NCBI GenBank assembly: GCA_020621985.1 | Contig: JAHRYS010000001.1 | Location: 186,001 to 250,000 of the forward strand | Reading direction: 5' to 3' | Length of the DNA stretch: 64,000 nucleotides | DNA from: Candidatus Ferrigenium altingense | GTDB lineage: Bacteria; Pseudomonadota; Gammaproteobacteria; Burkholderiales; Gallionellaceae | The notes under the pieces: generated by a model | The model's database searches: none | What the model was told of the DNA's origin: nothing | Seen by the model: only the letters and a program-made list of their open reading frames with translations | Shown: positions 1 to 64,000 of the stretch, piece after piece | Position numbering within the stretch: the stretch's first letter is position 1 | How the letters are laid out: each line of letters begins with the position of its first letter | Program-made: the position numbers and the translations under genes

Positions 1-1238
1 ATTCCCTGAAGGTGATGCAGGACAGCCTGCGCACGATTGTGGCCGAAATCAAGAACATCGTCGAAGCGGCGGCGGTGCGCGGCGACTTCGGCGTCAAGAT
101 GGATATAACCGGAAAGCAAGGCTACACCAAGGAGTTGTCCGAACTGCTCAACCAGCTTTCCAATATCACCGAAACCGGCATCAGCGACGTGGTGCGCGTG
201 GCCAATGCACTGGCCAAGGGCGACCTGACCCAGACCATCAGCAAAGACTACCCGGGCTCCTTCGATGAAATGAAAACCGGCATAAACGGCACGGTAGAAA
301 ACCTCAAACAACTGGTGGGCGAAATCAAGGACGCGACCGACACCATCAACACCGCCTCCAAGGAAATCGCCGCCGGCAACAGCGACCTGTCGCAGCGCAC
401 CGAGGAACAAGCCTCCAGCCTGGAGGAAACCGCATCCAGCATGGAAGAACTGACCTCCACCGTGAGGCAGAACGCCGAGAATGCCAAGCAGGCCAACCAG
501 CTGGCAATCGGCGCGTCCGACGTGGCGGGCAAGGGCGGCGCGGTGGTCAGCCAGGTGGTCACCACGATGGACTCGATCAACGAATCCTCGCGCAAGATCG
601 TGGACATCATCTCGGTGATCGACGGCATCGCCTTCCAGACCAACATCCTGGCGCTTAACGCCGCGGTGGAAGCGGCAAGAGCGGGCGAACAAGGGCGCGG
701 TTTTGCCGTGGTGGCCGGAGAAGTGCGCAACCTCGCACAGCGTTCCGCCGCCGCCGCCAAGGAAATCAAGACCCTGATCGGCGACTCGGTAGGCAAGGTT
801 GAGGACGGCAGCAAACTGGTCGCGCAGGCCGGGCAGACCATGGAAGAAATCGTCAGCTCGATCCGCCGCGTGACCGACATCATGTCCGAGATCACCGCCG
901 CGTCGGTGGAACAAAGCCAGGGTATCGAGCAGGTCAATCTCGCCATCACCCAGATGGACGAAGTGACCCAGCAGAATGCCGCGCTGGTGGAAGAAGCCGC
1001 AGCAGCAGCGGAAGCGCTGGAAGAGCAGGCGCAGAATCTGTCGGTCTCGGTCGCGACCTTCAAGGTGGAAGAAGGCTCAGGCAGCACCGCCATCGCGCGT
1101 CGCGCAACGGCGCCTGCGCGGCATATCGCACCGGCACGCAAACCTGTTGCGCTGGGCAAGCCGGGGGCAAGCAAGGCGCTGGCCAAGCCCAAAGCCAAGC
1201 CGCAGCAGGACGACGACGGGGAGTGGGAAGAGTTTTGA
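1..1238 (+). CDS. Methyl-accepting chemotaxis protein, C-terminal part (5' end outside window)
   Basis: The reading frame is open to the first base of the window, so the sensory and membrane part is missing. What remains is a HAMP-like and linker region followed by the long antiparallel signalling coiled coil. The hairpin tip, which contacts CheA and CheW, carries the conserved [20 protein letters not shown] motif around residues 205-225 of the visible part. Ala/Glu-rich methylation helices flank the tip. A flexible Ala/Pro/Lys-rich tail ends in EWEEF, the kind of C-terminal pentapeptide (NWETF in E. coli Tar/Tsr) that tethers CheR and CheB. The cheR-cheD-cheB genes directly downstream fit this. 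The ligand cannot be inferred. Confidence in the family is very high. Confidence 0.95.
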
Positions 1239-1319
1239 TTCGAAGAGGCACGAAAAACTTTTGTTCGGGCACCTGCACGGCGTGCCGCGCCCGTACATAA
1301 TGAAACTATTTAGGATGCC

Positions 1320-2207
1320 ATGAATAGCAATCTTCAATCCAGCGGCGGCCATGACCGTGAATTTGTATTCACGAGCAAGGATTTCGAACGGGTGCGGCAG
1401 TTGATCTATGACCATGCCGGCATTTCGCTTAACCCCTCCAAGCAGGATATGGTGTACAGCCGCTTGGCGCGCCGCCTGCGGGCAACCGGCATCAATAATT
1501 TCAAGGATTATCTGGCCTTGCTGGAAAGCAACAATGAAGCCGAGTGGCAGGCGTTTGTAAACTCGCTCACCACCAATCTGACTTCATTCTTTCGTGAACC
1601 GCACCATTTTCCGTTGCTGGCCGAACATGTGCTTAAACAAAAAGGGCGGCATCCCATTTCGCTGTGGTGCTCGGCGGCTTCAACCGGGGAAGAGCCCTAC
1701 TCGATGGCGATGACCATGGTGGATGCCTTCGGCAGTTTTACGCCGCCCGTTACCATCGTCGCGACTGATCTGGATACCAATGTGCTCGCCAAGGCGGAAG
1801 CCGGCGTTTATCCGGTCGAGCGTATTGAGAAACTTTCCGATGATGTGGTAAAGCGTTTCTTCCTCAGGGGGACGGGCGCGCAGGCGGGTTTTGTGCGGGT
1901 GAGACCGGAGTTGCGCGCGATGATTACTTTCCGGCAGGTGAATTTGCTCAGTGATGATTGGCATATACGCGGCCCGCTGGATGCGATTTTCTGCCGCAAT
2001 GTGATGATCTATTTCGACAAGACAACCCAGCTCAAGATATTGGAAAGGTTTGCGCCGCTATTGCAACCGGATGGCTTGTTGTTCGCCGGCCATTCGGAGA
2101 GTTTTCATAATGCCGGCCATGTATTCAGTTTGCGCGGCAAAACGGTGTACGAATTGGCCAAACCTAAACCGCATGGGCATCATCATGCCCATCACGCGCC
2201 AAAATAA
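1320..2207 (+). CDS. cheR: Chemotaxis protein methyltransferase CheR
   Basis: This enzyme uses S-adenosylmethionine to methylate glutamates on chemoreceptors, setting adaptation with CheB and CheD. The 295-residue protein has the N-terminal helical CheR domain (about 15-75, RLIYDHAGISL) and the methyltransferase domain (about 85-280). That domain contains NLTSFFRE, WCSAASTGEEPYSMAM (SAM binding) and the IFCRNVMIYFD block. The family length is about 270-290. The C-terminus is unusual in ending with a histidine-rich tail (HGHHHAHHAPK). The start ATG follows an AGGATG-like ribosome site. The gene lies 81 bases after the receptor gene and just before cheD. Confidence 0.97.
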   Translation: MNSNLQSSGGHDREFVFTSKDFERVRQLIYDHAGISLNPSKQDMVYSRLARRLRATGINNFKDYLALLESNNEAEWQAFVNSLTTNLTSFFREPHHFPLLAEHVLKQKGRHPISLWCSAASTGEEPYSMAMTMVDAFGSFTPPVTIVATDLDTNVLAKAEAGVYPVERIEKLSDDVVKRFFLRGTGAQAGFVRVRPELRAMITFRQVNLLSDDWHIRGPLDAIFCRNVMIYFDKTTQLKILERFAPLLQPDGLLFAGHSESFHNAGHVFSLRGKTVYELAKPKPHGHHHAHHAPK

Positions 2208-2240
2208 TCTTGGCGGGTGATCGAAAAGGAATGGCCCGGC

Positions 2241-2855
2241 ATGGCTGAACATGGTTTCGAAGAATTCCTGGCACCGAACCTGTATTTTGACCGGCTGCAT
2301 AACACCGAGGCAGCCAAGATAATGCCCGGCGAATATTATGCGACGGCGCGCGATATGTTGCTGGTGACGGTGCTCGGTTCATGCGTCTGCGCGTGCATAC
2401 GCGACAAGGTCAGCGGAATCGGCGGCATGAATCATTTCATGTTGCCGGATAACGGCCAGGATCAAAACAATCCGTTTGGTGAGTCGGCGCGCTATGGCAC
2501 TTATGCGATGGAAATATTGATTAACCAATTGCTCAAGATGGGCGCGAAGCGCAGTAACTTCGAGGTGAAAGTGTTCGGTGGCGGCGCAGTGTTGCGCGGT
2601 TTTACCGTCGCCAATGTCGGCGAAAAAAATGCCGAGTTTGTGCTGAAATTTCTCAAGACGGAAAAAATTCCCATTGCCGCGCAGGATTTGCTCGATATCT
2701 ATCCGCGCAAGGTATATTACTTTCCCCATACTGGCCTGGTCAGGGTAAAGAAACTGAAGCAAGTGCACAACGACACGATCATCACCCGCGAAACCGAATA
2801 CAGCACGCGCTTGCATTATTCGAAGATGGAAGGCGATGTGGAGTTGTTCGCTTAA
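2241..2855 (+). CDS. cheD: Chemoreceptor glutamine deamidase CheD
   Basis: CheD deamidates specific receptor glutamines to glutamates, which creates methylation sites, and it often binds the receptor tail. The [10 protein letters not shown] segment holds the catalytic cysteine and GGMNHFMLP holds the histidine, both diagnostic of the family. The C-terminal half carries [10 protein letters not shown]. The ATG at 2241 is preferred because AAAGGA lies 10 bases upstream. An in-frame GTG at 2217 would add eight residues. The gene sits between cheR and cheB, 23 bases before the latter. Confidence 0.95.
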
Positions 2856-2878
2856 AGATGGCTCGAATAAAGGCAGGC

Positions 2879-3967
2879 ATGGAAAACCGGAAAATAAGAG
2901 TGCTGGTGATTGACGATTCCGCGCTGATCCGCAGCGTGATGAAGGAGTTGATCGACCGGGAAAAGGATATGGAGTGCGTAGGGGCCGCGCCCGATCCGCT
3001 GGTGGCGCGCGAGATGATCAAGTCGCTCAATCCGGACGTGTTGACGCTGGATGTGGAAATGCCCAAGATGGACGGGCTGGACTTTCTGGAACGGCTGATG
3101 CGCTTGCGCCCGATGCCGGTGGTGATGGTTTCCACGCTGACGGAGCGCGGTTCCAATATCACTTTCCGCGCGCTGGAGTTGGGTGCGGTGGATTTCGTTT
3201 CCAAACCGAAATTGGATATCGCGCGCGGCATGGATGAATATGCCGGCCAGATCATCGATAAAATCCGCGCCGCTGCACAGGCGCGGGTGCGTAAAACTGC
3301 CGTCGCACCGTTAGTCCAGGAGAAGTTTTCTGCGGATGCAATTCTGCCCAGTGTCGCGGGACGGTATTCCTCCACGGAAAAACTGATCATCATCGGCGCG
3401 TCGACCGGCGGCACCGAAGCGATCAAGGAGGTGCTGGCCAGCCTGCCGGCCGATGTGCCGGGCATTCTGGTGACCCAGCATATGCCGGAAAATTTCACCA
3501 AGTCATTTGCGGAACGCCTGAACAGCCTGTGCAAGATTTCAGTCAAGGAAGCGGAGCATAACGAGCGCATCCTGCCGGGCCACGCCTACATCGCGCCGGG
3601 GCACTCGCATCTGCTGCTCAAGCGCAGCGGGGCGAACTATATGACCGAACTGAACCAGGGGCCGCCGGTGAACCGTCATCGCCCGTCGGTGGATGTGTTG
3701 TTCCGCTCGGCGGCCAATGTCGCCGGTGCGAATGCGCTGGGGATCATTCTTACCGGCATGGGCAAGGATGGCGCGCAAGGCTTGCTGGAAATGAAGCAAG
3801 CCGGTTCGCATACCATCGCGCAAGACGAGGCGAGTTGCGTGGTTTTCGGCATGCCCAGGGAGGCGATTGCGGTAGGCGGTGCAAGCGAAGTGCTGCCGTT
3901 GCAGAATATCGCGCGCCGTACGCTGGAATATCTGGCATCGCACAGCGGCAAGGGCAATCGCGTTTAA
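2879..3967 (+). CDS. cheB: Chemotaxis response regulator protein-glutamate methylesterase CheB
   Basis: CheB removes methyl groups from receptors when phosphorylated by CheA. The receiver domain (about 1-125) shows Asp12/Asp13, phospho-acceptor Asp58, Thr86 and Lys109. After a linker, the methylesterase domain (about 165-355) shows [10 protein letters not shown] (nucleophile Ser), TQHMPENF (His) and [12 protein letters not shown] (Asp), so the catalytic triad is intact. The start at 2879 is favoured because AAAGG precedes it by five bases and the protein then begins like other CheB proteins ([16 protein letters not shown]). An in-frame ATG at 2858 would add seven residues but has a poor ribosome site. 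It is the last of the cheR-cheD-cheB run. Confidence 0.96.
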
Positions 3968-3991
3968 TCTTTCATCAACAAGGGAGTAATC

Positions 3992-4303
3992 ATGGCTATT
4001 AATGTACAAATTCTGGATCGGGCGGGGCGTATCAATATGCATGGCCGTTTCGATTTTCAGGTGCATCGCGAATTCAAGGAGGCCTATACGCCGCTGCTCG
4101 ATAATCCTGCCGTGCGCGAGATCGAGGTCGAAATGAGCAAGGTGGATTATCTGGACAGCTCCGCGCTGGGCATGTTGATGCTGCTGAATGAACGCGCCAA
4201 GGCGGTCAACAAGCCGGTCACGCTGCTCAATACTTCCGGCGTGGTGTCGCAGGTGCTGGGAGTCGCCAATTTCAGCAAGATTTTCAATATCAAGCAGGCA
4301 TAG
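3992..4303 (+). CDS. STAS-domain anti-sigma factor antagonist
   Basis: This 103-residue protein is a single STAS domain of the SpoIIAA/RsbV type. The motif VDYLDSSALGMLMLL around residues 51-65 contains the serine pair where such proteins are phosphorylated by an RsbW-type kinase and dephosphorylated by a PP2C phosphatase. The next gene encodes a protein with both activities, so the two form a self-contained partner-switching pair. By analogy with Pseudomonas HsbA, which binds the anti-sigma factor FlgM, this protein may act on FlgM (encoded at 15491-15805). That partner is inference. The ribosome site AGGGAG precedes the ATG. Confidence 0.9.
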   Translation: MAINVQILDRAGRINMHGRFDFQVHREFKEAYTPLLDNPAVREIEVEMSKVDYLDSSALGMLMLLNERAKAVNKPVTLLNTSGVVSQVLGVANFSKIFNIKQA

Positions 4304-4349
4304 CAGGGGTACGGCGCGTTGTGCCCCCGCAGGTGAATAACGAACGGCT

Positions 4350-6857
4350 ATGCGATTAAATCTGCCCGTCTCCAACATCGAATTTTCATTGCCGGACGGG
4401 GTGATCATTGTCACCAAAACCGATCTCAAGGGTGTCATTACCTACTGCAATCAAGCGTTCGTCGAAATAAGCGGGCGCAGCCGCGAGGAAATTATCGGCG
4501 CGCCGCACAATGTCGTGCGCCATCCCGATATGCCGCCCGAGGCGTTTGCCGATTTATGGAAAACCATTAAAGCCAACAAACCCTGGCAGGGGATCGTCAA
4601 AAACCGGCGCAAGGATGGCAGCTTCTACTGGGCGGTATCCAATGTCACCCCGCTGCTGGAAAAGGGCAAAGCCATCGGCTATGTCGCGTTCCGTTACAAG
4701 GCCACACAAGAGCAAATCGAGTCAGCCTCGGCCGTTTACCGGGAAATCCGCGAGGGGTCGCGCAAGCTGCGCATCGAGGAAGGCAATGTCATCCGGGTAA
4801 AGAGCCCGCTGCTGCACTGGTTGAGCGTCGCCAGCGTCAAAGCCCGGTTGTTTGCGCTCATCTTCATCCTGCTCGGCGCGCTGGTCGTGACCGGCATTTT
4901 CAATCTGTATGAAACCGAAAAAGCCCACGAACGCACTATGGAGGGGTTGGCAACCGCCAGTGTGCAAGCCTACGCGCTGACAACTGCGCGCAGCGCGGAG
5001 TCGGTTTTCAAGGAGCAGCGGCATGCGTGGAAGAATATTTTAATCCGTGGCCGCAATGCAGCTTTATATAAGCAACACCTCAAGGAATTCGACCAGCGAG
5101 GGGAGGAGGTCGAGCAAATACTGGCAGGGCAGTTAATCCCGATCATGCAACAAATCGGCTTACCCACCGATGAGGTCGATGCGTTGCTGGAAACACATAT
5201 CCTGCTGAACAAGGAATATCGCTCGGCATTGGGATTCGGTAAAGCGTCAAAATTGGAAAATATTCCTGCTCTCGATGCTCTGTCCAAGGGAGTCGATCAG
5301 CAAATAACCGGGCAGTTCAACGCGATCATTGCAACGATCCGGGAAGCGCAACTTCACAGCCTGGGGGATTTGAATGAAGCGCTGGAAAAGTCCCATAACG
5401 ACCAAAGCGATCGTTCCGCCGCGATATTGGTTGCGTTCGCGCTGGGCGGGCTGGTTTTATCCATCTGGTTCATCGTCGGCATCTTGAGGCCGATACGCCG
5501 CGCCAGCAGCAATCTGGACAGGGTGGTGCAACTGCAACAGCAGTTCCTCGAAAAAATCCTGGTGCTCGAGGAATATCACGATCGCATCGATGAGGAACAG
5601 CGCATCGGCAGCTACATCATGGGACATATTACCAACGTCCACGGCACGCTGGACCCGCTTATCCGGCATCTCATCCGGCCGGCGGAACATTTGAGTGGCG
5701 ACATGCTGCTCGCGGCGCGCACGCCGGACGATGCGCTGCATATTCTGCTGGCCGATGCGGTAGGCCATGGGCTGGTTGCAGCCGTCAATGTATTGCCGCT
5801 CAGCCAGACGTTTTATGCCATGACCGAAAAGGGGTTCCGCATTGCCCAGATCGCGGAAGAGCTGAATCTGAAAATTAACCGGTTCATGCCGGTGGATCGT
5901 TTCGTCGCGGCTACATTGATTTCAGTCAATGTGCGCAATCGTGTTATTGAAGTATGGAACGGCGGCAACCCCGCGCCTCTGCTGGTCAATAAAAATGGAA
6001 AGATTCTGCACGAATGGGAATCCACTAATCTGCCGCTGGGCATATTGCCGGGTGAAAGTTTTTCCGGAAAACCGGAGGCTTTTCAATATGAAGAGAATTG
6101 CCGCTTGTGCCTGTTTTCGGACGGTTTGCCGGAGGCCGAATCCCCGCTGGGCGAGCCGTTCGGCAAAGAGCGGATTCGGAGATTGTTGCAAGACAGCGAG
6201 CCAAAGGGCCGGTTCGAAAATCTGGTGAACCTGTTGGATTCGCATCTGGCTGGACAGCAGGCGCATGACGATATTTCGTTGGCGATGGTCGAGATTCCAA
6301 CCTATCTTCGCACGGAGCCGGCTCCGGCTGCCCATGCGCCTATTCAGGCGATGCCGGCAGGCGGCAGCAATTGGAAAATCGAGATCAGCCTCGGCGCCGC
6401 CGAGCTGAAATACCTAAATATCGTTCCGATGCTGACCGGCATCATCGAAAAAATCCATGTAACCAGCGAATTTGCCGCGCCGTTATTCATGATCTTGTCC
6501 GAGCTGTTCAATAACGCGCTGGATCACGGCATTCTGCGGCTTGATTCCGCTATCAAGCATGGGGCAGACGGGTTTGATAAATTTCTTCAATTGCGCGATG
6601 AGCGCCTGCATGCGCTTGATAACGGGAAAATCGGCCTTGAGATCGAGAAGGTGGTGATCGAGGGGAAATATGGCGTGAAAATCCGGGTTGCCGACAGCGG
6701 GAACGGGTTTGATTATGCGGCAATGTTGGCGAATGCCGAAAACGCTGTTAAACAGGGCCAGCATGGGCGCGGCATTACGCTGGTGGAAAGCATGGCTTAT
6801 AAACTCGAGTTTGCGGGCAACGGGAGCGAGGTTACCGCGTACTACATTTGCGCCTAA
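4350..6857 (+). CDS. Membrane sensor: Aer-like PAS, SpoIIE-type PP2C phosphatase and RsbW-type ATPase fusion
   Basis: This 835-residue multidomain protein begins with a PAS domain (about 12-125) that closely resembles the FAD-binding PAS of the aerotaxis receptor Aer. It shares TDL-ITY-N-AFVE-SG, VRHPDMP with Arg57, His58 and Asp60, and GIVKNRRKDG. Two membrane helices (about 167-187 and 357-379) enclose about 165 probably periplasmic residues. The PP2C/SpoIIE domain (about 420-655) has SGDM, LLADAVGHG, NGGNPAP, FSDGLPEA and HDDISLAMV. The last 145 residues form a GHKL ATPase with SELFNNALDHG, VADSGNGF and GRGITLVESM. It probably phosphorylates and dephosphorylates the adjacent STAS protein in response to redox state. 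It resembles HsbR with an Aer input domain. The domain calls are firm; the function is inferred. Confidence 0.92.
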   Translation: MRLNLPVSNIEFSLPDGVIIVTKTDLKGVITYCNQAFVEISGRSREEIIGAPHNVVRHPDMPPEAFADLWKTIKANKPWQGIVKNRRKDGSFYWAVSNVTPLLEKGKAIGYVAFRYKATQEQIESASAVYREIREGSRKLRIEEGNVIRVKSPLLHWLSVASVKARLFALIFILLGALVVTGIFNLYETEKAHERTMEGLATASVQAYALTTARSAESVFKEQRHAWKNILIRGRNAALYKQHLKEFDQRGEEVEQILAGQLIPIMQQIGLPTDEVDALLETHILLNKEYRSALGFGKASKLENIPALDALSKGVDQQITGQFNAIIATIREAQLHSLGDLNEALEKSHNDQSDRSAAILVAFALGGLVLSIWFIVGILRPIRRASSNLDRVVQLQQQFLEKILVLEEYHDRIDEEQRIGSYIMGHITNVHGTLDPLIRHLIRPAEHLSGDMLLAARTPDDALHILLADAVGHGLVAAVNVLPLSQTFYAMTEKGFRIAQIAEELNLKINRFMPVDRFVAATLISVNVRNRVIEVWNGGNPAPLLVNKNGKILHEWESTNLPLGILPGESFSGKPEAFQYEENCRLCLFSDGLPEAESPLGEPFGKERIRRLLQDSEPKGRFENLVNLLDSHLAGQQAHDDISLAMVEIPTYLRTEPAPAAHAPIQAMPAGGSNWKIEISLGAAELKYLNIVPMLTGIIEKIHVTSEFAAPLFMILSELFNNALDHGILRLDSAIKHGADGFDKFLQLRDERLHALDNGKIGLEIEKVVIEGKYGVKIRVADSGNGFDYAAMLANAENAVKQGQHGRGITLVESMAYKLEFAGNGSEVTAYYICA

Positions 6858-7019
6858 CCCGGCTAAACCGGGAACCTTGCCGGGCATGCAAACCCAACGC
6901 TGCCAAGCAGGCGCAAGAATGACGTGAAGGTGGCTGAATAGATAAGAAATCCCCCCGCTATTCACGTGATTGAATATTGCACAAACTGCCTATCATTGCC
7001 ATGACCCGCGGAATCCATC

Positions 7020-8168
7020 ATGGCAGAAGACAGCGACCTAGAAAAAACCGAACAGCCCTCACAGAGGAAGCTTGACCAGGCAAGGGAAAAAGGCCAGGTT
7101 GCGCGCTCACGTGAGTTGTCCACGTTTGCGGTATTGCTGGCGGGTGGCGGTGTCCTGTGGTTCATGGGGGCATCGCTCACCCAGCACATGGTAAAGCTGT
7201 TGCATGATGGTCTGACGCTTGACCGGGAACTGGCATTCAACCCCGACCTGATGATCCCGCGTTTGTATGATCTTTCGCTGGACGCATTAATCACATTTTT
7301 CCCCTTTTTGCTCGTGGTCATGATTGCCGCGGCATTCTCTCCGTTGTTGTTGAACGGCTGGCTGTTCAGTCTCCAGGCGCTGCAACCGAAATTTTCCAAG
7401 CTGAACCCGGTTTCCGGCATTGCTCGCATGTTCTCCGGAACTGCGCTGGTGGAGTTGGCCAAGGCGATTGGCAAGGCTACGCTGGTGGGCGGTGTCGCAG
7501 CATGGGTGATCTGGAGCAACAAGGATGCGGTGATGGCGCTCGGCATGCAGGCCACCGCTGCCTCGATCCCGCAAATTGGGCACTTGGTCGGCGCAAGTTT
7601 CATGACGATCGCCGGCGCGATGCTGCTGATTGTAGCCATCGATGTGCCGTTCCAGTTGTGGGATCACAACAAGAAGCTGATGATGACCAAGGAAGAGGTG
7701 CGCCAGGAATCCAAGGAAACCGAAGGCGATCCGATGGTCAAGGGGCGTATCCGCAGCCTGCAACGCGAGGCGGCACGCCGCCGCATGATGGCGGCGATCC
7801 CGGCTGCCGATGTGGTGGTGACCAACCCGACGCACTATGCGGTGGCACTGAAGTACGGCGACAAGGGTATGAGCGCGCCGGTGGTAGTGGCGAAGGGCTC
7901 GCATCTGCTGGCGTTGCGCATCCGCGAAATCGCCGAGGAAAATCACGTGCCGATCCTGGAAGCGCCGCCGCTGGCGCGCGCGCTGCACAAGCATACCGAT
8001 CTGGGCGAATCCATTCCGGAAGCGCTGTACACCGCTGTCGCCGAAGTGCTGGCCTACGTTTACCAGTTGCATCGCTACGAAAAACAAGGCGGGGCGCGCC
8101 CGCAGGAGCCGAAGCATTTGCCGGTGCCGGTTGATTTGGATCCGGCCGCCGCCCCGGCTGCCGCATGA
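7020..8168 (+). CDS. flhB: Flagellar type III export apparatus protein FlhB
   Basis: FlhB is the substrate-specificity switch of the flagellar secretion gate. The N-terminal part has four hydrophobic helices (about 30-55, 85-115, 140-165 and 180-205). The cytoplasmic domain carries the autocleavage motif NPTH (VVVTNPTHYAVALKYGD, about residues 268-284), where cleavage between Asn and Pro allows the switch from rod/hook to filament substrates. The 382-residue length is normal. The Pro/Ala-rich tail after about 360 is variable in the family. It opens the flhB-flhA-flhF-flhG-fliA-motCD run and lies 11 bases before flhA. Confidence 0.97.
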   Translation: MAEDSDLEKTEQPSQRKLDQAREKGQVARSRELSTFAVLLAGGGVLWFMGASLTQHMVKLLHDGLTLDRELAFNPDLMIPRLYDLSLDALITFFPFLLVVMIAAAFSPLLLNGWLFSLQALQPKFSKLNPVSGIARMFSGTALVELAKAIGKATLVGGVAAWVIWSNKDAVMALGMQATAASIPQIGHLVGASFMTIAGAMLLIVAIDVPFQLWDHNKKLMMTKEEVRQESKETEGDPMVKGRIRSLQREAARRRMMAAIPAADVVVTNPTHYAVALKYGDKGMSAPVVVAKGSHLLALRIREIAEENHVPILEAPPLARALHKHTDLGESIPEALYTAVAEVLAYVYQLHRYEKQGGARPQEPKHLPVPVDLDPAAAPAAA

Positions 8169-8179
8169 AGAGCTGAATT

Positions 8180-10264
8180 ATGAACCTGCTGCTATTGCAA
8201 AACTTTATCAAGCGCGCCGGACTGGCCGGTATGGCCGGCCCGGTGCTGATCGTGATGATTCTGGCGATGATGGTGCTGCCGTTGCCGCCGTTGCTGCTGG
8301 ATATTTTGTTCACTTTCAATATCGCGATTTCCATCATGGTGTTGCTGGTCAGCATGAACACCAACAAGGCGCTGGATTTTGCGATATTCCCTACCGTGCT
8401 GCTGATTACCACGTTGTTGCGCCTGTCGCTGAATGTGGCTTCCACGCGGATCGTGCTGATGGAAGGCCACACCGGGCCGGATGCGGCGGGCAAGGTGATC
8501 GAGTCGTTCGGCCATTTTCTGGTAGGCGGCAACTATGCCGTCGGCCTGGTGGTGTTTGCGATCCTGGTGATTATCAACTTCGTGGTGATCACCAAAGGCG
8601 CCGGGCGTATCGCCGAAGTGGGCGCGCGTTTTACCCTGGATGCGATGCCCGGCAAGCAAATGGCGATCGATGCCGATTTGAATGCGGGGCTGATCGGCGA
8701 AGACGTGGCGCGCAAGCGCCGTGCCGAGGTTGCGCAGGAAGCCGACTTCTACGGCGCGATGGACGGCGCCAGCAAATTCGTGCGCGGCGATGCGGTCGCG
8801 GGCATCATCATTTTGTTCATCAACATCATCGGCGGCCTGATCATCGGTGTGCTGCAGCACGACCTCGATATTGCCACCGCCGCCAAATACTATACCTTGC
8901 TGACTATCGGCGACGGGCTGGTGGCGCAAATTCCGGCGCTGGTGATTTCCACTGCCGCCGGCCTGGTGGTGAGCCGCGTTGCCAGCGACCAAAACATCGG
9001 CCAGCAACTAAGCCAGCAACTGTTCAAGCAGCCGCAGGTCATCATGCTGACCGCCACGATTATCGGCGCAATGGGCCTGATTCCCGGCATGCCGCACTTC
9101 GCCTTTTTGCTGCTGGCCGGCGCGATGGCGTGGCTGGCTTATTACCTGACGCAAAAGAGCGCGCAAGCGGCCGAACAGGAACAGGCTGCCGTTGCGGAGA
9201 CACCGGTTATCGCGGAATCCACAGAAGCGAGATGGGAGGATGTCGAGCAGGTCGACGTGCTGGGGCTGGAGGTGGGCTACCGGCTGATCGCATTGGTGGA
9301 CAAGGCGCAAGATGGTGACTTGTTGCGCCGCATCAAAGGCATCCGCAAAAAATTCACCCAAGATATCGGCTTTTTGCCGCCGGCAGTGCATATTCGCGAC
9401 AATCTGGACTTGCGCCCGAACGGTTACCGCATCACGCTCAAGGGGGTGGAGGTCGGCAGCGGCGAGGCCTATCCGAATATGTTGCTGGCGATCAATCCGG
9501 GCAGCGTGACGGGTGAGTTGGCCGGCATGCAGACGCGCGACCCGGCCTTCGGTCTGCCCGCAGTCTGGATTGACAGCGTGTTGCGCGACCAGGCGCAGGT
9601 CATGGGTTACACCGTGGTTGATCCGGGCACGGTCGTGGCGACCCATCTGAGCCACCTGCTTAGCACGCGTTCCGCAGAGCTGCTCGGGCGGCAAGAGGTG
9701 CAGCAATTGCTCGATCATATCGGCAAAGTTTCGCCCAAGCTGGTTGAAGACCTGGTGCCCAAGACATTGCCGCTGGGCGTGGTGCAGAAGGTGCTGCAAA
9801 ACCTGCTGGAAGAAGGCATGCACATCCGCGATATGCGCACCATCGTGGAAACGCTGGCAGAAAATGCGCCGCGTACCCAGGATGCCTACCAGCTCACAGC
9901 GCTGGTGCGTGTCGCGCTCGGCCCGGCCATTGTGCAGCAGTTCTACCCGTCTGCGCAGGAGTTGCAGGTGATCGGTATGGACAAGGAACTGGAATACCTG
10001 CTGATCCAGGCGATGCAATCCAGCCAGAACGGTATCGGCATCGAGCCGGGGTTGGCCGACACCGTGCTGCGCGAAACCCGCGTCGCGGCCGAGACGCAGG
10101 AACAGATGGGCTTGCCGGCAGTGATGCTGGTGCCGGCGCAGTTGCGCGATTTGCTGGCGCGCTTCCTGAAGCGCGCAGTGCCGAATATCAGAGTGATTTC
10201 GCATGATGAAGTACCGGACTTCAAAACTATCCGGGTGACTGCAATGGTAGGAGGTAGAGCATGA
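8180..10264 (+). CDS. flhA: Flagellar type III export apparatus protein FlhA
   Basis: FlhA forms the nonameric export gate ring that receives substrate-chaperone complexes. The 694-residue protein has about eight transmembrane helices in the first 330 residues and the conserved FHIPEP-family cytoplasmic loop (IAEVGARFTLDAMPGKQMAID, in the 150-175 region). The large C-terminal cytoplasmic domain follows from about residue 350. The length matches the family. Its stop codon overlaps the flhF start in an ATGA, which suggests translational coupling. Confidence 0.98.
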   Translation: MNLLLLQNFIKRAGLAGMAGPVLIVMILAMMVLPLPPLLLDILFTFNIAISIMVLLVSMNTNKALDFAIFPTVLLITTLLRLSLNVASTRIVLMEGHTGPDAAGKVIESFGHFLVGGNYAVGLVVFAILVIINFVVITKGAGRIAEVGARFTLDAMPGKQMAIDADLNAGLIGEDVARKRRAEVAQEADFYGAMDGASKFVRGDAVAGIIILFINIIGGLIIGVLQHDLDIATAAKYYTLLTIGDGLVAQIPALVISTAAGLVVSRVASDQNIGQQLSQQLFKQPQVIMLTATIIGAMGLIPGMPHFAFLLLAGAMAWLAYYLTQKSAQAAEQEQAAVAETPVIAESTEARWEDVEQVDVLGLEVGYRLIALVDKAQDGDLLRRIKGIRKKFTQDIGFLPPAVHIRDNLDLRPNGYRITLKGVEVGSGEAYPNMLLAINPGSVTGELAGMQTRDPAFGLPAVWIDSVLRDQAQVMGYTVVDPGTVVATHLSHLLSTRSAELLGRQEVQQLLDHIGKVSPKLVEDLVPKTLPLGVVQKVLQNLLEEGMHIRDMRTIVETLAENAPRTQDAYQLTALVRVALGPAIVQQFYPSAQELQVIGMDKELEYLLIQAMQSSQNGIGIEPGLADTVLRETRVAAETQEQMGLPAVMLVPAQLRDLLARFLKRAVPNIRVISHDEVPDFKTIRVTAMVGGRA

Positions 10265-11709
10265 GCATCAGAAAATTCATCGCCCCGACAACACGCCAGG
10301 CAATGAAGGAGATTCGCGACGAGCTTGGCCCCGACGCGATGATCCTGTCGAACCGGCAGACTGAGCGGGGTGTAGAGATCGTTGCCATCGCGAATGGCGA
10401 CTTCGCCCATCTGACTACCGGCGCCGCCGCGCAAAAAACCGAGTGGCCTGAGATAACGGCGGACGAATGGACAAAGTCAGTCGAGGAAGATCATTTTGTG
10501 CAACCGGTCAGGCCATTGGCTCAAGCCGGGCCATCAATTCAGCCCAGGCAGCCGCTCCAGTTCCAGCACAAGGCTGCCGAACCAGCCGGATCGTCGCAGC
10601 ATTCCGGGCCGTTGCACCTGTCCGGCGCTTTGCGGCACCCAGGGAAGTTGCCGCAGCCTGAGCACGCGCCGCAAGCCAGAACTGCGCCGCAGGCTAACTC
10701 CATCCGGCCGGCCGAGGCGCAGCCTGGGCCGGCCATGTCCAAAAAAGAGAATTCAGCGCAAGAAAATTCAGGGCAAGAAAATATTCTCAGTGAGATCAAG
10801 TCAATGAGCGCCATGCTGCAGCAGCAGTTTGCGGCGCTGTACTGGAACGATGTGCAACTGCGCGATCCGCAGCGTGCCGGCCTGTTGCGCAAAATGCTCA
10901 ATGCCGGATTCAGCACGTTACTGGCGCGCCAGTTGCTGGACAAGATGCCCGCCGGGGAAGTGCAGGGCGAGTCATGGATAAAACAGGTATTCAAGCGCAA
11001 TTTGCAGGTGGCGGGCAAGGCGGACGACATTATCGCCAAGGGCGGGGTGTACGCGCTGATCGGGCCGACCGGCGTGGGAAAAACCACCACCACAGCCAAG
11101 CTGGCGGCGCGTGCGGTGGTGCGTTACGGCGCGGACAAGGTGGCGTTGCTGACGACCGACAGTTACCGGATTGCCGCTTACGAACAGCTCAAGATTTATG
11201 GAAAGATACTCGGCGTGGCGGTGCATGCGGTGAAGGACACCGATGATTTGCGCCTGACGCTTTCCGCATTGCGCCACAAGCATCTGGTGCTGATCGATAC
11301 GGTGGGGATGGGGCAGCGCGATGAGCGCGTCGGCGACCAGAACGAGATGTTCGATGCGACCGGCGTGCAGTGCTTGCTGTTGCTGAACGCCACCAGCGGC
11401 GGCGATACGCTGGAAGATGTGGTGCGCATGTATCGCAGCAATAAAGTGGTCGGTTGCATTCCCACCAAGCTGGACGAGGCGGTCAATCTCGGCACGGTAC
11501 TGGATGTGGCGGTGCGCCATCGCCTGGTGATGCACTACATGGCCAACGGCCAGCGTGTGCCGGAAGATTTGCACCCGATCAATCTCGACTATATGTTGCA
11601 CCGCGCGCTCAAACCGGCGGAGGAAAAAACCCCGTTTACTCTGCGCGAACTGGATTTCCCGGTATTGATGGCGAATGCGCCGGGCAAGGAGATGTCCTGT
11701 GCGCTCTGA
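10261..11709 (+). CDS. flhF: Flagellar biosynthesis GTPase FlhF
   Basis: FlhF is an SRP-family GTPase that sets the polar site and number of flagella. The N-terminal B domain (ISKFIAP-like start, RDELGPDAMILSN) is followed by a long, poorly conserved Gln/Pro-rich linker (about 65-175). The helical N region and the G domain come next, with P-loop GPTGVGKTTTTAKLA (about residue 265), the TTDSYRIAAYEQL switch, IDTVGMGQRD and PTKLDEA. The C-terminus extends about 30 residues beyond the G domain. It overlaps flhA at its start and flhG at its end, so the three are probably co-translated. Confidence 0.97.
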   Translation: MSIRKFIAPTTRQAMKEIRDELGPDAMILSNRQTERGVEIVAIANGDFAHLTTGAAAQKTEWPEITADEWTKSVEEDHFVQPVRPLAQAGPSIQPRQPLQFQHKAAEPAGSSQHSGPLHLSGALRHPGKLPQPEHAPQARTAPQANSIRPAEAQPGPAMSKKENSAQENSGQENILSEIKSMSAMLQQQFAALYWNDVQLRDPQRAGLLRKMLNAGFSTLLARQLLDKMPAGEVQGESWIKQVFKRNLQVAGKADDIIAKGGVYALIGPTGVGKTTTTAKLAARAVVRYGADKVALLTTDSYRIAAYEQLKIYGKILGVAVHAVKDTDDLRLTLSALRHKHLVLIDTVGMGQRDERVGDQNEMFDATGVQCLLLLNATSGGDTLEDVVRMYRSNKVVGCIPTKLDEAVNLGTVLDVAVRHRLVMHYMANGQRVPEDLHPINLDYMLHRALKPAEEKTPFTLRELDFPVLMANAPGKEMSCAL

Positions 11710-12637
11710 CGGCGGGGCGGATCAGGCAGAAGGCCTGCGGCGCCTGCTGGTACTCAACCAGACGCAGGTGATCACCGTGGTGGCCGGCAAAGCCGGGGTG
11801 GGACGCACCAGCGCGACCATCAATCTTGCGGCGGCATTGGCACGCTCCGGCAAGGACGTGCTGGTGCTGGATGAAAATCATGGGCCGAATAATTTGCTGG
11901 ATCGCATCGGGTTGTCCGCCAAGCATGATTTGCTGGATGTCGCGCAGGGAAAATACGGGCTTTGCGAGGCGATCAACACCACCAACGGATTTGGCATATT
12001 GTCGACCGCGCGCGCCATGCAGGCATTGGCGAAACTGGATCAGGCCGCGCAACAGCGGCTGGAAAATGCGCTGACTGAGGCCAGCGACGGTGCGGATGTG
12101 GTGCTGGTGGATGCCGCGTTGTCTGCGCTGGGCCAAGCCGAAGGACTGGCCGGAAAATCTGCGGCAGTATTGCCGAGCCTGGCAAGCGGAGCTGCGTTGC
12201 TGGTGCTGGTTGATGCTACTCCCAGCGGCATTACCGAGAGCTATGCCTTGATTAAGCGGCTGGCGCTGAAGAATGCGCGCCAACAGTTCGGGATTGCGGT
12301 AAACAGGGCGGGCAATGAGAAGGCAGCGATGACGGTGTTTGAAAACATGGCCAAGGTCGCCCGGCGCAACCTCTCGGTGCGTTTGGAGTATTTGGGCTAT
12401 ATCCCGCCCGACGAAAGACTCAAATGTGCGATGCAGTTGGGGAAATCGGTGGTCGAAGCCTTTCCAGACGCTGCTTCGGCGAAATCCTATCTGGAACTGT
12501 CGCAAAAATTGCTGTATTTGCCAATGCAGCGGGATGAAGCGAAGGGCGGTATATCCGCTATCATACAAAACCTGATGAGGCAGGTGTCACAACCGGCCGT
12601 CCTGACACGGTATTGCGAAGCATCCGGCGCGGGGTGA
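11699..12637 (+). CDS. flhG: MinD-like ATPase FlhG (FleN)
   Basis: FlhG is a MinD/ParA-type ATPase that limits flagellar number by stimulating FlhF GTPase activity. A deviant Walker A, VVAGKAGVGRTSATINLA, starts about residue 25; the usual KGGVGKT is here KAGVGRT, which retains the catalytic lysine. LVLDENHGPNNLL and VLVDAALSALG give the switch and Walker B regions. The GTG at 11699 is preferred because AAGGAG lies eight bases upstream. It overlaps flhF by 11 bases. An upstream in-frame ATG at 11675 lacks a comparable ribosome site. The position between flhF and fliA is typical. Confidence 0.94.
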   Translation: MRSDGGADQAEGLRRLLVLNQTQVITVVAGKAGVGRTSATINLAAALARSGKDVLVLDENHGPNNLLDRIGLSAKHDLLDVAQGKYGLCEAINTTNGFGILSTARAMQALAKLDQAAQQRLENALTEASDGADVVLVDAALSALGQAEGLAGKSAAVLPSLASGAALLVLVDATPSGITESYALIKRLALKNARQQFGIAVNRAGNEKAAMTVFENMAKVARRNLSVRLEYLGYIPPDERLKCAMQLGKSVVEAFPDAASAKSYLELSQKLLYLPMQRDEAKGGISAIIQNLMRQVSQPAVLTRYCEASGAG

Positions 12638-12731
12638 GCGGCAGCGATTACTCCCGCACTAGAGGGCTGCGCCCCGCCGTGTTGCTACATCAACACAGCA
12701 TGGAAATTGCGCACGTTGTAAACTGACGAAC

Positions 12732-13442
12732 ATGTACACGGCCACCGGATTAAACGACAAGGAGCAATGCCTGCGGGAACATTCCCATCTGGTGAAACGG
12801 CTTGCGCATCAGATGATGTCCAGGCTGCCTTCCAGCGTGCAGGTTGACGACATTATCCAGGCCGGCATGATGGGTTTGCTGGATGCGGCAAGCCGCTACG
12901 ACGAATTTCACGGCGCGCAGTTTGAGACTTATGCGACGCAACGCATTCGCGGCGCGATGCTGGACGAGCTGCGTGAAGCGGATTGGCTGCCGCGCAGCCT
13001 GCGCCGCGATATGCGGCGCATCGAAGTGTCCGTCAGCCGCATGCAGCAGAAACTGGGCAGGCCGCCTAGTGAAACTGAAATCGCCGCAGATATGGAAGTG
13101 CCCCTCGCCGAATACCAGCAGATGCTGCAGGTATCGCGCGGTGCGCAGTTGGTATATTACGAAGATTTTCATAGTGAGGACGAGGAAGATTTTTTCGAGC
13201 GCTTCGATCTCGGCGATGATGCCAGCCCGCTGGATTTGCTTGAGGACGAGCGTTTCAAGGCCGAGTTGGTGCGTGCGATCGAAAATTTGCCGGAGCGCGA
13301 GCGCATGTTGATGGGCATGCTTTACGAGCAAGAGATGAACCTGCGCGAAATCGGCGAGGTGCTGGGCGTGGGCGAATCGCGCGTTTCGCAGTTGCATAGC
13401 CAGGCGGTTGCGCGGTTGCGCAGCTCGATGAAAGGCTATTGA
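12732..13442 (+). CDS. fliA: RNA polymerase sigma-28 factor FliA
   Basis: FliA directs transcription of late flagellar genes and is held by FlgM until the hook is complete. The 236-residue protein has region 2 (VKRLAHQMMSRLP, DDIIQAGMMGLLDAASRYD, TYATQRIRGAMLDELR), region 3 (about 80-130) and region 4 (LPERERMLMGMLYEQ, LREIGEVLGVGESRVSQL helix-turn-helix). The C-terminal residues RLRSSM are typical. Two promoters in this window, before flgM and before flgK, match the sigma-28 consensus and are its likely targets. Its stop overlaps the motC start (TGATG). Confidence 0.98.
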   Translation: MYTATGLNDKEQCLREHSHLVKRLAHQMMSRLPSSVQVDDIIQAGMMGLLDAASRYDEFHGAQFETYATQRIRGAMLDELREADWLPRSLRRDMRRIEVSVSRMQQKLGRPPSETEIAADMEVPLAEYQQMLQVSRGAQLVYYEDFHSEDEEDFFERFDLGDDASPLDLLEDERFKAELVRAIENLPERERMLMGMLYEQEMNLREIGEVLGVGESRVSQLHSQAVARLRSSMKGY

Positions 13443-14182
13443 TGGACAGGCTTACGCTGCTGGGACTGGTGGTTGGCCTGACCGGTATCATGGCCGGGCA
13501 GATACTGGAAGGTGGCGATCTTTCCATTCTGTTTCAGGGCGCGGCTTTTCTGATTGTGTTCGGCGGCACGCTCGGGGCGGTGATGGTGCAATGCCCGACC
13601 AAAGTGTTTTTTATGGCGATCAAAATGAGCCGCTGGGCGTTCGTTACGCCGAGGTTGCACAGCCGGGACATGGCCAGGCAATTGATGGAATGGAGCGTGC
13701 TGGCACGCAAGGAAGGTATATTGGCATTGGAAGCGCGCACTTCTGATATTGACGACCCTTTCTTGAAAAAAGGGCTGCAACTCCTGGTGGATGGCAACAG
13801 CGCCGAAAAGATCCGTGAGGTGCTGGATGTGGATACTCATTCCTGGGAGCAGTTGCGCTGGCAATCTGCGCGGGTTTGGGAAGCGGCTGCCGGGTATTCT
13901 CCTACCATCGGCATCATCGGCGCGGTATTGGGCTTGATGCACGTCATGCAGAATCTCGGCGAACCGAGCAAATTAGGTGGCGGCATTGCCGTGGCATTTG
14001 TCGCGACGATTTATGGTGTGGCCTTTGCCAACCTGTTGTTTCTGCCGGTTGCGAACAAGCTGAAATCCATCATCATGCAGCAGACGCACATGCGCGAAAT
14101 GGTCGTGGATGGATTGGTGGGTATTGCCAATGGGGATAATCCGCGACTGATTGAAATCAAGCTGCAAAGCTACATCGATTAG
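13442..14182 (+). CDS. motC: Flagellar motor stator protein, MotA/MotC family
   Basis: This is the proton- or ion-conducting stator subunit, partner of the following OmpA-family protein. The 246 residues carry four hydrophobic helices: two at the start (LGLVVGLTGIMAGQI and FLIVFGGTLGAVMV) and two near residues 145-200 (PTIGIIGAVLGLMHVMQNL and AVAFVATIYGVAFANLLFLP). The loop between them holds RKEGILALE, typical of the family. The name motC rather than motA follows the neighbourhood, as this pair sits directly after fliA as in pseudomonads. Ion specificity is not decidable here. The ATG at 13442 overlaps the fliA stop. Confidence 0.93.
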   Translation: MDRLTLLGLVVGLTGIMAGQILEGGDLSILFQGAAFLIVFGGTLGAVMVQCPTKVFFMAIKMSRWAFVTPRLHSRDMARQLMEWSVLARKEGILALEARTSDIDDPFLKKGLQLLVDGNSAEKIREVLDVDTHSWEQLRWQSARVWEAAAGYSPTIGIIGAVLGLMHVMQNLGEPSKLGGGIAVAFVATIYGVAFANLLFLPVANKLKSIIMQQTHMREMVVDGLVGIANGDNPRLIEIKLQSYID

Positions 14183-14193
14183 GGCTTATTCGA

Positions 14194-14955
14194 ATGGCAC
14201 GCCGGGCAAAACGCATCGAGCATGACAATCATGACCGATGGTTGGTTTCCTATGCCGACTTCATCACCCTGTTGTTTGCCTTCTTCGTGGTGATGTATTC
14301 CATTTCATCGGTGAACGAGGAAAAGTACAAAACCTTCGGTAATTCGTTAAGCACCGCCTTTGCCAAGCAGCCTGTTAGCGCTTCGACCGGTGTCGTGGCC
14401 AACCAGCAGGATCAGACGCTCAAGGCGTTGGTGGATATGCGTACCGTGCGCCTGGGCGAGCAGCAGCGCAAAGTACAGGAGCGCATGAAAAATCTGACCA
14501 GCGGATTGAGCCAAGTGATGGCTCCGCTGATTAAGCAACGCACGGTCAATATCAATCAAACCAAGCGCGGAGTGGTTATCGATATCAGTGCGAGTACATT
14601 GTTCAGAACAGGCGAAGCAACATTGCAACCGGGTATGTCGGATGTGTTGCGCCAAGTGGCTACTGTGTTGGGCAAGGAAGAGCTGCCAATCGAGGTGGAA
14701 GGGCATTCCGACGATATACCCATTGCGACCGCGCAATTTCCTTCCAATTGGGAGTTGTCTTCCGCGCGTGCCAGCAGCGTGGTCAGAATGCTGATCGATA
14801 ACGGAGTGCCGGCAAAGCGCTTGGCTGTAGTAGGTTTGGCCTCGAATCAACCGCTGGTGCCCAATGACAGTTCGGAAAACCGTGCCAGGAATCGGCGTGT
14901 AACCATTACGATAATGTCACCCAACGTGGAGAGGGGGGTGGGCATCGAGGAGTAG
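14194..14955 (+). CDS. motD: Flagellar motor stator protein, MotB/MotD family
   Basis: This is the peptidoglycan-anchoring stator subunit. The N-terminal cytoplasmic stretch (HDRWLVSYADF) leads into a single membrane helix (about 20-42, YADFITLLFAFFVVMYSISS). That helix contains the essential aspartate for ion flow. After a linker, an OmpA/MotB domain (about 125-245) has EVEGHSDDIPI, NWELSSARASSVVRML and NRARNRRVTITI, which bind peptidoglycan. It lies 11 bases after motC. It is the last gene of the plus-strand run and converges on flgN. Confidence 0.95.
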   Translation: MARRAKRIEHDNHDRWLVSYADFITLLFAFFVVMYSISSVNEEKYKTFGNSLSTAFAKQPVSASTGVVANQQDQTLKALVDMRTVRLGEQQRKVQERMKNLTSGLSQVMAPLIKQRTVNINQTKRGVVIDISASTLFRTGEATLQPGMSDVLRQVATVLGKEELPIEVEGHSDDIPIATAQFPSNWELSSARASSVVRMLIDNGVPAKRLAVVGLASNQPLVPNDSSENRARNRRVTITIMSPNVERGVGIEE

Positions 14956-15010
14956 GGGGGATTCGTGCGGGATTCGTATGCGTGCTGCACAACGGCGAGA
15001 CGTCTTCTGT

Positions 15011-15487
15011 TTAGCCGCTTCCCAGCGATCTGCCGCTCCCCGGCGAAAAACTGGTCTGACCATCGGGGCCGTAAAGATTCGCTTTGTTCACAGCATTGCT
15101 TAAAACAGTGAGCAACTGCTGGTTGCGGCGCAGCTTCATCTGGATCAACTCGCCATTGGTTTGATTGAACCGTTGGGCGCGTTCTGCCAAAGCAAGGATT
15201 TCCAGCCAGATGGTTAAAGCCTGCGGGCTGTGCGTTCCCAGCCAGGCACGGATTGCATCGGCGCCAAGTTGCGGGAGGTTTTTACGCAATAAAGCGCGGC
15301 GCGTTTCGGCAAGCTCGTTAAGATTTAGTGCGTCAGTCGATTTCTGTTCGGACAGCTCAAGCAACTGGTCGGTAAGGTTTTCCACCAGCATTCCTTGTTC
15401 GCGTTCCAGCAGGGCTATGAAATTCAGCAAAGCCGCGCGTTCGGCGGTTAAAACGGAAAGTAATTGCGGGCTGGAAGATTGCTTCAA
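15011..15487 (-). CDS. flgN: Flagellar export chaperone FlgN
   Basis: This 158-residue all-helical protein has a FlgN-type coiled coil. Its core pattern is LLEREQGMLVENLTDQLLELSEQKS with a later LIQMKLRRNQQLLTVLSNA. FlgN is the chaperone for the hook-junction proteins FlgK and FlgL, both encoded at 25005-28139. It follows flgM by three bases on the minus strand, the usual flgM-flgN pair, and shares the sigma-28 promoter upstream of flgM. The C-terminal tail (GPDGQTSFSPGSGRSLG) ends in a Ser/Gly-rich segment. Confidence 0.9.
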   Translation of the reverse strand: MKQSSSPQLLSVLTAERAALLNFIALLEREQGMLVENLTDQLLELSEQKSTDALNLNELAETRRALLRKNLPQLGADAIRAWLGTHSPQALTIWLEILALAERAQRFNQTNGELIQMKLRRNQQLLTVLSNAVNKANLYGPDGQTSFSPGSGRSLGSG

Positions 15488-15490
15488 GTA

Positions 15491-15805
15491 TTAAGCCCTG
15501 CTGCCAATCAGGTCGCGTACCGTATCAAGCAGACGGCCGGCAACGGCTTCCGGGTTGACCCTGAAACGGCCCTCGCTGATGGCTTGCTTGATTTCCGCAA
15601 CTTTAGCCGCATTCACAACCGGGGTGTTCGCCATGCTGCTTTCCATGCTGTGCAACTGCGTCGCTGCAGAGCCGAGCGAAACGCTGGTGTCGCTGCGCTG
15701 TGCCGCTGCGGGCATCGGGCTGGATCTTCCCTTGGCTGCGGCTTGCGCCACACCTTCCCCTGCCCCGCTGGCGGGTAACGGCTTGCTTGGTTTGTCGATT
15801 TTCAC
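15491..15805 (-). CDS. flgM: Anti-sigma-28 factor FlgM
   Basis: FlgM binds FliA and is exported through the completed hook, releasing late gene expression. The 104-residue protein has a disordered Pro/Ala-rich N-terminal half and the conserved C-terminal FliA-binding helices (VNAAKVAEIKQAISEGRFRV, VAGRLLDTVRDLI, about 63-100). The gene is preceded by a strong sigma-28 promoter, which gives the feedback usual for flgM. It may also be the partner of the STAS protein at 3992-4303, by analogy with HsbA-FlgM in Pseudomonas (inference). Confidence 0.94.
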   Translation of the reverse strand: MKIDKPSKPLPASGAGEGVAQAAAKGRSSPMPAAAQRSDTSVSLGSAATQLHSMESSMANTPVVNAAKVAEIKQAISEGRFRVNPEAVAGRLLDTVRDLIGSRA

Positions 15806-15852
15806 GGTTATCCTTTCGGTCTGACTACGCTTAACTTCCTGCCTCAGCCATT

Positions 15853-15879
15853 ATATCGGTAAAAATCCAAAAAACTTTA
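15853..15879 (-). promoter_or_regulatory. Sigma-28 (FliA) promoter of flgMN
   Basis: On the minus strand the sequence reads TAAAGTTT, an 11-base spacer, then ACCGATAT. The sigma-28 consensus is TAAAGTTT-N11-GCCGATAA, so the -35 element is perfect and the -10 element matches six of eight positions. It lies about 48 bases before the flgM ATG. Confidence 0.85.
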
Positions 15880-15935
15880 GGTCTTGAACGGGTTTTTATA
15901 GTGCAGGCGGATGTTGGGCATAATCCTGAGGCGTG

Positions 15936-16742
15936 CTAAGGCAGGATTTCCACTACGCCACCGACACGTGCAACCCCACTAACTACGCGGCCCGGTCCAA
16001 CTCGAACTTGCACGGTCTGCCCTACACTCGCATTGTTCAAGGCAACCCCTTCGTTGCGTATGCTGAAGCCGTTGCCTTGCACGGCGAGTTGCACGATTTG
16101 CCCCTGCGTTACGCTATAGGGCTGGCGCAGCATGTCTTCGCGCAATACCTGCCCGGCGGCGATGCCGTAGCGCAATACTTTGCCAAGCACTTGTTTGGGG
16201 TCGGTAAACCCTCCTGGCTGGGAAGTTTCTGTCGACTGGCTGGCAAGATCCCGCTCTTGCAGCGTATGCCCCGGCGACAATTGGTGTGCGCTGGTCAATA
16301 AATTCAGGTTGAGCCTGATTTGCACCGGAACAAAAATGCGCCAGCCGTTCGTGCGATCAGAGCGGCCATTGGCTTCTTCCTTGCGAGGAGAGGGGGCGCA
16401 GCGCACGCCAACCGAGGTTTTGCCAATTAACTGGCTGCCGGCGGGCAGAAAGGCTTCAAGTTCGGTGCATTTGGGCAGAATGATACGCCGGTCTATCTCA
16501 TCTATTTGGAAGGTGGTCTTGCCGGGCAGGCCTGCGGTTTGTTGTTGCACGAAGGCTGCAACGGTATCCCTTATTTGCGCGTGGTTTTGCGGGATACCCG
16601 CCGACGTGCCTCCTGCGGGTGCTTCGGAAGAATCGTTACGCAATGGGGGGAGCGCCGACGTATCCCTTGCAGGTGCTGCTCCGGCGGCAACGGATTGCAA
16701 CAAGAGAAAGACAATCAATAAAAGCTTATTCATGGGACGCAT
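15936..16742 (-). CDS. flgA: Flagellar P-ring assembly chaperone FlgA
   Basis: FlgA is a periplasmic chaperone for P-ring (FlgI) assembly. A signal peptide covers about residues 1-23 (NKLLLIVFLLLQSVAAGAAP). The SAF-like and ChapFlgA domains follow, with PVQIRLNLNLLTSA, GQVLREDMLRQPYSVTQGQ and the conserved end GQTVQVRV-GRVVSGVARVGGVVEI. The 268-residue length is slightly above the common 220-240, owing to a low-complexity stretch after the signal peptide. A second in-frame ATG at 16733 would shorten it by three residues. It is transcribed away from flgB, and the 161-base spacer between them is the likely promoter region for both. Confidence 0.94.
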   Translation of the reverse strand: MRPMNKLLLIVFLLLQSVAAGAAPARDTSALPPLRNDSSEAPAGGTSAGIPQNHAQIRDTVAAFVQQQTAGLPGKTTFQIDEIDRRIILPKCTELEAFLPAGSQLIGKTSVGVRCAPSPRKEEANGRSDRTNGWRIFVPVQIRLNLNLLTSAHQLSPGHTLQERDLASQSTETSQPGGFTDPKQVLGKVLRYGIAAGQVLREDMLRQPYSVTQGQIVQLAVQGNGFSIRNEGVALNNASVGQTVQVRVGPGRVVSGVARVGGVVEILP

Positions 16743-16903
16743 TGTGCGTGTTGCAGGCTGTTAAGGGAAGTGTCGGAGCGCTGGAATTGGAGGGGGAATT
16801 TACCGCTTATCGGTGGATAGCGGAGGTATGTGCAGGTTTAGCATGCTGTTCATGTAAATGGGTATTCTGGTAGAGCTGCCGTGTTTTAACAGAGGGAAAC
16901 AAG

Positions 16904-17308
16904 ATGGTCAATAAATTGGACGATGCGCTGCGATTTCAGCAAACCGCACTGAGTTTACGCGCCGCGCGCCAGGAGTTGCTGGCTTCCAACATTGCGAACG
17001 CGGATACGCCGAACTACAAGGCAAGGGACATCGATTTTGCCAGTGCGTTGCAGAATGCCTTGGCGGGCACATCCGCCGAGTTGCCGGTTGTGAAAACTTC
17101 GCCCATGCATCTGGAGGGAAAAACGGGCGGATCAATTTTGGGCGCGCCGGTGATGTACCGCAAGCCGGTTCAGCCGAGCGCTGATGGCAATACGGTGGAT
17201 ATGGATGTGGAGCGCGCGCAATTCGCCGATAACGCTTTGCGTTATGAGGCTAGTGTCAGGTTTGTCAGCGAGCAAATGAAGGCTACGCTCACTGCGATAC
17301 AGGGTTAA
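16904..17308 (+). CDS. flgB: Flagellar proximal rod protein FlgB
   Basis: FlgB is a rod subunit in the periplasmic drive shaft next to FliE. The 134-residue protein has the N-terminal rod/hook motif (LLASNIANADTPNYKARDIDF, about 26-46) and the C-terminal heptad motif (FADNALRYEASVRFVSEQM). The length is normal. GAGGGAAAC precedes the ATG. It opens the flgBCDEFGHIJ run. A two-copy 54-base repeat follows its stop codon. Confidence 0.97.
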   Translation: MVNKLDDALRFQQTALSLRAARQELLASNIANADTPNYKARDIDFASALQNALAGTSAELPVVKTSPMHLEGKTGGSILGAPVMYRKPVQPSADGNTVDMDVERAQFADNALRYEASVRFVSEQMKATLTAIQG

Positions 17309-17402
17309 CCAGCGACTTGCTGCAGTTTTTTGCAGTTTAGTCGAATGGCTATGCAGGGCAAACCAGCGACTTGCTGCGGTTTTTTGCAGCTTAGTCGAGT
17401 GG
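17307..17402. repeat. Tandem pair of a 54-base-period imperfect hairpin repeat between flgB and flgC
   Basis: Two copies start at 17307 and 17361 and share AACCAGCGACTTGCTGC, a T6 run, GCAG, TTAGTCGA and TGG. Each can fold as an imperfect hairpin in which GCTGC pairs with GCAGC around the T-run and CGAC pairs with GTCG. Related copies lie at 30107-30246 inside the fliP coding region. There is no coding potential here. Confidence 0.8.
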
Positions 17403-17427
17403 TTTGTGAAACTAACGGGGGTGGGTT

Positions 17428-17829
17428 ATGTCTTTATTTAACATTTTTAATGTGGCGGGTTCGGGGATGGCGGCGCAGTCGCAACGCCTGAACGTGGTGG
17501 CCAGCAATCTGGCGAATGCCGACAGCGCCACCAGCGCCGATGGTCGACCGTACCGCGCCAAGCAGGTGGTGTTCAGTGCAATACCGATGGATGGTGGTGC
17601 GCAAGGGGTGAAAGTGACGGCGGTGGTCGAAGACAATTCGCCGATGAAAATGGTCTATGACCCCAAGCATCCGATGGCCGATGGCAAGGGCTACGTCGCC
17701 ATGCCCAACGTGGATGTAGTGGGAGAGATGGTGAACATGATCTCCGCCTCGCGCGCCTATCAGAACAACGTGGATGTGATGAACACTTCGAAAACACTGT
17801 TGCTCAAGACGCTGACCATCGGCCAGTAA
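17428..17829 (+). CDS. flgC: Flagellar proximal rod protein FlgC
   Basis: FlgC is a rod subunit of 133 residues. The N-terminal motif is [20 protein letters not shown] then NLANADS. The central segment [21 protein letters not shown] is characteristic of FlgC, and the C-terminal motif is [27 protein letters not shown] precedes the ATG. It lies 119 bases after flgB, separated by the repeat pair. Confidence 0.97.
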
Positions 17830-17863
17830 TATTAAAAAGTAACAGCAATGAAAGGAAATCACC

Positions 17864-18544
17864 ATGATTAACAGCACACAAGACACCGGGTCGGCTGCGG
17901 CATTGTTCGCCTCATTGAATGCAGGCTCCAGTTCTGCCGCGAAGATCCAGACGGCGGCCGATACACAGGATCGTTTTCTGAAACTGCTGGTCACGCAAAT
18001 GAAGAATCAGGACCCGCTCAATCCGATGGACAACGCGCAAGTGACCTCACAGATGGCGCAGCTCAGCACGGTGACCGGTATCGACAAACTGAACGTCACC
18101 TTGCAGGCGTTGAGTGACAGTATGTTGCCCAGTCAGTCGCTGCAGGCGGCCACCATGATAGGCCATGGCGTGCTGGTGCCGGGTAAGGGTATAGATTTGA
18201 GCAGTGGCAACGGATACGGCGGCATCGACTTGGCGCAGTCGGTGGATAAGGTGGATATCTCCATCTATGACCAAGCGGGCGCGCTGGTGCGCAACATGCA
18301 ATTGGGCGCGCAACCGGCCGGGCTGGTCAACTGGCAGTGGGATGGCCGCAACGATGCCGGCGCCAGCATGGCGGACGGTAGTTATACTTTTGTCGTGAAC
18401 GCCACCCAGGCAGGCAACGCGGTGGATGCGGCGGCATTGCAGTTCGGCATGGTGAACAGCGTCACGCAGGGTAAACAGGGAGTTGCGCTGCGTGTCGGAC
18501 AGTTGGACGGTATCGCGCTGTCGCAAGTCAGGCAGATTCTTTGA
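17864..18544 (+). CDS. flgD: Flagellar hook assembly scaffold protein FlgD
   Basis: FlgD is the temporary cap for hook polymerisation. The conserved N-terminal part reads FLKLLVTQMKNQDPLNPMDN (about 42-61), then SQMAQLSTVTGIDKLN. The C-terminal half is the FlgD Tudor and immunoglobulin-like region, with ISIYDQAGALVRNMQLG, VNWQWDGRNDAG and MADGSYTFVVNAT. The 226-residue length is normal. AAAGGAAA precedes the ATG. Confidence 0.96.
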   Translation: MINSTQDTGSAAALFASLNAGSSSAAKIQTAADTQDRFLKLLVTQMKNQDPLNPMDNAQVTSQMAQLSTVTGIDKLNVTLQALSDSMLPSQSLQAATMIGHGVLVPGKGIDLSSGNGYGGIDLAQSVDKVDISIYDQAGALVRNMQLGAQPAGLVNWQWDGRNDAGASMADGSYTFVVNATQAGNAVDAAALQFGMVNSVTQGKQGVALRVGQLDGIALSQVRQIL

Positions 18545-18562
18545 AATGCGGCAATCCATTGC

Positions 18563-18581
18563 AGGGTGCGCGCAGCACCCT
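18563..18581. other. Small hairpin in the flgD-flgE spacer
   Basis: AGGGTGC and GCACCCT form a perfect seven-base stem with a five-base loop between flgD and flgE. There is no T-run after it, so it is not a clear intrinsic terminator. It could moderate read-through or stabilise mRNA. Confidence 0.4.
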
Positions 18582-18607
18582 AGTATGTTAATCACGAGGG
18601 GAACATC

Positions 18608-20269
18608 ATGAGCTTTCAGCAAGGTTTGAGCGGTCTAAATTCGTCGGCCAAGCAACTGGATGTAATCGGCAATAATGTGGCGAATTCTGGCACGGTTGGC
18701 TTCAAGCAATCGCAGGCGCAATTTTCCGATATGTATGCGGCATCCCTTTCCGGCAGTGGTGCGGTGCAGGTAGGTACGGGCGGCAAGGTGTCGGCGGTCG
18801 TGCAACAATTCACCCAGGGGAATATCACCAATACCAGCAATCCGATGGATACGGCAATCAGCGGACAGGGATTCTTCCGCATGATCGATCCGAGTGGTAG
18901 TGTTTTTTACAGCCGCAGCGGACAATTTCAGGTAGATAAAAACGGTTTCATCGTTAATAACCAGGGGCATAAGCTGTCAGGTTATTTGCCGGACGCAACA
19001 GGGGCAATTGTTCCCGGGCAGCCATTGCCAATACTGATCAATTCGGCCGATTTGGCGCCCAAGCAGACAGCCAGCGTGGTGGTTGGGGCGAATCTTGATT
19101 CGCGCGCCGCAACGCCGTCAAATCCAGTCTTTAACACCCTTGATCCGACATCCTACAATAGCTCGACTTCGACGACAGTGTATGACAGCCTGGGAACCAG
19201 CCATGTTGGATCGCTGTATTTTCAAAGGCAGCCTATTGCACCTACCACATCTGCGGCAATCATTCCCGCCAGTGCGACCACGGCGACGCTGGCTTCCGTT
19301 GCCGGCATGGCTATTGGCCATACCATCACGCTTCCCGGTGCGGGAGCGGCCGGGCCTGCTACTACTGCTGTCGGCGCAGGCACTACAACTACGGTGACTG
19401 TTGCTTCTGCCGCAGGGTTGGCAGCTGGGGACAATATTACTATCGGCGCACTTGGGACAACCACGATTACGGGGATTGCGGGCAATGTGTTGACCTTTGC
19501 GCCTGCTCTGGCAGCTCCTGTTGGGGGTGAGGCTATTACCTCTACAAAAGCGCTAACGACCACAATCACGGGCATTGCCGGTAATGTAGTGACCTTTTCC
19601 CCGGCGACGACGACCGCAACGCTTGCAGCAGCTACCGTCACTTCCAATGCGGGATCGGCCAATTGGGATACTTATCTGGCGATAGATGGGGTGCTGGTGC
19701 CTGCTGCTGGTACACCGATGACCCGGCTTACCTTTAATACCTTGGGTCAACTGGCTTCTACCACGCCCGCTTCCGTTCCGGTCGGAACGATGTCATCAGC
19801 ACCATTCACGCCAACGGCGGCTGCGGCTCAGACGCTGACTTTCAATTTTGCCCAAACTTCTCAATACGGCGGCAATTTTGGGGTGAATAGCCTGACTCAG
19901 GATGGCTATTCCTCCGGCCGGTTGAGCGGGTTTAATACCAGCGCCGACGGAACGATACTGGGGCGTTATTCCAACGGACAATCACGCGCCTTGGGGCAGA
20001 TGCTGCTGGCGAACTTTACCAACCCGCAGGGCTTGCAACCGATGGGCAACAATGAGTGGGTGGAAAGCTCCACATCCGGTGGCCCGCTGATTGGCACACC
20101 TGGTTCGAGCGCTTTGGGGGTGTTGCAATCTTCGGCGACGGAAGATTCCAACGTGGACTTGACCGCCGAGTTGGTGAACATGATTGTTGCGCAGCGCGTC
20201 TATCAGGCGAATGCACAGACCATCAAGACGCAGGATGCAGTGCTGCAGACCTTGGTGAGCATGCGCTAG
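18608..20269 (+). CDS. flgE: Flagellar hook protein FlgE with enlarged variable domain
   Basis: This is the hook structural protein. The N-terminal D0 motif is SFQQGLSGLNSSAKQLDVIG then NNVANSGTVGFKQ. The C-terminal D0 motif is VDLTAELVNMIVAQRVYQAN. Its 553 residues exceed the roughly 400-430 common for FlgE. The extra part is an Ala/Thr/Gly-rich insert (about 215-345) that contains a 33-residue-period repeat with the core TTITGIAGNVLTF / TTITGIAGNVVTF. The insert probably adds surface-exposed domain to the hook. GAGGGGAAC precedes the ATG. Confidence 0.95.
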   Translation: MSFQQGLSGLNSSAKQLDVIGNNVANSGTVGFKQSQAQFSDMYAASLSGSGAVQVGTGGKVSAVVQQFTQGNITNTSNPMDTAISGQGFFRMIDPSGSVFYSRSGQFQVDKNGFIVNNQGHKLSGYLPDATGAIVPGQPLPILINSADLAPKQTASVVVGANLDSRAATPSNPVFNTLDPTSYNSSTSTTVYDSLGTSHVGSLYFQRQPIAPTTSAAIIPASATTATLASVAGMAIGHTITLPGAGAAGPATTAVGAGTTTTVTVASAAGLAAGDNITIGALGTTTITGIAGNVLTFAPALAAPVGGEAITSTKALTTTITGIAGNVVTFSPATTTATLAAATVTSNAGSANWDTYLAIDGVLVPAAGTPMTRLTFNTLGQLASTTPASVPVGTMSSAPFTPTAAAAQTLTFNFAQTSQYGGNFGVNSLTQDGYSSGRLSGFNTSADGTILGRYSNGQSRALGQMLLANFTNPQGLQPMGNNEWVESSTSGGPLIGTPGSSALGVLQSSATEDSNVDLTAELVNMIVAQRVYQANAQTIKTQDAVLQTLVSMR

Positions 20270-20353
20270 TAGGGAGTAGGGAGTAGGGAGTAGGGAGTAG
20301 GGAGTAGGGAGTAGGGAGTAGGTTTTTCACTTCCCACTAAGGCACGAAGTGCC
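20270..20353. repeat. Composite repeat: 7.6 copies of TAGGGAG plus GGCAC hairpin, flgE-flgF spacer
   Basis: The heptamer TAGGGAG is repeated from 20270 to 20322 (53 bases), starting right after the flgE stop. It is followed by CACTTCCCACTAAGGCACGA and GTGCC. The last part forms a GGCAC-GAA-GTGCC hairpin (20341-20353). The same composite with fewer heptamers occurs at 21141-21196, so this is a variable-number element shared by two spacers. Confidence 0.9.
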
Positions 20354-20388
20354 GCCCCACTTACCACTCCCCAAATTAGGAGGAAATA

Positions 20389-21132
20389 ATGGACAGATTA
20401 ATCTATACCGCGATGACCGGGGCGTCACACGTACTGCAACAGCAGGCAGCGGTGTCGGAGAATCTGGCTAATGCCAGCACGCCGGGGTTTCGTGCCGCGT
20501 TGAACACCTTCCGCGCCGTACCGCTGGTGGGCGAAGGTTTGCCAACCCGCACGTTTGTGGTGGATTCCACGGCAGGTTCGGATTTCACTCCGGCGGCTTT
20601 CCAGCCGACCGGTCGTGATCTGGATGTGGCGGTGAACGGTGCGGGCTGGATTGCGGTGCAGGGTCCGGATGGCAAAGAGGCCTATACACGCAATGGCAGT
20701 TTTCAGGTTACGCCCAATGGTGTGCTGCAAACTCGCACCGGCCTGGATGTGCTGGGTGATGGCGGCCCGATCACCATTCCGCCCGATATCGAAGTGACCT
20801 TTGCCAAGGATGGCACAATTTCAACCGTACCCAGCAACGGCCAGGCAACTTCGGTGGTTGTGGTCGGCAGATTAAAGCTGGTTAATCCGCCGCCAGAGCA
20901 ACTGGAACGCGGCGGCGACGGTTTGTTTCGCCTGAAAGACGGCACGACGGCCACTGCGGACGCAAATGTGGGGGTGGTGCCGGGCAGCCTGGAAGGCAGT
21001 AATGTGAATACCGTAGAGGCGATGGTGACCATGATTTCGCTGGCACGCAAATTCGATATGCAAATGAAAATGCTGCAAAGTGCGGATAACAATTCGCAAA
21101 GGGCCAGCCAGATAATGAATCTTACTGGCTAA
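20389..21132 (+). CDS. flgF: Flagellar proximal rod protein FlgF
   Basis: FlgF is a rod subunit of 247 residues. The start DRLIYTAMTGASHVLQQQAA is typical of FlgF, as is ENLANASTPGFRAAL. The middle has VAVNGAGWIAVQGPDGKEAY then TRNGSFQVTPNG. The end NVNTVEAMVTMISLARKFDM is the C-terminal rod motif. TAGGAGGAAATA before the ATG is a strong ribosome site. Variable composite repeats lie in both the upstream and downstream spacers. Confidence 0.96.
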   Translation: MDRLIYTAMTGASHVLQQQAAVSENLANASTPGFRAALNTFRAVPLVGEGLPTRTFVVDSTAGSDFTPAAFQPTGRDLDVAVNGAGWIAVQGPDGKEAYTRNGSFQVTPNGVLQTRTGLDVLGDGGPITIPPDIEVTFAKDGTISTVPSNGQATSVVVVGRLKLVNPPPEQLERGGDGLFRLKDGTTATADANVGVVPGSLEGSNVNTVEAMVTMISLARKFDMQMKMLQSADNNSQRASQIMNLTG

Positions 21133-21140
21133 GTAAATTG

Positions 21141-21196
21141 TAGGGAGTAGGGAGTAGGGAGTAGGCTTCCCACTTCCCACTGAGGCACGAAGTGCC
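21141..21196. repeat. Composite repeat: 3.6 copies of TAGGGAG plus GGCAC hairpin, flgF-flgG spacer
   Basis: TAGGGAG is repeated from 21141 to 21165 (25 bases). It is followed by CTTCCCACTTCCCACTGA and a GGCAC-GAA-GTGCC hairpin (21184-21196). It is the same element as at 20270-20353, with about four fewer heptamers. Confidence 0.9.
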
Positions 21197-21229
21197 GATC
21201 CACTCACCATAACTGATAAGGATAAAATC

Positions 21230-22012
21230 ATGATACGTTCTTTATGGATTTCCAAGACTGGTCTGGATGCGCAGCAAACCCAGATGGATGTCATATCCAA
21301 TAACCTGGCCAACGTCAGCACTACCGGCTTCAAGCGTTCACGGGCGGTATTCGAGGATTTGTTGTATCAGACCATTCGCCAGCCGGGTGCGCAATCTTCG
21401 CAGCAAACCCAGATTCCATCAGGTTTGCAAATTGGCACCGGGGTGCGTCCGGTGGCTGCGGAACGGATTCATACCCAAGGCAATCTGCAACTGACCAGCA
21501 ACCAGTTGGATGTGGCGATTCAGGGAGCCGGGTTCTTTCAAGTACTGATGCCGGATGGCTCGACGGCTTATAGCCGCGATGGTTCATTCCAGACCGATAG
21601 CCAAGGGCAGCTAGTGACAGCCAGCGGTTTTGCTATTCAGCCCGCGATTACCATTCCGGCGAATGCCATTACTGTGTCGATAGGGCGCGACGGGGTAGTC
21701 AGCGTTACCCAGCCCGGCGTGGTTGCACCGGTGCAGGTGGGTAGCTTGCAACTGGCAACCTTTATCAACCCGTCAGGCTTGATGAGCCAAGGCGAAAATC
21801 TATATCAGGAAACAGCTTCTTCCGGCACGCCGAGCACCAATGTGCCCGGAACAAATGGCAGCGGCTTGTTGAACCAAAACTATGTAGAGACATCTAATGT
21901 TAATGTAGTGGAAGAATTGGTGAACATGATTCAGACGCAGCGTGCCTATGAAATCAATTCCAAGGCGATTACAGTTTCGGATCAGATGCTGCAGAAATTA
22001 ACGCAGATTTAA
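21230..22012 (+). CDS. flgG: Flagellar distal rod protein FlgG
   Basis: FlgG forms the distal rod that passes through the P and L rings. The 260-residue protein begins [20 protein letters not shown] then [20 protein letters not shown], diagnostic of FlgG. It contains [19 protein letters not shown] and ends [20 protein letters not shown] then [15 protein letters not shown]. The length is standard. AAGGATAA precedes the ATG. Confidence 0.98.
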
Positions 22013-22057
22013 TTTTGAGTGAAGGGCAGGTTTTAGCCCGCACATTGGTGAGGTTGA

Positions 22058-22744
22058 ATGCTATTTAGAACATTTTTTCTGATTGGATTGCTGCTGGGCT
22101 TGGCTGGTTGCGTCAGCAATCCGCCGACCAGTGTGCATCAGCCGATGACCGTCAAGCCGGTTGAGAGAAAAGTGGTTGCTCCGGCGAACGGGGCGATTTT
22201 TCATGCCGGAATCAATGAACGTCCCTTGTTTGAGGATAAGCGTGCGCGTAATGTCGGTGACATTCTGACTATCAATATCGCAGAAAAAACTACCGGCAAC
22301 AAAAAGTCCAGTGGCAGTTCCAGCACTGCAAACAGCCTCAACGCGAACACGCCGAGCGTGACAGTGGGGACGCCTGCCCGGATGTTGCTGAAAGCATTTT
22401 CAGCAACCAGCAGTAGCAGCAACAAGGCGGCGACTACCGGGGCGGGCGCTGCCAGCGAAGATATGACGGGTACGATTTCAGTGACGGTGATTGAGGTGCT
22501 TGCGAATGGTAATTTGCTGGTCAGCGGTGAAAAACAGGTAGCCCTGAATCAGAGCGATGAATTTATTCGTTTCTCCGGTGTGGTTAATCCGACTACAATT
22601 ACCAACCTGAACACTGTGCAATCTACCCAAGTCGCCGATGCGCATATCGAGTATAAGAGTGCAGGCGCAATGAGCGAGGTAATAAACGATGCGCAGTCCT
22701 TGGGGTTTTTGGGGCGGTTCTTCATGTCGGTGTTGCCTTTCTAG
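22058..22744 (+). CDS. flgH: Flagellar L-ring lipoprotein FlgH
   Basis: FlgH forms the outer-membrane L ring. The N-terminus is a lipoprotein signal with lipobox LAGC, lipid-anchored Cys near residue 18. The core has LFEDKRARNVGDILTINIAE, GTISVTVIEVLANGNLLVSG, EKQVALNQSDEFIRFSGVVN and the terminal LGFLGRFFMSVLPF. The 228-residue length is typical. A Ser/Thr/Ala-rich stretch (about 90-140) is the usual variable loop. Confidence 0.96.
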   Translation: MLFRTFFLIGLLLGLAGCVSNPPTSVHQPMTVKPVERKVVAPANGAIFHAGINERPLFEDKRARNVGDILTINIAEKTTGNKKSSGSSSTANSLNANTPSVTVGTPARMLLKAFSATSSSSNKAATTGAGAASEDMTGTISVTVIEVLANGNLLVSGEKQVALNQSDEFIRFSGVVNPTTITNLNTVQSTQVADAHIEYKSAGAMSEVINDAQSLGFLGRFFMSVLPF

Positions 22745-22841
22745 GATTGAAGATGGCGGGTTGAGGGTTGAGTAAAGGTGGCGCGTTGGATTTCCCTGCT
22801 TCTCGCTCCTCGCTCCCCAGTCCTGCTTGAGGAGCAAGATG

Positions 22842-23930
22842 ATGAAACAACTTATTTTGATACTGGCGATGTTGTTGCCGTTTACGGCATCGGCGGATCG
22901 CATCAAGGATATGGCCAGTATCCAGGGTGTGCGCGATAACCAGTTGATTGGCTACGGTCTGGTGGTCGGTTTGGACGGCAGCGGCGACCAGACCACACAA
23001 ACGCCATTTACGGTGCAAAGCATCATCAGCATGCTGTCGCAAATGGGCGTAAATCTGCCGCAAAGCACCAGCTTGCAACTCAAAAATGTCGCGGCAGTGA
23101 TGGTGACGGCCACGTTGCCGCCGTTCTCCAAGCCCGGGCAAACCATAGATGTGACCGCTTCCTCGATTGGCAATGCTAAAAGTTTGCGCGGCGGCACGTT
23201 ATTGATGACGCCGTTGAAGGGTGCTGACGGTCAGGTATATGCGATGGCGCAGGGCAGCGTGTTGGTGGGCGGAGTGGGCGCTTCCTCAGGCGGAGCCTCG
23301 GTGCAGGTGAATCATTTGAGTGTGGGGCGCGTTCCGTCCGGCGCGACGGTGGAACGGGATGTACCGACGCTTTTAGGGCAAGGCGGGTTTATCCATCTGG
23401 AATTGAAAGCCACGGACTTCACGACTGCCGCGCGGATAGTTGAGGTTATCAACGGGCAGATCGCCCCGGATCTGGCTTCAGCACTGGACGGACGGGTAAT
23501 ACAGGTGCGTGCGCCGGCAGGCAATGAGCGCGTGGCGTTCATATCCAGGATCGAAAACCTTGAGGTCAGCCCGGCACAGGGCATTGCCAAAGTCATCATC
23601 AATGCGCGCACCGGGTCGGTCGTGATGAATCAGGCCGTGACGCTGGATACTTGTGCTGTGGCACACGGTAATTTGACCGTGGTAATCAGCACCGACAGTG
23701 CGGTGAGTCAGCCGAATGCACTTTCCCGAGGCCAAACCGTGCAAACCGACAAAACCACCATTGATGTCAAAGCCGACCAGGGTGGCTTGGTGCAGCTACA
23801 GAAAGGGGTATCGCTGAGCGAGGTGGTCAAGGCGCTCAATTCGATAGGCGCGACCCCGCAGGATTTGCTGGCGATTCTGCAGGCAATGAAGTCATCCGGT
23901 GCGCTGCATGCCGAGCTGGAGATCATCTGA
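22842..23930 (+). CDS. flgI: Flagellar P-ring protein FlgI
   Basis: FlgI is the periplasmic P-ring subunit. The signal peptide KQLILILAMLLPFTASA is followed by DRIKDMASIQGVRDNQLIGY then GLVVGLDGSGDQT. The C-terminus has LVQLQKGVSLSEVVKALNSI then GATPQDLLAILQAMK. The ATG at 22842 has GAGGAG seven bases upstream. An adjacent ATG at 22839 adds one residue, and a TTG at 22827 is unlikely. Family length is about 360-370. Its stop overlaps the flgJ start. Confidence 0.97.
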   Translation: MKQLILILAMLLPFTASADRIKDMASIQGVRDNQLIGYGLVVGLDGSGDQTTQTPFTVQSIISMLSQMGVNLPQSTSLQLKNVAAVMVTATLPPFSKPGQTIDVTASSIGNAKSLRGGTLLMTPLKGADGQVYAMAQGSVLVGGVGASSGGASVQVNHLSVGRVPSGATVERDVPTLLGQGGFIHLELKATDFTTAARIVEVINGQIAPDLASALDGRVIQVRAPAGNERVAFISRIENLEVSPAQGIAKVIINARTGSVVMNQAVTLDTCAVAHGNLTVVISTDSAVSQPNALSRGQTVQTDKTTIDVKADQGGLVQLQKGVSLSEVVKALNSIGATPQDLLAILQAMKSSGALHAELEII

Positions 23931-24817
23931 TGGTTAAGCCGCTGGATACCTCCTCAAAGCTGGCTCTCGATACGCAGAGCCTGGAACAATTGCGGGCGCA
24001 GGCCAAGCACTCGCCGGATCAGGCGCTCAAGGCGGCAGCGCAACAGTTCGAGTCGGTGTTCCTTAACATGATGCTGAAGAGCATGCGCGAAGCGACGCCG
24101 CAGGACGGCATGTTCGAAAGCGAACAAACCAAGATGTTCACCGGCATGCTGGATCAGCAGTTGGCGCAAAGCATGTCCAGCCGGGGGGTGGGTTTGGCTG
24201 ACATCATGGTCAAGCAGCTGAGTCTCAACATGGGTGGGCAAATGCCCAACGTGGACAGCCTTAGCAAATCGTCTTCTGCGGTTTTTGCACCCCCCCCCCC
24301 ATTGACCGCTCCGCCTGCAACGACGATGAGTGTTTTGCCTTCTGCGTATAGCGAAAATGCCCAGCAGGATTTTGTGAATCGTATGCTGCCATTTGCCAGG
24401 CAGGCCGGCCAGGCAAGCGGCGTGCCGCCGCAGTTGATGTTGGGGCAGGCCGCGCTGGAAAGCGGTTGGGGGAAGCGCGAAATCCGCATGGCGGACGGTA
24501 GCAACAGTTTTAACCTGTTTGGCATCAAGGCCAATGCGAGCTGGAACGGCAAGGTGGCAGAGGTGATGACCACCGAGTATAAAAACGGCGTGGCATACAA
24601 GCAGGTCGAAAAATTCCGTGCCTATTCTTCTTATGCCGAGGCATTCCAGGATTATGCCGGTTTGATCAGCAATAATCCGCGTTACGCAGACGTGTTACAG
24701 CAGGGCAGTGATGTGGCTGGAATGGCGCAGGCCATCCAAAAGGCAGGGTATGCAACAGACCCGAAATACGCCGACAAACTGGTGAGCATCATGGGCAAGA
24801 TCGATCTGACGGGTTGA
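23930..24817 (+). CDS. flgJ: Flagellar rod assembly protein/muramidase FlgJ
   Basis: FlgJ caps the growing rod and cuts peptidoglycan for it. The rod-binding domain (about 20-100) has QFESVFLNMMLKSMREA. The C-terminal glucosaminidase domain (about 145-290) has LGQAALESGWGKREI with its catalytic Glu, SFNLFGIKA and FRAYSSYAEAFQDYAGLI. A Pro-rich linker (about 118-130) is encoded by an uninterrupted run of 11 cytosines at 24290-24300. Slippage there would separate the rod cap from the muramidase. The start ATG overlaps the flgI stop (TGATG). Confidence 0.96.
   Translation: MVKPLDTSSKLALDTQSLEQLRAQAKHSPDQALKAAAQQFESVFLNMMLKSMREATPQDGMFESEQTKMFTGMLDQQLAQSMSSRGVGLADIMVKQLSLNMGGQMPNVDSLSKSSSAVFAPPPPLTAPPATTMSVLPSAYSENAQQDFVNRMLPFARQAGQASGVPPQLMLGQAALESGWGKREIRMADGSNSFNLFGIKANASWNGKVAEVMTTEYKNGVAYKQVEKFRAYSSYAEAFQDYAGLISNNPRYADVLQQGSDVAGMAQAIQKAGYATDPKYADKLVSIMGKIDLTG
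24290..24300. repeat. Homopolymeric C11 tract inside flgJ
   Basis: Eleven consecutive cytosines encode the start of the proline-rich linker (FAPPPPLTAPP) between the two FlgJ domains. Loss or gain of one base would truncate the protein before the glucosaminidase domain while keeping the rod-binding domain. The present length keeps the frame. Confidence 0.95.
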
Positions 24818-24940
24818 TGGCCTTAACGGAACGCCGATCTATTTGACGCGTTTGGATTTCTTGCCCAACCTTTGCTAACTTATTGATTCATATTGAGTGT
24901 GCTTTTCAGGCTTAATATGAATGGATTTAATCGGCTTACC

Positions 24941-24967
24941 TAAAGAATTTTTTAAATGTGCCGATAA
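24941..24967 (+). promoter_or_regulatory. Sigma-28 (FliA) promoter of flgKL
   Basis: TAAAGAAT, an 11-base spacer, and GCCGATAA: the -10 element is a perfect consensus match, the -35 element matches six of eight positions (perfect TAAA core), and the spacing is exact. It lies 38 bases before the flgK GTG start and shows that flgKL can be transcribed separately from flgB-J as late genes. Confidence 0.92.
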
Positions 24968-25004
24968 CCTAACTGAGCCCGTGTGGGCGATTGAAGGAAA
25001 TATT

Positions 25005-26921
25005 GTGGCAAACCTGTTTACCTCGGCATTAAGCGGTATGAACGCTGCCCAATTGGGGGTGGCGACTACTCAGCACAATATTGCCAATATAAGCACTCCC
25101 GGGTTTACGCGGCAGCAAATCCTGGTCAGTTCGCGCGCCGGGCAGCAGACCGGCGCCGGGTTTATTGGGCAGGGGGTCGATGTCACAGGTGTAATACGTA
25201 TCTACGACCAATTTCTGAACACCCAGGTTTTGCAAGAGCAGAATCAAGCCAGTTATTTGACTGCTTACCACTCCGCAATAGCGCAGATCGATCTTCTGAT
25301 TGCCGACCCTGCTGCCGGCGCTGCGCCGGCGATGCAGAGTTTCTTCGATAAGATGAATGCGGTTGCCAGTGCGCCGACAAGCAGTACGGCGCGTGCTGAC
25401 TTGCTCAGCAGTGCACAAACTGTAGTCGACAGATTTCAAGCCATTGATCAAAGTCTGACAGATATGGCCAATGGCCTTACCAGTCAGATTACTGGCAGCG
25501 TCAATACTGTCAATAGCTATGCCCAGCAAATCGCTGTCCTGAACGGCAATATTAAGCGGGCTATCGCCAGCGGGCAGGGGCAGCAGCCTAATGATCTGAT
25601 TGATCAGCGTGATCAGGCGATCAGCCAATTGAACCAGGAAATTAAAACAACCGTGTTGCGGCAAGCGGATGGAACGGCAAGCGTGTTTGTCGGCAACGGC
25701 CAAGCCTTGGTGTTGGATGAGCAAGCGATGCGGCTGCAGGTTGTTCAATCAGCAAACGACCCGAGCAAAGTAGATATCGCCTATCTGAATAATGGTAGGA
25801 GCGTTGTCTTGCAGCAAAGCAGCTTGCAAGGCGGCAAGATGGGCGCTTATCTCACCTTTCGTGATCAAACCTTGGAGCCAGCGCGTAATGCGCTTGGCCG
25901 CGTGGCGTTGGGAATGGCCGTCAGCGTCAATCAGCAAAACCAGTTGGGGCAGGAGCCGCCTCCAACAGGTGCGCTGGGCGGTAATCTTTTCAATATGGCG
26001 GTTCCGCGTGTCGACCAGAATGCGAACAATAACCCGGCATCGGGCAAACCATCCGTTACGATTGCAAACCTGGCAGGATTGACGACCAGTGATTACCGGC
26101 TGACGTTCAATGGTGCCGGCTACACCTTGCTGCGTCTGTCGGACAACACAACGACCAGTTACGCAAGTTTGCCGCAGACTGTGGATGGCATGACCATCAC
26201 TGCGCCAGCTCCCGTTACGGCAGGCGATAGTTTTCTGATCCGCCCCACCGCGAACGGCGCGCGTGATATTGCATTGGTTACCAATGATTCCAACAAGGTT
26301 GCCGCTGCGGCGCCAATACGCACGACTAAAACCGGAGCTGGAACAATCAGCAGTGGAACGGTTAACCCGCCGCCCCCCGCAATTCCGAATCCTGCACATC
26401 CGATGACGCATTTGAATTTGCAGGATACGGTCACTATCACTTTCACCAGCTCCACCACTTTTACCGTGGCAGGTGCTAATCCAGCAGTTGGCGTACAAAC
26501 GTATGTTTCGGGGCAGAACATCAGTTATAACGGCTGGACGGTGCAAATCACCGGAACGCCGGCTACATCCGATGTATTTACTATCGCGTCAAATGTTGGT
26601 GGAACCGACGGCCGTAATGCTTCGCTTTTAGCTGGTTTGCAGACGCAGAACCTGATGGCGAATGGCACGGCCAGCTTGCAGGGAGTGTACGGTCAGCTGG
26701 TTGGTGAGGTTGCTGTCAAGACCAGTGAACTGGCTGTGACCAGTCTGGCGCAGGACAATATGGTGGCTCAAACAGTTGCGGCGCAGCAGGCGGTTTCGGG
26801 TGTGAATCTGGACGAGGAAGGGGCCAACCTGATACGTTATCAAAATGCGTATCAGGCGGCGGCCAAGGCGATGCAAATTGCTCAAACCATGTTTGATGCC
26901 ATCCTGGCGATTAATCCATAG
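25005..26921 (+). CDS. flgK: Flagellar hook-filament junction protein 1 FlgK
   Basis: FlgK joins the hook to the filament. The N-terminal part reads ANLFTSALSGMNAAQLGVAT then QHNIANISTPGFTRQ, and the C-terminal part SGVNLDEEGANLIRYQNAYQ then AAAKAMQIAQTMFDAIL. The GTG at 25005 is chosen because AAGGA lies six bases upstream. An in-frame ATG at 24921 lies upstream of the sigma-28 promoter and so cannot be the start of that transcript. The protein is 638 residues. A module at about 440-555 (GAGTISSGTV, YVSGQNISYNGWTVQITG, DVFTI) resembles one in FlgL. Confidence 0.95.
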   Translation: MANLFTSALSGMNAAQLGVATTQHNIANISTPGFTRQQILVSSRAGQQTGAGFIGQGVDVTGVIRIYDQFLNTQVLQEQNQASYLTAYHSAIAQIDLLIADPAAGAAPAMQSFFDKMNAVASAPTSSTARADLLSSAQTVVDRFQAIDQSLTDMANGLTSQITGSVNTVNSYAQQIAVLNGNIKRAIASGQGQQPNDLIDQRDQAISQLNQEIKTTVLRQADGTASVFVGNGQALVLDEQAMRLQVVQSANDPSKVDIAYLNNGRSVVLQQSSLQGGKMGAYLTFRDQTLEPARNALGRVALGMAVSVNQQNQLGQEPPPTGALGGNLFNMAVPRVDQNANNNPASGKPSVTIANLAGLTTSDYRLTFNGAGYTLLRLSDNTTTSYASLPQTVDGMTITAPAPVTAGDSFLIRPTANGARDIALVTNDSNKVAAAAPIRTTKTGAGTISSGTVNPPPPAIPNPAHPMTHLNLQDTVTITFTSSTTFTVAGANPAVGVQTYVSGQNISYNGWTVQITGTPATSDVFTIASNVGGTDGRNASLLAGLQTQNLMANGTASLQGVYGQLVGEVAVKTSELAVTSLAQDNMVAQTVAAQQAVSGVNLDEEGANLIRYQNAYQAAAKAMQIAQTMFDAILAINP

Positions 26922-26936
26922 GAAAGCAGGTGTGTG

Positions 26937-28139
26937 ATGCGTATCAGTTCCAATACAATTTTTGACAGCAATGTGGCCGCGATGAATCAGCAGCAGGCCC
27001 GTCTGTTACAGACTCAGCAGCAGATTGCAAGCGGGCGCCGGCTTTTGACCGCGTCGGATGACCCGGTGGCGGCAACTCGTGCATTGGAAATTAGCCAGGC
27101 GGATGCGACCAATACGCAATATGCCTCAAACAGGGATGCTGCGCGCAATACTTTGACGACGGCTGAAAGCACGCTCCAAGCTGTCACCTCTTTAATACAG
27201 GATGCACATGATTCGGCGATGGCTGCGGGTAATGGTTCGCTCACCATTAGTGGCCGCAAGATTATTGCAACGGATCTGACTGCAAGGTTGCAAGAGTTGG
27301 TTGGTTTGGCAAATAGCACGGATGGGTTGGGTAATTATTTGTTTGCTGGATTTCAATCCAGAACCAAGCCTTTTGCGGACACTGCAACCGGGGTGGGGTT
27401 TTTTGGTGATGACGGACAGCATTTGGTGCAAGTTGCGTCAAATCGGCAAATGGCTACGACTGATAGCGGGGCCGATGTATTTATGCGTATCAAGAATGGC
27501 AATGGCACGTTCGCCACTCAGGCCACTGCTGCTAATGCCGGCACGGGCGTAATCAGCTCCGGGTCAGTTACGAACCCCGCCGCGCTCGTGGCAGGTAATT
27601 CGTATACTGTTTCCTTCAGTGTTGCGGCTGGCGTGACGAGCTATACGGTGACTGGAGCGCCTACTGCACTGGCGCCTGCTATGGCAGGTATTCCCTATGT
27701 CAGCGGGCAAGCAATCAGCTTTGATGGAATGCAAATCGACATTAAGGGAGCTCCCGCTAATGGCGATACCTTTACCGTTGCACCCAGCACCAATGAGAGT
27801 CTATTTACGACAATTTCAGATTTGATCAATGCGCTGAACGCCCCGGTGGTTGGAGCTAATCTGGCGAACAGTGTGAGCCGCGGGCTCAACAATCTGAATA
27901 ATGCGCTGAATAATGTGGTGACTACCCGCGCCACACTGGGTTTGCGCCTTAATGAGCTTGATGCGCTACAGGTTGCGGGTGAAAATATGGGCTTGCAGTT
28001 CAAACAGACCTTGTTAAAGTTGCAGGATACCGATTACAACAAGGCAGCAAGCGATTTGGCACAGCAGAAGTTGAGTTTGCAGGCTGCACAGCAGTCTTTT
28101 GCTTTAGTCAAAGGTCTTTCCTTGTTTAACTATATTTGA
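26937..28139 (+). CDS. flgL: Flagellar hook-filament junction protein 3 FlgL
   Basis: FlgL is the second junction protein, next to the filament. It begins RISSNTIFDSNVAAMNQQQA then RLLQTQQQIASGRRLLTASD, and it ends in flagellin-like helices (LQDTDYNKAASDLAQQKLSL, QQSFALVKGLSLFNYI). The middle (about 200-290) carries the module GTGVISSGSV, YVSGQAISFDGMQIDIKGAP, DTFTVAPS, which is shared in pattern with FlgK. The ATG at 26937 is preferred over the GTG one codon before it. It lies 15 bases after flgK and is the last gene of the plus-strand run. Confidence 0.95.
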   Translation: MRISSNTIFDSNVAAMNQQQARLLQTQQQIASGRRLLTASDDPVAATRALEISQADATNTQYASNRDAARNTLTTAESTLQAVTSLIQDAHDSAMAAGNGSLTISGRKIIATDLTARLQELVGLANSTDGLGNYLFAGFQSRTKPFADTATGVGFFGDDGQHLVQVASNRQMATTDSGADVFMRIKNGNGTFATQATAANAGTGVISSGSVTNPAALVAGNSYTVSFSVAAGVTSYTVTGAPTALAPAMAGIPYVSGQAISFDGMQIDIKGAPANGDTFTVAPSTNESLFTTISDLINALNAPVVGANLANSVSRGLNNLNNALNNVVTTRATLGLRLNELDALQVAGENMGLQFKQTLLKLQDTDYNKAASDLAQQKLSLQAAQQSFALVKGLSLFNYI

Positions 28140-28152
28140 TTTATTTCATCGC

Positions 28153-28171
28153 TCCCACGTTCCGCGTGGGA
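28153..28171. terminator. Hairpin between convergent flgL and fliR, possible bidirectional terminator
   Basis: TCCCACG and CGTGGGA form a seven-base stem with loop TTCCG in the 91-base spacer between two converging operons. There is no clear T-run on either side, so factor-independent termination is uncertain. The sequence looks like a dispersed palindromic element common in proteobacterial spacers (from memory, unchecked). Confidence 0.5.
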
Positions 28172-28230
28172 ACGCATACCTCACCGCGCTGATAAATTAC
28201 GCCACTACCAATACGGTTGGATGGGAATCG

Positions 28231-29010
28231 TTAGTGCGGCAGTTTTACCACATTAAGCATCGTGCCTAACCCTTCATGAATGAGCCTGTCCAGCAGCGTG
28301 ATGAAATGGGGCATGGAAAGTGCCAATACGAGAAAGCCAATTGCCAGTGTGATGGGGAAACCGATTGCGAACAGGTTAAGCTGTGGCGCGGCGCGGGTGA
28401 GTATCCCAAGCGCGATATTGGTGGTCAGCAATGCGGCCAGTAGCGGCAAAGAAATTTGCAAACCGAAGACAAAGATGCTTCCTCCCCAACTGGCCACTCC
28501 ATAGAATCCTTTAGCCGGTATCATGCTGCCGATGGGTAGTGTGCGAAAGCTTTCGGCCAAGGCGGATAGCATGTACAAATGGCCATCCATGGCCAAAAAG
28601 GCCAGTGCTGCGATCATTCCTAGCCATTGGGCAACGACTGGAGAGTGAGCGGCATTGACTGGATCATAAAAACTAGCGAACCCCAACCCCATCTGTAATC
28701 CGGCCAATTCGCCCGCCATTTCAACAGCGGTAAAAATCAGGCGCATGGTGAATCCCATCGCCACGCCGATGATGACCTGCTGAATCATTAGCAACATTCC
28801 TTGCGGAGAGCCGATAGCCGCTGGCGGCATCTCGCCGATGGTAGGCGCAATGATGATGGCAAGGAGCACCGACAAGCCGATTTTGACGCGTGCCGGGACT
28901 TGCTTGTTGCCGAGCACCGGAGAACTGGCAATCATGGCCAGGATACGCGTCAGCGGGAAAATCAGTGCGGCGAGCCAGGTATCAAGCTGCGCGCTGGTGA
29001 AGCTGATCAT
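28231..29010 (-). CDS. fliR: Flagellar type III export protein FliR
   Basis: FliR is part of the FliPQR export channel. The start MISFTSAQLDTWLAALIFPL then TRILAMIASSPVLG at 29010 is typical of the family and gives 259 residues. A longer frame to 29085 would run back into fliQ. Six hydrophobic helices are visible, with GNKQVPARVKIGLSVLLAII and YDPVNAAHSPVVAQWLG. It is the last gene of the minus-strand fliF-fliR run and starts six bases after the fliQ stop. Confidence 0.96.
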   Translation of the reverse strand: MISFTSAQLDTWLAALIFPLTRILAMIASSPVLGNKQVPARVKIGLSVLLAIIIAPTIGEMPPAAIGSPQGMLLMIQQVIIGVAMGFTMRLIFTAVEMAGELAGLQMGLGFASFYDPVNAAHSPVVAQWLGMIAALAFLAMDGHLYMLSALAESFRTLPIGSMIPAKGFYGVASWGGSIFVFGLQISLPLLAALLTTNIALGILTRAAPQLNLFAIGFPITLAIGFLVLALSMPHFITLLDRLIHEGLGTMLNVVKLPH

Positions 29011-29015
29011 GGCGG

Positions 29016-29285
29016 CTAACCGATCATCCAGGGGATATTGCCGAACAGCCTTTGGATGTAATCGACCATTGTGTTTACCATCCATGGGCCGGTCAAAATC
29101 AGCGCCAGAAAGATTCCCAGCAGCTTTGGAATGAAAGACAGGGTCATTTCATTGATCTGGGTGGCAGCCTGGAAAATACTTACCACCAAGCCGATGACCA
29201 GCGCGCTGAGCAGCAGCGGGGCGGAGAGCATCAGTGTCATTTCGATGGCTTGTTGTCCGATGGTGAGGACGGTTTCGGGAGTCAT
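29016..29285 (-). CDS. fliQ: Flagellar type III export protein FliQ
   Basis: FliQ is an 89-residue export-channel subunit with two membrane helices (about 17-40 and 52-75). Diagnostic sequence includes TPETVLTIGQQAIEMTLMLS and VSIFQAATQINEMTLSFIPK. The length is standard. It lies between fliP and fliR. The 95-base spacer before it holds short direct repeats such as ATAGTCG but no gene. Confidence 0.97.
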   Translation of the reverse strand: MTPETVLTIGQQAIEMTLMLSAPLLLSALVIGLVVSIFQAATQINEMTLSFIPKLLGIFLALILTGPWMVNTMVDYIQRLFGNIPWMIG

Positions 29286-29380
29286 AAAGAAGTTGTTAGT
29301 TAATAGTCGATAGTCGTTAGCTGGTGTAGTCGCTTCACGGAGTTTTGGGTTTAACTAAAAACGAACGTCTAGCGACTGTC

Positions 29381-30274
29381 TCAAGTATAAAAACTTTGCG
29401 CCAGAGAGCCGATTATCAAATTCCAGCCATCGGCCAACACAAACAGCATAATCTTGAAGGGTAACGAAATGATGGCCGGCGATACCATCATCATACCCAT
29501 GGACATCAGCACGCTGGCCACTACCATGTCGATAACGAGAAACGGGATGAATATCACGAAGCCGATTTGGAAGGCAGTTTTCAATTCGCTGGTCACATAA
29601 GCCGGCACCAGAATGCGTAGCGGCACCTGGTCGGCATTTTGCAGCGGCTCACTGTTGGAGATTCTGACAAATAGTGCGAGATCCGCCTCGCGAGTTTGGC
29701 GCAGCATAAAGGTTTTTAGCGGCACGCTGCCTTTCTCTACGGCATGCTGGAAATCAAGTTTATTTTCGCTGAATGGCAAGTAGGCATCGGTATAAATTTT
29801 GTCGAACACCGGCGACATCACGAAGAACGTGAGAAATAATGCCAAGCCGATCAGCACCTGATTGGGCGGCGAAGAAGGGGTGCCGAGCGCGGAGCGCAGC
29901 AGGCTTAATACGATGATGATGCGCGTGAATCCGGTCATCATCAGCAGAATTGCCGGCAGAAAACTCAATGAGGTGAGCAGCAGCAGCGTTTGCAGGCTCA
30001 GGCTGTAAATTTGGCCGCCGCCCGGGGCGGGTGTGCTGGTTAATGCAGGCAATCCGACTTCCGCATAAGCAGTTGGGCTGGACAGAAGGCTGAAGGCGAA
30101 AAACATAACCAGCGACTTGGCTATTATCGTTAACCAGCGGCTTATGTCACCGTGTTTTTGTGATTTAGCCGAATGGCTATGCAAAGCCTCTTGACAGCCT
30201 AGTCGAGTGGCTATAACCAATGGCTTATCCGCTGTTTTTTGCCGCCTGTTTTTCATTTGCTGAAACGTTGTCAT
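29381..30274 (-). CDS. fliP: Flagellar type III export protein FliP with unusual N-terminal extension
   Basis: FliP is the main export-channel subunit. From about residue 48 the protein is a normal FliP: signal sequence ([15 protein letters not shown] then SSPTAYA), [20 protein letters not shown] then [17 protein letters not shown], and a C-terminal [20 protein letters not shown] then [15 protein letters not shown]. The preceding 40-50 residues have no counterpart in ordinary FliP. They are encoded by diverged copies of the repeat also found between flgB and flgC. The ATG at 30274 forms an ATGA overlap with the fliO stop, which supports this start, but initiation further in cannot be excluded. 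Confidence 0.93.
30107..30246. repeat. Diverged copies of the flgB-flgC repeat within the 5' end of fliP
   Basis: Plus-strand AACCAGCGACTTG at 30107 is identical to the start of both copies at 17307 and 17361. TTTAGCCGAATGGCTATGCA near 30165-30184 matches the flgB spacer at 19 of 20 bases. AGTCGAGTGGCTAT and another AACCA...CTGTTTTTTGCCG unit follow. All lie in frame within the fliP N-terminal extension. Confidence 0.75.
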
Positions 30275-30807
30275 TTGTTCTCTGCGCCGTGTTTTCGATG
30301 GCTGATGATCGAGGACAGAAGGCTTGCAAATTTGTTTTCAGGGGGCTGGGTTTCGGAGGGTTGAAGATCGGCGACTGGGGTTTCTGCCTTCTGGAGCGTG
30401 TGCAAGGTGCGGATCTGTCCGGGACCCACCCCGACCACCAGCCAGGTGTCTTTCACTTCGACCAACACGATGCGCTCGCGTTGCCCTATTGATACACCGC
30501 CCAATACCTTGAGCAGATGGCCCGAGCCCTGCTGCGCCACATTCATGCGTTTGAGCAGCCATGCCACCAGCACGATGGCGGCTAGCACCAGGAGCAAACT
30601 GAAAATGATCTGCACGATACTGCCCGAACTGACTGCGGGAGGTGGTGGAGTATAGGCGGGGCGTGTTACCTCCGCGGCGTATGCGGAAGACAGGGGGGCT
30701 GTGATGGAAAACAGAAGACAGAGAATAGAAAGCAGACAAGTCTTCCTCCGCCATTGCAACAAGGGGTAGATGGAGGAATTTGTTTTATGCCTTCTGCTTT
30801 TTGTCAT
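30271..30807 (-). CDS. fliO: Flagellar biosynthesis protein FliO
   Basis: FliO is a small membrane protein that helps assemble the FliPQR channel. The 178-residue protein has a cleavable-looking hydrophobic N-terminus (about 22-45, [19 protein letters not shown]). A membrane helix (about 62-85, [20 protein letters not shown]) is followed by the conserved cytoplasmic [20 protein letters not shown] then [14 protein letters not shown]. It overlaps fliN upstream and fliP downstream, each by an ATGA, so the three are translationally coupled. Confidence 0.93.
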
Positions 30808-31262
30808 CGGTTGAGGCGCCGCAACCGTTCGGACGGAGTGATGATGTCCGTCAGGCGTATACCGAGTTTGTCGTTTACCACCACGACTTCGCCTTGCGCG
30901 ATCAGGAAACCGTTGATCATTACGTCCAATGGTTCGCCGGCCATGCCGGACAGCTCGACGACCGAGCCCTGTGCCAGTTGCAGCAAATTCTTGATCGGCA
31001 TTTTGGTGCGCCCCAGTTCAACGGTCAGTTGTACCGGGATATCCAGGATCATGTCGAGGTCGTTTGTGGCGGCCGCAGTACCGCCTGCTCCGAATTGCTC
31101 CAGTACATGCGGCTTGGCGGATGCCGCCGACGGACTTGCAGCGGTTGTCTGCTCGGCCAATGCTGCACCCCAATCGTCGGCAATCGTAGTCTGTTCGGCC
31201 ATGGCCGCACCCCAATCGTCGGCAGTGATGGCATCTTCGTTGATTGCAGTTTCGTCAGGCAT
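30804..31262 (-). CDS. fliN: Flagellar motor switch protein FliN
   Basis: FliN is a C-ring switch subunit. The C-terminal SpoA domain (about 75-150) has DMILDIPVQLTVELGRTKMP then IKNLLQLAQGSVVEL, and NGFLIAQGEVVVVNDKLGIR then LTDIITP. The ATG at 31262 has AAGGAG just upstream and overlaps the end of fliM by eight bases. A longer frame to 31298 is not needed. The N-terminal region contains a 14-residue tandem duplication (ADDWGAAMAEQTT and ADDWGAALAEQTT). Confidence 0.96.
   Translation of the reverse strand: MPDETAINEDAITADDWGAAMAEQTTIADDWGAALAEQTTAASPSAASAKPHVLEQFGAGGTAAATNDLDMILDIPVQLTVELGRTKMPIKNLLQLAQGSVVELSGMAGEPLDVMINGFLIAQGEVVVVNDKLGIRLTDIITPSERLRRLNR
31149..31232. repeat. 42-base tandem duplication inside fliN
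   Basis: Two direct copies with a 42-base period, with the shared block GCACCCCAATCGTCGGCA at 31165 and 31207, encode the duplicated ADDWGAA(M/L)AEQTT segment. The unit is a multiple of three, so the frame is kept. Confidence 0.85.
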
Positions 31263-32244
31263 GTCCTTCTCCTTCGTTAGTCGAGAGCATTTTTTCAACT
31301 TTCAATGCATATTGATTGTTGAAAGCGCCATATTTGCATTCCATCACCGGCACGCCATCTACCGAAGCGATGATGCTTTCACCGACTTCCAGCGGGATGA
31401 TATCGCCGTTGCGTATTTTTAATACTTGCTCAAACGTCATGTCGGCTTGACCGAGCGTGGCAACCAGTTCGATGTTGGCAGATTGCACCTGCTTGGAAAG
31501 CAGTTGCAGCCAACGTTTATCAACTGCCAGATGTTCGCCTTGCATGGTGCTATAGAGCAAATCCTTGAGTGGTTCGAGCATGGAATAGGGCATGCAAACG
31601 TGGAACGCGCCGCCATTGCCGCCTAGCTCGATGTCGAAGGTGGTGACGATAACCACTTCATTGGGTGTGGCAATGTTGGCGAACTGGGGGTTCATTTCCG
31701 AACGTACAAACTCAAATTCCAGCGGGTGGACGGCTTCCCAGGATTTACCGTATGCCTCAAATGCCACCCCAAGCAGTTTTTGAATGATGCGCTGCTCGGT
31801 TTGGGTAAACTCGCGCCCTTCGACGCGGGTATGGAAACGACCATCACCGCCGAACATATTGTCCACCACCAGAAAAACCAGATTGGGATCGAAAACGAAC
31901 AAGCCGTTGCCGCGTAGCGGCTTGGCCTGGATCAGGTTCAGGTTGGTCGGCACATGCAGGTTGCGGATGAACTCGCCAAATTTCAATACCCGCACCGGCC
32001 CGACTGAAATCTCCGGGGTGCGGCGAATGAAATTGAACAGCCCGATGCGAAACAATCGCGCAAAACGCTCGTTGATGATTTCCATGGTGGGCATACGCCC
32101 ACGCACGATGCGTTCCTGTGATGCCAGATTGTATGAGCGAACCTCGCCAGGAGCGACTTCCTGATGACCAAGATCATCATCAGTTTCGCCGGTCACTCCC
32201 TTGAGCAGGGAATCAACCTCGTCTTGTGAGAGAAATTCGCTCAT
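31255..32244 (-). CDS. fliM: Flagellar motor switch protein FliM
   Basis: FliM is the C-ring subunit that binds CheY-P. The N-terminus SEFLSQDEVDSLLKGVTGE is the CheY-binding motif. The middle domain has LASQERIVRGRMPTMEIINE then RFARLFRIGLFNFIRR, and the C-terminal SpoA-like domain follows from about residue 250. The 329-residue length is standard. It starts six bases after fliL. Confidence 0.97.
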   Translation of the reverse strand: MSEFLSQDEVDSLLKGVTGETDDDLGHQEVAPGEVRSYNLASQERIVRGRMPTMEIINERFARLFRIGLFNFIRRTPEISVGPVRVLKFGEFIRNLHVPTNLNLIQAKPLRGNGLFVFDPNLVFLVVDNMFGGDGRFHTRVEGREFTQTEQRIIQKLLGVAFEAYGKSWEAVHPLEFEFVRSEMNPQFANIATPNEVVIVTTFDIELGGNGGAFHVCMPYSMLEPLKDLLYSTMQGEHLAVDKRWLQLLSKQVQSANIELVATLGQADMTFEQVLKIRNGDIIPLEVGESIIASVDGVPVMECKYGAFNNQYALKVEKMLSTNEGEGHA

Positions 32245-32250
32245 TTTTTG

Positions 32251-32829
32251 CTATTGAATAATGAATGAAGTAAACAGCACGTCGGTTATGCCACTTTTGC
32301 TGGCACTGGTCTCAATTGGCATAGCCCCCTGTTCAGAGTTTATGACAGGAGCGATCTTGCGCAAACCCAGCACATATTCCACTTGCGCCTTGATTTGTTG
32401 GGCAAGCTTTTCCTTGCCATCAAAAGTAGAAAGTTCAGAAGGGCGTTTGCTTTGTAGCAGCATGTTCACACGGTGCAGGATTTCCGGTTTGCTTTCCTTG
32501 ATTTTTTCTTCCAGTTCCGGTTTTGTTACCTTGAGTGAAATCGCAACTTGCAAATAACGATCCTGATCTTCGCGCGTCAGGTTGGCGGTAAACTGTCCCA
32601 AGTCAATGAATTTTGGTGGTATTTCCGGGCGCGCTACCTCTGCGCTTGCAGCACCGCCACGTTTTGGCGCAGGCGCCGGGTTCAGCAACAGGAATGCCGC
32701 TGCTCCGCCGCCCATCAGCAGTACCACGGCTGTGATGAACAGAATGAGCTTTTTTTTACTTTTCTTGGGCGGCGCATCCGCCTCTTCCGCTTCGGTGGCC
32801 TGTGTTGCGGGTTTTGCGGCTTTTGCCAT
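32251..32829 (-). CDS. fliL: Flagellar basal body-associated protein FliL
   Basis: FliL surrounds the stators and supports torque. The N-terminal cytoplasmic segment, rich in Ala, Glu and Lys, is followed by one membrane helix (about 29-51, ILFITAVVLLMGGGAAAFLL). The periplasmic domain has FIDLGQFTANLTREDQDRYL then QVAISLKV and RPSELSTFDGKEKLAQQIKA. The end DVLFTSFIIQ is typical. Length is 192 residues. AAGGAA precedes the ATG. The 92 bases before it, after fliK, hold no gene. Confidence 0.95.
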   Translation of the reverse strand: MAKAAKPATQATEAEEADAPPKKSKKKLILFITAVVLLMGGGAAAFLLLNPAPAPKRGGAASAEVARPEIPPKFIDLGQFTANLTREDQDRYLQVAISLKVTKPELEEKIKESKPEILHRVNMLLQSKRPSELSTFDGKEKLAQQIKAQVEYVLGLRKIAPVINSEQGAMPIETSASKSGITDVLFTSFIIQ

Positions 32830-32921
32830 ATTTGATTCCTTATTGACGGTCGAAAAATCTAGCGCTAATGATAACCCGATTGGCGCTGAAATTTCCCATT
32901 AACTTAAGCCGTTGTCAGTGC

Positions 32922-33983
32922 TTAGGCAAAAGTGTCCACCATTCCATTATGGCGGCGTACCGGTACAACTGCCGGCAGTAATCCGGCTAGTTCGGGCATC
33001 GTGTCGGAAACTTCATGCTGTGCCGCCGTGCCGGAACCTTGATTCATAAACCCATCCGAACTGCGGTCGCGCGGGGACTGGTCGCTGACGGTAGTATTCC
33101 CCAGCATAATGCCGTTATCGGCCAATATTTCGCGAAGTTTAGGCAGGGCATTTTCCACCGCCTCGCGTACTGCGGCATGCGGTGAGGTGAATAGGGCGGT
33201 AGCTTGATTGTCGGAGATTTTCAGCACTACATCCAATGGCCCTAAATTTGGCGGGTTCAAGTGCAGTTCGGCGACCTGATTTTGCTGCGTGCTTACCCAG
33301 CTGATCTTTTGCGAGAACTCGTCCGCCCAGCCATTATTGCCTAGCGGAGTGGTAATGGTCGGCGAGGTGCTGACTGATGGGTTATTGGCCAATATGTTCG
33401 GCATTGCGGCAGGCATCGTTTGCAAGGCGATGGCTTGAGTCGTGTTTTGAGTTGGCTGAGTCAAGCCGGATGGTAATTCCGCGTACTTAACCGCTTCCGA
33501 TGGCAGGGGGTTAATGGCTTGGAATTGAATTATTTGACTGTTTTCTGGACTCACAATGGGTTTTTTGTATTTTGCCTCTTGGGAAGAATCGAGAACGAAA
33601 GGCTGTGTTGGCTGCTTGACATCGGTTTTCTGCGCCCTGTCTTCCGGAGCGGGAAGCTGCATCAGTATCGCAGCCAGCGTGTTTGCCGGATCGCTTGGGG
33701 TGTTGGCGACAGCCGCTGCCTGATCCTGCGCATTCTTCAGAGCCGGATCTAGTTTGCTATCCGCTGCATTGCCATCAATGGCGATGGCAGTCTGTGCGGC
33801 AGCCAGGGCGGCAGTCAGGGCGGACAAGTCGGTCTCGCCGATTTGCCGCGCCAGTAAAATTGCGAAAGGCTCGGCAGGCCGGGCATCCATCGCCAAGGTC
33901 TCCGTCGCGATGTTTGCCTGTGATGCGTTTGCGCCGTTACCGGATGGCTGAGGCTTGTTGCTGCTGATCGGCAGGCTGGTCAT
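32922..33983 (-). CDS. fliK: Flagellar hook-length control protein FliK
   Basis: FliK measures hook length and triggers the FlhB switch. The N-terminal 200 residues are low-complexity, Ala/Gln/Pro-rich and disordered, as expected for the ruler part. The conserved C-terminal domain (about 215-310) has VAELHLNPPNLGPLDVVLKI then SDNQATALFTSPHAAVREAV and LPKLREILADNGIMLGN. The 353-residue length is within the range for the family. Confidence 0.93.
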   Translation of the reverse strand: MTSLPISSNKPQPSGNGANASQANIATETLAMDARPAEPFAILLARQIGETDLSALTAALAAAQTAIAIDGNAADSKLDPALKNAQDQAAAVANTPSDPANTLAAILMQLPAPEDRAQKTDVKQPTQPFVLDSSQEAKYKKPIVSPENSQIIQFQAINPLPSEAVKYAELPSGLTQPTQNTTQAIALQTMPAAMPNILANNPSVSTSPTITTPLGNNGWADEFSQKISWVSTQQNQVAELHLNPPNLGPLDVVLKISDNQATALFTSPHAAVREAVENALPKLREILADNGIMLGNTTVSDQSPRDRSSDGFMNQGSGTAAQHEVSDTMPELAGLLPAVVPVRRHNGMVDTFA

Positions 33984-34054
33984 GGTAGTTCTCCTGTGTC
34001 TAGTGTGTGGGGAGCGGAAAAATTGCTTGCTACCCCATCTTCTTCACGTTCAAT

Positions 34055-34519
34055 TTACTTGTTCTGCTCTTCGAGATTGCTCATCTTGTAGGCGGCAACT
34101 CTGCTGGTATGTTCATCCAGCGTTTTTTGTTCGGATTTTTCGGCAATCTTTTTTTGTTCTTTGATATGGCGCTGTTGCAGCATATCGAACGATTTCAGTT
34201 TGCGTCGCGCTGCATCAAATTCATTGCACCCGGCTTGGGTTGACGCTTTGCTTTGCTCGACCAGCTTGAGTTGCTGGCTGATGACATCATCGAGTTTATT
34301 GATGAATTGTTGGAAATTGCGCCAGTCGGCCGGGTTCATTCCGTTCCGCGCCGCTTCCTGCAAACGGGCCTGATAGTCCTTGCGGTATTCCAGCAGGGTG
34401 TCGAGACTTTGCTGCGCGCCCTGTTGCTGCCTGTTCAATTGGCCGAGCCTGCTCGTTGCCGAATCGTTCTGGTGTTGCGCCAGTTTCATCAGGGTCTGCA
34501 AAGAGAATGGTTTGGTCAT
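34055..34519 (-). CDS. fliJ: Flagellar export chaperone/ATPase stalk protein FliJ
   Basis: FliJ is a coiled-coil protein inserted in the FliI ATPase ring. The 154-residue protein is helical throughout, with FSLQTLMKLAQHQNDSATSR at the start, RNGMNPADWRNFQQFINKLD and long charged heptads. It starts 10 bases after the fliI stop. The 71 bases between it and fliK hold no gene. Confidence 0.92.
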   Translation of the reverse strand: MTKPFSLQTLMKLAQHQNDSATSRLGQLNRQQQGAQQSLDTLLEYRKDYQARLQEAARNGMNPADWRNFQQFINKLDDVISQQLKLVEQSKASTQAGCNEFDAARRKLKSFDMLQQRHIKEQKKIAEKSEQKTLDEHTSRVAAYKMSNLEEQNK

Positions 34520-34529
34520 AATAAGCTCG

Positions 34530-35936
34530 TTAATGCGCCGGTTCGAATAAAGCCGTCAATTGCGCAATGCTGGCCGCATAAGGTTCGCGCTGGAACATAT
34601 CCTGTTTCAGAAATTGTTCCATTCTTGGATAGAGCACGATTGCTTCGTCCAGCAATGGGTCGCTGCCCCTGATATAGGCGCCGACGCTGATCAAGTCGCG
34701 GTTGCGCTGATAATGGGCATACATATGCTTGAAGCGTTGCACCAAGGACAGATGCTCCGGTGACGCCAATCGCGACATCACACGGCTGATCGAAGCCTCA
34801 ATATCGATCGCCGGATAATGACCCTGTTCCACCAGGCGCCGCGACAGCACGATGTGACCGTCGAGAATGGCGCGCGCGCTGTCGGCAATCGGGTCCTGCT
34901 GGTCATCGCCTTCGGTCAGCACGGTGTAGAAGGCGGTGATTGAGCCGCTGCCTTCCAGTCCGTTACCGGCGCGTTCTACCAGTTGCGGCAGCTTGGCGAA
35001 AACGGACGGCGGATATCCTTTGGTGGCGGGCGGTTCACCGACTGCCAATGCGATTTCACGTTGTGCCATCGCGAAACGGGTCAGCGAATCCATGATCAGC
35101 AAAACATTTTTTCCTTGATCGCGGAAATACTCGGCGATGGTGGTGGCATACGCCGCACCCTGCAGGCGCATCAGCGGCGAAGTGTCCGCCGGCGTGGCAA
35201 CGACCACCGAGTGGGCCATGCCTTCCTTGCCAAGAATATCGTTGATGAATTCCTTGACTTCGCGGCCGCGCTCGCCGATCAATCCGACTACCGTGATATC
35301 CGCGCTGGTATAGCGCGCCATCATGCCGAGCAGCACGCTCTTGCCGACGCCGCTGCCGGCGAATAATCCCATGCGCTGACCGCGGCCCACGGTCAACATG
35401 CTGTTGATGGCGCGCACTCCGACATCCAGAGCTGTATCGATCGAAGCGCGCTCCAGCGGATTGAAAGGCCGGCTTTGCAGCGGTGCAGATTCCGTGTCCA
35501 GCAGTGGTCCAAGTTGATCGAGTGGTTTGCCGGCGCCATCCAGTACGCGGCCCAGCAACATATTGCCGACCGGCAGATGCTTGGCGCGGTCGGCTATGCG
35601 GCGCGCCGGCTTGCGTTTGCCGCCCAGCGTCAGCACATGCGCCGGTTCAACCGGCATCACGCGCGCGCCTGGCACCAAACCATGCACATCGTTTTCCGGC
35701 ATCAGGAACAATCTTTCGCCGGCAAAGCCGACTACTTCCGCCTCGATCACGTGGCCTGGCAGGTGGATTGCGCAGGTGCTGCCGACGGGCATTTTCAGGC
35801 CGACCGCTTCCATTACCATGCCGGTCACCTTGGTCAAACGGCCGCTCGACGGCATGGGGTCGCATTCCGCCACATATCTGCGGCCTTCATCGAGAAAGTC
35901 GCGCCATTTGGCGCTATGGGGGGTCATGGCAGCCAT
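34530..35936 (-). CDS. fliI: Flagellum-specific export ATPase FliI
   Basis: FliI is the hexameric ATPase of the export apparatus. The Walker A motif [20 protein letters not shown] (about 165-185) and Walker [21 protein letters not shown] are intact, with [20 protein letters not shown] downstream. The ATG at 35936 ([18 protein letters not shown]) gives 468 residues and has AGGA seven bases upstream. A longer frame back to 36065 would overlap fliH by over 40 codons and is not supported by homology. It overlaps the end of fliH by 13 bases. Confidence 0.97.
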
Positions 35937-36550
35937 GATTTGTCCTGCCCTATTGATTCGACAACGCGCTTCCAGCGCGCTTCCGTGGTGGCGTCCACCT
36001 GGCTGTGTGCGGTTTCCACGCGACCCCCGCCGCGCTCGATCTGCGCATCGGTAAATATCTTCCATCCGGCGTGCGATAGCTGTTCGCCCATGTTCTTGCG
36101 CACCAATTCGGCATCGTCCGGATGCAGGATCAAATGGGCATTCTGATTGAAATGCGGCAGATCGCTGATTGCCTCATTGATGATTTTCAGGATGATTTCC
36201 GGTTTTTCCTGGAGGATTTCACCCGTCATCTTGCGGGCAACTTCCAGCGACAAGTCGAGCAAGGATTGCGCCAAACGCTCATCCATTTGATTGAGCGCGC
36301 CCTGCAAGTTTTGCAGCAGCATGTGCATTTGCGCCGCCTCGGTGCGTGCTTGCTGGATGCCGGCGGCATAACCTGCTTCGCGGCCTTGCGCGTAGCCTTC
36401 GTCATGCGCTTGTTGGCGGATATTTTCCAGTTCCGCGACGGTGGCGAGCACGTTGTTTTGATGCTTGCCGCCGGGATGCGGGTCGAACGAGGCCAACTCC
36501 CAGCGTTCAAACGCCGTCAGTTGTTCTTTGGTGATGATCACGCTAGACAT
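35924..36550 (-). CDS. fliH: Flagellar assembly protein FliH
   Basis: FliH regulates FliI and links it to the C ring. The 208-residue protein has a Gln/Ala-rich central coiled coil ([20 protein letters not shown], with GxxxG-like repeats typical of FliH) and a C-terminal V-type ATPase E-subunit-like domain ([52 protein letters not shown]). It overlaps fliG by eight bases and fliI by 13. Confidence 0.95.
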
Positions 36551-37547
36551 AAGCGTCTTCCTCGCCCTTGCTGCCTAAAGTAATCTGGCCTTCATCGGCC
36601 AAGCGCCGCACAATCTTGAGGATTTCCTTTTGATTGGCTTCGACCTCGCTGAGTTTTACCGGCCCTTTGGCCTCCAGGTCTTCGCGCATCATTTCGGAAG
36701 CGCGTTTTGACATGTTCTTGAAAATCTTTTCACGCAATTCTTCACTCGTTCCTTTAAGCGCGATAATCAGCGACTCAGACTGGACTTCGCGAAGCACGAG
36801 TTGAATGCCGCGATCATCGATATCCAGCAAGTTTTCGAAGACGAACATCTTGTCTTCAATTTTTTGTGCCAACTCGGGGTCGTAACTGCGTACGTTTTCC
36901 ATCATTTCAGCTTCCAGCGTGCCGCCCATGAAATTCAGAATCTCTGCGGCAGTAGTTACGCCACCTTGCAGATTCTTTTTCCCGGTGCCGCCGCCAGCCA
37001 TGAGCTTGCCCAGCACGTCATTGAGTTCGCGCAACGCAACCGGCTGCACTCCATCCAGCGTGGAGATGCGCAGCAGCACATCATTGCGGGTGCGCTCGGT
37101 AAGCATTTTAAGAATATCGGCCGCCTGATCCGGTTCCAAGTGAACCAGAATGGTCGCGATGATCTGCGGATGCTCATTGCCGATCATTTCGGCTACCGCG
37201 CCCGGATCCATCCATTTCAGGCTTTCGATCCCGCTGGTATCGCTGTTGTGCATGATGCGATCCAGCAAACCCTTAGCCTTGTCGTCCCCCAGCGCCTTGG
37301 TGAGCATGTTGCGGATGTAATCGTTGGAATCCATCCCGATGGTGGTTTTGCCTGATGCGGAAACTATAAAATCGCGGAATACTTCCGCAATCTCGTCGCG
37401 GTTGAGGTTTTTCAGTTTTATCATGGCGGCGCTGATCTTCTGCACCTCCTTGGGCTCAAGGTATTTCAGGACGGCGGCGGCATCATTTTCGCCGAGCGTC
37501 ATCAGGAAAATTGCGCTTTTCTCAACCCCGTCAACCATTGCCGCCAA
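36543..37547 (-). CDS. fliG: Flagellar motor switch protein FliG
   Basis: FliG is the torque-generating ring protein that links the MS ring and stators. The N-terminal domain has VDGVEKSAIFLMTLGENDAA then AVLKYLEPKEVQKIS, the middle has ESLKWMDPGAVAEMIGNEHP then QIIATILVHLEPDQAADIL, and the C-terminal torque helix has MFVFENLLDIDDRGIQLVLR. The 334-residue length is standard. A second in-frame ATG at 37538 would shorten it by three residues. It overlaps fliF by 17 bases. Confidence 0.97.
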   Translation of the reverse strand: MAAMVDGVEKSAIFLMTLGENDAAAVLKYLEPKEVQKISAAMIKLKNLNRDEIAEVFRDFIVSASGKTTIGMDSNDYIRNMLTKALGDDKAKGLLDRIMHNSDTSGIESLKWMDPGAVAEMIGNEHPQIIATILVHLEPDQAADILKMLTERTRNDVLLRISTLDGVQPVALRELNDVLGKLMAGGGTGKKNLQGGVTTAAEILNFMGGTLEAEMMENVRSYDPELAQKIEDKMFVFENLLDIDDRGIQLVLREVQSESLIIALKGTSEELREKIFKNMSKRASEMMREDLEAKGPVKLSEVEANQKEILKIVRRLADEGQITLGSKGEEDAYV

Positions 37548-39156
37548 CCCATTCTTTAATCACGCTGGCGACGATCATCGGCTCCTGCTGGGCAATTTGC
37601 CGGGCTGTTTGCAGGCTTTGCTCATAGGACGGGTTGGAGGGTGCATAAGTCGCTTCGGGAATCTCCTCGTTTTCCTGGGCGGCAGTAAAACCGCCCGTAT
37701 TGCTTTTCAGGGTGAGTAAAGTATCCAACGCCGGCTTGATAACGCGAAATATTACAAACAGCATGACTGCGGCAATCAGCGCATATTTAAGCAGCTCTTT
37801 CCCCAGCTCGATGGTGTCGGGGCGTTCCCAGAGCGGTAATTCCTCGACAATTTCCTTGCTTTCGGTAAAGGCCGCAACCTGCACGTTCAGGCTGTCGCCG
37901 CGAGCCTGGTCGAAACCCACCGCATCCCTGACCAGATTGTCGATCTGTTCTTTTTCCGCGTCGGTCAAAGTTTTGGTGCTGGTTTTTCCTTTGGCGTCGG
38001 ACACTTTGCGATTGCCGTTCACCACCACCGCAACCGACAGGCGTTTGATGGAGCCAACCGGCAGCACGGTGTGGCGTATGGTGCGGTCCACTTCGTAATT
38101 CACGGTAGATTCCTTTTGCAGATTGGAGATGTTTCCGCTGTTCGCGGTTGCGCCCCCTGTCTGCGTTCCTGTGTCGGCAACGATAGGTGCGGTAGCTGGA
38201 ACCGGAGGCTGGTTGGTCAGCGCACCGGGGACGCCACTCGCATTAAGCCCGGAACCATTCATCGCTTCAGAGCTTTGTTTGCTGCGTATCGTGCTGTCAG
38301 CCGAGTTCTGGTTCGGCTTGTAGCTTTCCGATGTCTGTTCGGTGCGAGAGAAATCAATATCGGCGGATACTTGCGCGCGCATATTATTCGCACCGAGCAT
38401 GGGGGTCAGTAAGGCTTCGATACGTTTGATATAGCTTTGTTCAATTTGCTGCACATATTTGAGCTGGTTTGCATCCAGTCCTTCGTTGGTGTTGCCGTCA
38501 TGGCTGGCGCTCAACAGCGTGCCGTTCTGATCCACTACCGTCACACTCTTGGCGGACATTTCCGGCACACTGCTCGAAATCAGGTGAATAATTGCGCTGA
38601 CCTGCGCGGAATCGAGCAATCGTCCGCCTTGCATGGAAAGCACCACGGATGCGCTGGGTTTCTGTTGTTCTTTGACAAATACGCTGGGTTTGGGGATGGC
38701 CAAGTGAACGCGTGCGGTGGCTACCGCCCCGATACTTTCCACCGAGCGAGCCAGTTCACCCTCCAGCGCGCGCTGGTAATTGACCTGCTCGGCGAATTGG
38801 GTGATGCCGAACTTCTGGTTTTCCATCAATTCGAACCCGACGTTCCCCCCCTTGGGAAGACCCTGCGAAGCCAGCTTCAGGCGGGCTTCATGCACCTGAT
38901 TGGAAGCCACCAGCAAGGCGCCGCCGCCCTCGGCAAACTTGTAGGGGACATTCATCTGTTGTAGCGACTCGATGATGGCTCCGCCATCGCGGTCGGACAG
39001 ATTGCTGTACAGCACACGGTAGTCGGGTGTTTGTCCCCACATCCACGCACCGGCGATGAGCGCGAACAAAGCCGCAACGCCAACCACCACCCCCATTTTT
39101 TGCTGGAGGGTGAGCTGATCCAACAGATTCACCGCCTTGTTTTTTTGTTCAGCCAT
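37531..39156 (-). CDS. fliF: Flagellar MS-ring protein FliF
   Basis: FliF forms the inner-membrane MS ring that houses the export gate. Membrane helices lie at about 18-40 (QKMGVVVGVAALFALIAGAW) and about 440-462 (LLKYALIAAVMLFVIFRVI). Between them are the ring-building motifs with TPDYRVLYSNLSDRDGGAII and RALEGELARSVESIGAVATA then RVHLAIPKPSVFV. The C-terminus binds FliG. It is the first gene of the thirteen-gene minus-strand run. Its promoter should lie in the 164-base spacer shared with the divergent fliE. Confidence 0.97.
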   Translation of the reverse strand: MAEQKNKAVNLLDQLTLQQKMGVVVGVAALFALIAGAWMWGQTPDYRVLYSNLSDRDGGAIIESLQQMNVPYKFAEGGGALLVASNQVHEARLKLASQGLPKGGNVGFELMENQKFGITQFAEQVNYQRALEGELARSVESIGAVATARVHLAIPKPSVFVKEQQKPSASVVLSMQGGRLLDSAQVSAIIHLISSSVPEMSAKSVTVVDQNGTLLSASHDGNTNEGLDANQLKYVQQIEQSYIKRIEALLTPMLGANNMRAQVSADIDFSRTEQTSESYKPNQNSADSTIRSKQSSEAMNGSGLNASGVPGALTNQPPVPATAPIVADTGTQTGGATANSGNISNLQKESTVNYEVDRTIRHTVLPVGSIKRLSVAVVVNGNRKVSDAKGKTSTKTLTDAEKEQIDNLVRDAVGFDQARGDSLNVQVAAFTESKEIVEELPLWERPDTIELGKELLKYALIAAVMLFVIFRVIKPALDTLLTLKSNTGGFTAAQENEEIPEATYAPSNPSYEQSLQTARQIAQQEPMIVASVIKEWVGGNG

Positions 39157-39320
39157 AATGATTTGGAACCATACCTTAAAGCCACTTGTACACTTAGCAT
39201 ATTACCAGCGGCACATAGTCCTTTGAAAAGCTGAATAAAAGGAAAAACCCATGCTTGTTTCCATTATAAAGACGGCGGTCTATCAGATATTGTGCATTTA
39301 CCTAAAAAAGGAGGCGCGAG

Positions 39321-39641
39321 ATGAATACCTCGGCAGTAGATAACTTGTTGGCGCAAATGCGCGTTGCGGCGGCGGCAGCAGGATTGCGCGAACCGAGCCA
39401 GGCAGCGCAAGCCGGCAAAATGGATTTTGCGGATGTGCTGAAATCGTCGTTGGACGGGGTGGCGCGGGTACAGGCCCAGTCGGAGGCCATGCAAAAAGCT
39501 TTTGTGCTGGGTGATAACAGCGTCAGTTTGAGCGACACCATGATCGCGATGCAGAAAGCCAGCATCAATTTTCAGGCTACCGTTCAGGTGCGCAACAAGG
39601 TCGTGCAGGCTTACAACGACATCATGAACATGCAGGTTTGA
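39321..39641 (+). CDS. fliE: Flagellar hook-basal body complex protein FliE
   Basis: FliE connects the MS ring to the rod. The 106-residue protein has the family core KMDFADVLKSSLDGVARVQA then QSEAMQKAFVLGD and ends FQATVQVRNKVVQAYNDIMN then MQV. AAAAGGAGG precedes the ATG. It stands alone and divergent from fliF, and ends before a strong bidirectional terminator. Confidence 0.97.
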   Translation: MNTSAVDNLLAQMRVAAAAAGLREPSQAAQAGKMDFADVLKSSLDGVARVQAQSEAMQKAFVLGDNSVSLSDTMIAMQKASINFQATVQVRNKVVQAYNDIMNMQV

Positions 39642-39697
39642 CTCCTTGCGGATTGCAGGGGTTTGTTGCGCATTTTGCATTTCTTCGGCAATAAAAA

Positions 39698-39730
39698 AAC
39701 GGGCATCCGAGGATGCCCGTTAGTTTTTCT
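39698..39730. terminator. Bidirectional intrinsic terminator between fliE and the porin gene
   Basis: AACGGGCATCC, a two-base GA loop, and GGATGCCCGTT form an 11-base perfect stem (39698-39708 and 39711-39721). An A7 run lies on the left and T5 on the right. It can terminate fliE from the left and the converging porin gene from the right. Confidence 0.93.
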
Positions 39731-39769
39731 GTTTCGTGGGTTAAGAATCTAACTCAGCCGCAGTTCTGA

Positions 39770-41080
39770 TTAGAACTTGACTTCACCCCACAGCCATGTC
39801 TTCTGGGTGTTGACATAGCCCGCTGCTGCATCGCCAGCTTTGTAATCTGCATATTTCATTCCAAGTGCGTAGTTCTTGCCGAACGCGTAGGTTGCTACCA
39901 AATCCCATTCCTTACCAAGGTTGTTGATGTTAGCGGTGGACTTGTCCGCACGGTAATCGTGGTAGACCGCACCAAGATTGATGCCCGCCAACTTGGTTCC
40001 TGCTGATACATAGGTATCCTTCAGGCCTCGCCCAGGTGTGGCCGCAGCGAACATATCCGCCCAACCGTTAAAGGCGTGCAGTGTAGCCAGCGGAGTTGCG
40101 AAGGAACGGGTTGTAGCAGCAGCGGTAGCTTTGGTGGTAGCGCCAGTATCTACGCCTAGTACTTCATAGCCCAGCTTGAATACCGCCATATTGGTAACGT
40201 CTACGCCACCTTCCAAAAAGGTGTAGGTGGTTTTGAAGTTGGTTGGATTGTTGCTGCCATCACGCTGTTCCGCAAATTCTGCCGTGTACAGCAGTTTGTT
40301 GCCACCCATCGCCGTGCTTCCATTCAAGCGGAGGCCGTAAGTATCGGCTGAGTTGGCATTGGTGGTAGCGGCACCGACAGTGCGGTAGTCCAGCAGGTAA
40401 GCGTAACCGACTATTTCTGCGAAGCTCAAGCCCTTGTAGCTCACGTTGAAGATCGGGGATTTCATATGGGCGTTGCCTGCATCCGCATTGCCATCGCCAT
40501 CGCCAATAATGCGATTGGCGTTGGTGATGTAACCCGCCGTGATCGTGGTGCTGGGCAACGACTTGTTGACCAGCGTGAAGGCATCAAAGGTCTGCTCATT
40601 TTGGCGCCAGCCCACGTTGCCGATGAAACGGTCATTGTCCAGCTTGATGCGCTGGCGACCCCATTTCACGTTTGTATTGGCAATGCCGCTGTAGCTCAAA
40701 TAGGCCTGGTTGATTTCGGTGACTTCCGGGTCTTGTATCGTTGCATACTGAGGCGCGGCATTAAAAGGGTTTTGGCTGTAATACTTTTTATTGCCCAAGT
40801 CTGTCGTGTGTTCAGCTTCTACCATCGCGCCGAAGCCGTTGAAAGTGGCTGTTTCATAGCCGAGACGCAAGCGCAATGTGTTTGCAGTTGCAATATTCGT
40901 GTTTTTTCCAGCAGCAGGAACGGAAGCGTTGCGCACATCTTCATAGCGGTATTGCAGATTGGCCGAAGCCTTGCCGCCGGTCAAAGCGTCGGTCAGCGTA
41001 TCCGCTGCCAAAGCGCTTTGTGCGAACAGAAGTGCCGACAGGGCGGCGATGCTCGATATAGGGTGTTTCTTGAGTAACAT
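39770..41080 (-). CDS. Outer-membrane porin-like beta-barrel protein
   Basis: This 436-residue protein has a clear signal peptide (LKKHPISSIAALSALLFAQS then ALA, cleavage before ADTL). The rest is rich in alternating aromatic/polar beta-strands, with NLQYRYEDVRNA, LRLRLGYETATFNGFGAMVE, VKWGRQRIKLDNDRFIGNVG then WRQNEQTFDAF, and a barrel end TWLWGEVKF. The pattern recalls the alginate-export/Alginate_exp-like porin group; the solute is unknown. The ATG at 41080 is preferred because GGAG lies six bases upstream. The ATG at 41092 would place its own start over that site. About 290 A+T-rich bases separate it from the divergent ubiA and should hold both promoters. Confidence 0.85.
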   Translation of the reverse strand: MLLKKHPISSIAALSALLFAQSALAADTLTDALTGGKASANLQYRYEDVRNASVPAAGKNTNIATANTLRLRLGYETATFNGFGAMVEAEHTTDLGNKKYYSQNPFNAAPQYATIQDPEVTEINQAYLSYSGIANTNVKWGRQRIKLDNDRFIGNVGWRQNEQTFDAFTLVNKSLPSTTITAGYITNANRIIGDGDGNADAGNAHMKSPIFNVSYKGLSFAEIVGYAYLLDYRTVGAATTNANSADTYGLRLNGSTAMGGNKLLYTAEFAEQRDGSNNPTNFKTTYTFLEGGVDVTNMAVFKLGYEVLGVDTGATTKATAAATTRSFATPLATLHAFNGWADMFAAATPGRGLKDTYVSAGTKLAGINLGAVYHDYRADKSTANINNLGKEWDLVATYAFGKNYALGMKYADYKAGDAAAGYVNTQKTWLWGEVKF

Positions 41081-41369
41081 GGTTTTCTCCATTTAATGTT
41101 ATAAAAATAATACTTTGCTGCTTATTGCTATATCTTGAAACTGATGGCGATATCGACCGAATCCAAAAAACTCTCAATATTCGGGAGTTCCATGACGAAT
41201 TGTCCTTATTAGGAAAGTGGAATGCAAACTAAGCTTTAAATTATGTTGTTTTTTTGCAACACAATTCTGTTAGCCGGATGCAATATGAAATTTGCGGCGC
41301 CCGCTATTGCAGATACGAGGCGCCCATATTAAGGTGTCTGGAAATTGAAAGATCGCATTTAAACAAGAA

Positions 41370-42239
41370 ATGACCCTCACCAAACGTCTCTCGCTCTATA
41401 TCCAGCTCACCCGTCTGCACCGTCCCATCGGCATTTTGCTGTTGTTGTGGCCGACGCTGTGGGGCGTATGGGTCGCGGGCGAGGGGCATCCGGCCTGGCT
41501 TATCATTCTGATCTTTACGCTCGGTACCGCGCTGATGCGCTCTGCCGGGTGCGCCATCAACGACTATGCCGACCGCCACATCGACAAGCATGTCGAACGT
41601 ACCAAGGAGCGTCCGCTCACCAGCGGCAAGGTCAGTGAGCGCGAAACGGTGTGGCTGGCCGCCGGGCTGGCGTTTGCCGCCTTCCTGCTGATACTGCCGC
41701 TTAACCCGCTGACCTGGCTGCTGTCCTTTCCCGCCGTGTTTCTTGCCGCCAGCTATCCGTTCACCAAGCGCTTCCTCGTTATCCCGCAAGCCTATCTCGG
41801 CATCGCCTTCGGCTTCGGCATCCCGATGGCGTTTGCCGCGCAGCTCGGCGATGTGCCGCCGGTGGCGTGGCTGCTGCTGCTCGCCAATGTGTTCTGGGCG
41901 ATCGCCTACGACACCGAATACGCGATGGTGGACCGCGACGACGACATCCATCTCGGCATCCACTCCTCGGCGCTGTTTTTCGGCAAATACGACGTGGCGG
42001 CGGTAATGGCATGCTATGCCATTACCCTGGCCTTGCTGGTAGTGGCAGGGCAAATGGTTGGGCTGGGCTGGATATATGATGCTGGGCTGCTGGTTGCGGC
42101 AGGCGTTGCGCTGTATCACTACACCCTCATCAAGGACAGAAGCCGCAAAGAATGCTTCAAGGCGTTCCTGCATAACAACTGGTTCGGCGCGGCGGTGTTC
42201 GCGGGTATTGCGCTGGATTATTTGGTAAACAGCCGGTAA
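41370..42239 (+). CDS. ubiA: 4-hydroxybenzoate polyprenyltransferase UbiA
   Basis: UbiA prenylates 4-hydroxybenzoate in ubiquinone biosynthesis. The 289-residue membrane protein has both Asp-rich substrate motifs: [20 protein letters not shown] (about 66-85) and [20 protein letters not shown] (about 180-200). About nine hydrophobic helices are visible. The length fits the family. It stands alone on the plus strand, ahead of a methyltransferase gene. Confidence 0.96.
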
Positions 42240-42325
42240 CCTGCCCTTTACGGCTGGGTATACGGCATCCAGGCGTTCTGCCTGGGAAATCCCGTAGCTC
42301 GAAGTTTCCGCTACACTTGTTCCAT

Positions 42326-42952
42326 ATGCACACCCAGCAACCCTACTGCGAAAACCCGCTGCTCAGACGGAGCTACAACCTGATTGCGCCGTTCTACGAT
42401 CTGGTCATAGAGCGTCCGCTGCTGAAGGCGCGTGCCCGGTCACTGCACAGCCTGCCGGCGGAGATGCCGGGGCGCGTGCTGGTGAGCGGGGTCGGCACGG
42501 GGCTGGACTTGCCGCTGTTGCCGGCGATGCACCGCTACATCGCGCTCGATTTCAGCGCGGCAATGCTGTCCCGCGCCCGGCCGCGCGGCGCGCACCTGCA
42601 TATCGACTGGGTGCTGGGCGACAGCATGGCGCTGCCGTTTGCCGACGCGCAGTTCGATCATGTTGTGTTGCACCTCATCCTTGCCGTCGTGCCGCATACG
42701 GAAAAATGCCTGAGCGAAGCGGCGCGCGTGCTCAAGCCCGGCGGTACGATCCTCGTCTTCGATAAATTTCTCCGTCCGCAGCAACATGCATGGCTGCGCC
42801 GCGCACTCAACCCGCTGACGCGCCGTCTGGCCACGAGGATGGATGTGGTATTCGAAGACGTGCTGCGTGAAGTGCCGCAACTGCAAGTAGTCAGCGATAG
42901 GCCGCTGCTCGCCGGAGGCTGGTTTCGCGGCATCGTGCTGCGGAAAGTTTAA
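42326..42952 (+). CDS. Class I SAM-dependent methyltransferase
   Basis: This 208-residue protein has the class I Rossmann methyltransferase pattern. Motif I is RVLVSGVGTGLDLPLL (the usual Asp/Glu-x-Gly is here Ser-Gly-Val-Gly), followed by YIALDFSAAMLSRAR, DSMALPFADAQFDHVVLHLI and LKPGGTILVFDKF. It resembles the UbiE/Methyltransf_11 group. The substrate is not evident. The ATG at 42326 is the first in frame. It converges on hemF. The 86 bases before it contain a small CCAGGC/GCCTGG hairpin (42269-42285) without a T-run. Confidence 0.82.
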   Translation: MHTQQPYCENPLLRRSYNLIAPFYDLVIERPLLKARARSLHSLPAEMPGRVLVSGVGTGLDLPLLPAMHRYIALDFSAAMLSRARPRGAHLHIDWVLGDSMALPFADAQFDHVVLHLILAVVPHTEKCLSEAARVLKPGGTILVFDKFLRPQQHAWLRRALNPLTRRLATRMDVVFEDVLREVPQLQVVSDRPLLAGGWFRGIVLRKV

Positions 42953-42985
42953 GGGTAAGCAAGGCGAGCCTGATTACGATTTTCC

Positions 42986-43915
42986 TTATACCCAGTCTCG
43001 CGGCACAAGAAATTCCTCATACAACTCCGCCTCCGGCGTGCCCGGCTCGGGATGCCAGTCATAGCGCCATTTCACCAGCGGCGGCATGGACATCAGGATG
43101 GACTCGGTGCGCCCGTTGGTTTGCAGGCCGAAGATGGTGCCGCGGTCGATCACCAGGTTGAATTCGACATAGCGGCCGCGCCGGTAGAGCTGGAAATCGC
43201 GTTCGCGCTCGCCGTAGGGCGTGTCCTTGCGGCGCTCCAGGATCGGCACATAGGCGGACAGGAAGTGGTCGCCGACGCTTTGCTGGATCGCAAACGCGGT
43301 GGCGAAATCCGGTTCGCTCAGGTCGTCGAAAAAGATGCCGCCGATGCCGCGCTGCTCGTTGCGGTGCTTGAGATAAAAATATTTGTCGCACCATTTTTTG
43401 TATTTTGGATACAAGTCTTCACCGAACGGCGCGAGCGAGTTCCTGCAGGCCTGATGGAAATGCACCGCGTCTTCCTCGAAGCCGTAATACGGCGTCATAT
43501 CCATGCTGCCGCCAAACCAGAACACCGGGGCCTCCCCGTCCTTCGTCGCCACAAACATGCGCACGTTGGCATGGGCGGTGGGTGCGTAGGGATTGCGCGG
43601 ATGCAGCACCAGCGACACGCCCAGCGCCTCCCAGCGGCGGCCAGCCAGTTCGGGGCGGTGCGCGGTCGCGGCAGGCGGCATCTTGTCGCCCGTCACATGC
43701 GAAAACGCCACGCCGCCGCGTTCCAGCACATTGCCTTCCTCGAGGATGCAGCTTATGCCGGAGCCTGTCCTGAGCGCAGCCGAAGGGCCGCCTTCCGGCC
43801 TGTCCCAGTTGTCGCGACGAAACAGTTTGCCGTCCACCTGTTCCAACCGCGCGACGATCAGGTCTTGCAGTTCAAGCAGATACTCTCTGACGGCTGCGGA
43901 ATCGAAGCTGCTCAT
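42986..43915 (-). CDS. hemF: Oxygen-dependent coproporphyrinogen III oxidase HemF
   Basis: HemF decarboxylates coproporphyrinogen III to protoporphyrinogen IX with O2 in heme synthesis. Family motifs include [60 protein letters not shown] and [20 protein letters not shown]. The ATG at 43915 gives 309 residues; an upstream in-frame start at 43951 would run into tsaC. The usual glycine-rich segment after DRPEGG is altered to [13 protein letters not shown], encoded by a REP-like 21-mer at 43767-43787. This looks like an in-frame repeat insertion that the protein tolerates. Confidence 0.96.
43767..43787. repeat. REP-like 21-mer within hemF
   Basis: GTCCTGAGCGCAGCCGAAGG followed by G differs by one base from the reverse complement of 49945-49965 inside dsbC. 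In hemF it encodes extra residues in the usually glycine-rich loop. Sequences of this type are known as dispersed repeats in many proteobacteria (from memory). Confidence 0.75.
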
Positions 43916-43928
43916 GATTTCCCCCCGT

Positions 43929-44486
43929 TTAACCGCGAATGATTTGGCCATCCGCCCAGGCGCGGATCGTGGAAGGTTTTTTGCGCTTGCCCACGCGTCC
44001 TGGCAATACCCACACCTTGCGCCCGAATAAACGCTGGCATTGCGCGTAAGTCCGGGCGGGGCGCTGTCCGCTGCGATTGGCGCTGGTGGAAACCAGCGCG
44101 CTGTCCACGCCCCGGCAGAGCTGCGCGGCTTGCCGATGCGCGGTAAGGCGTACCGCCAGCGTGTTATGCACGCCGCGCAACCAGCGCGGCGCGGAGTGAT
44201 GGGCCGGCATGAGATAGGTGGTCACTTGCGCGCCCGCTTCTTGCAGTTGCTGTTGCTGGTTTGATGTGAGCGGTTGCAGATAGCGCGCCACTTGCCGGTA
44301 GTGCGCTGCGATCAGGATCAGGCCTTTGCGTTGCGGGCGCTGCTTGAGCTTGAGCAGGCGCTGCACGGCAGCGCGATTGTCCGGGTCGCAGCCCAGGCCG
44401 TAGCAGGATTCGGTGGGGTAAGCGATCAGGCCGCCGCGCCTGAGGTAAGCGGCGATGCGGCGAGACGATGCGCTATGGCGGAACAA
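43929..44486 (-). CDS. tsaC: L-threonylcarbamoyladenylate synthase, TsaC/YrdC family
   Basis: TsaC makes threonylcarbamoyl-AMP for the t6A37 modification of tRNA. The 185-residue protein has [20 protein letters not shown] (about 18-37), [19 protein letters not shown] (nucleotide/bicarbonate site) and [20 protein letters not shown] then [16 protein letters not shown]. It is the short single-domain form and directly abuts the purD stop. The order purD-tsaC-hemF suggests one transcript. Confidence 0.93.
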
Positions 44487-45761
44487 TTACTTCCTGTTGG
44501 CAATCGCGCGCCAGCCGATATCGCGGCGTATCTGGCAGCCATCGAAGTGAATTCCGTCGGCGATTTCATAGGCGCGTTTCTGCGCCATTTTCACCATCGT
44601 GCCCAGCGCGGTAACGCACAGCACGCGCCCGCCGTTGGTCACCACCTTGCCGTCCTGCATCGTTGTGCCGGCATGGAACACATGCGCGTCTTCCAGTTTT
44701 TTTGGCAAGCCGGTGATGGCATCTCCCTTGCGCGGCGTGTCGGGGTAATTGGCGGCGGCCATCACCACGCCGAGCGCGGTGCGCCGGTCCCATTCGGCTT
44801 CCACCTGATCCAGCGTGCCGTCGATGGCGTGTTCGAGGATGGCGGCAAAGTCGCTTTTCAGGCGCAGCATGATCGGCTGGGTTTCCGGGTCGCCCATGCG
44901 GCAGTTGAATTCCAGTACCTTGATACCGCCCTGCGCGTCGATCATCAAACCGGCATAGAGAAAACCGGTGTAAGTGATACCTTCTTTTTCCATGCCGCGC
45001 ACCACCGGTTGGATCACTTCGCGCAATACGCGCGCATGGATTTCCGGTGTGACCACGGGTGCGGGCGAATATGCGCCCATGCCGCCAGTGTTGGGGCCAT
45101 TATCGCCATCCAGTAAGCGCTTGTGATCCTGACTGGTCGCCATCGCCAGTACATTTTTGCCGTCCGCCATCACGATGAAGCTGGCCTCTTCGCCGGCAAG
45201 AAATTCCTCGATCACCACGCGCGCACCGGCGTCGCCGAGCCTGTTGTCGGACAGCATCATGTCGATCGCATCGAACGCTTCCTGTTTGTTCCTCGCGACG
45301 ACTACGCCCTTGCCCGCCGCGAGGCCATCCGCCTTGATGACGATGGGCGCGCCGTGCTTCTCGACATAGACTTTCGCTGCCACGATGTCGCTGAAGGTCT
45401 CGAAGAATGCGGTGGGGATGTGGTGGCGCGTCATGAAGCGCTTGGCGAAATCCTTGGAGGATTCCAGCTGCGCGGCGGCTTTGGTCGGGCCGAATATCTT
45501 CAGTCCGGCGGCGCGGAACGCATTCACGATACCCGCCGCCAATGGCGCTTCCGGGCCGACCACGGTCATGTAGATGTCTTCACGCTGGACGAATTCGATC
45601 AGCTCGGGAATGGTGCTGAGGGCGACATTCTCCACACCGTCCTCCAGCGCCGTGCCCGCATTGCCCGGTGCGACATACACCTTCTGCACCTTCGCTCCCT
45701 GCGCCAGACGCCATGCCAGCGCATGCTCGCGTCCGCCGGAACCGATTACTAAAATTTTCAT
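44487..45761 (-). CDS. purD: Phosphoribosylamine-glycine ligase PurD
   Basis: PurD is the GAR synthetase of purine synthesis, joining phosphoribosylamine and glycine with ATP. The N-terminal domain begins KILVIGSGGREHALAWRLAQ. ATP-grasp motifs include GPTKAAAQLESSKDFAKRFM, APIVIKADGLAAGKGVVVAR and LEFNCRMGDPETQPIMLRLK. The 424-residue length is standard. It is separated from purH, its usual operon partner, by a three-gene islet. Confidence 0.98.
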   Translation of the reverse strand: MKILVIGSGGREHALAWRLAQGAKVQKVYVAPGNAGTALEDGVENVALSTIPELIEFVQREDIYMTVVGPEAPLAAGIVNAFRAAGLKIFGPTKAAAQLESSKDFAKRFMTRHHIPTAFFETFSDIVAAKVYVEKHGAPIVIKADGLAAGKGVVVARNKQEAFDAIDMMLSDNRLGDAGARVVIEEFLAGEEASFIVMADGKNVLAMATSQDHKRLLDGDNGPNTGGMGAYSPAPVVTPEIHARVLREVIQPVVRGMEKEGITYTGFLYAGLMIDAQGGIKVLEFNCRMGDPETQPIMLRLKSDFAAILEHAIDGTLDQVEAEWDRRTALGVVMAAANYPDTPRKGDAITGLPKKLEDAHVFHAGTTMQDGKVVTNGGRVLCVTALGTMVKMAQKRAYEIADGIHFDGCQIRRDIGWRAIANRK

Positions 45762-45777
45762 ATTGACCCTACATTAC

Positions 45778-46188
45778 TTATTTTTTTAGAGCATCAACTT
45801 GCTTATGGAAATCGATGGACACATCAATTTGCTTTGAAAACAATTCGAGCCCCAATTCAAATTCCGACAGCTTTCTTTCTAATTTATATAGCTCGGAAAT
45901 TGTGGCGTTATCATTTTCCATAATCTTTGGTAACTGAATTTCCACAAATTCATTAAACATAGCAAGACTATGTTCAACAGTGCCTACATCAAGGTCGTCC
46001 GTCGAATTTATCTTATTGCTTAAATCTTGAGATAAATTTCTTAATCTATGGAACCCTCGAAGGATTTCATTGCTTTTCTCCAGATATTTAAGTGTTTTTG
46101 AATGTTTGTATTGATGAAGATTAAAAGCAAAGCTTGCTATTGAAATTAGTATTGCGACTAATGAAATAGCTAGCGTCATAGCGTTCAA
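45778..46188 (-). CDS. Hypothetical single-span membrane protein with coiled coil
   Basis: I do not recognise this 136-residue protein. A membrane helix (about 4-24, MTLAISLVAILISIASFAFN) is followed by a cytoplasmic or periplasmic helical region with heptad-like pattern (LKYLEKSNEILRGFHRLRNL, YKLERKLSEFELGLELFSKQ). Base composition is clearly more A+T-rich than the flanking purD and purH, which suggests recent acquisition. It is the last of three genes between purH and purD. Confidence 0.6.
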   Translation of the reverse strand: MNAMTLAISLVAILISIASFAFNLHQYKHSKTLKYLEKSNEILRGFHRLRNLSQDLSNKINSTDDLDVGTVEHSLAMFNEFVEIQLPKIMENDNATISELYKLERKLSEFELGLELFSKQIDVSIDFHKQVDALKK

Positions 46189-46241
46189 TCAATTCACATT
46201 CAAGAATAATCGGAGAACAATCTGGGTCAGACTAGCAATAC

Positions 46242-46478
46242 TTATAACGGCACAGAATCGTCATAAAGCGTTTCGGGCGATATGTCGATTTCCCCCGGCC
46301 AGATCACTGTCCCATAAGCGACTGCCGCACGATGAAACAATTGTTCGGCGGCAATGCGGTTCCAAGGGCGCATGGTCAGCAAAGGACGCATATCAAAACG
46401 CCGCTGTTCGCCATTTTTGAAATCCAGCTCTAGCTGAAAGTCAGGTGTGGTTTTAACTTTCACAACATCAAGCAGCAT
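46242..46478 (-). CDS. DUF2442-family small protein
   Basis: This 78-residue protein has the DUF2442 pattern: DVVKVKTTPDFQLELDFKNG, FDMRPLL, VAYGTVIWPGEIDISPETLY. Proteins of this kind are often encoded beside DUF4160 proteins, as here (nine-base spacing). Such pairs look like toxin-antitoxin modules but their function is not established. More A+T-rich than the neighbouring purine genes. Confidence 0.8.
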   Translation of the reverse strand: MLLDVVKVKTTPDFQLELDFKNGEQRRFDMRPLLTMRPWNRIAAEQLFHRAAVAYGTVIWPGEIDISPETLYDDSVPL

Positions 46479-46486
46479 TTTTCACC

Positions 46487-46756
46487 TCACTGGAGCGGAG
46501 CAATTCTGAACGGGTCTTCACCATTAACGGCCAATTCCCAATCCACCATCAATTCTTCTTTGTGAATTTCTATCCAAGCCTGAACCATCTTGAGTTGTTT
46601 TGGTGGAATTTTCCCATCCAAAATACTGCCGTCATCAATCAATATTGCAGCCTCGTCATCCTGATAGCGAACATGAATATGCGGAAGATGATGCCGCCGA
46701 TTGTCACGGTAGAACATCAAAACCAAGATGCCGTAAAACATGCTGATCGTCGGCAT
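46487..46756 (-). CDS. DUF4160-family small protein
   Basis: This 89-residue protein has the DUF4160 signature: PTISMFYGILVLMFYRDNRR then HHLPHIHVRYQDDEAAILID and GKIPPKQLKMVQAWIEIHKE then ELMVDWELA. It forms a tight pair with the DUF2442 gene downstream. The pair plus a membrane protein sits between purH and purD, where many relatives have nothing. Function unknown. Confidence 0.82.
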   Translation of the reverse strand: MPTISMFYGILVLMFYRDNRRHHLPHIHVRYQDDEAAILIDDGSILDGKIPPKQLKMVQAWIEIHKEELMVDWELAVNGEDPFRIAPLQ

Positions 46757-46785
46757 AAGATTTTTCCGTTTGTAAATTTTGACTG

Positions 46786-48351
46786 TTAATGCCTGAAGTG
46801 GCGGAAGCCGGTGAACACCATCGCAATCCCATGTTCATCCGCCGCCGCGATCACTTCCGTGTCGCGCATCGAGCCACCCGGCTGGATCACCGCTTTTGCG
46901 CCTGCTGCCGCCAGCACATCGATGCCGTCGCGGAACGGGAAGAAGGCATCGGATGACACCACGGAATCCTTCAGGCTCAGGCCTGCATTCTGCGCCTTGA
47001 TCGAGGCGATGCGCGTGCTGTCCACGCGGCTCATTTGCCCCGCGCCCACACCCAGCGTCTGGCCGTTCTTGCAGAACACGATGGCGTTGGACTTCACATA
47101 TTTGGCGACGCGCCACGCGAACAACAGGTCTTGCAGTTGTTCTTTGGTGGGTTGCGCCTTGGTGACCACCTTGAGCTGCGATGCCTGCACGTTGAGCGCG
47201 TCCGGTGATTGCACCAGCAGCCCGCCACTGACACGCTTCATGTCATATTGGTTGTGCGCGTTGGATAGCGGCGCGGTGAGCACACGCACGTTCTGCTTCG
47301 CCGCCGTGATCTTGAGCGCGGCCTCGGATGCGCTCGGTGCGATGATGAGCTCAACGAACTGGTTGGCGGTGATCTGCGTCGCGCTCTCGGCATCCAGTTC
47401 GCGGTTGAAGGCAATGATGCCGCCGAACGCGGAAGTGGTGTCGGTCGCATAGGCCAGCTTGTAGGCATTCAGCGCGCTATCCGCGATCGCCACGCCGCAC
47501 GGGTTGGCGTGCTTGACGATGACACAGGCAGGTTGATCGAAGGTCTTGACCAGTTCCCACGCGGCATCGGCGTCGCCGATGTTGTTGTAGGAGAGCTCCT
47601 TGCCCTGCAGTTGGGTGTAGTCGGCGATGCCGCCCGCTACCGGATTCAGGTCGCGATAGAACGCCGCGCTTTGGTGCGGGTTTTCGCCGTAGCGCATGTC
47701 CTGCACCTTGGCGAAGTTGAAGTTGATCTGCGCCGGGAATGCGCTCTTGGTACCATCGCTGTCGATGGCGGTGAGGTAGTTGCTGATCATGCTGTCGTAG
47801 GCGGCGGTGTGCGAGAAGGCTTTTTTCGCCAGATCGAAACGTGTCGCGTCGCTCACCGCGCTGTTGTTGGTTTGCATCTCGGCCAGCACCGAAGTGTAAT
47901 CGGTCGGGTCGGTGACGATGGCGACATGGCCGTGGTTCTTCGCCGCCGCGCGCACCATGGTTGGGCCGCCGATATCGATGTTCTCGATGGCGTCTTCCAG
48001 CGTGCAGCCGGGCTTGGCGATGGTCGCCGCGAACGGATACAGGTTTACCACTACCAGGTCGATGGTCGGGATGCCGTGCTTCTTCAGCGTGGCAACGTGT
48101 TCCGGCAGATCGCGCCGCGCCAGGATGCCCGCGTGGACTTTCGGTTGCAGGGTCTTCACGCGCCCGTCCAGCATCTCGGGGAAACCGGTGTAATCCGCCA
48201 CTTCAGTGCAAGGCACGCCGTTGTCGGCGAGCAGTTTGGCCGTGCCGCCGGTGGAGAGGATGGTTACGCCGAGCTGGTTCAAGCCTTGCGCGAATTCGAG
48301 GACGCCGGATTTGTCCGACACGCTGATGAGTGCTTGTTTGATGGTTGCCAT
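46786..48351 (-). CDS. purH: Bifunctional AICAR formyltransferase/IMP cyclohydrolase PurH
   Basis: PurH carries out the last two steps of IMP synthesis. The N-terminal MGS-like cyclohydrolase domain has [40 protein letters not shown] and [20 protein letters not shown]. The C-terminal formyltransferase domain has [34 protein letters not shown] and [20 protein letters not shown]. The 521-residue length is standard. It follows fis on the same strand, 40 bases downstream. Confidence 0.98.
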
Positions 48352-48391
48352 GATGATTCCAGTTTAAAAAAGAATTTTGTGTGGAGCGCTC

Positions 48392-48643
48392 CTACGCAAT
48401 TCCATGCTGCAACATCTTCTTGCGTAACGTATTGCGGTTGATGCCCAGCATCTCCGAGGCGTGCGACTGGTTACCGCCGGCGTGTTCCAGCACCATTTCG
48501 AGCAGCGGTTTTTCGACGCAGTCCATCACCATGTCATACATGCCGCAGCATGGCTCTTCGCCGTCGAGGTCTTTGAAATATTCCTTGAGTGCCTTGCGCA
48601 CACAGCGCGCTATGTCATTTTCGTTTATTTCGCAATTGTTCAT
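48392..48643 (-). CDS. fis: Fis-family DNA-binding protein
   Basis: Fis is a nucleoid-associated regulator of rRNA and other genes. The 83-residue protein has a C-terminal helix-turn-helix (LLEMVLEHAGGNQSHASEML then GINRNTLRKKMLQHGI) that matches Fis/NtrC C-terminal regions. The start ATG overlaps the dusB stop in an ATGA. The dusB-fis pairing is widespread in proteobacteria and supports the name. Confidence 0.92.
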   Translation of the reverse strand: MNNCEINENDIARCVRKALKEYFKDLDGEEPCCGMYDMVMDCVEKPLLEMVLEHAGGNQSHASEMLGINRNTLRKKMLQHGIA

Positions 48644-49647
48644 GCTGCCAGTTCCTCAACGTAATGCAGTTGTGCTCCGTGCTGCGCCTGCTCGGCAAAA
48701 AAATCATCTACTGCCGCCAATTGTCCGGCAGGGCTTTCCAATTGATTCATCCGGTGGCGGAAATGTGCCGAACCGGCCAGCCCTTTGGTGTACCAGGAGA
48801 TGTGCTTGCGCGCCACGCGCAGCCCGGTGTGCTCGCCGTAGAAGTCATACAGTTCAAGCACATGCGCCAGCAGCACGCGCCGGATCTCACCGGTTTCCGG
48901 CGCGGGCAAATATTCGCCGGTTTTCAGGAAATAGTCGATCTCGCGGAACAGCCAAGGGCGGCCTTGCGCCGCGCGGCCGATCATCACGGCGTCCGCGCCG
49001 GTATGTTTCAGCACGTAGCTGGCTTTCTCCGGCGTGGTGATGTCGCCATTGGCGATGATGGGAATGCTCACGCTGGCTTTTACCGCCGCGATGGTGTCGT
49101 ACTCGGCCTCGCCGGTATAGGCGCAGGCGCGGGTGCGGCCATGGATCGCCAAGGCCTGAATGCCCGCGGCTTCGGCAAGCCTGGCGATGCGTATTGCGTT
49201 GCGGTTCTGTTTGTCCCAGCCGGTGCGAATCTTCAGCGTGACCGGCACATCCACCGCGCCGACCACCGCTTCCAGCAATTGGGCGACCAGCGGCTCATTT
49301 TGCAACAGCGCGGAGCCGGCCATCACGTTGCAGATTTTTTTGGCCGGGCAACCCATGTTGATGTCGATGATCTGCGCGCCGTGATCCACGTTGTATTTTG
49401 CGGCCTGCGCCAGCATTTTGGCATCCGCGCCGACGATCTGCACCGAGACCGGCCCGGCTTCGCCTTCGTGATTGGCGCGCCGTTTGGTCTTCTCCGAACC
49501 GTACAGCAGCGAATTGGACGCCACCATCTCGCTCACCGCCATGCCCGCGCCCATGCGTTTGCAGAGCATGCGGAAAGGGCGATCGGTTACCCCTGCCATA
49601 GGGGCAACGATGAGATTGTTCTTAAGTTGGTATGGGCCGATATGCAT
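48640..49647 (-). CDS. dusB: tRNA-dihydrouridine synthase DusB
   Basis: DusB uses FMN and NADPH to reduce uridine in tRNA. The 335-residue TIM-barrel protein has LIVAPMAGVTDRPFRMLCKR, IIDINMGCPAKKICNVMAGS (catalytic Cys), LAIHGRTRACAYTGEAEYDT and ANGDITTPEKA. Length and context with fis are typical of DusB rather than DusA or DusC. Confidence 0.95.
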   Translation of the reverse strand: MHIGPYQLKNNLIVAPMAGVTDRPFRMLCKRMGAGMAVSEMVASNSLLYGSEKTKRRANHEGEAGPVSVQIVGADAKMLAQAAKYNVDHGAQIIDINMGCPAKKICNVMAGSALLQNEPLVAQLLEAVVGAVDVPVTLKIRTGWDKQNRNAIRIARLAEAAGIQALAIHGRTRACAYTGEAEYDTIAAVKASVSIPIIANGDITTPEKASYVLKHTGADAVMIGRAAQGRPWLFREIDYFLKTGEYLPAPETGEIRRVLLAHVLELYDFYGEHTGLRVARKHISWYTKGLAGSAHFRHRMNQLESPAGQLAAVDDFFAEQAQHGAQLHYVEELAA

Positions 49648-49856
49648 GATGATTTTTCGCGGGGGGTGCGATTATAAATGAAACTGGATGCCATGCTATG
49701 ATTGCCTCCATGGATTTTTGAAATCGCGATGCCAGGTTCTGTCAGGCGGAAGCCGGTTTGACCGCTCCACCCGAATGCAGCCGGTGTGAACGAAAATGCA
49801 AGGAAAGTAACTGCTTGTCAGCACGATACGTCTTCAATTAACCCAAGAGAATATCC

Positions 49857-50672
49857 ATGAAAACGAAGCAAAGCGAAGTTTCAGAGAAGGCTAATGCCCG
49901 CCAAGGCGGGCGTTATGCCGCAACTAAAAAATTTCCTGCCTTGACCCTTCGGCTTCGCTCAGGACTAAAGGCCTTGCCGAAGTGGCTCGCCCTGTTTTTG
50001 TTTGCATGGCTGTCTTCCGCGCAAGCCGGAGAGAACGAGATTCGCCAATCGCTGCAAAGCAAATTTCCCAATATCGGCAAGCTTGAACATATCGTCAAGA
50101 CACCCTATGCCGGGCTTTATGAAGTGATCGTCAACGATCAGCTTTTATATACCGATGCGCAAGGACAATACCTGTTCGATGGCAGCGTGATCGAGGTAAA
50201 AAGCCGCCGCGATGTGACGGAAGAGCGCCGCCGCCAATTGTTTGCGATCGAGTTCGACAAGTTGCCGCTCGACCTCGCGGTGAAGAAAGTAAAGGGCAAC
50301 GGCAAGCGCAAGCTGGCCTATTTTACTGACCCTAATTGCGGTTTTTGCAAACGTCTGGAGAAAGAATTAAGCAAAATCGATAATGTCACCCTGTATGTGT
50401 TTTTGTACCCGATGTTCCAGGGCTCGGATGAGATAGTGCGCAATGTGTACTGCGCCAAAGATCCGGTCAAGGCGTGGGGCGACCTGATGCTGAACGGCAT
50501 TGCGCCGGCCGGCGCGTCTTGCAAGACGCCTACCGATAAAGTGCTGGCGTTGGGCAAAAAGCTGCGCGTTACTGGCACGCCAAACCTGATTTTTGGCGAT
50601 GGGATGCAGGTCCCCGGATATTTGCCTGCCGAAGAATTGGAAAAACGCCTGGGTGAGGATGGCAAAAAATAG
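49857..50672 (+). CDS. dsbC: Thiol:disulfide interchange protein DsbC family, with repeat-encoded N-terminal leader
   Basis: DsbC is a periplasmic disulfide isomerase. The mature part has a dimerisation domain (about 60-130) and a thioredoxin domain with CGFC (YFTDPNCGFCKRLEKELS, about 160). The second conserved motif is VTGTPNLIFGDG with cis-Pro. The signal peptide (PKWLALFLFAWLSSAQA) begins only at about residue 40. The first 40 residues are encoded by a GC hairpin (49896-49911) and a REP-like 21-mer (49945-49965). A TTG at 49974 with AGGA nine bases before it may be the true start. Reduction would need DsbD-type partners, which are not in this window. Confidence 0.9.
   Translation: MKTKQSEVSEKANARQGGRYAATKKFPALTLRLRSGLKALPKWLALFLFAWLSSAQAGENEIRQSLQSKFPNIGKLEHIVKTPYAGLYEVIVNDQLLYTDAQGQYLFDGSVIEVKSRRDVTEERRRQLFAIEFDKLPLDLAVKKVKGNGKRKLAYFTDPNCGFCKRLEKELSKIDNVTLYVFLYPMFQGSDEIVRNVYCAKDPVKAWGDLMLNGIAPAGASCKTPTDKVLALGKKLRVTGTPNLIFGDGMQVPGYLPAEELEKRLGEDGKK
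49896..49911. repeat. GCCCGCC-AA-GGCGGGC hairpin in the dsbC 5' region
   Basis: A perfect seven-base inverted repeat with a two-base loop, in frame within the annotated dsbC leader. It has no T-run. It resembles a dispersed GC hairpin rather than a terminator. Confidence 0.75.
49945..49965. repeat. REP-like 21-mer in the dsbC leader
   Basis: CCCTTCGGCTTCGCTCAGGA followed by C; its reverse complement matches 43767-43787 in hemF with one mismatch. It encodes LRLRS in the dsbC leader. Confidence 0.75.
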
Positions 50673-50693
50673 GGGGTTTGCATGAGCGCCACG

Positions 50694-50877
50694 ATCAACC
50701 CTTAAAGCCGTAGTTCAATCCGCTATAGGGGCATACGGCGTTGTGACCATCAGCATCGGCGGCGTCCATCGCCTGCCCGGCCGGGAATCCACCGAGGCAG
50801 AGCCGGTCAAACTGGCCGACCAGGCATTGCACGCCGCCAAGCAGGGCGGAGGCAACCGTGCTCATATCGTTGCTTAG
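50694..50877 (+). pseudogene. C-terminal remnant of a GGDEF diguanylate cyclase
   Basis: In one frame the sequence reads VVTISIGGVHRLPGRESTEA, KLADQALHAAKQGGGNRA, HIVA, stop. This is the end of a GGDEF domain (compare VTxSIGVA...ADxALYxAKxxGRN). No start codon, GGDEF motif or N-terminal part precedes it, because dsbC ends at 50672. It is a degraded fragment and not a functional gene. Confidence 0.8.
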
Positions 50878-50911
50878 CCAGCATTGTCGACCATTCCGGA
50901 AACCCCCGCTT

Positions 50912-52114
50912 CTACGGGCTGAGCGCAGGCTCTGCGCCCTTGGGAAACAGCACCCACATCTGGCCGCCCTGTTTCATGCGTCCCGCCTGAATGCCCGCCA
51001 ACTCGCCGAAGCCCCAGAAAAAATCGGCGCGCACCGCACCCTTGATTGCGCCGCCGGTGTCTTGCGCCACCATCAGGCGATTCAGCGGCTCGGCGGTGTT
51101 CGGGTAAGTGGTCGCGAGGAATACCGGCGCGCCGAGCGGGATGGTGCGCGGATCTACCGCGATACTGTAGGTCTCGGTCAGCGGCACGCCCAGTGCGCCC
51201 AGCGGCGCGGACAATCCATTCGGCAATTCGCGGAAAAACACGTAGCTGGGGTTTTGCGCCAGCAGCGCGGGGAGTTTTTCCGGGTATCGTTCCGCCCAAC
51301 CCTTGATGCCCTGCATCGAGGCCTCCTCGATCTTGAGTTCGCCCATTTCGACCAGTTTTTTGCCGATGGAAATATACGGATGACCGTTCTGCTCGGCGTA
51401 ACCGACTTTCACCAGGCTGCCACCCGGCAATTCGATGCGCCCCGAGCCCTGGATTTGCAGGAAGAACAGATCGACCGCATTTTCCACCCAGAATAATTCG
51501 CGCCCTTGCAGTGCGGTCTTCCCTGCTTCGATCTCGGCGCGATTGTAATAAGGCACGACGCGTTTGCCTTGCAGCCGCCCGCGCAAGCGCAGATCCTTCA
51601 GTTGCGGATAGGCCTCGCCCAGATCGATGGTCAGCAGATCGTCCGGCACGGCATACAGCGGATAGCGGAAGCGCTCGGTCCTGATGCGGCTACCGGCCAG
51701 CTTCGGTTCGTAATAGCCGGTGATCAGCCCTTGCGAAGAGCCATCTGGGTTGAAGACCTGGTAGGGCGTGAAGCCTTCCTCAAAAAAAGTGCGTAGCGCG
51801 GCGTTATCGGGTTGCGCCAATTCCACGGTGCGCGCGCATACCGTTTGCCAGCTCGGCTTGCTCTTCAGCGCGCGACAGCTTTGCAAAAAGGCTGTCCAGG
51901 CGGGCTGCAAATCCGTCGTCTGCCAGTCCGGCAGCATCTCCCATTTGCTTACCGCAAACGGCGCGGCGGGAAGCGCGACCGGCGCGACAGTTGGCGGTGC
52001 GACCAGCGGCTTGGGCGGTGCGGCACAGGCGGCCAGAAAAATCAGCAACAGTGGCGCGGTGCGCCGTGCCGGAACAAAAGTTCCCCGTGCCCCTGCATTC
52101 CTGGCGTTATCCAT
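50912..52114 (-). CDS. mltA: Membrane-bound lytic murein transglycosylase A MltA
   Basis: MltA cleaves peptidoglycan to 1,6-anhydromuropeptides at the outer membrane. The ATG at 52114 gives a 400-residue lipoprotein with signal and lipobox LAAC. Conserved MltA sequence includes GLITGYYEPKLAGSRIRTER, VDLFFLQIQGSGRIELPGGS and YSIAVDPRTIPLGAPVFLAT. The 3D-domain aspartates lie near VAQDTGGAIKGAVRADFFWG. It starts eight bases after the apaG stop. Confidence 0.95.
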   Translation of the reverse strand: MDNARNAGARGTFVPARRTAPLLLIFLAACAAPPKPLVAPPTVAPVALPAAPFAVSKWEMLPDWQTTDLQPAWTAFLQSCRALKSKPSWQTVCARTVELAQPDNAALRTFFEEGFTPYQVFNPDGSSQGLITGYYEPKLAGSRIRTERFRYPLYAVPDDLLTIDLGEAYPQLKDLRLRGRLQGKRVVPYYNRAEIEAGKTALQGRELFWVENAVDLFFLQIQGSGRIELPGGSLVKVGYAEQNGHPYISIGKKLVEMGELKIEEASMQGIKGWAERYPEKLPALLAQNPSYVFFRELPNGLSAPLGALGVPLTETYSIAVDPRTIPLGAPVFLATTYPNTAEPLNRLMVAQDTGGAIKGAVRADFFWGFGELAGIQAGRMKQGGQMWVLFPKGAEPALSP

Positions 52115-52121
52115 TAACCTG

Positions 52122-52505
52122 CTAATGCAAAACACGCGGCACACTCAATACAAATTGTGGAATCTCAACATCGAACTGCGTGCCGTCGTCGGCATGCATC
52201 CGGTAGCTGCCGCGCATCGTGCCGACCTGGGTGGACAGCACTGTGCCGCTGGTGTATTCGAAATTCTGGTTCGGCTTGAGCAGGGGCTGCTCACCCACCA
52301 CGCCTTGTCCGCGCACTTCCTGAACGTGGTTGTTGGCATCGGTGATGATCCAGTGACGGCTGATGAGTTTGGCGGCGACGCTGCCAAGATTGGTTATGTT
52401 GATGGTATAGGAAAATACGAAGCGATTACTCGCTTCATCGGATTGGTCTGGCAGGTAATTTACCTGCGTCTGGATGATGAAACCTTGCAGGTCGTTTTTT
52501 TCCAT
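52122..52505 (-). CDS. apaG: ApaG family protein
   Basis: ApaG is a small protein with a fibronectin type III-like fold; its role in bacteria is not settled. The ATG at 52505 gives 127 residues, the family norm; a longer frame to 52595 is unlikely. Diagnostic sequence includes FVFSYTINITNLGSVAAKLI then SRHWIITDANNHVQEVRGQG and GTMRGSYRMHADDGTQFDVE. The ribosome site is weak. It is co-directional with mltA. Confidence 0.93.
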   Translation of the reverse strand: MEKNDLQGFIIQTQVNYLPDQSDEASNRFVFSYTINITNLGSVAAKLISRHWIITDANNHVQEVRGQGVVGEQPLLKPNQNFEYTSGTVLSTQVGTMRGSYRMHADDGTQFDVEIPQFVLSVPRVLH

Positions 52506-52599
52506 GCGCGGTATTTGAACCGATTTTCCTCCGGCTCGCAAGATGGAATATGGGAGGCAAGCTGATAATTTATTTGGCGGGAAGGTGTGCTGCACGGCG

Positions 52600-54834
52600 C
52601 TAGAAGGAGAAACCCACCTCTGCGGTCACATTGCGGCCCGGCAGCAGGAAAAACGAATAGGCTTTTTTATCCAGCAGATTATTGATTGCAACCGACCCCT
52701 TCACCATCCTGGAGAACGCATAACCGGCCTTGGCGTTCACCATGGTGTGCGCGTCGTAGCTGCCCGGTACGCCTTCCGTCGTGTCGGTGTTCTGGGCGGT
52801 AGAAAAAACCTTGCTGGAATAACTGGCGTTCAATATGCCTGTCCAAGGCCCCTGCTGAGCGGTAACACCCATATTGACAATATTTTTCGGCGAATCTATC
52901 AGCCGCTTGCCCACACTCAAAGGATCTACGCTATTTTCGAGCATCTCGGAACCTATGTAGGCGTAGCTGGCGTTGAGCGTCAGCCAGTTCGTCAGCCCGG
53001 CTTCTGCCGCCAACTCGACACCGTCAATTTTTGCTTTCCCCGCATTGATGCGCTTTGACACAATGGGCACATTGCTCAGGCGAAAGTTGGTAATTAAATC
53101 TTTGAGGATAGTCTGGTAATAAGTGGCATTGGCCTTGAATTTGTCCGACACACGCCACTCCCCCCCGATTTCCCATGTTTTACCGCGCTCCGGTTTCAGA
53201 TCAGGATCTCCAATGCTGGTAATGCCAAAAATGTTCGCATAGGAATACAGGTCGTTATTGGTTGGCGCGCGGAAGGACTGCCCGAACGATGCCCTCAGGG
53301 TGACGGGAGCTGCCGCCTGATAAACTGCCGACAGCTTGGAATTAAATGATGAAGCGCTACGCGATGCGTAAGTAACGGCCGAGGCAGGCGCGGTATTCTT
53401 GTAATAGTTTCCCTTGGTCTGCCAATTGTCGAAGCGCCCGCCGATATAAACCTTGAGCTTATCGATCACGCTGATTTCATCCTGCGCGAACAACGAAGCA
53501 GTAGTCGAATCACCGCTATAGCCGTCGGCTATGCCGGTTCGGGTGGCGGGGTCACGCCAGTTCGATAGCGTATAAGTTGCCCCCTCAACTTTCTCGTTGT
53601 GCAGCGAAATGCCGCTGACGATAAAGTGCCTGCCACCGACAGGGAAACTCAATTGAGCGGTTCCATCCGTCCCGCTGTTGGGCGCATTCGTCTGCGTCCC
53701 GGTGCCTGCCCCCCAGGTAGAGGCCGTATTTGCATTGACGAACCGGTACTGGCGTTCGATCTGCGCCAGATCAATTTTCAGCAGATAGCCATTTCCGACC
53801 GCGCCTTCGAACCCGGCAAAATACCGTGCAGTCGATTCATACAAGGGCGAGTTGTTCACAAAATTGGATTCTGACAGCGTGACCCGCCGCCCGTTAATGT
53901 TGAGTGTGCCGGCAGAAACCGGTGCGCCGGTCGTTGCATTCCGCAAGTAGGTGTTAAACATCGTATAACCCAGATCGGTTTCGCTGTAGGCGATGCCGCC
54001 AAACAACTTGCCCACGCCCGACAGGTCATAGGAAACCTTGGTTGTCGCATTGATTTGCCGCCATGGCGCAACCCCTTTGTCGCCCACGATATAGGCCTGT
54101 GCGCCCGCAGTCGTGGCCGTCGCCTGAGCGCCTGTCACCGCCGTTCCGGGTGCGCCCGCAACGGGCGACCTGACAACAAAGTCATTGATATAGCTGTCGC
54201 GGCTCTGGTAGCCGAGCCCGGCCACAATGCCCAGCCCGTTATCCATTTTGTCGCGGAAATAAATGCTGCCGTCCTCGCCGCTGGCATCGCTCCAGCCTTT
54301 CTTGACCTTGGCGGTGAACTCGCGCTTGTCCGGCTGTTTGGTGATGATGTTGACCACGCCGCCGATCGCATTGCTGCCATACAACGAAGAGAACGCGCCG
54401 GGCACGACTTCGACACGGGCAATATCCTCGATCAACGGAACCCGCCAGTTCACTTTCCCGGAACCTGCATCCTGAATGGGCTGCCCATCAAGCAAAATAA
54501 GCGTTCTGGTCTGGTCGATACCGCGCAGCGACATGCCGCTCGTCCCTATGGTGCCCTGCGACTGGCCGAGCGCGCCGCCGCGCAAATAGAGGCTGGGCAC
54601 CTGATCCAGCACATCGCCGAGGCGAGACGCATTTTTCGTTTCAATATTTTTGGCATTGACTACCGTTACGGCCGCAGGTGCAGCGGAAAGCGAAGCGCTG
54701 GTTCTGGTTGCTGTCACCACCACCTCACCCAACGTTACCTCTTCCACGCTTTCCGCTGCACCCGCCGTGTTGGCCAAGCCAATAAGGCAGCCCAACGTTA
54801 ATATCAACGGCCGTTTGTTTAGCTGGGTTTTCAT
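52600..54834 (-). CDS. TonB-dependent outer-membrane receptor
   Basis: This 744-residue receptor has a signal peptide (residues 1-26, ending AGAAES), a TonB box-like stretch (EVTLGEVVVTATR), a plug domain (about 45-160, LGDVLDQVPSLYLRG, GVVNIITKQP) and a beta-barrel ending NVTAEVGFSF. The plug motifs LILLDGQPIQDAGSG and GAFSSLYGSNAIGG are standard. The substrate (metal chelate, heme or cobalamin) cannot be read from sequence. A truncated copy of its first 84 residues and upstream 15 bases lies at 62663-62941, on the far side of the nir genes. Confidence 0.93.
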   Translation of the reverse strand: MKTQLNKRPLILTLGCLIGLANTAGAAESVEEVTLGEVVVTATRTSASLSAAPAAVTVVNAKNIETKNASRLGDVLDQVPSLYLRGGALGQSQGTIGTSGMSLRGIDQTRTLILLDGQPIQDAGSGKVNWRVPLIEDIARVEVVPGAFSSLYGSNAIGGVVNIITKQPDKREFTAKVKKGWSDASGEDGSIYFRDKMDNGLGIVAGLGYQSRDSYINDFVVRSPVAGAPGTAVTGAQATATTAGAQAYIVGDKGVAPWRQINATTKVSYDLSGVGKLFGGIAYSETDLGYTMFNTYLRNATTGAPVSAGTLNINGRRVTLSESNFVNNSPLYESTARYFAGFEGAVGNGYLLKIDLAQIERQYRFVNANTASTWGAGTGTQTNAPNSGTDGTAQLSFPVGGRHFIVSGISLHNEKVEGATYTLSNWRDPATRTGIADGYSGDSTTASLFAQDEISVIDKLKVYIGGRFDNWQTKGNYYKNTAPASAVTYASRSASSFNSKLSAVYQAAAPVTLRASFGQSFRAPTNNDLYSYANIFGITSIGDPDLKPERGKTWEIGGEWRVSDKFKANATYYQTILKDLITNFRLSNVPIVSKRINAGKAKIDGVELAAEAGLTNWLTLNASYAYIGSEMLENSVDPLSVGKRLIDSPKNIVNMGVTAQQGPWTGILNASYSSKVFSTAQNTDTTEGVPGSYDAHTMVNAKAGYAFSRMVKGSVAINNLLDKKAYSFFLLPGRNVTAEVGFSF

Positions 54835-54974
54835 TGTGTTTTTCTATGGATTGATTGGTGAAATAACAAAAAATGGGCCATCCCGGCCTTATGGCGGTTT
54901 TGGCGCAGCGCCTGGCTTGTTCATCCTAAGCCAGGATGGCGGTGCGCAGCCGGGAATGCGGATCAAATTATTCC

Positions 54975-56369
54975 TTAACCTGGCGATGCCACGGGCTTCT
55001 TCGGGTCAAACCAGTTCAGCTTTTCCCTGAGCGTAACGACCCCCCCGACGATGATCAGAGTCGGCGCTTGCGGCTTTTCAACCTGCGCGATGCCGGGCAG
55101 CGTTGCCAAGGTTCCGGCGATGACGCGTTGATTTTGCGTGGTTCCCTGCTGCACGATCGCCACAGGGGTGCTGTCCGGCAGGCCGTGTTCGATGAGCTTG
55201 GCGCAGAGCATTTCGAGGCCATGCAGTCCCATGTATATCACGATGGTTTGCTTTGGGCGCGCCAGGGCATCCCAGTCGAGATTCATGCTGCCGTCTTTCA
55301 GGTGGCCGGTCACGAAGATGCAGGACTGCGCATAGTCGCGGTGCGTCAGCGGAATGCCCGCGTAGGTGGAAACGCCGGAGGCCGCCGTGATGCCGGGCAC
55401 GACTTGGAACAGGATGCCGTGCTCGGCGAGGGTTTCGATTTCTTCGCCGCCGCGCCCGAAAATGAACGGGTCGCCGCCCTTGAGGCGCAACACGCGCTTG
55501 CCTTCCTTGGCGAACCGCACCAGCAGGTCATTGATTTCTTCCTGTGGCAGGGTGTGATTGCCGCGTTGCTTGCCGACAAAAATCCGCGTCGCGTCACGCC
55601 GCGTCATTTCGACGATCGGCTTGGCTACCAGGTTGTCATACACCACGACATCGGCCTTCTGCATCAGGCGCAAGGCGCGGAAAGTCAGCAAATCCGGGTC
55701 GCCGGGGCCTGCGCCGACCAGATAGACCTCGCCGCGTTGTTCTGCGCTTCCATTCTCCAATTGGCCGAGCAGCATGGTTTCCGCGCCGGCTTCGTCGCCC
55801 GCCAGCACCTTTTCGGCGATTGCGCCTTCCAGCACGTTTTCCCAGAAGATGCGCCGCATCGCCGGTTCGGCGACACGCGCCTTGACGGTGTTGCGGAGCC
55901 GCGCACAGAACGCGGTCAAGCGGCCGTAACCTTGCGGGATCATCGTCTCCAGCTTGCCGCGCAGCATCCGGGCGAGCACCGGCGATGCGCCGCCGCTGGA
56001 AAACGCCACCATCAGCGGCGAGCGATCCAGGATCGACGGCATGATGAAGGTGCATAAATCGGGGTTGTCGACCACGTTCACCGGGATGTTCCGCGCACGC
56101 GCCTGTTGCGAAACTTCCCGGTTGACGGCGCCATCGTCGGTCGCGGCAATGGCCAGCACCGCTCCGTCCAGATGGCTTGGCTGGAAGTGCCCCGCAATAC
56201 ATTCGACACCGGGCAGGGCGGCAAAAGCAGCGGAGAATTCCGGTGCGACCGCCCTGACCGCCGCACCCGCCGCCAGCAGCACCGATGCCTTGCGATGGGC
56301 GACTTCACCGCCGCCGACTACGAGGCACAAGCGGCCTTTGACATCCATAAAAATCGGTAAAAAATCCAT
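54975..56369 (-). CDS. cysG: Siroheme synthase CysG (uroporphyrinogen methyltransferase, precorrin-2 dehydrogenase/ferrochelatase)
   Basis: This trifunctional 464-residue enzyme makes siroheme from uroporphyrinogen III. The N-terminal dehydrogenase/ferrochelatase part has [20 protein letters not shown] (NAD site) and [20 protein letters not shown]. The C-terminal methyltransferase part has [40 protein letters not shown] and [20 protein letters not shown]. It sits at the end of the nir run where Pseudomonas carries nirE. A full CysG here can deliver siroheme itself, the substrate of NirDL/G/H. Confidence 0.96.
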
Positions 56370-56407
56370 GTCGAGCCTTTAAGTTTGCTTGCCGTTGGCA
56401 CCCGGTT

Positions 56408-57901
56408 TCAGTGGCTGGTGCCCGCCGAGCGCATGATTTTATTGTAGACGTTGTATTTGCCCGAGGGCTTGCTCATCGGCAAGCGCTTGATCTCCTTGAG
56501 CGTGGCCGCATCGTAGACAAGCAGCGCGCCGTCATTTTCCCAGATGCTGACCAGCACGTATTTCCCGTCGCGGGTGAATTCGACGTGCGCCGCCGTCTTG
56601 CCCGGCATCGGGCGCAGGATCTCCGCCACTTCCAGCGTGCGCTTGTCGATGATGTGCATCACGTCGCGGTTGTCCGTGCTGTTGAAGCCGTCGGTCCAGG
56701 CATAGGGCGAATTCTCATGGCTGCGCATGAAGAAACCGGAGCCGAGTGTCTTGATCTGTTTGATCGTCTTCCAGGTGGTCATGTCGATCACGCTCACCAG
56801 CGGCTCCTTCAGGTTGGGCGTCGCCATCACCGGGTGTCCCTGGTACTCCCAGGTAATGCCTGAACCCAGGTGCGGCATTCCAGGCAAGTCGAGTTCCGCC
56901 ACTTTCTTGCCGGAATCGAGATCGATCACCAGCCCTTTCTTGCCGTCCCGCGCGGCGCCGATCAAATGGCGATAAGCTTGATCGAAGAAAAAATCGTCCA
57001 GATAGTCATCGGTGGCAATGCGGCGTATGGGGAAATCCTTGTCGCCGTAAGGTATCTCCCATACCTCCTTCGCGTCCTTCAGCGCCGCGACGAAGCTGCC
57101 GCGCGGTTCGGCCTGATATACGGCGGACACCCGTGAGCTTTTTCCGTCCTGTCCCACGGTCGGGATCACCTTGATCAGCGAAAGGTCTTCCGCGTTCAAC
57201 AGCACCAGGGAATGCGGCAGGTAATTGCCCACCAGCACGGTCTTGCCGTCACCGGACACGGCGAGGTTGCGGGTGTTGATGCCGGCGCGTATCTCGGCCA
57301 TCACCTTCAGGTTGTAGATATCGAATTTGCTGATCCAGCCGTCACGCGACGCAAAATACACATAACGACCGTCCGGGCTGAACTTCGGCCCGCCGTGCAA
57401 GGCAAAGCGCGTCTTGAAGCGATGGATCGGCTCGAACTTGTCGCCGTCCAGAATGGTGGCATGATGGTCGCCCAGTTCCACCACGACAAAGAGGTTGAGC
57501 GGGTCGGCGCTGAATACCGGCTTATCGGAAAAGCTACTGTCCGGCACGCGCTGAAGATGGGAATTGTTGATCTCTTTCACTCCCCATGCAGGCACTTCTG
57601 GCAAAGGCGTGTAGATGAAATCCACCAGCGCCTGGATGTCTTCCTTGGCAAGCTTGCCGGCAAAACCCGGCATCTGGCTGGCGTTGCGCCCGTCGGCGAT
57701 GGTCTTGAACGCTTCGGTGCGGCGCAGGCGTGCCAGATTTTCCGGCAGCAGCGCCGTGCCTGCGCCGCCCAAGCGGTCGGCGCCATGGCAGGTCGCGCAG
57801 AAATCGGCATAGTTTTTTTCGACCGGTTGGCCCGCCGCTGCCTCGAATGCCAGCAGCAAGCCCACCACGGAGATACAGGTATACAGGGATTTCTTCATCA
57901 T
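56408..57901 (-). CDS. nirN: Cytochrome c/d1 domain protein NirN
   Basis: NirN is a periplasmic dihydro-heme d1 dehydrogenase that finishes the heme d1 cofactor. The 497-residue protein has a signal peptide (to about residue 24), a c-type heme site (FCATCHG, about 34-40) and an eight-bladed d1 propeller with GPKFSPDGRYVYFASRDGWI, NTRNLAVSGDGKTVLVGNY and a C-terminal KPSGKYNVYNKI. The length fits NirN rather than NirS, which is longer and is encoded at the window's end. It lies between nirJ and cysG with short spacing. Confidence 0.9.
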   Translation of the reverse strand: MMKKSLYTCISVVGLLLAFEAAAGQPVEKNYADFCATCHGADRLGGAGTALLPENLARLRRTEAFKTIADGRNASQMPGFAGKLAKEDIQALVDFIYTPLPEVPAWGVKEINNSHLQRVPDSSFSDKPVFSADPLNLFVVVELGDHHATILDGDKFEPIHRFKTRFALHGGPKFSPDGRYVYFASRDGWISKFDIYNLKVMAEIRAGINTRNLAVSGDGKTVLVGNYLPHSLVLLNAEDLSLIKVIPTVGQDGKSSRVSAVYQAEPRGSFVAALKDAKEVWEIPYGDKDFPIRRIATDDYLDDFFFDQAYRHLIGAARDGKKGLVIDLDSGKKVAELDLPGMPHLGSGITWEYQGHPVMATPNLKEPLVSVIDMTTWKTIKQIKTLGSGFFMRSHENSPYAWTDGFNSTDNRDVMHIIDKRTLEVAEILRPMPGKTAAHVEFTRDGKYVLVSIWENDGALLVYDAATLKEIKRLPMSKPSGKYNVYNKIMRSAGTSH

Positions 57902-57903
57902 TT

Positions 57904-59067
57904 TCAGCCTTCGGTCATTATCGAATCGGTTATGCCAATTTCCTCGTCATCCAGATAACACGCCGGGTCTTCCGCCCAGGGGTCGCCGCTCACCTGCCAG
58001 GCGCGCACCCGTGTGTTGCCGCCGCAGATGTTGAAATAACGGCATTCGCCGCAGCGACCGCCGACCTTGCGCGGATGCGCCTTCAGCCCGGCCATGATCG
58101 GGTCGGAGGTGTCCGCCCAGATCGCCGAGAACGGCCTGTCGCGCACGTTGCCGAGGTTGTAGTTCCACCACATGGTATCGGGATGGACGTTGCCCAGGTT
58201 GTCGATGTTGGCGACATTCACACCGGACGAATTCCCGCCCCATTGCCCGAGCTTCGCGCGGATATGGTCTTCCAGATGCGGGAAATTACGCCGCACCCAG
58301 AGCAGCAGATAGACGCCATCCGCGTCGTTGTTGCCGGTGACGAATTCCTTGGGCTTGCCCTCCTGCTGGTACTGCCAGCAGGTATCGAACAGCATATCCA
58401 TCGCCTGACGGGTGGCCTGGTGGAACACGTCGTTCTTGCGGTTCTTGTTGCCGCGCCCGGCATAGTTGAGATGCGACAGGTAAAACTTGTCCAGCCCTTC
58501 GTCTTCCATCAGGCGCAACAGGTTCGGCAAGTCGTGCGCGTTATCCTGGGTCAGGGTGAAGCGGATGCCGACCTTGATGCCGCGCTCCTTGCACAGGCGG
58601 ATGCCATGCATTGATTTGTCGAATGCGCCCGCCATGCGGCGGAACTCGTCATGGGTCTTCTGGATGCCGTCCAGACTCACCCCGACATAGTTGTAGCCCG
58701 CCGCCGCGATGTGTTCGATGTTGCTTTCGTCGATCAGCGTGCCGTTGCTCGACAGGCCGACATAGAAGCCCATCCCTTTTGCACGGCGGGAAATCTCGAA
58801 AATATCCGGATGCAGCAGCGGCTCGCCACCGGACAGGATCAGCACCGGCACGCGGAAACGCTTCAGGTCGTCCATCGTGGCGAATATTTCTTCCGTCGAC
58901 AGCTCGCCCGCGAAATCCTTGTCCGCCGAGATCGAATAGCAGTGTTTGCAAGTCAGGTTACAGCGCCGGATCAGGTTCCAGATCACCACCGGCCCGGGTG
59001 GATTGCGCTTGGCGGCCAGCGGCGTCTGCTGGGCAATTTCCTGCATGAATTGGGAAATACGAAACAC
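57904..59067 (-). CDS. nirJ: Heme d1 biosynthesis radical SAM protein NirJ
   Basis: NirJ is a radical SAM enzyme that replaces propionate side chains with oxo groups during heme d1 synthesis. The 387-residue protein has the cluster motif CNLTCKHC (RRCNLTCKHCYSISADKDF, about 34-52), GGEPLLHPDIFEI and a C-terminal SPASM-like region with CGECRYFNICGG for extra clusters. The length fits NirJ. Its start lies two bases after the nirH stop. Confidence 0.95.
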   Translation of the reverse strand: MFRISQFMQEIAQQTPLAAKRNPPGPVVIWNLIRRCNLTCKHCYSISADKDFAGELSTEEIFATMDDLKRFRVPVLILSGGEPLLHPDIFEISRRAKGMGFYVGLSSNGTLIDESNIEHIAAAGYNYVGVSLDGIQKTHDEFRRMAGAFDKSMHGIRLCKERGIKVGIRFTLTQDNAHDLPNLLRLMEDEGLDKFYLSHLNYAGRGNKNRKNDVFHQATRQAMDMLFDTCWQYQQEGKPKEFVTGNNDADGVYLLLWVRRNFPHLEDHIRAKLGQWGGNSSGVNVANIDNLGNVHPDTMWWNYNLGNVRDRPFSAIWADTSDPIMAGLKAHPRKVGGRCGECRYFNICGGNTRVRAWQVSGDPWAEDPACYLDDEEIGITDSIMTEG

Positions 59068-59069
59068 GT

Positions 59070-59561
59070 TTAACCTCCGATGCGCAAACCGGTTTTCTTC
59101 AGGATGCGCGTGCTATAAAGAATTTCATGGCCGCGATCGGCGTCGCCGATCAATCCGGTAATGCGGCGAACCAACTCTTCAACCTCGCCACGGTCATGTC
59201 CATGCACCATCGCAAAAAAATTGTATGGCCAGTCCGGTAAATGGCGCGGACGGCAATAGCAATGACTGACGAAGTCCAGCGCACCGACCTTTTCGCCAAG
59301 TTCGTCTACCCGATCATCCGGGACATCCCACACCGTCATGCCGTTCGCCTTGTAGCCCAGCGCGTAATGGTTGGGCACCACACCGATACGGCGGATCACG
59401 CCGGATTCGAGCATGCGCCGCATACGCACCATCACCTCTTCGGCGGCAATGCCCACCTGTCGGGCAACCGCGTGGTAAGGCTGCGACTCCAGCGGCAAGC
59501 CGGACTGGGTGGCAAGGACGATGCGGCGGTCGATCTCGTCAAGGGAGGCTTCGGCCGTCAT
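59070..59561 (-). CDS. nirH: Siroheme decarboxylase subunit NirH
   Basis: NirH acts with NirDL and NirG to decarboxylate siroheme to didecarboxysiroheme. The 163-residue protein has an Lrp/AsnC-like winged-helix N-terminal half (LDEIDRRIVLATQSGLPLES then YHAVARQVGIAAEEVMVRMR) and the C-terminal block VSHCYCRPRHLPDWPYNFFA then MVHG, which matches the NirL-type half of NirDL (CYRRPRRLPAWRYNLFTMIH). So it is an L-type subunit. It overlaps nirG by four bases. Confidence 0.92.
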   Translation of the reverse strand: MTAEASLDEIDRRIVLATQSGLPLESQPYHAVARQVGIAAEEVMVRMRRMLESGVIRRIGVVPNHYALGYKANGMTVWDVPDDRVDELGEKVGALDFVSHCYCRPRHLPDWPYNFFAMVHGHDRGEVEELVRRITGLIGDADRGHEILYSTRILKKTGLRIGG

Positions 59562-60001
59562 GCCGCAAACCTCAGTCCGATAAAGTATTCCTTGATCTTG
59601 GGCATGTCGTATACCGGATAGCCGGTTTTCAGCTCGATTCTTTCAAGTGCCGCCGCATGTTCGCGGGGTGTTTCCGTGGCAAGCACAAACCACATGCTGA
59701 GCGCATGGTCGCGCGCATAATTGTGCGCCACTTCCGGCATCGCATTCACGATCTCCGTCACCCGCCCGAAATCTGAATTGGGTATTTTCATCGCCGCCAG
59801 GCTCAGGCTTCCGCCCATGCGTTCGGCATGGTACATCGGGCCAAAACGGGACAGGGTTCCGCCTTTCAACAACAGGCCAATCCTAGAAATAATTTCCTGC
59901 TCAGTGGTATGCAGCCGGACCGCAACCTCGGCAAAAGGCTGGTCACAGACCGGAAAACCACCCTGCAGTTCGTTGATGATGGCGCGATCCAGTTCGTCCA
60001 T
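59558..60001 (-). CDS. nirG: Siroheme decarboxylase subunit NirG
   Basis: NirG is the D-type partner of NirH. The 147-residue protein has the AsnC-like half (ELDRAIINELQGGFPVCDQP then FAEVAVRLHTTEQEIISRIG) and the block VAHNYARDHALSMWFVLATE, which matches NHNYEREHRYNLWFVVTAP in the NirD half of NirDL. Its stop overlaps the nirH start (ATGA). The position between nirDL and nirH is standard for d1 clusters. Confidence 0.92.
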   Translation of the reverse strand: MDELDRAIINELQGGFPVCDQPFAEVAVRLHTTEQEIISRIGLLLKGGTLSRFGPMYHAERMGGSLSLAAMKIPNSDFGRVTEIVNAMPEVAHNYARDHALSMWFVLATETPREHAAALERIELKTGYPVYDMPKIKEYFIGLRFAA

Positions 60002-60008
60002 TTAATGG

Positions 60009-61040
60009 TCAGCCTGCAAGGGTGGATACGGCACGCCGTTCCTCGACCGGATTTGCCACATAACGCGCCCCGCATTGCTTGAAGCGTCGGCAACTGAACA
60101 AAACTTCATGCGCAACATTTTCCAGGCCGCAGTGCTCCTTCAGTTGCGCCACGAGGCTCAACACTTCATCGCGGTGCCGGCCATGAATCATGGTGAACAG
60201 GTTGTAACGCCAAGCCGGCAAACGGCGCGGCCGCCGGTAGCACAGGGTAACGGAATCGAAACTGCCGATACGCTGTCCCAGCGCACTCGCCTGATCGTCC
60301 GGGATATCCCATACCACCATCGCGTTGGCGCGATAGCCCAGCTCATGATGGCGCACCACCACGCCCATGCGCTTGATAGCACCTCGCTCCACCAAACTCG
60401 CCAAACCGGAGATGACTTCATTTTCGGCAAGCCCGATACCTGCCCCGATTTTGGCAAAGGGATATGGCACCAGCGGCAAGCCTTGCTGGATTGCGCCAAT
60501 CAGCGCGGTTTCGGATGATTGCGGCAATGTACGGTATGGTGGGGGAAATGCGCTGCCGGCTTTCTTCGGGGCGGCGGTATTGCATCCTTTATGCGGCTGT
60601 GACAGGTCGAAACCAAGGTCGATATGAAAATCTTCCAGCATCGGTAAATGCAGCGGCTGATAGCCGGTGCCGGATTCGATCTCGCCCAGCACTTCCTGTA
60701 CCCGCGCCTCGTCCGGTGCGGTGACGACAAACCACAGGTTGTAGCGATGCTCGCGCTCGTAGTTGTGATTCACCTCGGCATAACTGCTGACCAGTTGCGC
60801 TACTTCACCGAGCTTCTCCGCTGGAATGGCCAGTGCGGCAAGCGTGCTGGAGCCGACGCTGTGCGGCCTGAATACGGCGCCCACCCGGCTTGCTTTCCCG
60901 CAAGCCTGAAGGCGAATCAATGCCTCCAGCACCCCGGCTTCGCTGGTATCCAGACGCCCGGCGATGACGCCAAAGGGGGCAGGCACCAGCGGGAAGTCTC
61001 GCTGGAAATCGTTAAGCAAATGAAATTCAAGGTCGGTCAT
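60009..61040 (-). CDS. nirDL: Fused siroheme decarboxylase NirDL
   Basis: This is a fusion of NirD and NirL. The D half covers about residues 1-155 and ends in EIESGTGYQPLHLPMLEDFH then IDLGFDL. The L half covers about 185-340 with QGLPLVPYPFAKIGAGIGLA and CYRRPRRLPAWRYNLFTMIH. Each half is an AsnC/Lrp-like siroheme decarboxylase unit. The ATG at 61040 (MTDLEFHLLNDFQRDFP) gives 343 residues; a TTG at 61070 next to the nirF stop is possible. The first ribosome site is weak, so coupling to nirF is likely. Confidence 0.92.
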   Translation of the reverse strand: MTDLEFHLLNDFQRDFPLVPAPFGVIAGRLDTSEAGVLEALIRLQACGKASRVGAVFRPHSVGSSTLAALAIPAEKLGEVAQLVSSYAEVNHNYEREHRYNLWFVVTAPDEARVQEVLGEIESGTGYQPLHLPMLEDFHIDLGFDLSQPHKGCNTAAPKKAGSAFPPPYRTLPQSSETALIGAIQQGLPLVPYPFAKIGAGIGLAENEVISGLASLVERGAIKRMGVVVRHHELGYRANAMVVWDIPDDQASALGQRIGSFDSVTLCYRRPRRLPAWRYNLFTMIHGRHRDEVLSLVAQLKEHCGLENVAHEVLFSCRRFKQCGARYVANPVEERRAVSTLAG

Positions 61041-61070
61041 GTCAAAACAATCATGCGTATTTAAAGGCAA

Positions 61071-62249
61071 TTACAGCCCGGTGCGATGTGCGCGATGGGT
61101 GAAAAAAATGCCGCTGGGCTTATCGGCGGGCAATTCGCCTATTCTCTCGAAGGTTTCGGTATCGTAAATACCCACCCGATCCTCGTCGCGCGCGGAGAGC
61201 CAGAGATGTTCGCCGCGCGGTGTAAATTCCATGTGCATTACCGCCTTGCCCGGCTTCAGCGTTTTCACGATCGTGCGGCTCTGCACATCGATCACCTGAA
61301 TCGTGTCGTTGTGCGGAAAGGCAAAATTCACCCATACCTGGCGATTGTCGGGGCGCGCCACGACGAATACCGGCTGGCCGTGGACAGGGATGCGCCCGAC
61401 CTCCGCCCATTTGCCCTGATCAATGACCAGCACTTCATGCCGCCCCACCGCCGGCACCAGCAGCTCGTTGCCGGTCGCCGCCCAGCCTTCGAGGTGCGGC
61501 ATCTTGTATACCGGCAGCTTCTGCTCACCCTTGCCATAGCCGTTCAAGACACGCTTCACGCCCGCTTCGATGTTCCACAAATCCAGCAAGGCCAAGCCAT
61601 CCTCGCCGAACAGCCCGGCCAGATAATAGCGGCCATCGGCGGTAATCATCGCATCGTAGGGTTCCTTGCCAACATTCCTGAATTTGGTCACAGCCGGCTT
61701 GGACGGCGTGCGCATGTCCGCCACCCAGATTTCGCCGGCCTCGAACAGGCTGAACACGAAACGGTTGCCCGGCACATCTACCAGCCCGATCACTTTGGAC
61801 GATTTTCCGGTCTGGTCGATGGCGGGAATATTGGTCACCAGATCGAGTGTTTCCGCATCAAAAATCTTGACGCCGCCGGGCGTATAGTTGGCCGCTGCAA
61901 TCAGCTTTCCATCCTGGGAAATCGCGCCGCCGATGCTGTTGCCGGACTGCATCACGCGCTTGACGATGCGCATTTCCAGCAAATCCACCTTGGTCAGGCC
62001 GCCGTCTCGGCCGAATATGTAGGCATGGCGCGCATCGCGGGAGTAATTGAGGGAAGCGTGCGACAGGTCGCCCAGACCGGCGATCTGGCCGAGCCTGGTG
62101 CGATGTGTGGTTTCCACCACCTGGATGCTGCCGGTGGCGCGTTCGATGACCACGCCCAGATCGCCCGTGCCGCGCTGCGGCGGCGTGGTAGCACATCCCG
62201 TCAGTAAATATATTGCAAGGAGCAAGGGTAAAGCTAAATAGCATCGCAT
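61071..62249 (-). CDS. nirF: Heme d1 biosynthesis lipoprotein NirF
   Basis: NirF is a periplasmic d1-propeller protein needed for late heme d1 synthesis. The 392-residue protein has a lipoprotein signal with lipobox LTGC (Cys at about 19). Eight-bladed propeller repeats include ASLNYSRDARHAYIFGRDGG, GGAISQDGKLIAAANYTPGG and KAVMHMEFTPRGEHLWLSAR. The length and lipobox fit NirF. It starts one base after the nirC stop. Confidence 0.94.
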   Translation of the reverse strand: MRCYLALPLLLAIYLLTGCATTPPQRGTGDLGVVIERATGSIQVVETTHRTRLGQIAGLGDLSHASLNYSRDARHAYIFGRDGGLTKVDLLEMRIVKRVMQSGNSIGGAISQDGKLIAAANYTPGGVKIFDAETLDLVTNIPAIDQTGKSSKVIGLVDVPGNRFVFSLFEAGEIWVADMRTPSKPAVTKFRNVGKEPYDAMITADGRYYLAGLFGEDGLALLDLWNIEAGVKRVLNGYGKGEQKLPVYKMPHLEGWAATGNELLVPAVGRHEVLVIDQGKWAEVGRIPVHGQPVFVVARPDNRQVWVNFAFPHNDTIQVIDVQSRTIVKTLKPGKAVMHMEFTPRGEHLWLSARDEDRVGIYDTETFERIGELPADKPSGIFFTHRAHRTGL

Positions 62250-62250
62250 C

Positions 62251-62607
62251 TCAAGGTAATCCTTTCATTAGCATTTTTACAATCCAGTCGGCTTCGGCCC
62301 CGGTTAAAAACGGGTTCCACGGCGGCATCGTTGTGTCATTGCGTCCATACAGGATGGTATTCCTGAGCGCATCGGGCGATTTCCCCTTCAGTGCCGCTGG
62401 GGTAAGCGGCACACCAAGCCCGCCCTCGAAGCGCAAACCGTGACATGACCCGCAGTCCTGGCGAACAAGATTGAGCAATTCAGCTTGGCGCGCGGGAGCA
62501 GGTATGACAACTTCTTTGGCAGCAGAATCGCTCCACGCCAAACCCGAGTGTGCGAGCAATAACGGCAGAATGCCGATCCGGAAAAACTGCAAAGGGTTAT
62601 TTGACAT
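62251..62607 (-). CDS. nirC: Small c-type cytochrome NirC
   Basis: NirC is a monoheme cytochrome linked to NirF and NirS function. The ATG at 62607 gives 118 residues with signal peptide (FFRIGILPLLLAHSGLAWS), the heme-binding motif CGSCHG (about residue 52) and a Met ligand candidate (MPPWNPFLTG). A longer frame to 62760 overlaps the TonB-receptor fragment and is not supported. Promoters must lie in the spacer that holds that fragment. Confidence 0.9.
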   Translation of the reverse strand: MSNNPLQFFRIGILPLLLAHSGLAWSDSAAKEVVIPAPARQAELLNLVRQDCGSCHGLRFEGGLGVPLTPAALKGKSPDALRNTILYGRNDTTMPPWNPFLTGAEADWIVKMLMKGLP

Positions 62608-62662
62608 CTTTTTGCTCTGTGCCAAAAACAAGTTAAATGCATCCGGCAAAGCCGGATATTTA

Positions 62663-62941
62663 TTAAATACTCCCATCATGGCCGAGCGTGTCGCCGCGCA
62701 AATAGAGGCTGGGCGCCTGATCCAGCATATCGCCGGGGCGCGGCGCATTTTTTGTTTCAATATTTCTGGTATTGATCACCGTTACGGCGGCAGGCGCAGC
62801 GGAAAGCGAAGCGCTGGTTCTGGTTGCCGCCGCCACCACCTCCATCTCTTTCACGCTTTCCGCTGCGCCCGCCGCATTGGTCAGGCCAAAAAGGCAGCTC
62901 AACGTTAATAGCAACTGCCCTTTGTTTAGCTGGGTTTTCAT
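62663..62941 (-). pseudogene. Truncated N-terminal copy of a TonB-dependent receptor gene
   Basis: The 92-codon frame begins KTQLNKGQLLLTLSCLFGLT and matches the start of the receptor at 52600-54834 for about 84 residues, including ATRTSASLSAAPAAVTV, IETKN and LDQAPSLYLRG. The similarity also covers about 15 bases upstream of the ATG (TAGAAAAACACA on the minus strand). It stops abruptly near 62679, where the plug domain should continue, and a few codons later meets a stop. It is a partial gene duplicate between nirC and nirS. Confidence 0.9.
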
Positions 62942-62970
62942 TGTGTTTTTCTACAAACTTGTGGATTGAA

Positions 62971-62998
62971 AATAAAAAGGGCGGGTCGCCCCGCCCTT
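62971..62998 (-). terminator. Intrinsic terminator downstream of nirS
   Basis: On the minus strand AAGGGCGGG and CCCGCCCTT form a nine-base stem with a four-base loop (62977-62985 and 62990-62998), followed by TTTTTATT. It lies about 90 bases after the nirS stop and separates nirS from nirC onward. nirS thus probably has its own transcript. Confidence 0.85.
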
Positions 62999-63089
62999 CA
63001 ACTGCACGTTTTTCCAACATGAATCGCTGCGCTCCGTCATTCCAGCCAAGATCGCCGGAACGGCGGAAGCGGAATTTACTAAAAGAATC

Positions 63090-64000
<911 letters not shown>

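Follow-up and report, generated by a model that had tools for sequence, protein, structure and literature searches.

The 835-residue protein encoded at positions 4350..6857 (+ strand) of the window, that is, of the whole 64,000-nucleotide stretch analysed here, has an open reading frame and domain models indicating a fusion enzyme, with an Aer-type PAS domain, two membrane helices enclosing a predicted periplasmic segment, a PP2C phosphatase and a GHKL kinase. To judge from its sequence, it has the core features of HsbR and CrsR (a PP2C domain followed by a GHKL domain, and a nearby STAS protein with Ser56) but no N-terminal receiver. What appears new is the use of an Aer-type chemoreceptor half as the input, the HsbR/CrsR switch itself being known. 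We propose, with about even confidence, an HsbR/CrsR-type partner-switch enzyme whose receiver has been swapped for the Aer-PAS sensory half of a chemoreceptor, so that redox state would act on the STAS protein, then on FlgM and finally on FliA.

Upstream on the + strand lie cheR, cheD and cheB (1320..3967), in an order conserved in relatives, where their positions were compared. They are followed by a separate open reading frame (3992..4303, +) for a STAS-only protein of 103 residues, of the anti-sigma-factor antagonist type and the presumed phospho-substrate. A flagellar block (flhB, flhA, flhF, an FlhG-type ATPase, fliA, motC, motD) begins 162 bp 3′ of the enzyme gene. Its first four genes (7020..12637, +) were assigned from profile matches, those of the MinD models being under their own cut-offs; the MinD-like ATPase after flhF, in the place of flhG, is presumably FlhG. 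The flagellar sigma-28 gene, fliA, comes next (12732..13442, +; NF005413, 297.7 bits, cut-off 201). The gene for the anti-sigma-28 factor and proposed final target, flgM (15491..15805, - strand; PF04316, 58.3 bits, cut-off 25), belongs to the same block as the enzyme, 8.6 kb off and not adjacent. Hence, the pairing of STAS and PP2C-GHKL genes beside flagellar genes, noted in the preliminary description, is borne out. An anti-phage role of the locus was set aside, PADLOC giving no match. A second PP2C of the same genome (L083:8082-9215) was also rejected as part of the same system; it is a receiver-PP2C that lacks a kinase domain and shares 30% identity over 216 residues.

The Aer-type PAS domain (residues 13-120; 4386..4709, +) was assigned from Pfam, nearest structures and alignment. 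The PAS model scores 51.9 bits at residues 13-113 and PAS_3 54.0 bits over residues 31-113 (cut-off 25.6). The nearest solved structures by sequence are two of Aer (31cj, E 1.6e-39; 8dik, E 2.6e-37), followed by 3ewk and NifL (2gj3). The likeness to Aer first seen in the VRHPDMP motif (R57, H58, D60) and in the AFVEISG and GIVKNRRK segments holds for all three, which are in step with Aer numbering. Moreover, H53, R57, W70, N85 and R115, the flavin contacts named for Aer in the accessible part of PMC9668731, are present here and kept in 17/17 switch-protein PAS domains. The chemoreceptors used for comparison form a set of 18 rows, where one gene occurs twice (L071 and L105, one copy being cut at its start), and a second set of 19 rows, which includes this pair and E. 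coli Aer.

The PAS domain had been said to be followed by a membrane anchor. The anchor is not single: two hydrophobic helices predicted from hydropathy (TM helix 1, residues about 165-186, 4842..4907, +; TM helix 2, residues about 357-380, 5418..5489, +) flank about 170 residues forming a predicted periplasmic segment (residues 187-356; 4908..5417, +). TM helix 1 is present in 12/12 scorable full-length proteins and TM helix 2 in 13/13, unread letters in one of the 13 proteins making one helix unscorable. Residues 141-394 are 30% identical to a chemoreceptor (L096:4899-7739). The periplasmic segment was not filed as Pfam 4HB_MCP_1, because its 15.1 bits (residues 162-258) fall under the cut-off of 27, and neither HAMP nor MCPsignal has a Pfam match in the 835-residue protein at E up to 1. 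The linker that follows (residues 385-430; 5502..5639, +), presumed to be helical, is conserved across orthologues and alignable with receiver-type relatives; this alignment places the fusion point at about residues 378-394. The sensor could in principle be the periplasmic segment, binding a ligand, with a PAS-FAD unit of structural value. In favor of this reading, 13 genomes retain the TM-periplasmic part and three relatives have TM-HAMP heads without PAS; however, four relatives keep a PAS head without TM helices, and the constancy of the flavin-pocket residues also argues against it. We consider it very improbable.

The output half is enzymatic. A SpoIIE-type PP2C phosphatase domain (residues 459-649; 5724..6296, +; SpoIIE 120.4 bits, cut-off 25) precedes a GHKL kinase domain (HATPase_c_2, residues 695-830; 6432..6839, +; 32.8 bits, cut-off 27.4). 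Both active sites are complete, as previously claimed, with D451, D469, D591, D640 and D641 in the phosphatase and E718/N722, D782/G784/G786 and G806/R807/G808 in the ATPase. The nearest solved PP2C by sequence is the Rv1364c structure 3ke6 (E 0.0023). The enzyme core is about 30-45% identical to those of receiver-type relatives, and a Pfam scan at E ≤1 gives no Response_reg match in the 835-residue protein.

The STAS protein passes the STAS_2 (51.9 bits, cut-off 29.2) and TIGR00377 (54.1 bits, cut-off 53.45) models. A lone STAS protein with a serine pair had been recognized as the product of the previous gene, and indeed Ser56-Ser57 (codons at 4157-4162) stand in a DSSALG motif. Ser56 (4157..4159, +) bears the same residue number as the HsbA phosphosite given in the available portion of PMC6482189. 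The STAS protein is encoded by its own gene upstream of the enzyme and is not fused to the C-terminus of the latter. A search for the domain order across genomes and for its linkage, suggested in the preliminary description, found the fused order in 13 genomes, with the STAS gene next to the enzyme in 9/13 (the orthologues adjoining it in the 8 other genomes being 79-97% identical) and unlinked in 4/13. In each of these four, a STAS protein 81-89% identical is encoded elsewhere, beside cheB. The fused gene occurs in the Ca. Ferrigenium MAGs KS03 and BP06. At the order level, STAS lies ≤1.5 kb from the PP2C-GHKL core in 28/28 loci, these being the best 28 outside the group.

In L097-L100, where the enzyme lies elsewhere, STAS has stayed beside cheB, which bears on its target. 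Since STAS sits among che genes, a chemosensory target is possible, and the same redox switch might act on a part of the chemosensory array or, as HsbA-P does with HsbD, on a diguanylate cyclase instead of FlgM, redox then setting attachment rather than sigma-28 output. A receiver-GGDEF gene directly follows the enzyme in 3/8 receiver-type group genomes (L067, L077, L078), and HsbA-P binds HsbD according to the parts of PMC5085249 and PMC6482189 at hand. In the window, however, flhB comes directly after the enzyme gene, with no cyclase between. A target other than FlgM seems unlikely, though far from negligible.

With 12 full-length orthologues at 58-93% identity, the fused architecture is beyond chance. 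The order conserved in relatives is cheR-cheD-cheB-STAS-X-flhB...fliA, where X is the enzyme, and a receiver-PP2C-GHKL enzyme of the HsbR/CrsR layout occupies the same place in 8 group genomes. In two genomes, two enzymes with different heads flank one STAS gene; in G024, flhB is near neither of its two enzymes. A tree of the core, rooted at midpoint and with long receiver branches, separates 20 rows whose heads are Aer-PAS and/or TM (support 100/99) from 19 others. A receiver Pfam match is found in 18/19 of the latter, the row without match (L081) being from another family; the label “REC” was first set by length and then checked by Pfam scans. Outside the group, N-termini were read in the best 29 class-level and 28 order-level loci, drawn from the 83 and 84 genomes, own genome included, in which the core was matched, using a receiver profile built from the 19 tree rows. 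A receiver is present in 28/29 and 28/28 of these loci, respectively (56/57), and an Aer PAS in 0/57, the search for Aer-PAS on PP2C having been made from the PP2C-GHKL core side only; 3/28 order-level loci (G073, G091, G094) are also rows of the core tree. Finally, residues 1-393 align at 43% with the sensory half of a chemoreceptor frame that has an MCP domain (G009:C5:126558). From the split of the core tree, the receivers outside the group and this match, it follows that the receiver input was probably replaced by a chemoreceptor sensory half (PAS-TM-periplasmic-TM) in the Gallionella/Ferrigenium group, and that this probably happened once. The earlier idea that an Aer input feeds straight into a partner switch therefore fits as far as anatomy and evolution are concerned: the Aer-type PAS and the complete PP2C-GHKL enzyme form one protein, which has a STAS partner, and a receiver version stands at the same locus in relatives.

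In the proposed mechanism, FAD presumably bound to the cytosolic PAS domain would report at the membrane how oxidised or reduced the respiratory chain is, the periplasmic segment being perhaps a second input. The signal would travel, with a presumed polarity, via TM helix 2 and the linker into a PP2C dimer and would shift the balance between dephosphorylation of STAS Ser56 by the PP2C domain and its putative phosphorylation by the GHKL domain. Unphosphorylated STAS would then bind FlgM, the candidate target, and FliA would be freed. A wider scenario, which we put forward tentatively, is that a chemoreceptor of the operon donated its entire sensory half to the output enzyme of the same operon, bypassing CheA or Hpt plus receiver. 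Redox sensed by FAD at the membrane would set STAS phosphorylation and, via FlgM, flagellar synthesis. In the same clade the enzyme also occurs with other heads (PAS alone, TM-HAMP), and the two genomes with two enzymes would combine two redox inputs in the decision to be motile.

Output through FlgM-FliA is plausible by analogy, the precedent being Pseudomonas HsbA (PMC6482189 and PMC5085249, in the parts accessible), and agrees with neighbourhood and co-occurrence. Among all 61 genus genomes, FlgM is present in 23/25 group genomes with the enzyme core vs. 15/36 without it (Fisher p 5e-5), a comparison of genomes that are not independent and that may mean only “has flagella”. FlgM is ≤15 kb from the core in 16 of the 23 genomes having both. 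The two genomes with the enzyme and no FlgM match, G024 and G033, are 82% and 79% complete. A sigma-28 promoter scan gave 32 matches vs. 29.6 expected by shuffling, hence no enrichment. In Shewanella, the target of CrsR/CrsA is RpoS, not FlgM, as stated in the excerpts available of PMC9855816 and PMC6482189. Here, RpoS was rejected as target: its model (cut-off 378.7 bits) is passed in 0/25 group genomes, the own genome being 81% complete, and by one control genome. All 25 show only weaker matches (best 275.7 bits), like other sigma factors. This result also weighs against a CrsR-like arrangement in which the GHKL domain itself would be an anti-sigma factor holding a sigma factor, possibly FliA, until displaced by STAS. 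From the accessible passages, CrsR and HsbR each bind RpoS through their third domain (PMC6482189) and Shewanella che1 encodes CrsR and CrsA with CheR1, CheD1 and CheB1 (PMC9855816), which speaks for such an arrangement. Nevertheless, FliA already has FlgM, and we judge a GHKL anti-sigma factor improbable.

Iron oxidisers of the Gallionella type form growth bands where gradients of O2 and Fe(II) oppose each other. Cultures of Sideroxydans ES-1 and Gallionella ES-2 are described as variably motile, with no link to any growth phase (PMC3770913, accessible part). A redox-gated sigma-28 switch, if true, would provide a direct cause for this variable motility, and the redox state of the cell may decide whether flagella get built, beyond swimming direction. 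Sensor-domain exchange across linkers was proposed for PP2C phosphatases (PMC12143880, in the portion available); the fused enzyme, if true, would be a natural case, a single locus carrying the old head or the new one within one genus. In the literature searched, mostly without subscription journals, no Aer-type PAS on PP2C and no partner switch in Gallionella are described among the matches listed, and the accessible part of a 2026 aerotaxis review (PMC13401364) mentions neither PP2C, partner switch, sigma factor, FlgM nor Gallionella.

Several known systems resemble the present one. HsbR-HsbA-FlgM of Pseudomonas aeruginosa shares the PP2C and GHKL enzyme and the STAS-only protein with Ser56, with cheR and flgA-flgM-flgN close by (PMC5085249, as far as its accessible text goes), but the receiver of HsbR is fed by HptB, whereas a membrane Aer-PAS receptor half stands here in its place. 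In Shewanella oneidensis, CrsR-CrsA with Che1/Aer2 likewise comprises a receiver-PP2C-GHKL enzyme and a STAS protein encoded with cheR, cheD, cheB and a PAS chemoreceptor (PMC9855816 and PMC6482189, partial texts). In contrast, the Shewanella receptor is a separate heme-PAS protein that binds CheA1, and the target is RpoS, whose model finds no match over cut-off in the group. Aer, the aerotaxis receptor of E. coli, is alike in its N-terminal FAD-PAS sequence and pocket residues, but the window protein has a long periplasmic segment and a phosphatase/kinase output, and lacks both HAMP and the MCP signalling domain. For Aer, reduction of the FAD to the semiquinone is reported near -290 mV. Finally, RsbP of B. 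subtilis and Rv1364c also carry a PAS ahead of PP2C in a partner switch, Rv1364c having a kinase domain too. Both are soluble, with a PAS that is not known to be Aer-type. They further differ from the present system in serving the general stress response (PMC12143880, accessible part), and STAS, fused in Rv1364c, is here the product of a separate gene.

The window (G000:C3:186001-250000, from a genome of 2.18 Mb that is 81% complete) begins with a chemoreceptor gene, probably cut by the window start, followed by cheR, cheD, cheB, the gene of a lone STAS protein (3992-4303) and that of an 835-residue switch enzyme (4350-6857). On the 3' side of the enzyme gene lie flhB, flhA, flhF, a MinD-like ATPase gene at the flhG place, fliA, a gene with a Pfam MotA_ExbB match that we take to be motC, and motD, after which flgN, flgM and flgA are carried by the opposite strand. 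Since the cheB-STAS and STAS-enzyme gaps measure only 24 bp and 46 bp, these three genes may well form one operon. Further along, small neighbouring genes for DUF2442 and DUF4160 occupy 46242-46756 on the minus strand.

In the 835-residue protein, PAS, SpoIIE-type PP2C and HATPase_c_2 domains exceed the Pfam cut-offs, and a Pfam search at E up to 1 found no HAMP, MCP or receiver domain. The preliminary description spoke of a membrane anchor; hydrophobic helices are indeed present, but there are two of them, at about 165-186 (TM1) and 357-380 (TM2), enclosing about 170 residues. TM1 is found in the 12 scorable sequences among 13 orthologues and TM2 in all 13. Because of the enclosed segment and of Lys/Arg residues at the presumed inner side of both helices, the predicted topology is receptor-like, with a cytosolic PAS, a periplasmic segment and a cytosolic output. 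The protein is free of signs of decay.

The assignment of the PAS to the Aer type holds, as the closest structures by sequence are those of Aer (31cj, 8dik). Five flavin contacts of Aer, among those named in PMC9668731 (H53, R57, W70, N85, R115), are conserved in 17/17 switch proteins carrying an Aer-type PAS, D60 is retained in 16/17, and a sixth contact, M69, is Leu in 14/17. According to the same source, H53 and R115 are somewhat uncommon among flavin PAS domains. The complete PP2C and GHKL sets reported earlier are also confirmed, the motif residues of the window protein being conserved over a set of 39 PP2C-GHKL cores: D451, D469, D640, D641, E718, G784, G786 and G808 in all 39, and D591, N722, D782 and G806 in 38. 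The sole exception at D591 is a TM-HAMP enzyme (L063:3610-5709) with Asn at this place and Ser at that of G472, perhaps a weak phosphatase.

Within the GTDB genus, the core is present in 25 of 61 genomes (E up to 1e-60), behind four types of head: PAS-TM-periplasmic-TM in 13 genomes, including this one; PAS without TM helix (four genes in three genomes); TM helices and HAMP without PAS (three genomes, one gene each); and receiver (eight genomes). For 23 of the 28 switch-enzyme genes, flhB lies inside the fetched stretch; three of the other five stretches reach a contig end, and the remaining two genes, both from G024, are located elsewhere. Two genomes (G058 and G009) have two enzymes each, with unlike heads and one STAS gene between them. 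At L061:6867-11310 and L062:10403-14983, TM-HAMP and Aer-PAS enzymes flank a single STAS gene, an arrangement that could allow two-input control. A receiver-receiver-GGDEF protein is encoded directly 3' of the receiver-type enzyme in three of the eight group genomes having one (L067:10815-12104, L077:8341-9660, L078:8368-9657).

The presumed phosphosite of the STAS protein, Ser56, has the same residue number as that of HsbA. The STAS gene adjoins the enzyme in 9 of the 13 genomes with the PAS-TM-periplasmic-TM architecture; in the other four, which form one clade (G008, G016, G017, G042), it lies elsewhere beside cheB (81-89% identity). In one clade, the flh run with the enzyme (L055-L058) is split from the che run with the STAS gene (L097-L100). 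The genome under study has two STAS matches, the window protein and one within a 418-residue frame, and two SpoIIE matches, the second being a receiver-PP2C protein without kinase domain (L083:8082-9215).

Outside the genus, the receiver form prevails. The core was found in 84 of 399 genomes at the order level (E up to 1e-60), and the 28 loci read outside the genus, three of which are also rows of the 39-core tree, all have a receiver first and a STAS gene within 1.5 kb flanks. At the class level (83 of 369 genomes, E up to 1e-30), 28 of the best 29 loci outside this genome are receiver-first, and the remaining one lacks both a receiver and an Aer PAS. In the core tree, all 20 rows whose heads contain a PAS, TM helices or both stand together (branch support 100/99); of the 19 on the other side, 18 have a Pfam receiver match and L081 has none. 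The simplest account would be a single receiver replacement in the group, the new head then being trimmed; its direction is drawn from the wide distribution of the receiver form, the core tree having no outgroup.

Residues 1-393 align at 43% identity with a 946-residue chemoreceptor frame (G009:C5:126558) containing PAS, HAMP (375-421) and an MCP signalling domain. When residues 141-470 are aligned separately, 141-394 match at 30% identity, about 20 residues into the receptor's HAMP. Of four comparisons with receiver-type enzymes, three show similarity from 378, 381 and 391 onwards, and the remaining one shows weak similarity from 354. From these alignments, the joint is therefore placed near residues 378-394, where TM2 ends on its inner side, and the remainder of HAMP is gone. 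Because an Aer-PAS receptor gene adjoins cheR at eight fetched loci (L064-L067, L077, L078, L097, L098), the donor could be a neighbouring receptor gene. The PAS tree sets switch PAS domains apart from receptor ones (91/93, below the tool's star) and singles out no donor.

In PP2C switches, sensor heads such as PAS and receiver are thought to control the phosphatase dimer through a coiled linker that is itself dimeric, so that heads would be exchangeable (PMC12143880). Flavin redox state, possibly together with the periplasmic segment, would shift the phosphatase/kinase balance at Ser56, with either polarity. As to the target, PMC6482189 and PMC5085249 describe how, in Pseudomonas, unphosphorylated HsbA binds FlgM, thereby freeing FliA, while the partners of phosphorylated HsbA are HsbR and the cyclase HsbD. 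In Shewanella, CrsR/CrsA target RpoS, and their genes share the che1 locus with those of CheR1, CheD1, CheB1 and the PAS receptor Aer2so (PMC9855816). None of the 25 group genomes has a match above the cut-off of the RpoS model, so that, of the targets known by analogy, FlgM/FliA remains. FlgM occurs in 23 of the 25 core-bearing genus genomes, the two misses being assemblies 82% and 79% complete, vs. 15 of 36 without the core (Fisher p 5e-5, related genomes not being independent and single-genome absences partly resting on incomplete assemblies). With 24 order genomes added, the counts are 30/32 vs. 26/53, the core there being judged from at most nine scored candidates per genome. Such co-occurrence is predicted by a flagellar role, although flagellation alone would give much of it. 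In the 23 genomes, FlgM is less than 15 kb from the enzyme in 16, 28 kb in one and on another contig in six.

A PAS domain before PP2C is already known from RsbP and Rv1364c, and the literature matches listed include no published description of an Aer-type receptor half on a partner-switch enzyme. This combination, with its membrane topology, seems new, as does its placement in a flagellar/chemotaxis run where old and new heads share one locus. The receiver-receiver-GGDEF neighbour recalls HsbD, which works with HsbA in Pseudomonas. Judged by its domains, the enzyme would work like HsbR and CrsR yet lacks the receiver expected in their family, and is therefore classed as a variant of these enzymes.
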